From: Chitinophagaceae bacterium
GTDB lineage: Bacteria > Bacteroidota > Bacteroidia > Chitinophagales > Chitinophagaceae
Reading direction: 5' to 3'
Assembly (NCBI GenBank): GCA_025929635.1
Contig: JAICPX010000002.1
Coordinates: forward strand, 1-39,817
Length of the DNA stretch: 39,817 bases
In this document: piece after piece, positions 1 to 39,817 of the stretch
Layout of the letters: the number at the start of each line of letters is the position of its first letter
How positions within the stretch are numbered: position 1 is the first letter of the stretch
The notes under the pieces: model-generated
The model's input: only the letters and a program-made list of their open reading frames with translations
The model's database searches: none
What the model was told of the DNA's origin: nothing
Program-made: the position numbers and the translations under genes

Positions 1-342
1 GAAGCCGATGTTGTAGCGCATAAAAAAAGATATGACCTCTATTTACACAAAGCCCATCATGCTGATATGATGATGGCAGAGCTATGGAATTTTGTACAGA
101 CCACCAAAGGATATACTGATAACACCACATTCCTGATCACGACGGATCATGGACGCGGTAACAAAAAAGGAAGCTGGCACAAGCATGGAATGTTTGTCAA
201 TGGGTCGTCAGAAACATGGATTGCAACAATCGGCCCGGGCTCAGGCGTTTTAAAATCGGGTCTAACATCGACGAGATTATATAATAAACAACTTGCAAAT
301 ATGATAGCAATCCTTGCGGGAGAAGCTGCATTTGCCACATGA
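1..342 (+). CDS. Alkaline phosphatase/sulfatase-superfamily protein, C-terminal fragment (5' truncated by window edge)
   Basis: Frame is open from base 1 (EADVVAHKKRYDLYLHKAHHADMMMAEL...) and contains the TTDHGRG metal-site motif; stop TGA at 340-342. Confidence 0.75.
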   Translation, partial: EADVVAHKKRYDLYLHKAHHADMMMAELWNFVQTTKGYTDNTTFLITTDHGRGNKKGSWHKHGMFVNGSSETWIATIGPGSGVLKSGLTSTRLYNKQLANMIAILAGEAAFAT

Positions 343-711
343 CCATGAACAGAGATGTGATAGCATTCCTCCACCCGATCGCCGAAAAGAAGCAAGACGG
401 GTTCCTGCTTCTGACCCTTAGCTAGCTTGGCGGTCAGCCGAAAAAAAATAGTAAAAGGCACCGCAAAGTTGTTAAGCACAATGAAGGCTACTGAGGATAG
501 CTTTACAATACCCATTATTTAGAATCTTCAGGACGACATCGGATAAGGCCGGGGAGTCTGGGATTTTCCGAACAAGTGTTCACGAAAAAGAGAATAATGA
601 CTTTCAATGTCTAAGGAAAATTAATATTAAGTTTTTATTACCTTTTTCGTCATCGCTGTTTTGGGTTTCATAATTGCATACTTTGAACATTCCACAACTA
701 AAGCCAACGTT

Positions 712-1191
712 ATGAATATAGTTTCCATTCAAAACAACCCGGGTCAGCAAGATTATTTATTAAAAGAGGATGATAAAACGGTTCTGAAGCTTCGTTATAA
801 GAATGATCTTCATATTGCGAGGGTGGAAACAGAAAAAGAAAAGAGGGTATTGATAATTGAAGACGAAGGATTGCTTAGAACGCGGTTGGTGCTAAAAAAT
901 GAGTATGGTGTTCGTATTGGTTCATTGAACTATGATAATTTTTCAGCTGCTCATGGTACAGTCGATATTGAGAACACAAAGTATCGTTTTGACCTGAAGC
1001 AGAAAGACTCACTCGAATTACAAGTATATAAGCGGTCACGGAGAAACCTTATTTACAGATGCCAATTATTCATTGGAAATAATAATTCTAAGATCGCATT
1101 GGCTTCGTTGATCATTGCCCTTACATGGTATTTATTTTTGAAGGGAGAGTCACAAGAACAGCATGCGTTCAATGAAGCGATCATTTTGTAA
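712..1191 (+). CDS. Hypothetical protein with a C-terminal hydrophobic segment
   Basis: ORF track opens at a TTG (661); the first ATG is at 712 (MNIVSIQNNPGQQDYLL...). Followed by a hairpin/T-tract. Confidence 0.6.
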   Translation: MNIVSIQNNPGQQDYLLKEDDKTVLKLRYKNDLHIARVETEKEKRVLIIEDEGLLRTRLVLKNEYGVRIGSLNYDNFSAAHGTVDIENTKYRFDLKQKDSLELQVYKRSRRNLIYRCQLFIGNNNSKIALASLIIALTWYLFLKGESQEQHAFNEAIIL

Positions 1192-1210
1192 TTGTCCTGA
1201 TGAATAGCTT

Positions 1211-1239
1211 GATCCTGCTTTTAAGCAGGATTTTTTTAT
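1211..1239 (+). terminator. Rho-independent terminator
   Basis: atcctgctt/aagcaggat hairpin followed by a T-tract, just downstream of the 712-1191 CDS. Confidence 0.75.
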
Positions 1240-1255
1240 TTCCTACCTTTAAATA

Positions 1256-1660
1256 ATGAGGTATTATCCGGTTGTCTTATTTATTGGGATCATTTTTTGC
1301 AGCTGCAAACCTTCGGCTGTTAAGCAAAACTTTTCGGCTGCCGATAGTTTGGTTATTCATTTCAAAGATGAGCAGGCGGCTGTCGTTACCAGGACAGTGC
1401 AGACTGCCGAATCAAAAGCTATAAGACGTATCATTGAGTTCATTGACTCCAAAGAAACAGAATTGTTTAAATGTGGATACGATGGCAAAATGTTTTTTTA
1501 TAACAAAGGCAATCAAATACAGGAGCTGGATTTTAAAATGAAAAATGACAGCTGCCGGCATTTTGCTTTTTTATTGAATGGGAAATTGGTAAGCACCCGC
1601 ATGAGCAATGAAGCGGTAGATTTCCTGGATGCGCTCGAGAGAGGAATGCCTTATTACTAA
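1256..1660 (+). CDS. Hypothetical lipoprotein
   Basis: 134 aa with lipobox-like N-terminus MRYYPVVLFIGIIFCSCKPS. Confidence 0.65.
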   Translation: MRYYPVVLFIGIIFCSCKPSAVKQNFSAADSLVIHFKDEQAAVVTRTVQTAESKAIRRIIEFIDSKETELFKCGYDGKMFFYNKGNQIQELDFKMKNDSCRHFAFLLNGKLVSTRMSNEAVDFLDALERGMPYY

Positions 1661-1668
1661 TATCCTTT

Positions 1669-2718
1669 TCAGTCTCTCCTGGATTCCAACGTAAAACCAA
1701 TTGTCGTTCCCAGCCCCTCCGTGCTTCTTACATGTATGGTTTGGCCATGCGCTTCAATGATGTGTTTGCAAATAGCCAGCCCGAGTCCACTGCCGGTAAT
1801 GTCCCGGCTGCGCCCCCCTTCTGTTCGGTAAAAACGTTCGAAGATCCTCGGTAGATTTTTTTCCGGTATTCCAATCCCATCGTCACTGATCTCAACCAGG
1901 ATGTGTGCTTCATCAACTTTATATATGCTGGCAACAATATGCCCCCCCTGTTTGCTGTATTTAATCGAATTGTCAAGAAGATTGATCAGTAATTGCCTTA
2001 TTTTTTCTTTGTCTGCAAATACTGTCAGCGGGGATTCACAACCTTTCTTTATGCTAAAGCTGATTTGCGGACTTACTGCTTTGATCGATAAACTTTCAAA
2101 AACTTCTTTCACAAAATCCTGTATCACAAAATTTGTCTTGTTTAATACCAGCTCGCCTCTTTCTAATTTTGATATTTCATCAAGATCCTGGATTAGATTA
2201 GAAAGCCGTTCAATGTTCTTTTCTGTATTCTCCAAAAATCGTTTATTGATCTCCGGGTTATTCATGCCCCCGCTTAAAAGACTTTCTACGTAGCCTTGTA
2301 TGGCGAACACAGGTGTTTTGAATTCATGAGAAAGGTTTTGCAAAAACTCCCGGCGAAACTGCTCATTCTGTTTTAACAGGTCCATTTCCTGTTTATTTTC
2401 TTCGGCCCATTGCTCCACATCTTCTCTAACTTCATCAATACTTTTTTGCGGAAGAATGTATTTATAATATGTTTCCTCTTTCTTCGTCGCCTTTGTTTGA
2501 TAAATGAACTTGTAGATCAATTTTATTTTCCGGTAAATAAAACGCTCCAGCACAAAAGAGATGAGCACGTAACTGCCTGCCAAAATAATAATAAATGAAC
2601 CTAATCCCCAGCGCCAATCTTTTTCAATCAGGAAGATCAGCAAACTGATCGGTATCGACAAGATCAGTGCAGTAAAAAAAGAAAGTTGTCGTGGAGAAAT
2701 GTTTTTGGGAGAAAGCAT
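1669..2718 (-). CDS. Two-component sensor histidine kinase
   Basis: HisKA H-box (FLQNLSHEFKTPVFAIQGYVESLL) and HATPase motifs (NLLDNSIKYS, DDGIGIPEKNLPRIFERFYR, GSGLGLAICKHIIEAHG). Two TM stretches follow MLSPKNISPRQ. The ORF-track start (2847) lies in a repeat, so the start is placed at 2718. Confidence 0.92.
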   Translation of the reverse strand: MLSPKNISPRQLSFFTALILSIPISLLIFLIEKDWRWGLGSFIIILAGSYVLISFVLERFIYRKIKLIYKFIYQTKATKKEETYYKYILPQKSIDEVREDVEQWAEENKQEMDLLKQNEQFRREFLQNLSHEFKTPVFAIQGYVESLLSGGMNNPEINKRFLENTEKNIERLSNLIQDLDEISKLERGELVLNKTNFVIQDFVKEVFESLSIKAVSPQISFSIKKGCESPLTVFADKEKIRQLLINLLDNSIKYSKQGGHIVASIYKVDEAHILVEISDDGIGIPEKNLPRIFERFYRTEGGRSRDITGSGLGLAICKHIIEAHGQTIHVRSTEGLGTTIGFTLESRRD

Positions 2719-2741
2719 GGTGCGCAAGTTAGTGGATTCTT

Positions 2742-2848
2742 GATGCTGGATACTGGATGCTGGATGCTGGATCCTCATGTGTGTGCCTAAAAAAAAGTCA
2801 ACCTTATTTAGGCAAGCTCTTAATATCCAGTATCCAGTATCCAGCATC
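2742..2848. repeat. Intergenic palindromic repeat with nested stems
   Basis: Left arm gatgctggatactggatgctggatgctggat (2742-2772) pairs with right arm atatccagtatccagtatccagcatc (2823-2848). Inner arms are tgcctaaa (2783-2790) and tttaggca (2807-2814). Confidence 0.85.
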
Positions 2849-2872
2849 TAATATCTGAATCCCAAAGACGCC

Positions 2873-3550
2873 TCACAACTCAAACTTATACCCAACACCC
2901 TTTACAGTGGTGATGCAATCAACGCCGAGCTTCTGACGGATTTTACGGATGTGAACATCAATGGTCCGGTCACCAACGATCACCTCTGCTCCCCACACCT
3001 GGCTTAAGATCTCATTTCTAACAAATACTCTTCCCGGTTTTGAAGCAAGAAGGTATAACAATTCAAATTCTTTCTTTGCCAGCATTATGTCTTTACCATG
3101 ATATTGGACAAGAAATTTTTCCGGGTCAATCACCAGTCCATTCACAGCTATCACCTTCACCTCGGTCTTATTTAACCGGCGAAACAGTGAACTTACCTTG
3201 CTGAGAAAAACTTTCGGACTTATTGGTTTATTGATATAATCATCGGCGCCGGTTTCCAACCCTCTTATTTGTGTGCTTTCGTCACTTAATGCGGTAAGGA
3301 AAAGTATCAATGTACTTTTAAAAGCAGGAAGCAGCCGGAGTATTTCGCATACTTCAACCCCATTTTTCTTCGGCATCATGATGTCGAGTACGATCAGGTC
3401 GGGATTAAACATTTTTGCCTTTTCGATCGCCTCGTCGCCATCCTTTGCCGTCACCACCTGGTATCCCTCTTTGACCAGGTTATACTTAAGGATCTCAAGT
3501 ATATCCGGCTCATCGTCGGCAATTAACACCTTTCGGCTTCTGATATCCAT
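2873..3550 (-). CDS. OmpR/PhoB-family response regulator
   Basis: Receiver domain (KVLIADDEPDILEILKYNLVKEGY, DLIVLDIMMPKKNG) plus winged-helix DNA-binding domain (VWGAEVIVGDRTIDVHIRKIRQKLG...VKGVGYKFE). Confidence 0.93.
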   Translation of the reverse strand: MDIRSRKVLIADDEPDILEILKYNLVKEGYQVVTAKDGDEAIEKAKMFNPDLIVLDIMMPKKNGVEVCEILRLLPAFKSTLILFLTALSDESTQIRGLETGADDYINKPISPKVFLSKVSSLFRRLNKTEVKVIAVNGLVIDPEKFLVQYHGKDIMLAKKEFELLYLLASKPGRVFVRNEILSQVWGAEVIVGDRTIDVHIRKIRQKLGVDCITTVKGVGYKFEL

Positions 3551-3572
3551 CCAATTAGTTTGAAAATTTCCG

Positions 3573-3580
3573 CAAACCTA
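3573..3580 (-). promoter_or_regulatory. Candidate Bacteroidota -7 box TAGGTTTG for the response regulator
   Basis: Plus-strand caaaccta = TANNTTTG on minus, 23 bp upstream of the start; no clear -33 element. Confidence 0.4.
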
Positions 3581-3752
3581 ACAGAAATTGCTCTTTACCA
3601 GGCACCGCACGCCGCTCATAACACAGACTTAATGAAAAATTAATAAAAGAGGCTTAATTCACAGATTATGAATAATTTTAACACGCCATTGACCGCGATC
3701 GGCCCGGTAAGGCAGTCTGGGAACGTATTCGTACCATTTAAAAATGATGATT

Positions 3753-3760
3753 TATTTTTG
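3753..3760 (+). promoter_or_regulatory. Candidate -7 box TATTTTTG
   Basis: TANNTTTG 12 bp before ATG 3773. Confidence 0.35.
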
Positions 3761-3772
3761 TAAACCATCCTT

Positions 3773-6016
3773 ATGATAGCAATTCGACAATATTCTATAC
3801 TACTGTGTGTTTTTCTTTTTGCCTCGTTAACTTCTCTTGCCCAAAATCCAAGAGATCCGAACCTTAAACCTAATCGCAACAGGGAATTATTTCATGATTA
3901 CGTTGATTCAGAACAGAAAAAAGCGCTGACCTCCGACGGCAAAGATGATAAGCTATTTACTCCCTCAGCAAACGAAGAAACGAATATCCAGATCACCAAT
4001 GCCCTCATTGGCAAAGTAAATGATTTGCAGAAAAAGATCGAAAAAGATTCTACCATCAGTGGTCAGGCGAAAGTGCTATATATCCGCGGCATGGAAAGAT
4101 TGCTAAAGGACTTTAACGCAGGATGGCGGACAAATCGTTTTGTAGCTACACGATTGCCCGAAGTACTTGACAGCTATGCAAAATGTATGGAGCTCGATAT
4201 TAAAAAGATGAGTATTGAAAATTATATTGAACAAATACATTATCATGTCGCCCGCCCATTACTTGATTGCACTGCATTTGAAAAGAACCCGGGGTATAAG
4301 ACATCACGGTATGTCATTATAAGAAAATTTTGCTTGTTGCACCCCGAACAGATATTTGCAACAATGCTGAATGCGCTTACCCATTATCCTGAAGTTCCTT
4401 TTGCAGACAGCATGATCATCGCTGCCGGTCATCTTTATCCAAAACAATTGTATGATTATGCAGCAGCGTCCAATGTTTTAGGCAAGCGAATAAAAACAAT
4501 TAAGGACCCGTTAGTGCAGGCGGTCACAAAAATGACCTCCAGCGGAGGCAGTGGCCAGTTGTATTTTCCTTTTCTTGACAATATTGTAAAAGGTAAAATG
4601 ACCTTGTCGGAAATTGATGCTGTGAGAAATGATTCTGTTCAATATTATAAGCTACTTGTAAAGACACATCTGGATTACAGGGAAAGGATCCTGAACAAGG
4701 ACACGGCATTTGAATTTGAGTCACTGACGGATATGATGGAAAGAAAATCGAGACAGGTTTTTGTAAATACAATAAATGCTCTGCATGACGAACCCGATGC
4801 TTTCCGGTTCCGGATCATTCAATCATTGAATGCCCAGGAACTTTATTATCTCGCCGTGTTAAATGACGGTGAGATTTATACATCAAGTTTTACTAAAGGC
4901 GTATTTCCTTTAATGATGAGCAGGGCCGGTAACCGTGGTGATTCTGTGCTTAAGCTCGTGATGTTTGATAAGTACCGCAAGTTTATCAAAATGGCCGCCG
5001 GGTATAACAAGCTAAGCAATTTCCTTAGCTCATTCCCGAACCAGGAAAATGCAAGCGATCTCATGAGAGCCTTTGTCGGCAACCTGGAGAAAACAGGAAG
5101 TCTTGAGGATGGTGTTGATGTTGCTGATTCGTACGCAAGCATCGTGGAAACAATGAAACCGCTTTCTGAAGAAATGCTCGTGAATGTAATGGTCAATCAT
5201 CAAAGAAATGTTGCTCGGAATAACAAGAAAGGAATGGAGATATACCGGATACTCGAAACACTTTTCCTTTCTGCGGATACGACAAAGAACATTAACCTGA
5301 CGAAGGAGCTGGGAGTGCCACCGGTGTATAATATTCCTTATGTAAATCTTGCAAATGACAGCAATCGCGTTGTGCTCCAGGTATTTTTTTATGGAGAGAA
5401 ATCCGATATGGGAATATTCAATGAATTTGTGGGGGCATTCAGAAATTCCAACTGGAAAATGAACAGCAATGATAAATGGGTAAGTTTTCATTCCGTAAAA
5501 GGTAAACCTGTTTCAATTTATGCAAACAGGGCGTTACCACAGGAAACGGGTGAAGACGAGAAAGCTCAAAAAGAGCTATGCAGTTACCTCACAAGAAATA
5601 ATATTTACCCGACTGTTACCATTCATCGCGGTCATAGCTATACTGCAGACTATACCATCAATCAGATGTTCGCAACGTCAAAGATCGTTTTTCTTGGCTC
5701 GTGCGGCGGGTATCATCTCATTCATGATGTGCTGGCGAAAGCTTCTGATGCCCATATTATTGCTTCAAAGCAAATAGGCAGAACAGTTATCAATCAACCC
5801 TTCATTGAACTGTTGACTGAAAAAGCAAGGGCCGGTAGTGGTATTGACTGGATCCCATTCTGGAAAGAATTCAGGAAGAAAGCGAACAATGTTCCCGAGT
5901 TTGATGATTATATCCCCCCGTATAAGAACCTTGGTGCTATTTTTATCAAAGCTTATAAAATAGCAATGGGTGAAACGGAACCTGACCTGGCGGTAATAAC
6001 CCCCGCGGGCCAATAA
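3773..6016 (+). CDS. Secreted protein of unknown function with possible caspase-like (clan CD) C-terminal domain
   Basis: 747 aa; signal peptide MIAIRQYSILLCVFLFASLTSLAQ; C-terminal beta-strand-like segments ending TVTIHRGHSY and KIVFLGSCGGY. Confidence 0.8.
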   Translation: MIAIRQYSILLCVFLFASLTSLAQNPRDPNLKPNRNRELFHDYVDSEQKKALTSDGKDDKLFTPSANEETNIQITNALIGKVNDLQKKIEKDSTISGQAKVLYIRGMERLLKDFNAGWRTNRFVATRLPEVLDSYAKCMELDIKKMSIENYIEQIHYHVARPLLDCTAFEKNPGYKTSRYVIIRKFCLLHPEQIFATMLNALTHYPEVPFADSMIIAAGHLYPKQLYDYAAASNVLGKRIKTIKDPLVQAVTKMTSSGGSGQLYFPFLDNIVKGKMTLSEIDAVRNDSVQYYKLLVKTHLDYRERILNKDTAFEFESLTDMMERKSRQVFVNTINALHDEPDAFRFRIIQSLNAQELYYLAVLNDGEIYTSSFTKGVFPLMMSRAGNRGDSVLKLVMFDKYRKFIKMAAGYNKLSNFLSSFPNQENASDLMRAFVGNLEKTGSLEDGVDVADSYASIVETMKPLSEEMLVNVMVNHQRNVARNNKKGMEIYRILETLFLSADTTKNINLTKELGVPPVYNIPYVNLANDSNRVVLQVFFYGEKSDMGIFNEFVGAFRNSNWKMNSNDKWVSFHSVKGKPVSIYANRALPQETGEDEKAQKELCSYLTRNNIYPTVTIHRGHSYTADYTINQMFATSKIVFLGSCGGYHLIHDVLAKASDAHIIASKQIGRTVINQPFIELLTEKARAGSGIDWIPFWKEFRKKANNVPEFDDYIPPYKNLGAIFIKAYKIAMGETEPDLAVITPAGQ

Positions 6017-6025
6017 ATTAAAGGT

Positions 6026-6096
6026 TAAATTGTTTAATTGCTTAATTGCTTTTGCGAAACTTCCGATTTAAGTGAAGATGACAATTTAACAATTTA
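6026..6096. repeat. AT-rich inverted repeat
   Basis: taaattgtttaattg (6026-6040) versus caatttaacaattta (6082-6096); 14/15 positions pair. Confidence 0.6.
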
Positions 6097-6155
6097 GCAA
6101 TGCAATAGAAATTCAGTTCTCTGATGAATGGTATCTTCATTCTTGTTCTTCTTTT

Positions 6156-6163
6156 TACATTTG
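6156..6163 (+). promoter_or_regulatory. Candidate -7 box TACATTTG
   Basis: TANNTTTG about 10 bp before ATG 6174. Confidence 0.35.
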
Positions 6164-6173
6164 TTGTTTGTAA

Positions 6174-7979
6174 ATGGCTACCGGTATCAATAAAAAATTT
6201 TTTGATTTTGATCTTCTGAAAAGAGTACTGCGCTTTGCAGCACCGTATAAAAGAAGGTTCTATTGGTCGATAGCCCTGGCGATCATTCTTGCCGCTTTTA
6301 CGCCTGTTCGTCCCATACTTATTCAGCTAACGGTTGATAACTATATTGCCGGGGACAAAACGGCAACTTTCTTTAATGGGCTTTCAATTACTGAAATGCT
6401 GGTGCTGATCACTATTATCCAGATCCTTTTTCTTTTTCTTGAAACAACCCTTCGTTTTTATTTTTCTTACATCACCGCGTGGTTAGGCCAAAATGTGGTG
6501 AAAGATCTTCGTGTAAAAGTGTATAAAAAGGTTCTTTCATTAAATCTTTCTCAATTTGATAAGACCCCGATTGGAACATTAACAACAAGGACAGTGGACG
6601 ATATCGAAAGGATCAATGATGTATTTGCCGACGGGTTGATACCCATCATTGCCGACCTGCTTTCCATCATCTGCGTACTGGGTTATATGTTTTGGGCTGA
6701 TGCGAAACTGACATTGATCGCCCTGGTACCTTTCCCGGTTCTGATCATTGCAACTTATTATTTTAAAGAAAGTGTAAACAAATCATTTCACAGGGTAAGA
6801 AATGCAGTGGCACATTTAAACGCTTTTGTGCAGGAGCATATAACAGGCATGCAGGTGGTGCAGGCATTTGCTGCGGAAGACAGGGAGTTTGAAAAATTCA
6901 AGGCGATAAATAAAGAACACCGGAATGCCAATATCCATGCGATTTGGGCGTATTCGATCTTTTTTCCCATTGTTGAAATTGTGTTGGCTACCTCGATCGG
7001 TTTGCTTGTCTGGCAAACATCACACGAAGCTTTACAGCTTGAGCGCAGCCAGCAGGGAACATTAATGGCATTCATTCTTTGCCTGAATTTGATATTCCGT
7101 CCATTGAGGGTGATCGCAGATAAATTCAATGTACTGCAAATGGGCATGGTAGCAAGTGAAAGAGTTTTCAAGGTGTTGGACAATGATGATCACTTACAGC
7201 CTTCGCCGGCTGATGCACACAAGCCCCTCCATGTAAAAGGTAAGATCGGCTTTGAAAAGGTGTTGTTTGAATACACACCGGGTGTTCCGGTTTTAAAGGA
7301 TGTTTCTTTCCAGGTCGCCCCCGGAGAAACAATAGCTATCGTTGGACATACCGGGAGCGGCAAAACAACCATTATAAGTTTATTGAATCGCTTATATCAT
7401 ATACAAAGCGGCCAGATAAAGATCGATGATGTAAATATTGAGAAATACGATACTGACACGCTCCGGAAGAATATTGGTGTTGTGTTGCAGGATGTGTTCC
7501 TTTTCTCAGGTTCTATCATTGACAACATTACATTACGCAATAGTGAAATACCAAGAGAAAAAGTAATTGAGGCGGCAAAGCTGATCGGCATGCATGATTT
7601 TATCATGATGCTGCCAGGTAATTATGATTTCAATGTAATGGAAAGAGGCGCTACGCTTTCTTTAGGACAACGTCAATTGCTTTCCTTTATCAGGGCATTG
7701 CTTTACAATCCATCCATCCTTATTCTTGATGAAGCCACTTCTTCCGTAGACACAGAAAGTGAAATGATGATACAAAATGCGATCGATAAATTAATAACAG
7801 GAAGAACCTCCATTGTGATCGCCCACCGCCTTTCTACTATCCGTAAAGCAAGTAAGATAATAGTACTGGAGAAAGGAGAAGTAAAAGAAATCGGAACTCA
7901 CGATGAACTGATCACGAGAGATGGGTACTATCAAAAGCTTTACCAGTTGCAGTTCGAAAAACATAAGTCAGTTGCATAA
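6174..7979 (+). CDS. ABC transporter, fused permease/ATPase (MsbA-like exporter)
   Basis: 601 aa; N-terminal TM region, Walker A GHTGSGKTT, signature LSLGQRQL, Walker B ILILDEATSSVD, H-loop IVIAHRLSTI. Confidence 0.95.
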   Translation: MATGINKKFFDFDLLKRVLRFAAPYKRRFYWSIALAIILAAFTPVRPILIQLTVDNYIAGDKTATFFNGLSITEMLVLITIIQILFLFLETTLRFYFSYITAWLGQNVVKDLRVKVYKKVLSLNLSQFDKTPIGTLTTRTVDDIERINDVFADGLIPIIADLLSIICVLGYMFWADAKLTLIALVPFPVLIIATYYFKESVNKSFHRVRNAVAHLNAFVQEHITGMQVVQAFAAEDREFEKFKAINKEHRNANIHAIWAYSIFFPIVEIVLATSIGLLVWQTSHEALQLERSQQGTLMAFILCLNLIFRPLRVIADKFNVLQMGMVASERVFKVLDNDDHLQPSPADAHKPLHVKGKIGFEKVLFEYTPGVPVLKDVSFQVAPGETIAIVGHTGSGKTTIISLLNRLYHIQSGQIKIDDVNIEKYDTDTLRKNIGVVLQDVFLFSGSIIDNITLRNSEIPREKVIEAAKLIGMHDFIMMLPGNYDFNVMERGATLSLGQRQLLSFIRALLYNPSILILDEATSSVDTESEMMIQNAIDKLITGRTSIVIAHRLSTIRKASKIIVLEKGEVKEIGTHDELITRDGYYQKLYQLQFEKHKSVA

Positions 7980-7996
7980 GTTGTAACTTGTCGTTG

Positions 7997-8908
7997 ATGA
8001 CTTACAGGTTGTTGATCATATTTCTTTTATTCACTGCATTTCTATCCCCGGTAAAAGATCCATTTATTGTTGTGCTTGGTATTGCGCAGGATGCGGGCTA
8101 CCCCCAAATCGCCTGCGATAAAGATTGTTGCAAAAAATATTGGGATAAAAGAATTCCCCAACAACGAGTCTCTTGTCTTGCCCTGTTCGATCCGGCTACA
8201 AACCAGCAATGGTTATTTGATGCCACACCTGATCTGACCGGGCAATTGCATGAAGCAGATAAGATCCAAAAAGGAGTCTTATCAGGTATATTTCTTACAC
8301 ATGCGCATGTTGGGCATTATTCAGGTTTAATGTATTTGGGCAGAGAAGCATTAAATGCAAAAGAGATTCCCGTGTATGTCATGCCCCGGATGCATGATTA
8401 TTTAAAAACAAACGGGCCATGGCGCCAGCTGGTCGAGATAAAAAACATTCAGCTTGAAAAATTGAAAGCAGATAGTGCAATCAAGTTGACAGATAAAATT
8501 TCAGTAACACCATTACTTGTTCCTCACCGTGATGAATTCTCTGAAACTGTTGGATTCTCAATTAAAGTGGGGGGCAAATCGGTGCTTTTTATTCCTGATA
8601 TTGACAAATGGCAAAAATGGGATAGGGATATAAAGCAATTGGTAAAACAACACGATCACCTGTTTCTTGATGGTACATTTTACAAAGACGGTGAACTGCC
8701 GGGTAGAAATATGAGTGAAGTGCCTCACCCTTTTGTGCAGGAATCAATTGAACTTTTTAATGCCTTACCTGCAATGGAAAAACAAAAGATTTTCTTTATC
8801 CATTTTAATCACACAAATCCACTGATCGACCAGACCTCAAACGAATATAAAGAAGTGAGAAGCAAAGGATTTAACATTGCTTCGGCGGGCATGCAAATCA
8901 CGCTTTGA
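7997..8908 (+). CDS. MBL-fold metallohydrolase, PqqB-like
   Basis: VLGIAQDAGYPQIACDKDCC N-terminal motif typical of PqqB-like proteins; THAHVGHYSGL metal-site segment. ORF track opens at a TTG (7988); ATG at 7997. Confidence 0.8.
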   Translation: MTYRLLIIFLLFTAFLSPVKDPFIVVLGIAQDAGYPQIACDKDCCKKYWDKRIPQQRVSCLALFDPATNQQWLFDATPDLTGQLHEADKIQKGVLSGIFLTHAHVGHYSGLMYLGREALNAKEIPVYVMPRMHDYLKTNGPWRQLVEIKNIQLEKLKADSAIKLTDKISVTPLLVPHRDEFSETVGFSIKVGGKSVLFIPDIDKWQKWDRDIKQLVKQHDHLFLDGTFYKDGELPGRNMSEVPHPFVQESIELFNALPAMEKQKIFFIHFNHTNPLIDQTSNEYKEVRSKGFNIASAGMQITL

Positions 8909-8980
8909 TATAGCTTGAAATTCAATTCCGTTTTTTTGTTCAGGCTTCTTCATTTTCAAGGTTTTTTACACGTGCCCCCT

Positions 8981-8988
8981 TATCTTTG
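8981..8988 (+). promoter_or_regulatory. Candidate atp operon promoter -7 box TATCTTTG
   Basis: TATCTTTGCGCC matches the Bacteroidota TAnnTTTG consensus just upstream of atpB. Confidence 0.55.
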
Positions 8989-9002
8989 CGCCAAATTTCA
9001 GG

Positions 9003-10462
<1,460 letters not shown>

Positions 10463-10541
10463 GCACATTACTGCATCCAAAGCACAGGGCGGCGGGTGCG
10501 GTAATTTGAAATTTGGAATTTAGAAACTTGAAATTTTTGAT

Positions 10542-11039
10542 ATGCATCCTCTTTTAAAACCTGAATTTGGTTTATTGATCTGGACACTTGTTGCATTCCT
10601 TGTTGTATTTTTTATTTTAAAGAAGTACGCGTGGCCTGCAATTATAAAAGGGTTAAAAGACCGTGAGCATTCCATTGCCGATGCATTGTCAACGGCTGAA
10701 AAAGTAAAAGCAGAAATGGCACAAATGAAAAGTGAACATGAAGCATTACTTGCACAGGCCCGCGAAGAAAGGGCGCATATCCTGAAAGAAGCCAGGGAAA
10801 CAAAAGAGAAGATCATTAATGAATCAAAAGAAACAGCCAAGGCAGAAGCATCGAAGATCATAGCCGAAACGCAGGCCGCTATCGAAGCACAAAAGATGGC
10901 AGCTGTGATAGATGTAAAAAACCAGGTAGGAAAAATGGTGATCGAGATATCAGAACAGATATTAAGAAGAGAATTGAACAATAAGGCTGACCAGGAAGCG
11001 CATATCAAGGGATTGGTGAATGAAGTTAAATTGAATTAA
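10542..11039 (+). CDS. atpF: F0F1 ATP synthase subunit b
   Basis: 165 aa, N-terminal TM followed by a long charged helix; position between atpE and atpH. Confidence 0.93.
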   Translation: MHPLLKPEFGLLIWTLVAFLVVFFILKKYAWPAIIKGLKDREHSIADALSTAEKVKAEMAQMKSEHEALLAQAREERAHILKEARETKEKIINESKETAKAEASKIIAETQAAIEAQKMAAVIDVKNQVGKMVIEISEQILRRELNNKADQEAHIKGLVNEVKLN

Positions 11040-11106
11040 GAAACAAGACACAAGGCTCAGGTCAAAACGCCATTCTTGTACCCTGGGGCTTGAACCTTTA
11101 TAAATT

Positions 11107-11670
11107 ATGTCCAACGTAAGATTAGCCACACGTTACGCCAAATCATTACTGGGACTTGCTATTGAAAGAGGTGAGTTGGAAAAAGCATTTACCGATATGC
11201 AATGGCTGCAATCAGTTTGCAAAAGCAACCGTGATTTTATCGGTATGCTTCGCAGCCCGGTTATTAAGTCCGATACAAAGGGCAAGATCGTGAAAGCTGT
11301 AGCCAGGGATAATATTGGCCAGTTGACAAATTCTTTCATCCAGTTATTGATCAATAAAGGAAGAGAAAGTGCGTTACCGGAGATTGCAACCTCTTTTATT
11401 CAGCAATACAAAGAGGTTAAAAAGATCTACACGGTAAAACTTACAACGGCCGCCCCTCTTGGTGAGGGTTTAAAAAAATCAATTGTTGATCATATAAAAT
11501 CAACAACTGAAATGCAGAATATAGAATTGGAGGCTGCGGTTAATGAGAATATAATCGGTGGTTTTGTTATTCAAACTGGGGACAAGCTTGTTGACGCAAG
11601 TATTGCTTACGATCTGAAAGAGATAGCAAGACAGTTTGAGAACAATGATTTTATTTATAAGGTGAGATGA
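11107..11670 (+). CDS. atpH: F0F1 ATP synthase subunit delta
   Basis: 187 aa; RLATRYAKSLLGLAIERG N-terminus and IGGFVIQTGDKLVDASIAYDL C-terminal motif. Confidence 0.93.
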   Translation: MSNVRLATRYAKSLLGLAIERGELEKAFTDMQWLQSVCKSNRDFIGMLRSPVIKSDTKGKIVKAVARDNIGQLTNSFIQLLINKGRESALPEIATSFIQQYKEVKKIYTVKLTTAAPLGEGLKKSIVDHIKSTTEMQNIELEAAVNENIIGGFVIQTGDKLVDASIAYDLKEIARQFENNDFIYKVR

Positions 11671-11738
11671 ACCAGGATTTGCTGGATTGATTGGATTTGG
11701 GATGAAATGGTGATAAGAATTACTGAACGTAGAAGAGT

Positions 11739-11859
11739 GCCCCAAAGGGGCTCCTTCGGGGCGACCTTTCGACAAGTTCAGTGTAAACTGCGACGCGATG
11801 TCAATAAGGGAAGGGGACGCTGAACACTTCGCTACGCTCGGCGCAGGCTGTGCGTCGCA
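11739..11859. repeat. GC-rich intergenic palindromic insert in the atpH-atpA gap
   Basis: Perfect palindrome gccccaaaggggc (11739-11751); tgcgacgc (11789-11796) pairs with gcgtcgca (11852-11859); contains the segment cgacctttcgacaagttcagtgt. Confidence 0.6.
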
Positions 11860-11965
11860 AGAGAAGATTAGAGTAGCAATGCAGTCGGGCTCATAAAATA
11901 AAAATTAAAACAACTGAGGAGATTTTGCTTCGGATAAACCTCGCAATTCGCCTCGCAAGTAGATT

Positions 11966-13549
11966 ATGGTACAGATTAAACCGGAAGAAATCAGTGCGAT
12001 ACTGCGCCAGCAGTTAAGCAACTTTAACGCCAGCGCCGATCTTGAAGAGATCGGAACCGTGTTGCAGGTGGGTGATGGTATTGCCCGCGTATACGGATTG
12101 GGCAATGTTCGTTATGGTGAACTCGTGGAATTTGAAAACGGTGTTCGCGCAATTGCATTGAACCTTGAAGAAGATAATGTAGGTGTTGTATTGATGGGTG
12201 AGACCGGGGGAATCCAGGAAGGTTCTAAAGTTCGTCGTACTGGACAGATCGCTTCAATCAAAGTTGGTGAAGGAATGGTTGGCCGCGTTGTGAATACGTT
12301 GGGTGAACCGATCGATGGTCGCGGACCGATATCTGGTGAGCGATATGAAATGCCATTGGAGAGAAAAGCTCCTGGTGTAATTTTTCGTGAGCCGGTGAAA
12401 GAGCCGTTACAAACAGGTATTAAGGCGATCGATGCGATGATCCCTATTGGTCGCGGTCAACGTGAGCTGGTAATTGGTGATCGCCAAACGGGTAAGACTG
12501 CGATCTGTATTGATACTATCATCAACCAGAAAGAATTTTTTGACGCAGGTAAACCTGTGTATTGTATTTATGTTGCGATCGGTCAGAAAGCTTCAACGAT
12601 TGCAGGTGTGATGAAAACTTTGCAGGATGCCGGCGCCATGCAATACACGATCATTGTTGCTGCTTCTGCAAGTGATCCCGCTCCGCTACAGTTCTACGCT
12701 CCATTTGCCGGTGCTGCTATTGGTGAATACTTCCGCGATACGGGCCGTCCTGCATTGATCATTTATGATGATCTCTCAAAACAAGCTGTTGCTTATCGCG
12801 AAGTGTCATTGTTGCTTCGTCGTCCGCCGGGTCGCGAAGCTTATCCGGGTGATGTATTCTACCTGCATAGTCGTTTATTGGAAAGAGCTGCAAAAATTAT
12901 TACCGATGACAATGTCGCAAGACAGATGAACGATGTGCCCGATACGATCAGGCACCTGGTAAAAGGGGGAGGTTCATTAACCGCTTTACCGATCATCGAA
13001 ACACAAGCGGGTGATGTATCCGCATATATTCCGACAAACGTAATTTCAATTACTGACGGGCAGATCTTTCTTGAAACAAACCTGTTCAATGCCGGTATTC
13101 GCCCTGCGATCAACGTAGGTATTTCAGTAAGCCGGGTGGGTGGTAATGCACAGATCAAATCAATGAAGAAAGTGGCAGGTACATTGAAACTTGACCAGGC
13201 GCTGTACCGTGAGATGGAAGCTTTTTCAAAATTTGGCGGTGATCTTGATGCTGCTACCAAGAATGTATTGGATAAAGGAGCAAGAAACGTTGAGATCCTT
13301 AAGCAACCACAATACACTCCTTTTTCCGTCGAGAAGCAAGTTGCGATCATCTACCTTGGTACAAATGGATTGATTAAAGATGTGCCGGTTGCTAAGGTGA
13401 GGGAATTCGAAGATCACTTCCTGATGGAAATGGATAACAAATACCCTGAAGTGTTGGCTGAATTTAAAAAGGGTAATTTGCCGGAAGAAGGAATTAAGAA
13501 GATGGTAGAGATGGCGAATCAGTTGATTCCACAATATAAGGTCAGGTAA
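11966..13549 (+). CDS. atpA: F0F1 ATP synthase subunit alpha
   Basis: 527 aa; [19 protein letters not shown]-loop, [24 protein letters not shown] signature. Confidence 0.98.
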
Positions 13550-13568
13550 TTAATATTCTTTCTATGAG

Positions 13569-13597
13569 AGGCAGCCGGATGGTTGCCTTTTTTTTTG
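13569..13597 (+). terminator. Rho-independent terminator after atpA
   Basis: aggcagcc-ggat-ggttgcct hairpin followed by a long T-tract. Confidence 0.8.
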
Positions 13598-13608
13598 TCT
13601 AAAATAAA

Positions 13609-13640
13609 TTTGGTTTATACTATAAACTACTTTACATTTG
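13609..13640 (+). promoter_or_regulatory. Bacteroidota sigma(ABfr)-type promoter
   Basis: TTTG (13609-13612), 20-bp spacer, TACATTTG (13633-13640), upstream of the TonB receptor. Confidence 0.7.
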
Positions 13641-13664
13641 TCGTCCTAAAGAGAAAAATTGATC

Positions 13665-15923
13665 ATGAGAACACTTGCCAAAACCTTATTTCTGACCCTG
13701 TTTACCGGGATCTCAGGCCTAGTTTGGGCGCAAACAACAATCACCGGAAAAGTAACCGATAAGAAAAACCCATTGCCGCTTGTCAGCATTGTATTAAAAG
13801 ACACTTATGATGGGGCAACATCTGATTCATCAGGGAACTATTCATTCCGGACAAGTGAAAAAGGAGAATACTTGCTGATTGCAACATCGGTCGGTTATCG
13901 GCCATTTGAACAAAAGATAACGCTCGACGGCAAAGGAACATTAACGATAGATATTGTATTGAAAGAAGAAGTAACAGAATTATCGGCAGTGGTTATTAGT
14001 GCAGGGACCTTTGAAGCGAGTGACAGGAAAAGAGCAGCTGCTGTATTAGATCCGATCGATATCGTAACAACAGCAAGCGCCAATGGTGATATAACCGGTG
14101 CTTTAAAAACTCTGCCGGGTGCCCAACAAGTGGGGGAAACAGAAGGATTATTTGTTCGCGGAGGGACTGCAGGAGAAACAAAAATTTTTATTGATGGTAC
14201 GTTGGTAAATAATTTCTTCCAGGGAAGTGCCCCAAATATTGCCGGTTATGGAAGATTCTCGCCGTTTCTTTTTAAAGGAACCGTTTTCAGCACGGGTGGT
14301 TATTCGGCATTGTATGGGCAGGCCCTATCTTCTGCATTGGTCCTCGAATCGATCGATCTCCCGGAGAGAACTTCTGCAAGTCTTGGATTATCTGTTATTG
14401 GCGTGAATGGCGGCTACCAGGCATTGTCAAAAAATAAAAAGTTTTCGTGGGGCGGAGCTTATAGTTACATGAATCTTGCCCCTGCTTTTGCTATCATAAA
14501 ACAAAAACAGGATTATGCCCGGATGCCCGAAATTCAAAATGGAGATATCAACTTTCGCATTAAGACTTCGGCCAAAGGAATGATCAAGTATTATGCATAC
14601 TTTGCCAGGAACCGGTTTGATTTTACAGTAAACAGCATTGATTCACCTGGCTACCTCGATCGCTTTGCGCTCAAGAACTTCAACATGTATCACAATCTTT
14701 CGTGGAAAGAAAGCATTGGCAAAATGTGGAAGTTAAATATGGGATTCTCTTATACCAATAATGCCGATGATATCCGTTCGGGAATGAAGGATGGAAATAA
14801 GAATGATGTTCTGTTAAATGGGCTTGAGTTCAAAAAGTTTGATCTTGATCTTGATGCCAACTATTTTAATGCGAAACTTGTTTTTGAAAGAAGGTTAAGA
14901 GGATTGTCTGCCATTCGTTTTGGCGGTGAATACAACTACAGCGATGAAAAATCTCTTTTTACAATTTATAACGGTCAGAAGTTTCCTGACAGGTTAAGAG
15001 AAAATGTCAAATCGGTTTTTGCAGAAAGTGATATTTATATCACAAATGCACTTGCGGCAAAAATTGGAACCCGGTTTGAACAATCATCCCTGCCTGACAA
15101 AACAAATATTGCACCGCGACTTTCGTTGGCGTATAAATTAAGCAAGCGGTCCCAGGCGTCGCTGGCTTACGGGATATTTTATCAAAATCCTGAAAGAAGA
15201 TATTTGCCATCACCCAATGAGCTGGACTTCATGAAAGCAACACATTACATTGCCCAATACATGACGGTTTCAAGTGTAAGAACTTTTCGCGCCGAGATCT
15301 TCTACAAAAAGTATGATGGTCTTATTAAAACCGGATTTGCCGGTGGAAGAGAGGGTGTAGCCGTCAATAACAACGGTTTTGGAGACGCCAAAGGCTTTGA
15401 ATTTTTCTGGAGGGATAAAAAGACGATCAAGAATGTGGATTACTGGATATCGTATTCATTTCTTGACACGAAAAGAGATTTTCTGAATTTTCCCGGTGCG
15501 ATCACCCCAAATTTTGCAGCAAAGCATACGGCATCATTTGTGGTAAAGAAGTTTGTCCAGACCTGGAAAATGCAATTTAACGGCGCGTATAATTATGCAA
15601 GTGGCCGTCCCTATTATGACATCAGGTTTGATGGAACTAAGTACTATTTTGCCGACAGGGGTATGGTACAGGATTATCACAATGTTAGTGTTGCATTTAA
15701 TTACCTGCCTTCTATTGGCAAGCAGAATTCAAAAAACTTTGCGGTCTACGTTCTTTCTATCAGCAATGCATTAAACATAAAGCAGGTTTACGGCTATCAA
15801 TATTCCTATAACGGGTTAAGAAAAGAACAGATTGTGCCACCTTCAAGGGTCTTCGTTTATATCGGTGCATTCTTCAGCTTTGGTATTGACAGGTCGCAGG
15901 ATGCCATTGATCGCTTATTTTAA
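13665..15923 (+). CDS. TonB-dependent receptor with N-terminal carboxypeptidase-regulatory-like domain
   Basis: TITGKVTDKKNPLPLVSIVLKDTYDGATSDSSGNYSF domain followed by plug (LKTLPGAQQVGETEGLFVRGGTAGETKIFIDG) and barrel. ORF-track start is a TTG; ATG at 13665. Confidence 0.92.
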   Translation: MRTLAKTLFLTLFTGISGLVWAQTTITGKVTDKKNPLPLVSIVLKDTYDGATSDSSGNYSFRTSEKGEYLLIATSVGYRPFEQKITLDGKGTLTIDIVLKEEVTELSAVVISAGTFEASDRKRAAAVLDPIDIVTTASANGDITGALKTLPGAQQVGETEGLFVRGGTAGETKIFIDGTLVNNFFQGSAPNIAGYGRFSPFLFKGTVFSTGGYSALYGQALSSALVLESIDLPERTSASLGLSVIGVNGGYQALSKNKKFSWGGAYSYMNLAPAFAIIKQKQDYARMPEIQNGDINFRIKTSAKGMIKYYAYFARNRFDFTVNSIDSPGYLDRFALKNFNMYHNLSWKESIGKMWKLNMGFSYTNNADDIRSGMKDGNKNDVLLNGLEFKKFDLDLDANYFNAKLVFERRLRGLSAIRFGGEYNYSDEKSLFTIYNGQKFPDRLRENVKSVFAESDIYITNALAAKIGTRFEQSSLPDKTNIAPRLSLAYKLSKRSQASLAYGIFYQNPERRYLPSPNELDFMKATHYIAQYMTVSSVRTFRAEIFYKKYDGLIKTGFAGGREGVAVNNNGFGDAKGFEFFWRDKKTIKNVDYWISYSFLDTKRDFLNFPGAITPNFAAKHTASFVVKKFVQTWKMQFNGAYNYASGRPYYDIRFDGTKYYFADRGMVQDYHNVSVAFNYLPSIGKQNSKNFAVYVLSISNALNIKQVYGYQYSYNGLRKEQIVPPSRVFVYIGAFFSFGIDRSQDAIDRLF

Positions 15924-15950
15924 AATCATTAAAAACTCAAAATATACACA

Positions 15951-16616
15951 ATGAAAAAGACAATTTTTATTTTATCAGCAATACTTATCGCTGGTTTTTC
16001 ATTTGGACAAATGCCGGAAAAATTTGTGAAAGCAATGGAACCTAAAATGGCAGCTATTGATACAACGATGACCGTGCAAGGCCTGACTGACCTGGCCAAT
16101 TCATTTGAAAGGATCGCCGACGCTGAGAAAAACCAATGGCTTGCTTATTATTATGCTGCATTTTGTAATGCAAGCGCAGGATTGATGGTTGCAAGCGGCG
16201 GAGATATGATGGCATCAAAAGCCGATAAAACAGATCCTTATGCTGACAAGGCAGAAAAGCAATTAAGCAAAGCTGAAGAGTTAATGAAAGACAACTCTGA
16301 AGTTTTTGTTGTTAAGAAAATGATTGCCACATTAAGAATGATCGGGGATCCTATGAACAGGTATATGACGTATGGTCCTGAAGCAGCGCAGGCATTGGAA
16401 ACAGCAAAAAAATTAGATGCAAATAACCCGAGAGTTTATTTGCTCGAGGCGCAGGATAAATATTATACTCCCGAACAATTTGGTGGCAATAAAGATGAAG
16501 CAAAAGTATTGTTCGAAAAATCCAAACAACTTTTTGAAACCTTTAAGCCCGCGACCAATATTCATCCTAATTGGGGAAGAGGAACGGTTACTTATTTCTT
16601 GTCTCAATATAAATAA
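15951..16616 (+). CDS. Secreted/periplasmic hypothetical protein, TPR-like
   Basis: 221 aa; signal peptide MKKTIFILSAILIAGFSFGQ; helical repeats; 27 bp downstream of the TonB gene. Confidence 0.75.
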   Translation: MKKTIFILSAILIAGFSFGQMPEKFVKAMEPKMAAIDTTMTVQGLTDLANSFERIADAEKNQWLAYYYAAFCNASAGLMVASGGDMMASKADKTDPYADKAEKQLSKAEELMKDNSEVFVVKKMIATLRMIGDPMNRYMTYGPEAAQALETAKKLDANNPRVYLLEAQDKYYTPEQFGGNKDEAKVLFEKSKQLFETFKPATNIHPNWGRGTVTYFLSQYK

Positions 16617-16631
16617 GATCTGTTTTAAAGA

Positions 16632-16656
16632 AATGCCCTGCAACATGCGGGGCATT
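16632..16656 (+). terminator. Hairpin, probable terminator
   Basis: aatgccctgc-aacat-gcggggcatt, 9/10 stem; weak T-rich tail. Confidence 0.55.
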
Positions 16657-16673
16657 CGGTTTTCATTTTCTAA

Positions 16674-17273
16674 ATGAATAATATGGAAGACAACCAGAAA
16701 TTTTCAGCAGAACAAAGCCTGCAGGTCATTCAATCAATGATCCAAAAAGTGAAAGAGGAGGTAGCCAATAATTCCTTTTATTTCCTGCTTTGGGGCTGGC
16801 TGGTATTCATAGCCGCGGTCTTGAATTTTGTGCTGATAAAATTTACGGAGTTCAGCCACCCCTATCTTGTCTGGAATCTGATGTGGGTGGGTGTAGTGAT
16901 GAGTATCATTAAAGGTATAAATGAGTCAAAAAAAGAAAAAGTAAAAACCTATATCGGGGAAACCATGCGGTATTTCGGTATCAGCACGGCAATCATATAT
17001 TGTGGCCTTCCATTTATTTTTGGTAGTTACAATCTCTGGCAATATTCCTTCCCCTTCTATATACTTATTTATACGGCAGCATGTTTTTTTATGGGATCGA
17101 TCATGCAATTTCCCATTTTAAAATGGTTGGGGCTTTTATGCTTACCGATCATGATAATTTCTGTTTTTATTGGGTTTGAATGGCAACTACTGCTGATGGC
17201 TTTAGCTATTTTAATTGCATACATCATCCCGGGGTATATCCTGAGCGCCAGGGAAAAAACCAAAAACAAATAA
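16674..17273 (+). CDS. Integral membrane protein, unknown function (paralog of the next gene)
   Basis: 199 aa; several TM helices; N-terminus FSAEQSLQVIQSMIQKVKEEVANNSFYFLLWGWLVF resembles the next gene. Confidence 0.75.
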   Translation: MNNMEDNQKFSAEQSLQVIQSMIQKVKEEVANNSFYFLLWGWLVFIAAVLNFVLIKFTEFSHPYLVWNLMWVGVVMSIIKGINESKKEKVKTYIGETMRYFGISTAIIYCGLPFIFGSYNLWQYSFPFYILIYTAACFFMGSIMQFPILKWLGLLCLPIMIISVFIGFEWQLLLMALAILIAYIIPGYILSAREKTKNK

Positions 17274-17276
17274 TTT

Positions 17277-17948
17277 ATGGAGCAGGAAAAAACGTTATCT
17301 GAACAGGAAAGCCTGAGACTGATCACAATAATGATCAATAAGGCAAAAGAATCCTATCATGACACAGGGATTGGTGCCATTATGTGGGGAGCGGTCATTG
17401 CGGTATGTTCCCTGGTCCGGCTGTCAGAAGTGCAATTTGATTACAGGCTTCCGTTTGACATTTACCTGCTGACACTTGTTGCCATTATACCGCAAATATT
17501 CATTTCAATTAAAGAAAAGAGAGAAAGAAAAGTAAAGTCTTATGATGATGCTTATCTTGACTATATCTGGCTGGGCTTTGGCATTACGATTTTTCTCCTT
17601 ATTCATATTAGCAATAATATTTTTGGCGAATGGGGGTCCTGGTCAAATGAATACAGGAGTATCACAGGTAAAGAAGCGCCGATGCGCTTCAGTGAATTCG
17701 TTTCACCACTTTTCCTGATGCTTTATGGTTTGCCGACGTTTATCACCGGCGCAGCATGTAAGTTCAAGCCAATGCTTTGGGGCGGAATTTTTTGCTGGGT
17801 ATGCTGCGTAGTTACAGTATACACGACGATCAAAATAGATCTTTTGTTAACGGCCTTGTCAGCAATAACTGCCTGGTTCATCCCGGGGATATTAATGGAA
17901 GTTGAATATCGTAAATATAAAAAGGAGCAGGCATTATTGAATGTTTAA
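17277..17948 (+). CDS. Integral membrane protein, unknown function
   Basis: 223 aa; LSEQESLRLITIMINKAKESYHDTGIGAIMWGAVI aligns with the previous gene; 3 bp gap. Confidence 0.75.
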   Translation: MEQEKTLSEQESLRLITIMINKAKESYHDTGIGAIMWGAVIAVCSLVRLSEVQFDYRLPFDIYLLTLVAIIPQIFISIKEKRERKVKSYDDAYLDYIWLGFGITIFLLIHISNNIFGEWGSWSNEYRSITGKEAPMRFSEFVSPLFLMLYGLPTFITGAACKFKPMLWGGIFCWVCCVVTVYTTIKIDLLLTALSAITAWFIPGILMEVEYRKYKKEQALLNV

Positions 17949-18231
17949 AGATCTTGATCCCATATTACATTCTCAATTGCGCCTTGCGGTGATGTCAGTT
18001 CTTATCAGTGTAAAAGATGCAGAATTTACTTTTTTAAAGGAAAAAACCAATGCCACTGCCGGTAACCTGAGTGTTCAGATCCAAAAACTGAAAGAAGCAG
18101 GGTATATCGATGTGATAAAACAATTCAAAGACAATTACCCGCAAACAATTTGTAAGATCACTGCAACGGGTATTGGCGCTTTCGAAGAATATGTAAAGAA
18201 CCTGCAGGTTTATCTGACCCAGCCAAAATAA
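17941..18231 (+). CDS. Winged-helix transcriptional regulator (HTH_34/MarR-like)
   Basis: 96 aa; LHSQLRLAVMSVLISVKDAEFTFLKEKTNATAGNLSVQIQKLKEAGYI helix-turn-helix; overlaps the upstream CDS by 8 bp. Confidence 0.85.
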   Translation: MFKDLDPILHSQLRLAVMSVLISVKDAEFTFLKEKTNATAGNLSVQIQKLKEAGYIDVIKQFKDNYPQTICKITATGIGAFEEYVKNLQVYLTQPK

Positions 18232-18285
18232 AAAGGCCCTTTAGACAAAGGGCCCGTCTCCGTTGATACTCTAAGTGTATGAAAA
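18230..18285 (-). terminator. 56-bp duplicated element containing a rho-independent terminator (copy 1)
   Basis: aaaaaggccctttagacaaagggcccgtctccgttgatactctaagtgtatgaaaa; on the minus strand GGCCCTTT-gtct-AAAGGGCC-TTTTT. 55/56 identical to 21125-21180. Confidence 0.85.
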
Positions 18286-18375
18286 GTTATAGGGTTAAAC
18301 TATTCATTTAATCTTAAAGCTGAGTATCGGGAGAACCTGTTCGTTAGTAAATGGTAGCATTTTTATCAAAACCGC

Positions 18376-19992
18376 CTATTGCTTAATGAATTTTTTTGTC
18401 TGGATATCTGCGCCATTGGTTACTTCAATGGTGTACATGCTTGTTTGCATGTTTGCAGCCAATGGAAAACTGATCATATTATCTCCTTTAAAGCTGTTTA
18501 TCCTGTTATGAATGATCACTTTCCCTGTCATATCGTATATTCTTACATCGATCGTTTTATCTGCTCCGGCTGCATAATTAAAGGTTAACTGATCACTTAC
18601 GGGATTGCCAATGATCTTAAGATTATTGCCGGTAGTGGGCTTATTTTGAAAAGTGAGTATCCTTGAATAGCTTATTTCATTTGTTTTGCTGGTGATCCTG
18701 AGACGGTACATCACTTTTTCATAGGCCGGGATAGTCTCATAAAACATATAATCTTCAACTCCCTTACTCTCACTTGTGAATACCAGGGCAACGGTTTTAA
18801 ATTCTTTACCATCGTAGCTTCTTTCTATCTCAAACTGGTTGATCATTTCGTTATTGCCAACTTTCCATTGAAGCCTTGTTCTATTGTTGGCATCAATATT
18901 ACCCTGGAGGCTTATCAGGTTAACAGGTAAAACGGACCAATAGTTACCAATGGCAAGCGTGGTATCATAACAGTCAGAAGCAGACTTTATATCGATTATT
19001 ACGGCCACATCCCACGATGGCAATACAATATATTGCGAACCCGTAGGTGTGCTGGTAAATGTCCTTGAATCAATCAGCACATCATTTATATCAAATTGTA
19101 ATGCGATGCCGGCATCAGAATAAACGTTTACAACAACGGGCAGGGCAGCGGCCGGTGCCGACAGGATATTGTAAGTGAGCAGCGCTTTAGTAGGCTCCAT
19201 CGCATATTGAGAAATGATAGCCGATATTGATAATTGATTTCCGGGAGCAGACGAAAAAGAACCATTTGTTGAACCGGGAGTATGTTGTCCCGGCTGGTCA
19301 CTTTTTAACCATTCACCACACAGCCCATCAAAGCTCCGGTAATAGCCATTATTTGTACCTAAAGAGTTTGGAATAAATTCTATGTCGTTGTCGGGAATTG
19401 TATTAAAATTGATTGTAAAATCAGGAGCGCTGCCACTCATATCAACAGGCAGGTTAGGCATTGACTTTATGGTCCCAGGCAGTGTAGTTGTATTGATCCC
19501 ACCAACAACTCCATTCACCAGTATCCCATTTTTATACACAAAAACATGGTATACTCCGTCGCTGCCACCAACTATTCTTACCATGAAGTCATTAAGGTTT
19601 GCCGGAACTGCAACCTGAGTATAAGAAGCACCATTCCGTTGCCATTTTGAAATCGCGCCGCCGGCAGGAATTGAGTTCCAGCTAAAATCGGCATTTTGAT
19701 TTAACTGTAATTGTATATCAAAGGGATCTTGTGAAGCTCCAGCATAGTACCCATGGGCGGCCATGTTTGCGTTGGGAAGATCGAGAATATAAAAACCAGA
19801 ATTGACACCTTCCTCGTAATACGTTACAATCGTATAATTGTCCAGGTTTTCTACGCTATTGCTCTCATTATAGAGTTCAAAGAATTCATGATAGCCATTA
19901 CCGGGTTGCGGGTAAACTTCATTCAGCACGGCCTGCGATCTCGAAAGAAGTGAAATAGATACGAGTACGCTGATAAGTAGAATTTTCTTCAT
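18376..19992 (-). CDS. T9SS type A sorting-domain protein with N-terminal lamin-tail-like (LTD) domain
   Basis: 538 aa; signal peptide; VLNEVYPQPGNGYHEFFELYN LTD-like start; C-terminal NPVSDQLTFNYAAGADKTIDVRIYDMTGKVI...MYTIEVTNGADIQTKKFIKQ sorting domain. Confidence 0.85.
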   Translation of the reverse strand: MKKILLISVLVSISLLSRSQAVLNEVYPQPGNGYHEFFELYNESNSVENLDNYTIVTYYEEGVNSGFYILDLPNANMAAHGYYAGASQDPFDIQLQLNQNADFSWNSIPAGGAISKWQRNGASYTQVAVPANLNDFMVRIVGGSDGVYHVFVYKNGILVNGVVGGINTTTLPGTIKSMPNLPVDMSGSAPDFTINFNTIPDNDIEFIPNSLGTNNGYYRSFDGLCGEWLKSDQPGQHTPGSTNGSFSSAPGNQLSISAIISQYAMEPTKALLTYNILSAPAAALPVVVNVYSDAGIALQFDINDVLIDSRTFTSTPTGSQYIVLPSWDVAVIIDIKSASDCYDTTLAIGNYWSVLPVNLISLQGNIDANNRTRLQWKVGNNEMINQFEIERSYDGKEFKTVALVFTSESKGVEDYMFYETIPAYEKVMYRLRITSKTNEISYSRILTFQNKPTTGNNLKIIGNPVSDQLTFNYAAGADKTIDVRIYDMTGKVIIHNRINSFKGDNMISFPLAANMQTSMYTIEVTNGADIQTKKFIKQ

Positions 19993-20131
19993 TTTCTTAG
20001 GGTTGAATTAAAACGTTCTTGATTTTTTCTGCTGCTGAATACCGGTGATAACAGAGTTACAAGTTGAGAAGCGATATCAGTACGGATTATTCAGAAGCAG
20101 TTTTACCCGGATACTTGGTTTTTTTTCCACA

Positions 20132-20165
20132 CAAATCTACTATGGCATTCGGTCAAATACAAGCT
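20132..20165 (-). promoter_or_regulatory. Shared-type promoter for the 18376-19992 gene
   Basis: Minus strand AGCTTG (20165-20160), 20-bp spacer, TAGATTTGTGT (box 20139-20132). Confidence 0.7.
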
Positions 20166-20271
20166 TGTTTGAATGAAACTTTACGATGTCGCACATTTAC
20201 TAAAGCAATCTGCCTGCCGGTATTATAGCTCATCTCCGGGATCATAAAAAGGATAGTTTTTACCATGGAGT

Positions 20272-20892
20272 TTATTGTTTTATGAATACCGAGGTGAGTC
20301 GTAGTATTGCGTTATTTATCTCTATTACATAAAATCCGGGCATAAAGCCGGAGTTCAATGGAATTGTTATGAAGTTATTCCCTTTGACACTATTTATTCT
20401 TTGACGGAGTACGGCGCTGCCGCTCAGGTCATAGATCTTCAATTCGGCCTGGTCCGCTTTTTTTGAAGTGTAGTTGAAAGAAAGCCTGTCACTGGCAGGA
20501 TTAGTCATAATGGTGATTTTATAATCTGGGGCGATTTTGTGCTGGAGGATGACGATTCTTGAATAAAATGAATGGTGGTTTTTACTGACAATTCTTAAAC
20601 GATACATTATTTTATCCGGGATATTGATAGAATCGGAATAAGCATAGCTTTCTGTAGCAAATTTGTCAGTGGCATTCAAAACCCCGATCGACTCAAAATC
20701 TTTTCCGTTAATGCATCTTTCAACTTCGAACCTGTTTGCGCCCTTGTTATTGCTAATTGTCCAGGTCAGTCGATTAATAGAATTTTCGCAACTACCGCTA
20801 AAATTGGAAATAAACGCCATATCCAGTTGTCCGTTTATTTTTTGAGCAGCTATTAAAAGGATAAGCAGGCAAAGGGTATAGTATTTTTTCAT
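20272..20892 (-). CDS. Short T9SS sorting-domain protein lacking the LTD passenger domain
   Basis: 206 aa; signal peptide directly followed by the region matching the C-terminal third of the two 538-aa paralogs (LTWTISNNKGANRFEVERCINGKDFESIG...MPGFYVIEINNAILRLTSVFIKQ). Confidence 0.8.
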   Translation of the reverse strand: MKKYYTLCLLILLIAAQKINGQLDMAFISNFSGSCENSINRLTWTISNNKGANRFEVERCINGKDFESIGVLNATDKFATESYAYSDSINIPDKIMYRLRIVSKNHHSFYSRIVILQHKIAPDYKITIMTNPASDRLSFNYTSKKADQAELKIYDLSGSAVLRQRINSVKGNNFITIPLNSGFMPGFYVIEINNAILRLTSVFIKQ

Positions 20893-21035
20893 TTTAACAG
20901 GGTTGAATTAAAATATGTCCTTTAATTTTTTGGAAGCGGAAAATTCGTAATGATAGAGGGATAGTGTTCAGGATAGTATCAGTACGGATTATTCAGCAGC
21001 GGCTTTACGGGGGATATTGTGGCTTTTGTCCGACA

Positions 21036-21069
21036 CAAATCTACTATGCACTTAACATACATGCAAGCT
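21036..21069 (-). promoter_or_regulatory. Shared-type promoter for the 20272-20892 gene
   Basis: Minus strand AGCTTG (21069-21064), 20-bp spacer, TAGATTTGTGTC (box 21043-21036). Confidence 0.7.
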
Positions 21070-21124
21070 AATTTGATATGACTTTTACGATAGCGGGTTT
21101 TTTCATAACGGTGATGATGAATAA

Positions 21125-21180
21125 AAAAAGGCCCTTTAGAAAAAGGGCCCGTCTCCGTTGATACTCTAAGTGTATGAAAA
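21125..21180 (-). terminator. 56-bp duplicated element containing a rho-independent terminator (copy 2)
   Basis: 55/56 identical to 18230-18285; minus strand hairpin GGCCCTTT-ttct-AAAGGGCC followed by T-tract. Confidence 0.85.
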
Positions 21181-21323
21181 TTTTTCAAGGTTTTAACCAG
21201 TCGACAGATTCTTTGAATTAGTACCGGAGACATGTTTTATCGACGAGGATCACTTTTTATTTCTTCCTTTGCTCCCTCAAGTGAAAGGAAGATGGCTTGT
21301 CTAAAGATTTGTTTTTGATTTTG

Positions 21324-21356
21324 AAAAAAAAGCCGAAACACAGTTTTCGGCTTTTC
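21324..21356. terminator. Hairpin terminator downstream of the 21424-23040 gene
   Basis: aaaagccgaaa...ttttcggctttt inverted repeat with A/T tracts on both sides (bidirectional). Confidence 0.75.
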
Positions 21357-21423
21357 ATAATTGGATTCGAATTTTCAAGGATGGGTTTTCAACCTAAGAT
21401 GAAAGATATACGAGCTTGTATCT

Positions 21424-23040
21424 TTATTGTTTTACAAATTTCGCGATCTGGCGGCCATCGGCATTTGCCACTTCCACTACATACAAACCAGGCGTGAAAG
21501 TTGCATTTAATGGCAGGCTTAACAGGTTACTTCCTTCCGCACTGTTTACTTTCTGGCTCATCATTGTTTTACCAGCCAGGTCGTATACTCTGATGTTTAC
21601 TTCCTGCGTGGCGTTTGAATAGAAGCTGAATGTAAGCTTATCTTTTACCGGGTTACCGTAGATCCTGATATCGTTTGTGATCAATGTTTTTGTTTGGAAC
21701 ACAAGAATTCTTGAGTAATCAATATCCTGTCCTTTGTCGATCATTCTTAAACGATACATAACCCTGTCACTTGCTGTTACAGTTTCATAGAACATGTAGT
21801 TCTCGGTGCCCATTTTTTCAGAAGCAAATACCACACCTACCGTTGAAAAATCACGACCATTGGTGCTTCTTTCGATCTCGAAGCTGTGTACTGTTTCATT
21901 ATCGGCTACTGTCCAGTTAAGTGTTACCTTATTATTCTTATTCATATTACCCTGGAACTTTAAAAGGTGCACGGGCAGCGGTGATAATCCGTTAGGTATC
22001 GCGATTACCTGGTCAAAACAACCCGAAGGGCTTTTTACAACGAGCATTACCGGGTCAGTTCTTGATGGAAGGATCACATACTGATCACCCTCATTGGTGG
22101 CATATATTATTCTTGAATCAACCAATACATCATTGGCATCGAGCTGGCCAACAGTCCCAAGGTCGGTATAAACCTGGATGGTGACAGGAAAGGCAGACAA
22201 AGTTGAAGAGGTAATATTATAAGTCAATAATGCTTTCGTATAGTCGCCACCTAATTCGCTGATTGCGTAACTAACAGAAACGCTACCGCTACCGGGTACT
22301 GCTGAGCCGTTTGAAACACCAGGTGTGTGTTGTGGCGCAGAGCTACTTTTGTTCCATACACCGCAAATTCCATCAGCAAGACGAAAATAACCATTGTCGT
22401 TTCCTGTCGCTGAGCCAATATATTCAAATTGGTTATCGCTATAAACACTAAAATCGATATAGAAATCTGTTGATGTTCCACTCATATCCACCCAAAAAGG
22501 AGGCAATGATTTGATATAGGTCGGTATTTTGGCTTGCGACATACCACCGAAAACACCATTTACCAAAACACCATTTTTAAAAACAAATATGTTGTGCTGG
22601 GCATTGTTACCCTGGCGTGGAATAAATATATTATTAAGGTTGGCTGGTAAAGAAACTTCACTATAAATACCTCCATTCCTTTCCCACCTTTTAAGATAAC
22701 CACCGGCCGGAATTGCATCCCAGCTAAAATTGGGAGTTACGTTATTTGAACCCTGGACTGAAAAAGGACTCTCTGAGGCCCCTACATAGAAACCTTTGGA
22801 TGCTACCGTTTGTGTCGGAAGATCCAACACATAAAAACCAGTTTTACCATTGTCCTCGAAATACGTAACAACAGTGTAGTCATCCATACTCTCAGGAGTA
22901 GGACTCGTACTTGTGTTGTAGAATTCAAAGAATTCACTTCTGTTGGCGCCTGGATCTGTATAGACTTCGTTAAATACTACCTGTGCATGTATGATGGCAG
23001 CAGAGAGGATAAGTACAGAAAGAGTAAAAATCTTTTTCAT
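21424..23040 (-). CDS. T9SS type A sorting-domain protein with LTD-like domain (paralog of 18376-19992)
   Basis: 538 aa; VVFNEVYTDPGANRSEFFEFYN; collinear with the other paralog throughout; C-terminal NPVKDKLTFSFYSNATQEVNIRVYDLAGKTM...PGLYVVEVANADGRQIAKFVKQ. Confidence 0.87.
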   Translation of the reverse strand: MKKIFTLSVLILSAAIIHAQVVFNEVYTDPGANRSEFFEFYNTSTSPTPESMDDYTVVTYFEDNGKTGFYVLDLPTQTVASKGFYVGASESPFSVQGSNNVTPNFSWDAIPAGGYLKRWERNGGIYSEVSLPANLNNIFIPRQGNNAQHNIFVFKNGVLVNGVFGGMSQAKIPTYIKSLPPFWVDMSGTSTDFYIDFSVYSDNQFEYIGSATGNDNGYFRLADGICGVWNKSSSAPQHTPGVSNGSAVPGSGSVSVSYAISELGGDYTKALLTYNITSSTLSAFPVTIQVYTDLGTVGQLDANDVLVDSRIIYATNEGDQYVILPSRTDPVMLVVKSPSGCFDQVIAIPNGLSPLPVHLLKFQGNMNKNNKVTLNWTVADNETVHSFEIERSTNGRDFSTVGVVFASEKMGTENYMFYETVTASDRVMYRLRMIDKGQDIDYSRILVFQTKTLITNDIRIYGNPVKDKLTFSFYSNATQEVNIRVYDLAGKTMMSQKVNSAEGSNLLSLPLNATFTPGLYVVEVANADGRQIAKFVKQ

Positions 23041-23184
23041 TTTCTTAGGGTTGAATTGAACGGATCTTGTTTTCGATCTCAGCAGCTACCGTAATGTTAC
23101 CGGGAATTTTTTTTTAGAGCAGGTATCAGTACGGATCGCTTATCGTAATTTTCATTGGATACTGTGATTAAAACTACGATGACA

Positions 23185-23218
23185 CAAACGTAATATGCAC
23201 ATTTAGTTCATGCAAGCT
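23185..23218 (-). promoter_or_regulatory. Shared-type promoter for the 21424-23040 gene
   Basis: Minus strand AGCTTG (23218-23213), 20-bp spacer, TACGTTTGTGTC (box 23192-23185). Confidence 0.7.
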
Positions 23219-23310
23219 TTTCGATAGAAAATTTTTCAGGTATATTTTCAAAATATTCATTTTCAATAAACATTTTTTAAAACTAATTTTGAATTTCGTA
23301 GGAATACTAT

Positions 23311-24219
23311 ATGTCTTCAATTATTGAGGTTCGTGGATTAACGAAATCATTTAAGGAAATAACCGCAGTTGACGATCTGAGTTTTACTGTAAATGAAAAG
23401 GAAGTTTATGGTTTTCTTGGTCCAAACGGTGCAGGAAAATCTACCACTATACGAATGTTATTAAGTTTGATTAAACCTACACATGGGGAAATAAGAATCT
23501 TTGGCCTTGATCTTTTGTTACACCGAAGGGAAATATTGCAAAGAATTGGAGCTATTATAGAAAAACCTGATTTGTATAAATATCTTACGGCCATTGAAAA
23601 TTTGCGATTTTTTGCAGCGATGAGTGGTTTAAAGCTGGATCGTAAGCAATTATTGGAGAAGTTGGAAAAAGTTGGACTTGGAGAAAGAGCTGATAGCAAA
23701 ATAAAAACCTATTCCCAGGGGATGAAACAGCGATTGGGTATTGCGGTCGCACTTGTGCATGATCCTGATCTTATAATATTAGATGAACCAATGAATGGCC
23801 TGGATCCCCAGGGGATCGCAGACATCCGACAGTTGATCAATCATCTTAGTAAAGATCTTGGAAAAACGGTTTTTATTTCCTCCCACCTGCTTAGTGAAAT
23901 GGAGCAGGTGGCCGATTCGCTGCTGATCATTCATAAAGGAAGAAAGATCGCTGAAGGGAACATGCAGCAGTTGTTAAATCCTGAACATACAAAAATAGAG
24001 GTAGAAACCGGGGCAGCAGGAGCACTCGAAAGGAAGCTAGGGCAAACAACCTGGGGAGCTAAGATCATTTCAGTCAATGGCCACAGGCTGACTATGCAAA
24101 TGAGGAAAGAGGAAGTACCGCAATTTATCCAGGAATTGGCGGAAATGAAGGAAGACATCTACGGGATACGCCGAAAGAACTCATTAGAGGATTATTTTTT
24201 ATCACTTACTGCCCATTAA
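23311..24219 (+). CDS. ABC transporter ATP-binding protein (ABC-2 type)
   Basis: 302 aa; Walker A GPNGAGKSTT, signature YSQGMKQRLGIA, Walker B LIILDEPMNGLDP. Confidence 0.95.
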   Translation: MSSIIEVRGLTKSFKEITAVDDLSFTVNEKEVYGFLGPNGAGKSTTIRMLLSLIKPTHGEIRIFGLDLLLHRREILQRIGAIIEKPDLYKYLTAIENLRFFAAMSGLKLDRKQLLEKLEKVGLGERADSKIKTYSQGMKQRLGIAVALVHDPDLIILDEPMNGLDPQGIADIRQLINHLSKDLGKTVFISSHLLSEMEQVADSLLIIHKGRKIAEGNMQQLLNPEHTKIEVETGAAGALERKLGQTTWGAKIISVNGHRLTMQMRKEEVPQFIQELAEMKEDIYGIRRKNSLEDYFLSLTAH

Positions 24220-24220
24220 T

Positions 24221-25102
24221 ATGATGTCACTGCTTAAGATAGAGATATTTAAGATCTTTAAAAGACCCAGAACTTATATTGCATTTGCGGTAATTGCATT
24301 GATCATCCTTCTTATTCAAATTGCCCTGAAATTCGGTGGCGAAGAGTATGTGGGGTTGATGCTAAGCGGGATGAATGATAGTTTCGAAGAGATACCATCT
24401 GCAGTTATATTGAATGGATACCTCGTTTGCTTTATTATACTTAATCTATTGCTCATTCATGTACCTATCCTTGTGGCGCTTGTTTCGGGAGATGCCATTG
24501 CCGGCGAGGCAAATATGGGAACACTCCGTCTCCTGGTCTCCAAACCAGTCAGCCGGATCAAATTGCTTATTATTAAATTTATTGCTTCCGTTTTTTATAC
24601 GTTGATATTGTTAACATGGGTGGCCATTCTCGCCCTGTTTGGGAGCATGATCCTTTTTGGTGTGGATTGGCTTGGTGTAGCCAGGGAACTTGAATTTAAC
24701 GTCATGGAAGCTGACGATGTGTTGTGGCGGTATGCAATGGCCTTTGGTTTTGCTGCTATCGGTCTTATTTGTGTCGCTGCTTTAGCGTTCATGCTTTCGG
24801 TGTTTGCAGATAACTCAATCGGGCCGATCGTTACCACCGTTTGTGTGATCATTGTTTTTACTATACTGACACAACTGCAAATACCGTTTTATGATGAAAC
24901 CATCAAGCCATATCTTTTTACCACGCACATGCTGGGTTGGAAAGGTTTCTTTTATGTAAAAGCTGTTGACGGGGTAACGGTGAAAGGATCCATTGAAAAT
25001 CTGCCGGCTGTTTTAAAAAGCGCAGGAATACTCATCGTTTATACTGCCGGGTTCTTAGCAGTTGCTTTCCGGCACTTTAATAGAAAAAATATTTTAAGCT
25101 GA
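24221..25102 (+). CDS. ABC-2 type transporter permease
   Basis: 293 aa; about 6 TM helices; GDAIAGEANMGTLRLLVSKPVSRIKLLIIKF motif typical of ABC-2 permeases; immediately follows the ATPase. Confidence 0.9.
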   Translation: MMSLLKIEIFKIFKRPRTYIAFAVIALIILLIQIALKFGGEEYVGLMLSGMNDSFEEIPSAVILNGYLVCFIILNLLLIHVPILVALVSGDAIAGEANMGTLRLLVSKPVSRIKLLIIKFIASVFYTLILLTWVAILALFGSMILFGVDWLGVARELEFNVMEADDVLWRYAMAFGFAAIGLICVAALAFMLSVFADNSIGPIVTTVCVIIVFTILTQLQIPFYDETIKPYLFTTHMLGWKGFFYVKAVDGVTVKGSIENLPAVLKSAGILIVYTAGFLAVAFRHFNRKNILS

Positions 25103-25788
25103 TGAAAAATATTCTTTTAACTGTGATTGCTTTTGGATTGGTCGGTTGCCTGGCAGCGCAAACACCGGAGGAGCTGTTAAACAAAATAAAAGTAAAGCTT
25201 GAAAAGGTAAATGATTATACGGCAAAGGGCAAATTAAAAACTAACGTAGTTTTCATCAAGGCCCCCATCGCTTCAGTAAAAGTATTCTATAAAAAGCCCG
25301 ATAAGATGAAGATCGTAAATGAAAATGGCATTTCATTTATACCTAAGGGGTCTGTGAATATTAATCTTGCAAAATTTCTTACTGCCGCAGGCAACGTTGA
25401 GATTGTTGATGCAGGAAAGGAGGCTTCTTCAGGATTAAGAATTCTTAAACTATTACCTTCAGATGAAAACTCGGACATCGTGCTGTCTACCCTGTATATC
25501 GACGAGAAAGCTGAACTTGTTAAGAAGGCAAAAAATACCACGAGAGATAACGGGACATATGAATTGGAAATGACGTATAACAAATACGCTTCGTATGGAC
25601 TTCCTGATAAGGTTGTTTTTTCATTTAATACCAAGGATTACAAGCTGCCAAAGGGGGTAACATTTGATTATGACGACGGTGCTGAAAAGAAAACAGGCGA
25701 TGACCTGAAAAATAAGAAGGGTAAGGTCGAGATCACCTATTCTGAATATGCGATCAACAAAGGTGTTGATGATGCAATTTTCCAGTGA
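25102..25788 (+). CDS. LolA-like periplasmic lipoprotein-sorting protein
   Basis: 228 aa; signal peptide; VNDYTAKGKLKTNVVF...VKVFYKKPDKMKIVNENGISFIPKG LolA/LolB-like pattern; start codon overlaps the permease stop. Confidence 0.7.
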   Translation: MKNILLTVIAFGLVGCLAAQTPEELLNKIKVKLEKVNDYTAKGKLKTNVVFIKAPIASVKVFYKKPDKMKIVNENGISFIPKGSVNINLAKFLTAAGNVEIVDAGKEASSGLRILKLLPSDENSDIVLSTLYIDEKAELVKKAKNTTRDNGTYELEMTYNKYASYGLPDKVVFSFNTKDYKLPKGVTFDYDDGAEKKTGDDLKNKKGKVEITYSEYAINKGVDDAIFQ

Positions 25789-25984
25789 TTTTTCTTAGTA
25801 GAAGTTCAGCTCCTTTATCGTGTGTTTTCGAATTGACCTGCGATGTGCAGGAGTGATTGGTTAATAATAAGTAGTCTCAAATAAAACGCCCATTTTACCG
25901 TTTTTTATTTGGCTGATTTCCTGTTGCTGGCGTGTTTTTCAAAGACGAGAACAGGAATTATCTTTATAGCAATAAATCCAATGA

Positions 25985-28771
25985 ATGAAAAACGCGGTCC
26001 TGGCTGTTTTCTCGGTGTTATTATCTGTTTGTCTTTGCGCCCAGTCCGGTACAATAAAAGGGACATTGGTCGACACTACCGGGCAGGTGTTAACTAATGC
26101 AACGATCTCGGTCTTATTAAAGAAAGATACTTCACTGGTAACCTACGGTCTTTCCGATTCCAGGGGTTCATTTGAAATAAAAAACCTTTCTTACACGGAT
26201 TACGTCATATTTATCTCGTTTACCGGATACGAACTTTATACAGGTTCATTTTCAATTTCTGCAAATAATCGTATTTCGGATTTTGGGTTGATCATGCTGT
26301 GGCCTGAGTATAAAATGCTGTCCCGCGTCATTGTTGCTGAAAGTCCTGTAAGAATGAATGGCGATACGATCTCGTTCAAAGCAAATGCCTTCAATTCAAA
26401 ACCGAATGCCACACTTGAAGAAGTCTTAAAAAAAATTCCAGGTATCCAGGTACAGAAAGACGGAACGGTAAAAGCAATGGGTGAGCAGATTCAGAAAGTC
26501 TATGTAGATGGGAAAGAATTTTTTGGTAACGATCCAAAAATTGCCACCAGGAATTTGACCGCTGACATGGTTGACCAGATCCAGGTTTTCGACGATATGA
26601 GCGAGCAGGCCAGGTTTACCAAAATTGATGATGGAAGCAGGAGCAAATCTATCAATATCAAACTAAAGAAAGATAAACGAAAAGGTGATTTTGGAAGAGT
26701 GATCGTCGGAGCAGGCAGCAATTCGCGATACGAAGGAAATTTTTCATTGAATCATTTCAGGGACGATCAGCGAATATCACTTGTCGGGTCGGCCAATAAT
26801 ACAAAAAAATTGAATTACTCATTCAGTGATTTTTCTGGTGGGCAGGGTGGGGGTTCCCAATTTTCCGGCGGTGGATCAGGCCATGCAGGGATGATCAACG
26901 CTTCAGGCAGTTCGCAGGGTGGGATCAGCAGACCGGTTTCAGTGGGATTGAATTTTAATGATACCTGGGGTCCAAAGTTGGACTTCAGGGGCAGCTATTT
27001 TTATTCTGATAATTCGGGCATTCTTGAACAGAATAAATTCAGAAGAAATACATTCCCGGGGGATTCTTCGTCCGAAGTGAATAGTTTCAGTAATATTTTA
27101 AATGGTTCCCGGTCTCATCGTGTGAACCTTAGGGGAGAATACATGATCGACACCATGAACTCCTTGCTATATACTGTCAATATCAATAAACAACAATTTG
27201 AAGGCTCCACAATTGATACGAGTCTTACTTATTCAACAGGCAGGGAACAATACCTGGCTGTTAAGTCCAATACAGCAAGGAAAGACTCCCGCAAAGGTAT
27301 AAACTACTCTGGTGAATTAGTTTACAGGAAGAAGTTCAAGCGAATCGGCAGAACTTTTACATTCGGATGGAGGAATGGCAAAGGAAATAACGAATCAAAC
27401 AATAATAACAGGTCACCAATCACTACTTATGACCGGAATGGCAATATAGTCTCAGAAATAGATCTTAACCAGCAGGCTTTCCAGGAAAGTGAAAATGCCA
27501 ATAATACGATCAGCGCATCATATACTGAACCGATCGGTAATAACAAATTATTTGAGATTAACTATGCTTATTCAGGAAGCTCGAATGTCTCTGACAAAAA
27601 ATCTTATGACTTCAATACAGGTTCGGGAAAGTATGATCTTTTAAACGCGCAGCAAACAAATTACTTTGACTACGATAATTCATCAAACAGGGCCGGGATA
27701 AATTTCCGTCACCAGGTAAAAAAAATAAGTTACCAGCTGGGAATGGGGATGCAGGTGAGCAAACTGGCCAATAGAAGTATAATGGCCGCAAGTGGCAAAG
27801 ACACAACGATTCGCCAGCGGTTTACAAATCTCTTTCCAACGGCAAACATTGCCTATGCATTTTCGCGGTCGAAAAATCTCAGGTTTATATACCGCGGAAG
27901 GACCAATGCACCAGGTGTAGCCCAGTTACAAAATGTGCCTGATGTCAGCAATCCATTAATGATCAAAACCGGTAACCCTTCGTTAAAACAGGAATTTGCA
28001 AATAATTTCAACATTCACTACAATACATTTGCAGTTGCATCCCAGCGTTTTCTTTCAATTAGCCTTAATGCTAACTACACCGCCAATAAGATCGTGAACA
28101 GTATCGACTCATTAAATGCTGTAACGATCATTTACAAACCGGAAAACATGAACGGCTCATTCAGCGGTTCAGGCATGGCCTCGCTGAATCTCCCCATAAA
28201 AAGATTCAAAGGGATGCACCTGAATCTTACGAATATGATCTACCTGAGCCGTGATGCAAACCTTGTTTTTAAAAAGAAGAATTTCACAACACTGCTCCAG
28301 GTAAACCAATCTGCGGGGTTGAATTATGGGAAAGACAAGTTCGATATCTCCTTCAGCACAGCTTTCGTTTACAATGCTGTTGCTTATAATTTTGAGGGAA
28401 ACAATAATACAAATTATTTTAATCATGCTTATTCCCTGGATTTTACTTACCGCTTTAAGAACCGGTTATATTTTCTGACAGATTTTGATTATTATATCAG
28501 TTCCGGTCGCACAGCCGGGTTTAACCAGGATGTTTTGCTTTGGAACATGTCGGTAGCCAAGAAGTTTTTACAAACAAATATTCTTGAAGTAAAATTTACT
28601 GTATATGATATCCTGAAACAAAATAATGGCATCAACAGGGTGATCGGTGAGAATTACTTTGAAGATGTACGGGCAAATGTTGTTCCACGATTTTTCCTGA
28701 TGACGATCGGGTATAATTTAAATCATTTAGCAAAAAATAAGGATGCCGGGAAAGATGGGCCGCAAAAATAA
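25985..28771 (+). CDS. Outer-membrane beta-barrel protein with carboxypeptidase-regulatory-like and TonB plug-like domains
   Basis: 928 aa; SGTIKGTLVDTTGQVLTNATISVLLKKDTSLVTYGLSDSRGSFEIKNL; plug-like LEEVLKKIPGIQVQKDGTVKAMGEQIQKVYVDGKEFFGNDPKIATRNLTADMVDQIQVFDDMSEQARFTKIDDG. Confidence 0.9.
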   Translation: MKNAVLAVFSVLLSVCLCAQSGTIKGTLVDTTGQVLTNATISVLLKKDTSLVTYGLSDSRGSFEIKNLSYTDYVIFISFTGYELYTGSFSISANNRISDFGLIMLWPEYKMLSRVIVAESPVRMNGDTISFKANAFNSKPNATLEEVLKKIPGIQVQKDGTVKAMGEQIQKVYVDGKEFFGNDPKIATRNLTADMVDQIQVFDDMSEQARFTKIDDGSRSKSINIKLKKDKRKGDFGRVIVGAGSNSRYEGNFSLNHFRDDQRISLVGSANNTKKLNYSFSDFSGGQGGGSQFSGGGSGHAGMINASGSSQGGISRPVSVGLNFNDTWGPKLDFRGSYFYSDNSGILEQNKFRRNTFPGDSSSEVNSFSNILNGSRSHRVNLRGEYMIDTMNSLLYTVNINKQQFEGSTIDTSLTYSTGREQYLAVKSNTARKDSRKGINYSGELVYRKKFKRIGRTFTFGWRNGKGNNESNNNNRSPITTYDRNGNIVSEIDLNQQAFQESENANNTISASYTEPIGNNKLFEINYAYSGSSNVSDKKSYDFNTGSGKYDLLNAQQTNYFDYDNSSNRAGINFRHQVKKISYQLGMGMQVSKLANRSIMAASGKDTTIRQRFTNLFPTANIAYAFSRSKNLRFIYRGRTNAPGVAQLQNVPDVSNPLMIKTGNPSLKQEFANNFNIHYNTFAVASQRFLSISLNANYTANKIVNSIDSLNAVTIIYKPENMNGSFSGSGMASLNLPIKRFKGMHLNLTNMIYLSRDANLVFKKKNFTTLLQVNQSAGLNYGKDKFDISFSTAFVYNAVAYNFEGNNNTNYFNHAYSLDFTYRFKNRLYFLTDFDYYISSGRTAGFNQDVLLWNMSVAKKFLQTNILEVKFTVYDILKQNNGINRVIGENYFEDVRANVVPRFFLMTIGYNLNHLAKNKDAGKDGPQK

Positions 28772-28823
28772 TCAAATAGCGTAGCGTCAAATTATGATTC
28801 CTGGAAGCCGGGATTAAAAGAAA

Positions 28824-28850
28824 TGGGCCAATCCAACGATCGGCCCTTTT
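28824..28850. terminator. Hairpin terminator between convergent genes
   Basis: gggcc...ggccc stem followed by tttt. Confidence 0.55.
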
Positions 28851-28873
28851 CATTAATATGGGGGTAAACGCTC

Positions 28874-31510
28874 TTAGTGTGATACGGTGAGCTTATTGGT
28901 ATATACTTCCTGGTTTGTGATCAATTCGACCACATATAAACCATTGGTAAAGTTATTTATTGAAATCTGTGTTCTGTTAGCCCCGGTGACTAACACAATA
29001 GGCTTACTCATTAAGACATTACCCGAAAGCGATCTTATCCGTAACGTTGCCATTTGATTTGATGTTGAATTGAAAGAGACTACTACATCATGTTGGGCAG
29101 GGTTAGGATGTACCCTGACATGGTTAATCAGGTTGTCCATCTGGATAATTCGTATACCGCTGTATTTAGACGACCCGGAGCTTTCTATCATACGCAACCT
29201 GTAATAAGATCTTCCGGGAGCGGGTTGTTCATCAACCAGGCTATAATCTGCGGTCTTAACTGATATGTTCACATTTACAGATCCGATCTTTTCCCAGGAA
29301 ACAAGATCCGCACTTCGTTCAATCTCAAACCCACGATCTCCTGGTTCGGCCGAAGCTCTCCAGTTCAGCATCACATTTCCTGATGACGTATAGGTTGCCC
29401 TAAAATCAAGCAAGCGGATTGTAAGCGGCATCGCCTGTGAGATCACAGGGTAGTCTTCCGTTTCGCCATCCGCCAACCAACCGGTGGCGTCACCGGATGT
29501 AAGTGCACCCGAATACAGTCGTACACGAAGAAATGAATTAGGTGTACCGGCAGCAATAGTAATTCCATTCCACGCCAATGATATTGTCTGTGGTGAGGCG
29601 CTACTGGGTACAGTAAGAACGACTCCTTCGGAGGCTTCAAACAGGCCATCCGCATCATAGTCGAGCCAACCAGCCAAATAAGCAGTGACTCCGGTATTAT
29701 TCAGTACTATTACATCCTGCACATGATTATAGGCATTTCCATCTGAAACCATCATGGTTACAGTCCCGATGCCATCCTCTTCATCATCTCCTGACGCGTC
29801 AGCCGAGGTGGATTTGTTCCATTCATCACCCCATGCTGAACCTATTCTTAAAGTTGAATTGTTGCAGGCCTTTTGGTTAGCCGCGGGAGAAAGAGCAACC
29901 GGATCGTATGAAGATGGTGCATCACCAAAATCACATTTTGGTTTGAATGGGTCAGATGCGTCGCCCGCGTCATTCACCCAGGCGGGTGAACAGGAAGACA
30001 CAGTAATAGCGGTGGAAGTTCCGATCGTACCGTCATTATTATAAAGTGCAATATTATTTTTTACCCTGTATAAATTGCCATCATAGGTTGCGCCCAGCTG
30101 TCCTGCTATTTCTGCGTTACCGGTGTAAGTAGTCACGGTGTTGTTTTGCATGGCAACATGAATATAATGATTACTTGAAAGGCTGCCACTTGTTGCATGT
30201 GTAATGATAGTTCCATCTCTTACGATAAAATCTCCCCAATCATGCATTACCGTTCCGGCCCCATCATCACCAGGGGTAGCAAAGGCCTGAACGGCGCGAA
30301 TAGGAGTGCCCGATCCGTCAAAGTCAATCCGCCAGATCACGGATTCGGCATTTGTCCCGTAAAAAACGCCGTCGCTTCCCTCTATACCAAGGTAAAGTGA
30401 TCCATTATAAAAAGCCGCACCGGCAAATTCCACTCCCTGTTCAAAGCAAGGAATTCCGAGAGTTTTTATATCGGCTAATACAGTGGTTATGGTTTCAGTC
30501 TCAAAGTCATATTTTTTTAATATGAAATTTCCCAGCGGGCCGTTCGGAAGTGGTGCATTGTCCATCACATAATACAACCAATGGTTAACCGGATCATATG
30601 CCAATGAGTTCATTTTATTCCCAGTTGTTCCCGGATCGGAGAACAAATAATGCGCCTGTGCTGTGCTTGCATTGACCATATAGACATGCAGGTTTTGCGG
30701 ATTAGCGAGAAAATAGGATGGTTGTCCCGTAAATGGTTGTGTGTAGGCATAATGATAGTTAGTGGGAAAGCCCGGGTTGGCCACACAAGCCGTAATATCG
30801 GACAGGAAGAATTCATCATTGCTTCCCAGTATAGAGTCTTTGATAACAATCGTCTTCAGAGGGCCATCGATTGAAATAGTAACTGCTCCCGTATTTGCTG
30901 TATACCCCGGGTTGTTGTTTGAAGCCGAGAAAGTTCTCCAGTTAGATGAACCTCCTGCGGTCAGGATTGTTGAAGCATATAGGGAATAATTAATTGTTTG
31001 TAATGTACCACTTGCATTGGTGGCATTGATCGTGAAAATAGCGCCACGATCTATATCATTTAATGTGAATGATAAATTCTGAACTTCAGTATCAAAGGTG
31101 AGTGTAATGGTTTGTCCCGCGGTTGTAGGATCAAAATGTATGTCAGCTCCCGTATGTGAACCAGCATCACCTGTATGGGTGGTCCTGTCACCGGAAAGAG
31201 CGGCTGCCGGATACGCTGGAATCGTGGTTGAGGTTGTTAGAAAATTCGTACCGATCGCAAACTTCTGCGTTTGCCACATCGAAGAAGTTACAAAGGCTTG
31301 TCCTGTGACCGGGTTAACAACACCATAATAGCCATTAGCATGCAAATAATCCAGGTTGTCCCAATTAACTGTTGCCGAAGTGTAGCCGGCTCCACATTGT
31401 GCGGAAGAATTTTTTGATACACTTAAATTCAAAACAGTAAATACGAGAAAAGAAAGTTTTGAAAAATTCTTCGATAAAGAGTATACGGATTTGAGTAAAG
31501 TTAATTTCAT
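28874..31510 (-). CDS. Secreted T9SS type A sorting-domain protein with GEVED domain
   Basis: 878 aa; VVLNNTGVTAYLAGWLDYDADGLFEASEGV...GDATGWLADGETEDYPV GEVED pattern; C-terminal VHPNPAQHDVVVSF...NGLYVVELITNQEVYTNKLTVSH. Confidence 0.88.
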   Translation of the reverse strand: MKLTLLKSVYSLSKNFSKLSFLVFTVLNLSVSKNSSAQCGAGYTSATVNWDNLDYLHANGYYGVVNPVTGQAFVTSSMWQTQKFAIGTNFLTTSTTIPAYPAAALSGDRTTHTGDAGSHTGADIHFDPTTAGQTITLTFDTEVQNLSFTLNDIDRGAIFTINATNASGTLQTINYSLYASTILTAGGSSNWRTFSASNNNPGYTANTGAVTISIDGPLKTIVIKDSILGSNDEFFLSDITACVANPGFPTNYHYAYTQPFTGQPSYFLANPQNLHVYMVNASTAQAHYLFSDPGTTGNKMNSLAYDPVNHWLYYVMDNAPLPNGPLGNFILKKYDFETETITTVLADIKTLGIPCFEQGVEFAGAAFYNGSLYLGIEGSDGVFYGTNAESVIWRIDFDGSGTPIRAVQAFATPGDDGAGTVMHDWGDFIVRDGTIITHATSGSLSSNHYIHVAMQNNTVTTYTGNAEIAGQLGATYDGNLYRVKNNIALYNNDGTIGTSTAITVSSCSPAWVNDAGDASDPFKPKCDFGDAPSSYDPVALSPAANQKACNNSTLRIGSAWGDEWNKSTSADASGDDEEDGIGTVTMMVSDGNAYNHVQDVIVLNNTGVTAYLAGWLDYDADGLFEASEGVVLTVPSSASPQTISLAWNGITIAAGTPNSFLRVRLYSGALTSGDATGWLADGETEDYPVISQAMPLTIRLLDFRATYTSSGNVMLNWRASAEPGDRGFEIERSADLVSWEKIGSVNVNISVKTADYSLVDEQPAPGRSYYRLRMIESSGSSKYSGIRIIQMDNLINHVRVHPNPAQHDVVVSFNSTSNQMATLRIRSLSGNVLMSKPIVLVTGANRTQISINNFTNGLYVVELITNQEVYTNKLTVSH

Positions 31511-31620
31511 GGGATGAAACGGCTTTCATAGGGTTGAGTTAGACAAATTGATGCAACCTACGTTTTACGGTAGTAGTCATAGACCGAATCAGCGATAGCA
31601 AATTCAATTAACAGGATACA

Positions 31621-31648
31621 AAAGGCTGCTCATTACAAGCAACCTTTT
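31621..31648. terminator. Hairpin downstream of the 31667-32200 gene
   Basis: aaaggctgctcattacaagcaacctttt imperfect inverted repeat. Confidence 0.45.
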
Positions 31649-31666
31649 ATGTATTTTTTTAGATGA

Positions 31667-32200
31667 TCAATCCAGCTTGCGATTTGCAACACCGGTAAAA
31701 TAATACCAGTTGCAACCGTTTCTGCCACCACCCGTTTTGATATAACACTTGGCCCAACCACTTGTTTCGAATTCATCGTTAAATGTAATTCTGAAATAAA
31801 GGGGCTCGGAACCTGTGGTACCCACATCAAACTTAAGTACATCGGCTGAAGTGCACTGCTTGATAGTTGGGTCACGATCCATGGAAAGTGCAATTGAAGT
31901 CCACGTAATGCCATCATAGCTGTATTCGGCAGACACCAGCGCTGACTCGGCTTCAGCAGTAAGTGGAATACTCAGATGACTTACATCCTGGAGGGTTCCA
32001 TCATCACCACTCCCGGGATTGGGATTTGATAATATCCATGTCCACTGCTCATTACTGGCTTCGTCAGTTGTTTTACTGATCATCTGGATCGAATAACTTT
32101 CAGCATTGGCAGTTTTTTTGGATGTCATAAAGGCGGAAAGAACAAATGTAGTGCCCGTAAGAATGGCTAAGGCTACAGTCAATTGGAAGAAATGTTTCAT
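31667..32200 (-). CDS. Small secreted hypothetical protein
   Basis: 177 aa; signal-anchor-like N-terminus MKHFFQLTVALAILTGTTFVLSAF; no recognised domain. Confidence 0.7.
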   Translation of the reverse strand: MKHFFQLTVALAILTGTTFVLSAFMTSKKTANAESYSIQMISKTTDEASNEQWTWILSNPNPGSGDDGTLQDVSHLSIPLTAEAESALVSAEYSYDGITWTSIALSMDRDPTIKQCTSADVLKFDVGTTGSEPLYFRITFNDEFETSGWAKCYIKTGGGRNGCNWYYFTGVANRKLD

Positions 32201-32234
32201 TGTTTTCTTTTTAGGGTGAATGAATAATTATAGT

Positions 32235-32252
32235 AAAGGTTTAACAACCTTT
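32235..32252 (-). promoter_or_regulatory. Perfect stem-loop in the 5' leader of the 31667-32200 gene
   Basis: aaaggtt-taac-aaccttt, 35 bp upstream of the start. Confidence 0.45.
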
Positions 32253-32704
32253 GATTACACTTTTTTGCCGGATAGCTGAAAGAAAAGATCAGCAATCGGA
32301 AGGCTTTTCAGTTGGATTCTTGCCAGAAGTTCTTTTTGAAATAGTACACCGAGAAAGTTACTTGGTAGGACTCGCCCGGGTATCGGATTATTGTTGCGAT
32401 TGTAAAAGTATATTCCACTTTTCTAATCTCATAACTTTTCTAAGAAAATTTTCGAAGAGAATATGCGTTTGATTGTGTATTTGTCCGGTGATGATTTAAA
32501 AATTGGAAAGTAAAAACACGAATACAGGATCTCCAGGTTTTATTAATTGAAGAAGCAGGAACTTATTTCAGTCTGTGTGTAAACAATTTGGAGTTTGTAA
32601 ATGTATATGTGAAAAATACTATACAGTAATGAGCCCGGTATAAAAAAATTTTATTTTTTCTATGAAAAATCACTCATTAAAACGGGATTAAATCTTTCGG
32701 AAGA

Positions 32705-33793
32705 CTAATTTTCTTCGATTCTTTCATCTTCCTGGTTGGCAAGAATAACAGAGGTAATTTTTTTCAATGGGTTTTTGCGATATTCTTCAAACTCCTTTCT
32801 TTTATTAATGATGTCAATACATTCAAAAACAGCAGTGCGAAATGATGACTCATCTGCTTTTCCCCTGCCCGCAATATCAAAAGCTGTTCCATGATCCGGC
32901 GAAGTTCTTACGACAGGAAGACCCGCTGTATAATTAACACCTTCGCCAGCCGTCAGCAGTTTAAATGGAGCAAGACCCTGGTCATGATACATGGCAAGTA
33001 CAGCGTCAAATCTGTTATGCAAATGCCTTGCAAAGAATCCATCCGCACTAAAGGGACCCGTTACAAGCATGTTATTTTGCTTTGCTTCTTTAATCGCTGG
33101 TTTTATGATTGCCTCTTCCTCCTTTCCGATCAGGCCTTCATCACCCGCATGAGGGTTTAATCCCAATACTGCGATCTTCGGCTTTTCAATCCCAAAATCT
33201 TTTCGGAGGCTATCATTCAGAATATTTAATTTTCTAATAATAATTTCCTTCGAAATATTTGCAGCTACTTCATGAAGGGATATATGTTCAGTGACCAGCG
33301 CGACACGAAAATCGCCCGCAAATAAGACCATTACTACATCGTTGGCGCCAAAATAATTTTTCAGGAAAGGAGTATGCCCGGTATAATTAAAATCGACTGT
33401 TTGTACATTTTTTTTGTGTATAGGCGCTGTCACCATTCCATGTATTTCACCTTTTTTTAATGCCTCACTTGCCGCTAGTAATGATTTTACCGCATACTTC
33501 CCGCCGGTATCATTTAATTGTCCGGGTTGAATAATAACATCTTCGTCCCAGCAATTGCAGATGTTTACCTGTTTTATATTCAGTCGGTTCAATTCCTTTA
33601 CATTTTGCCAGCTAAAATTCAGCTCAGGTAAACTCTTACGATAAAAATTTATCACCTTGTTAGAGGAGAAAATGACTGGCGTGCACTGTTCAAGAAGCCG
33701 GTTATCAGAAAAGACCTTTATGATCAGCTCGGTTCCGATACCATTGATATCCCCGCATGTAATCCCTATCACCGGTTTATTTGTCAAATTCAT
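32705..33793 (-). CDS. pdxA: 4-hydroxythreonine-4-phosphate dehydrogenase
   Basis: 362 aa; GITCGDINGIGTELI, NYTGHTPFLKNYF, GLNPHAGDEGLIGKEE, YHDQGLAPFKLL, VNYTAGLPVVRTSPDHGTAFDIAGRGKAD signatures. Confidence 0.97.
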   Translation of the reverse strand: MNLTNKPVIGITCGDINGIGTELIIKVFSDNRLLEQCTPVIFSSNKVINFYRKSLPELNFSWQNVKELNRLNIKQVNICNCWDEDVIIQPGQLNDTGGKYAVKSLLAASEALKKGEIHGMVTAPIHKKNVQTVDFNYTGHTPFLKNYFGANDVVMVLFAGDFRVALVTEHISLHEVAANISKEIIIRKLNILNDSLRKDFGIEKPKIAVLGLNPHAGDEGLIGKEEEAIIKPAIKEAKQNNMLVTGPFSADGFFARHLHNRFDAVLAMYHDQGLAPFKLLTAGEGVNYTAGLPVVRTSPDHGTAFDIAGRGKADESSFRTAVFECIDIINKRKEFEEYRKNPLKKITSVILANQEDERIEEN

Positions 33794-33992
33794 ATTGAAG
33801 TATTGATGTAAAAATACAGAATTAAAGGTACGTGATTGTAGTGTCGTTACCCCCTCATTGGTTGATTGCTACCGATCGTTTGAAATTGTTCCAAAGCATT
33901 GTTGATCTTAATCACCATTTTTTTTGTCAATAAGTTGCTTAAGGATTATAACTTTATCCCCACTAACTATTAAGTAACCAAAGCCACTATTT

Positions 33993-36644
33993 ATGAAACA
34001 CCTTAGCTCTTCCATCGTTTGCTTCATTATTTTCTTAACATTAAATGGTCAAAGCTGCCCTGGGGTTGGCAACATAAGTTACCAGCGCTGGAATGGGATC
34101 AACGGCGCTGCTGTTTCGAATCTGACATCCAATTCAAATTATCCTGATAATCCTTCGTCCACCGGCACAAGGACTTTATTTGAAATGCCCACTAATTTTG
34201 GTAATAATATTGGCGTGAGGATGAATGGCTATTTATGCCCTCCTGCAACGGGAAACTATGTTTTCTGGATAGCCAGTGATGCAAGCGGAGAATTGTGGTT
34301 AAGCACAACCACTAGCCCTGCCAATAAAATAAGGATTGCCTTTAATACGAATCCTACAAAATATAGAGAGTGGAATAAATACAGTACACAAAAATCTGCT
34401 CCTGTCAGCCTGACAGCCGGGCAGGTTTATTATGTTGAGGCATTGATGAAAGAAAGCAATGGGAATGATAACTTATCTGTGGGATGGGCAAAACCCGGTC
34501 AATCAACATCCGCACCAGGCGAAGTAGTGCCCGGTACAAGTTTAATGACCCAACTTCCCGATACGCAATCTCCTGCCCCTCCAACTAATCTTGCCGCTTC
34601 AAATATCACCATGACTTCATTTACGTTGTCATGGGCGGCATCAACCGATAATGTTGGTGTCACAGGTTACGACGTGTATCAAAACGGCGTGAAAATAAAT
34701 CCATCAAATATAACGGTCTCTTCCTATGATGTTACAGGCCTGGCGGCCGGAGTGACTTATAATTATTTCGTCGTGGCAAAGGATGCAGCAGGAAATGTTT
34801 CGTCAAATAGCAGCACCCTGGATGTAACAACACTTGAGCCAGATATAATACCTCCTGCATCTCCAACTAATTTATTATCATCCATAATTACGTTGACAAG
34901 TTTCAGACTTAATTGGGCTGCATCAACTGATAATGTTGGAGTAACTGGTTATGATGTATACCGTGACGGAATAAAGATAAATGGACCATTAGTTACAAAT
35001 ACATTTTTTGATGTTACAGGATTAGCTTCAGGTCTTTTATATTCAATGACAGTAATAGCAAGAGATGCAGCGGGAAATTCGAGCCCGGCTAGTTTGCCTC
35101 TGGAGGTGACGACCCTATTAAATATCGGCGGGAATGAAACATTTACAATGAGGACGATTATTGCGAATCAGCGAATGCCGCATGATCTCGTGTATGGTCC
35201 GGATGGAAACGTTTGGTATACCGAACGATTCGCCGGGACAGTAAGCTTTGTAAATCCAATTACTTCAGTCAAAAGGGTTGTTCTTACCCTTGGGTCAGCA
35301 ATGGTAAGAACAGGAGGACAAGACGGCCTAATGGGACTTGCCTTGCATCCGCAGTTCCTGCTTGGTTCACCATATGTGTATATATCTTATACGTATGAAT
35401 CAACCAGTAGTACAATGCGAAAAACAAGGATCCAACGCTATACTTATGATTTTTTAACGCAGACTCTTGGTTCACCCGTCACTGTTCTGGAAAATATACC
35501 AGGGAGTAATGACCATAATTCTGCCCGTATTGCTATAGGACCAGATCTGAAATTGTACTATTCAGTCGGAGATATGGGTGCGGGCCAATTCGATAATATT
35601 AGCCGGCCTAACAATTCACAGAACGCAAATATTTATGAAGGAAAGATATTACGTCTGAATACAGAGCCGGATGCTTCCGGTTCATGGATACCGACAGATA
35701 ATCCTTTTGGTAACGCAGTGTATTCTTTGGGGCATCGTAATCCGCAGGGATTGGTTTGGGGAAATGTTAACGGCACAAATATTTTATACAGTGATGAACA
35801 CGGACCATTCAGTGATGATGAGATCAATATTATTGAAGGAGGCCGCAATTTTGGATGGCCAAATGTCATTGGTTGGTGTGATGGCAATTATAATGGACGA
35901 ACAACAGGTGGCTTTACAATTGTAAATGAACTTAATAATTGCAATTCATTAAATGCAAAAGAACCTTTGCGTTCTTTGTTTCCGGTGTCGAATCCCCCAT
36001 CGGGTGGTGATAATATGTTATGGCCTTCGGTGGGTCCGTCGGGATCTGACTTTTATGGAAATATAACTATCCCAGGCTGGAATAATTCATTATTAGTAGC
36101 CAATCTAAAAAAGGGAACGGTTTCACGATATAAACTGAGTAATGACGGCCAAAGTATTATTTCAGACACCATTCATTATTTCCGTGGCTTGGGCAGGTTC
36201 AGAGATGTTATTGTTTCACCGGATGGATTAAAGATATATGTAGCATGTGATAGCAGCGGCTCTACATCCGGACCCACTGGTGGCGTAACCACTACACCTG
36301 CAAATCCCGGCAGCATTCTTGAATTTACCTACCAGATCCTTGGCGGTGCCAGGGCAGCGGACCAATTGTTGACAGAAGTGAAGATCCAGGAGGATAAAAA
36401 AGATCTAAGCATTGATGTTTATCCGAATCCGGCTATCGACCATTTTGTGGTTTACAACCATAAGCTTACTAATAGTCAGATATTATTATATGATATCGGT
36501 GGCAAACAATTAAGAAATATAAAGACCAGCAACCTGGCGACCAAAATAGATGTAAGCAACCTGGCCAATGGAATATATATATTAACTGTAAAAGGGTTTG
36601 ATGGAAAAACTATAAGAACGGAAAAGATTATTGTTACGAAATAA
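33993..36644 (+). CDS. Secreted PA14-FN3-FN3-glucose/sorbosone dehydrogenase-like protein with T9SS sorting domain
   Basis: 883 aa; PA14 region (YQRWNGINGAAVSNL...GNYVFWIASDASGELWLS), two FN3 repeats, PQQ-type sugar dehydrogenase propeller (MPHDLVYGPDGNVWYTER...LGHRNPQGLVWG...YSDEHGPFSDDEINIIEGGRNFGWP), C-terminal sorting domain. Confidence 0.9.
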   Translation: MKHLSSSIVCFIIFLTLNGQSCPGVGNISYQRWNGINGAAVSNLTSNSNYPDNPSSTGTRTLFEMPTNFGNNIGVRMNGYLCPPATGNYVFWIASDASGELWLSTTTSPANKIRIAFNTNPTKYREWNKYSTQKSAPVSLTAGQVYYVEALMKESNGNDNLSVGWAKPGQSTSAPGEVVPGTSLMTQLPDTQSPAPPTNLAASNITMTSFTLSWAASTDNVGVTGYDVYQNGVKINPSNITVSSYDVTGLAAGVTYNYFVVAKDAAGNVSSNSSTLDVTTLEPDIIPPASPTNLLSSIITLTSFRLNWAASTDNVGVTGYDVYRDGIKINGPLVTNTFFDVTGLASGLLYSMTVIARDAAGNSSPASLPLEVTTLLNIGGNETFTMRTIIANQRMPHDLVYGPDGNVWYTERFAGTVSFVNPITSVKRVVLTLGSAMVRTGGQDGLMGLALHPQFLLGSPYVYISYTYESTSSTMRKTRIQRYTYDFLTQTLGSPVTVLENIPGSNDHNSARIAIGPDLKLYYSVGDMGAGQFDNISRPNNSQNANIYEGKILRLNTEPDASGSWIPTDNPFGNAVYSLGHRNPQGLVWGNVNGTNILYSDEHGPFSDDEINIIEGGRNFGWPNVIGWCDGNYNGRTTGGFTIVNELNNCNSLNAKEPLRSLFPVSNPPSGGDNMLWPSVGPSGSDFYGNITIPGWNNSLLVANLKKGTVSRYKLSNDGQSIISDTIHYFRGLGRFRDVIVSPDGLKIYVACDSSGSTSGPTGGVTTTPANPGSILEFTYQILGGARAADQLLTEVKIQEDKKDLSIDVYPNPAIDHFVVYNHKLTNSQILLYDIGGKQLRNIKTSNLATKIDVSNLANGIYILTVKGFDGKTIRTEKIIVTK
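34575..35115 (+). repeat. Tandem FN3 domain repeat inside the 33993-36644 CDS
   Basis: PTNLAASNITMTSFTLSWAASTDNVGVTGYDVYQNGVKIN and PTNLLSSIITLTSFRLNWAASTDNVGVTGYDVYRDGIKIN. Confidence 0.9.
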
Positions 36645-36671
36645 ACAGATGTGGAAACATTTTAGCAGGAG

Positions 36672-36698
36672 CTGGCGGCAGTAGTACCGCCAGTTTTT
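36672..36698 (+). terminator. Rho-independent terminator
   Basis: ctggcgg-cagtagta-ccgccag-ttttt. Confidence 0.85.
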
Positions 36699-36727
36699 GT
36701 TTATCGCTTGCCGAAATTCTAGATTTG
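36696..36727 (+). promoter_or_regulatory. Bacteroidota-type promoter overlapping the preceding terminator T-tract
   Basis: TTTG (36696-36699), 20-bp spacer, TAGATTTG (36720-36727). Confidence 0.7.
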
Positions 36728-36750
36728 TAATGCTACTAAAGCCAATACTT

Positions 36751-38814
36751 ATGAGAAAGACGTCCATCATCCTGATCACTGGGTTATTGTTTGGTTTTAT
36801 TTCCAGCCCGCAACAAACACCAGATTCTTCACAAACACTGGGTGAAATAATAGTAAAAGCTTTTGAGCAAAATCAAAGTTTAAAAAAGATCCCTGCACCC
36901 ATCGTTCAAATCAGCAAGGCAAAACTTGATCGTTTCAATAATACAAGTATTCTTCCTGCATTAAACAGTGTACCTGGTGTAAGAATGGAGGAAAGGTCTC
37001 CCGGCAGCTATCGCATGAATGTAAGAGGCAGTACTTTACGATCTCCCTTTGGTGTAAGAAATATAAAAGTTTATTGGAATGAAATTCCTTTTACTGATCC
37101 TGGCGGAAATACTTATTTAAACCAGTTGAGTTTTTTCAATTTTAATTCATTGGAAATCATAAAGGGTCCTGCAGGAAGTTTGTACGGCGCCGGCACCGGC
37201 GGGGTCATATTGGCAAACAACAATCCTGAACAAAATACTCCCGTTTTCTCTTCAAGTCTTATCTACGGTAGTTATGATCTTGGGTCTTTGAATATCCAGG
37301 TAAACCAGGGTAAAGACAATTTCAGAAATACTTTTAATTTCTCCCGGCTGCAAAGTCACGGTTACAGGGAGCATACTTCAATGCACCGCGATGTTACATC
37401 CTGGCAAACACAAATCGCATCAGGCAAAAGGGAAACGTTACGATTCAATTTTCTTTATGGGGATCTTTATTATGAAACGCCTGGTGCCCTGACAAAAAGC
37501 GAATACCTGAAAGATCCGCGGGCGGCCCGGCCCGCCGCAGGCAGTTTCCCAAGTGCTGACAAAGCTAAGGCTGCAATATTTCAGAAAACCTGGTTGGGGG
37601 CGTTGAACAATCATTTTAAATTCAATGATCGATTTGAGAACAATTTTGTTTTTTATGGGGCGTATTCAAATATCAGGAACCCGACATTCAGAAATTACGA
37701 AGTGCGGAAGGAACCACATCTTGGCGGCAGAACCCTTTTCACATGGAAACCCGGCACTAAAAAGGTTGAAACAAAGCTTGTATTTGGTGGCGAATTACAA
37801 AAAGGGTTTTTCAATGTAAGAACTTATGCAAACGCTGATGGCAAGCCTGGAGCAAGCCTAACTAATGACGATGTCAACAATAGTGTATGGTCCATCTTTT
37901 CACAGGCGGATTTGCGATTGAAAAATGATCTCAATATTGCGGCAGGACTAAGCATCAATAAATCGTCGATCAGGATCCACCGGTTATCTGTTCCGTCACT
38001 GCCGGTTCAAAAAAGGATCTATAAAAGCGAAGCTGCTCCGCGAATTGCCGTATCAAAAAGGGTCGCAAGTGACCTTTATATTTATGGTAGCGTAGCAAAA
38101 GGCTTTTCGCCGCCTACAACTGCCGAAATATTGCCATCTACGAGTATCATAAGCACGGATTTAAATGCAGAACATGGCATTAGTTATGAATCAGGATTCA
38201 AAACCAGCTTTGTAAAAAGACGGTTATATGTCGAAGTAAATGCCTTCTATTATCAATTGAAAAATGCAATTGTCCAAAGAAGAGACGCGGGTAATGCTGA
38301 TTATTTTACCAACGCCGGGGCTACAAAACAAAAAGGAATAGAGTCGCAGATTGCTTATGTCGTCCGGAATAATTCTTTGATGGATGGCAGCCGCGTATGG
38401 ATCAGCCACACATTGAATGATTTTATCTATAAGGAATTTAAACAATTGACCAATGATTACGCCGGAAAGAAATTACCCAGTGTTGCAAAACATACAATAG
38501 CTGCGGGTGCTGATATCATTACCGGTCCTGGATTTTATCTAAACATTACTTACTACTATAGCGATCCGGTTTACTTAAATGATGCAAACACCGACGCAGC
38601 CGCTTCTTACAATTTACTGGGTGCAAGACTTGGGTGGAAGAAAATCGCCTCCGGGAATAACAGATTTGAACTCTTTGCAGGAGTAGATAATGCGTTTGAT
38701 GTTACCTACAGTCTCGGGAATGATATAAATGCGGCCGGAGGGAGATATTATAATGTTGCTGCTGGCAGGAATTTTTATTGTGGCCTTACACTGAATATGT
38801 ATCAAAAGAAATAA
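36751..38814 (+). CDS. TonB-dependent outer-membrane receptor
   Basis: Signal peptide MRKTSIILITGLLFGFISS; plug (ALNSVPGVRMEERSPGSYRMNVRGSTLRSPFGVRNIKVYWNEIPFTDPGGNTYLNQLSFFNFNSLEIIKGPAGSLYGAGTGGVI) and barrel. The ORF-track start 36697 falls within the promoter. Confidence 0.9.
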   Translation: MRKTSIILITGLLFGFISSPQQTPDSSQTLGEIIVKAFEQNQSLKKIPAPIVQISKAKLDRFNNTSILPALNSVPGVRMEERSPGSYRMNVRGSTLRSPFGVRNIKVYWNEIPFTDPGGNTYLNQLSFFNFNSLEIIKGPAGSLYGAGTGGVILANNNPEQNTPVFSSSLIYGSYDLGSLNIQVNQGKDNFRNTFNFSRLQSHGYREHTSMHRDVTSWQTQIASGKRETLRFNFLYGDLYYETPGALTKSEYLKDPRAARPAAGSFPSADKAKAAIFQKTWLGALNNHFKFNDRFENNFVFYGAYSNIRNPTFRNYEVRKEPHLGGRTLFTWKPGTKKVETKLVFGGELQKGFFNVRTYANADGKPGASLTNDDVNNSVWSIFSQADLRLKNDLNIAAGLSINKSSIRIHRLSVPSLPVQKRIYKSEAAPRIAVSKRVASDLYIYGSVAKGFSPPTTAEILPSTSIISTDLNAEHGISYESGFKTSFVKRRLYVEVNAFYYQLKNAIVQRRDAGNADYFTNAGATKQKGIESQIAYVVRNNSLMDGSRVWISHTLNDFIYKEFKQLTNDYAGKKLPSVAKHTIAAGADIITGPGFYLNITYYYSDPVYLNDANTDAAASYNLLGARLGWKKIASGNNRFELFAGVDNAFDVTYSLGNDINAAGGRYYNVAAGRNFYCGLTLNMYQKK

Positions 38815-38837
38815 CCCCGACAGCCTATCGGGGTTAT
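38811..38837. terminator. Perfect 10-bp-stem hairpin between convergent genes
   Basis: ataaccccga-cagccta-tcggggttat; includes the TAA stop of the TonB gene. No clear T-tract. Confidence 0.6.
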
Positions 38838-38863
38838 CTGGACAAAGGAATCAATTTTACCGA

Positions 38864-39817
38864 TTACAATTTCTGCATTTTTACTTTTTGATCATTACCT
38901 GCACCCGTTACATTTAAGTAATACGTGCCTGCAGGTAATCTACTCATATTGATGATAAAGGTATTGGGACCCTCTGATACCTGCTCGGAACCTTTCAGTA
39001 ATATTCTGCCAACATTATCAATCAATTTCCATTGAATATTTCCTTGCTCCGGTGAAGCGACCATGATTTTCACTTCATTAATTACAGGGTTTGGAGAGAC
39101 GGTGATGTTACCTGTAGTGAATGGTAATGTAACTGCAACAATATTTGAATACTTGTAGGTGCCGTCTATGTCTACCAGTCTCAATCTATAAAACAGCTTT
39201 TGTGAAGATTGGTTGATCGCATCATTATCAGTAAATGCATAGTTGAATGATCCCTGCGTGTTGTTGCGGCCGTTAGCGGTTACATTCCCGAGCGGTGCAA
39301 AACGCGATCCATCGACGCTTCTTTCAATTACAAAATGGGAAGTATTGATCTCGTTCTCTGTTTTCCAGTTCAATAAAACCGTATTGTTGTTTTGCAACTG
39401 GCCTGTAAATGAAAGCAGGTCTAACGGCAATGTAAAGCTGTTGCTTGCAAAATAGAATGAGGAGAAACTTGTAATATCGCCCTGCAACACATAGCCATTG
39501 GCGCCATGCGACTCGGCAAAAGTTGGAGCAATAGCTGTCGTAGTTTCATTGGCTGTACTGCTGCAAGGATCCTGGTTTTTCAATATCAAAAGGTTGCTGA
39601 TGCTAAATACGCCACTGCCTGCATCAGCGATCAGGGCATCAAGCTCAGCTTTTGAAATATAGAGCCTGATCTTCACGGTTGATGAGGGCTGATTTTGGGG
39701 TGTAATTGTAATATTCCGATCAAGATAATGCGTGCTGCCAGCTATGCGAATGGCGCCCGAGTTCTTATAAAATGATGAGGTGACGGTACCCAGGTTATTT
39801 CCATTTGCATAGATCTC
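38864..39817 (-). CDS. T9SS type A sorting-domain protein, C-terminal part (5' end beyond window)
   Basis: The frame stays open from 39676 (a GTG in the ORF track) to the window edge (EIYANGNNLGTVTSSFYKNSGAIRIAGSTHYLDRNITITPQNQPSSTVKIRLYIS). C-terminus VSPNPVINEVKIMV...LPAGTYYLNVTGAGNDQKVKMQKL. Confidence 0.85.
   Translation of the reverse strand, partial: EIYANGNNLGTVTSSFYKNSGAIRIAGSTHYLDRNITITPQNQPSSTVKIRLYISKAELDALIADAGSGVFSISNLLILKNQDPCSSTANETTTAIAPTFAESHGANGYVLQGDITSFSSFYFASNSFTLPLDLLSFTGQLQNNNTVLLNWKTENEINTSHFVIERSVDGSRFAPLGNVTANGRNNTQGSFNYAFTDNDAINQSSQKLFYRLRLVDIDGTYKYSNIVAVTLPFTTGNITVSPNPVINEVKIMVASPEQGNIQWKLIDNVGRILLKGSEQVSEGPNTFIINMSRLPAGTYYLNVTGAGNDQKVKMQKL

Follow-up and report, generated by a model that had tools for sequence, protein, structure and literature searches.

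A candidate 5' leader RNA family preceding tandem T9SS sorting-domain genes in Chitinophagaceae

INTRODUCTION

Do neighboring surface-protein genes of a Chitinophagaceae bacterium share no more than a promoter, or does the sequence between promoter and start codon carry a control element of its own? The question is raised by a 39,817-nt stretch of DNA (contig JAICPX010000002.1, positions 1 to 39,817; here called the window), in which three minus-strand genes each stand behind the same promoter and a long leader. A first-pass annotation had suggested coordinated, perhaps RNA-level, control of a surface-protein family. The genome is a fragmented assembly (4.84 Mb, 705 contigs, 91.7% complete).

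RESULTS

Three sorting-domain genes with a common promoter

The genes of the array were defined by sequence and domain searches.

18376-19992, minus strand: T9SS sorting-domain protein with a lamin-tail-like domain, 538 aa
20272-20892, minus strand: T9SS sorting-domain protein, 206 aa
21424-23040, minus strand: T9SS sorting-domain protein with a lamin-tail-like domain, 538 aa, 47% identical to the product of 18376-19992

The T9SS type A sorting domain (TIGR04183) matched all three genes (E values of 2e-9, 1.4e-8, and 1e-11). Identity among the three proteins was 38 to 47%, and the 206-aa protein aligned with the C-terminal part of both 538-aa proteins at 38 to 39% identity. A gene for an HTH_34 winged-helix regulator (17941-18231; HTH_34 E value of 1.2e-28) adjoins the array in convergent orientation; it is a conserved neighbor in the relatives annotated through that stretch (L063, L064, L068, and L072).

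The promoter AGCTTG-N20-TAnnTTTGTGT had been reported upstream of all three genes, and a pattern search returned exactly these three sites, with 0 expected from shuffled sequence and no further site in the whole 4.84-Mb genome.

20129-20165, minus strand: promoter of the gene starting at 19992
21033-21069, minus strand: promoter of the gene starting at 20892
23182-23218, minus strand: promoter of the gene starting at 23040

The first-pass coordinates identified the right sites but ended 3 nt short, at TTTG. Bacteroidota promoters have the consensus -33 TTTG/-7 TAnnTTTG (PMC6847099; see also PMC7366714). Here, the -7 box TAnnTTTG was exact in 3/3 promoters and of the same type in most relatives, the exceptions being distant ones. 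The -33 position held CTTG(CA) at a constant spacing, so that TTG is shared with TTTG and the first base is C. The assignment to the -33/-7 type, known from promoters of the Bacteroidota primary sigma factor (PMC6847099), is thus supported by the -7 element, which matches perfectly, and in part by an upstream box that contains TTG at a fixed spacing. The array promoters differ from those of the primary sigma factor in having a CTTGCA/AGCTTG-like upstream element instead of plain TTTG, and in that conservation runs on into the leader.

Layout of the leaders

With start sites inferred from the promoters, the predicted leaders of the three genes are about 134 to 139 nt long.

19993-20126, minus strand: leader of the gene starting at 19992 (fold z score, -2.40)
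20893-21030, minus strand: leader of the gene starting at 20892 (fold z score, -0.67)
23041-23179, minus strand: leader of the gene starting at 23040 (fold z score, -2.07)

Since the 5' UTR has a median length of 24 nt in F. psychrophilum and of 32 nt in B. thetaiotaomicron (PMC9723704), a leader of 130 nt or more is long for the phylum. Two common boxes had been described within a leader of about 130 to 145 nt, and both were found in 3/3 copies.

20075-20087, minus strand: box ATCCGTACTGATA, leader 19992, in the 5' arm of a hairpin (see below)
20977-20989, minus strand: box ATCCGTACTGATA, leader 20892
23124-23136, minus strand: box ATCCGTACTGATA, leader 23040
19999-20009, minus strand: AATTCAACCCT, ending exactly 6 nt before the ATG of the gene starting at 19992
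20899-20909, minus strand: AATTCAACCCT, ending exactly 6 nt before the ATG of the gene starting at 20892
23047-23057, minus strand: AATTCAACCCT, ending exactly 6 nt before the ATG of the gene starting at 23040

When the three upstream regions were aligned, the spacing varied little, with 41/43/45 nt separating TTTGTGT from the box and 82/84/83 nt separating the box from the ATG, notwithstanding the diverged sequence between promoter, box, and start. The starts are A rich, with A at -3 in 3/3 and at -6 in 2/3 (AAGAAAATG; the 20892 copy has GTTAAAATG). This resembles the Kozak-like translation starts of Bacteroidota, A at -3/-6 being favored in F. johnsoniae (PMC6847099), whereas the adjacent AACCCT box is an addition that is specific to the array genes in this genome.

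The motifs are confined to the array in their own genome

It had been suggested that the signature might be common to a wider family of surface or T9SS proteins. A search for promoter and box gave no convincing extra copy of any motif in the 4.8 Mb. The 13-nt box ATCCGTACTGATA did not occur in the genome outside the array, and the start context TCAACCCTnnGAAAATGAA was found with 0 or 1 mismatch only at these three starts, four other matches requiring 2 mismatches. Three further sorting-domain genes in the window (28874-31510, 33993-36644, and 38864-39676) had no leader match. Because the motifs occur only in the array, they mark a tandem array and not a genome-wide T9SS regulon, and the latter was rejected. 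Two additional matches to a leader profile (R2, see below) on contig C685 (E values of 6e-4 and 0.003) were put down to chance; an unrelated 739-aa open reading frame (ORF) follows one of them, a promoter-like site, and the other has no recognizable promoter.

The leader is conserved in at least 11 genera

Two profiles were used for searches in other genomes: R1, a covariance model of 7 same-genus leaders, and R2, a sequence profile of 17 leaders. Each search drew 299 to 399 genomes of the family and scored a limited number of candidates in each, and some groupings of leaders were made by eye. The leader preceded homologous genes in three genomes of the same genus (G001, G002, and G003); in two small ones (G004 and G005), it was not found by R2. 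R1 detected it in further genera with E values down to 6.5e-9. At an E value of <1e-8, R2 found it in 18 genomes from 11 genera, including five genera that had contributed no training sequence. Weaker R2 matches (up to an E value of 0.01, in 108 of 399 genomes) include chance promoter matches and were left uncounted. Among 249 genomes of the order, all matches at an E value of ≤1e-4 lay inside the same family. The pattern GAAAACCACAT-N7..10-GNAAAANTAC, taken from more distant members, occurred at 45 places in 84,980 named genomes. At 31 of them, a CTTGCA/TTTG promoter stood just upstream, and all 31 carried the label Chitinophagaceae, Chitinophagales, or a broader one compatible with these; the remaining 14, scattered over various groups and lacking this promoter, were taken as chance. 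The leader-bearing genera were assigned to Chitinophagaceae from named records, and the leader is apparently specific to this family.

The locus is syntenic in the annotated relatives, lying between atpA and pdxA (atp operon, TonB receptor, ABC transporter, pdxA). The leader is found on the side of atpA, the TonB receptor, and small membrane proteins, towards pdxA, and it is divergent from a block of ABC ATPase, permease, and outer-membrane-lipoprotein-like genes, as in the window. In the window's own genus, two or three T9SS genes are found here in tandem, and every one of them has a leader to itself. For most of the other genera, the leader precedes a gene that encodes a secreted protein of 125 to 151 aa; three such proteins were scanned and gave no Pfam match to a T9SS sorting domain. 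Downstream of the gene in loci of what we call class A (L120, L122, L123, L145, L150, and L176), we observed a small basic ORF of about 45 to 55 aa ending in ...LQPxRxxK..., which, judged from its sequence, appears to come second in the leader operon.

The leader was better conserved than the protein that follows it: its first 60 nt were 73 to 100% identical, against 38 to 89% for the proteins (14 pairs). One genus, g42, carries besides the normal copy a second leader, conserved from the promoter through the ATG in three genomes (L065:3658-3876, L067:3662-3884, and L070:4614-4828). This orphan leader is followed by ORFs of about 24 to 32 aa and then by an unrelated 91-aa gene, with no secreted-protein gene. 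These data bear on whether tandem duplication might explain everything, with the promoter and translation start conserved and the rest being functionless leftover similarity. The restriction of the motifs to the array within the genome would fit such an origin, as would the duplication of the terminator region along with the genes (see below). However, the leader is conserved in at least 11 genera, and more strongly than the coding sequence, which largely refutes it, and in g42 the leader was retained after the gene had been replaced, so that we regard duplication alone as highly improbable. The absence of copies elsewhere thus holds true inside the genome but fails across genera, and the similarity is not merely that of a recent duplication.

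A related leader, class B (GAATCGAACAATCCCTAAGAAAACAACGTAATCCGACC; about 130 to 190 nt), precedes another T9SS gene next to atpA. Copies were seen in L120 (10764-10978 and 13216-13430), L121 to L125, L066, L073, L114, and L179. Attenuation through a leader peptide could be imagined from short upstream ORFs: the 23040 leader contains ATG-MKITISDPY-stop, ending inside the box, and 8 of the 11 class B copies have a short ORF starting with MK (mostly MKQT). However, the other two leaders of the window have no such ORF, save a GTG at the very 5' end, and no terminator hairpin stands ahead of the array genes. The upstream ORF, not being common to the three leaders, was dropped, and we give attenuation almost no credence.

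The arms of a predicted hairpin coevolve among close relatives

The leaders of the window were folded, with the following predictions.

20029-20100, minus strand: predicted hairpin, leader 19992
20936-20997, minus strand: predicted hairpin, leader 20892 (weak)
23084-23140, minus strand: predicted hairpin, leader 23040, with a further stem at 23143-23179

The pairing of CTGCTTCTGAATA with TATTCAGCAGCAG proposed for the 19992 leader is real, with 12 of 13 positions paired within the minimum-energy fold (z score, -2.40). In eight leaders of the genus and in nearer genera, the box paired with a downstream arm, which in most of them was AUCAUUACGG or closely similar to it. The lower stem changed its sequence yet stayed paired (GAUUAG/CUAAUC, GAUCAGC/GCUGGUC, GAUAAG/CUUAUC, and CUGCUUCUGAAUA/UAUUCAGCAGCAG). 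In an arm-swap permutation test, a leader's own arms were more complementary than swapped ones (P = 0.0004 for the lower stem in 10 diverse sequences; P = 5e-5 for both stems), although both P values err somewhat on the optimistic side, because the hairpins had already been seen when the group of 15 and its ten representatives were picked. Most hairpins of the close group also folded better than with a shuffled downstream part. The covariation reported by RNAalifold was slight on 7 or 11 sequences. Covariation is thus supported in the genus and its near relatives, through coevolution of the arms.

For 19 distant class A leaders, the arm-swap test gave P = 0.38, with little power since the 5' arm hardly varies. 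Fold energy gave no significant structure in the class A leaders, and RNAalifold found in them just an isolated 3-bp hairpin without covariation. A class A pairing of CCACA with UGUGG was dropped; its 3' variants UAUGG and UUUGG are not compensated on the 5' side.

The conserved single-stranded motifs could also be read as DNA, and the boxes might be transcription factor sites located downstream of the promoter. In favor of this, 10/12 positions of the box ATCCGTACTGAT form a near palindrome, the distance between box and promoter is nearly fixed, and the HTH_34 gene (17941-18231) lies next to the array. Outside the genus, however, just the GTAC core keeps dyad symmetry, with mostly 0 to 2 of 8 flanking positions matching and 6 in one distant copy. 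Moreover, strong conservation spans about 60 nt at once, and an operator would not need the coevolving arms of a longer hairpin. Because the box loses its dyad symmetry beyond close relatives, we consider an operator unlikely.

A conserved element in the 3' UTR

Two of the three array genes end with a common element, delimited by sequence comparison and folding.

18225-18288, minus strand: 3' UTR element CATACACTTAGAGTATCAACGGAGAC plus terminator, gene 18376-19992
21120-21183, minus strand: 3' UTR element CATACACTTAGAGTATCAACGGAGAC plus terminator, gene 21424-23040

Within the genus, the element is nearly invariant, and the terminator stem shows a compensatory change from CCCUU/AAGGG to CCCUA/UAGGG. 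Almost every class A locus that was read has a related element after the gene. In the form CATACACTTAGAGTATCAACGGAGA plus terminator, it was seen in the window, in L063 and L064, and after class A genes in L120 to L130. Throughout the family it was conserved at this locus, and no copy was found elsewhere in the genomes searched. An exact match to the 15-nt core was present in just 3 of 150 genomes of the family, always at the same locus.

UTR-derived small RNAs exist in Bacteroides (PMC7366714), which lends support to the idea that the 5' leader, the 3' UTR element, or both might yield a small RNA acting in trans, or that the transcript ends pair. The 3' element is as conserved as the leader and limited to the same transcripts; its sequence UUAGAGUAUCAACGGA can pair with UCCGU(ac)UGAUAC(nnn)CUCUAA of the leader, which would compete with the leader hairpin, and for most of eight leaders the box is where the best duplex forms. 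However, the duplex energies were no better than those with shuffled leaders (z scores of +0.1 to -1.3), and the complementarity is lost in other genera though the 3' element persists. The duplex, plausible by eye, was accordingly rejected, and we hold this explanation to be quite unlikely. Very unlikely is a control from both ends of transcripts that carry the two elements, each better conserved than the protein, in which the 3' element, acting in cis or released as a small RNA, would pair with the leader box against the hairpin and so link the expression of the tandem surface-protein genes.

No match to known RNA families

Rfam 15 covariance models, including Flavo-1, gave no match at the gathering score in the window or its relatives, and only chance matches at a relaxed threshold; a described RNA family was thus rejected. 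Flavo-1 of the Flavobacteriaceae is likewise an RNA motif that was inferred by computation and belongs to a single Bacteroidota family, and it is reported to coincide with 5' transcribed regions (PMC9723704). Unlike it, the present element occurs in Chitinophagaceae, is tied to one locus, and has no Rfam match. Riboswitches and ribosomal-protein leader RNAs are also long, structured, conserved 5' leaders with one type of gene behind them, whereas here no expression platform (terminator or sequestered start) is evident and Rfam gives no match. Our literature searches, with most subscription journals and preprints outside their coverage, found no such leader described in Chitinophagaceae.

DISCUSSION

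We think it likely, judging from sequence comparison, that the three regions are tandem copies of a new family of cis-acting 5' leader RNAs that tune the translation or stability of surface-protein mRNAs. Sequence conservation, position, synteny, hairpin arms that coevolve among close relatives, and retention of the leader despite a changed downstream gene support this reading; transcription, the RNA-level mechanism, action in cis, the step of translation or stability, and the existence of a binding partner are what it infers. An RNA-level element acting in cis is favored because the leader is long, is conserved above the protein, and has coevolving arms. The RNA-level function suggested by the first-pass annotation thus gains support from leaders in many genera, coevolving arms, and a leader that appears to outlast its coding sequence.

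Each leader copy would be transcribed from its own Bacteroidota-type promoter. It would open with a conserved 5' segment, whose consensus in relatives is GAUUCGGAAAACCACAU-n8-CGUAAAACUACGAU-AA-AUCCGUACC. In the genus and nearer relatives, a predicted imperfect hairpin whose 5' arm includes the box AUCCGUACUGAUA would come next, and the A-rich translation start AACCCUAAGAAAAUG would close the leader. Acting in cis, the leader may be bound by a protein or by another RNA, or it may be a structure that switches. Either way, it would tune the translation or stability of the surface-protein message.

Bacteroidota lack Shine-Dalgarno sequences, and few post-transcriptional regulators are known in them. 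A family-wide leader RNA, better conserved than the protein it precedes and linked to a locus for surface proteins, would offer a handle on RNA-level control in this phylum. The leader also flags an unstudied operon, comprising a secreted protein, what appears to be a second gene for a small basic protein, and a conserved 3' UTR.
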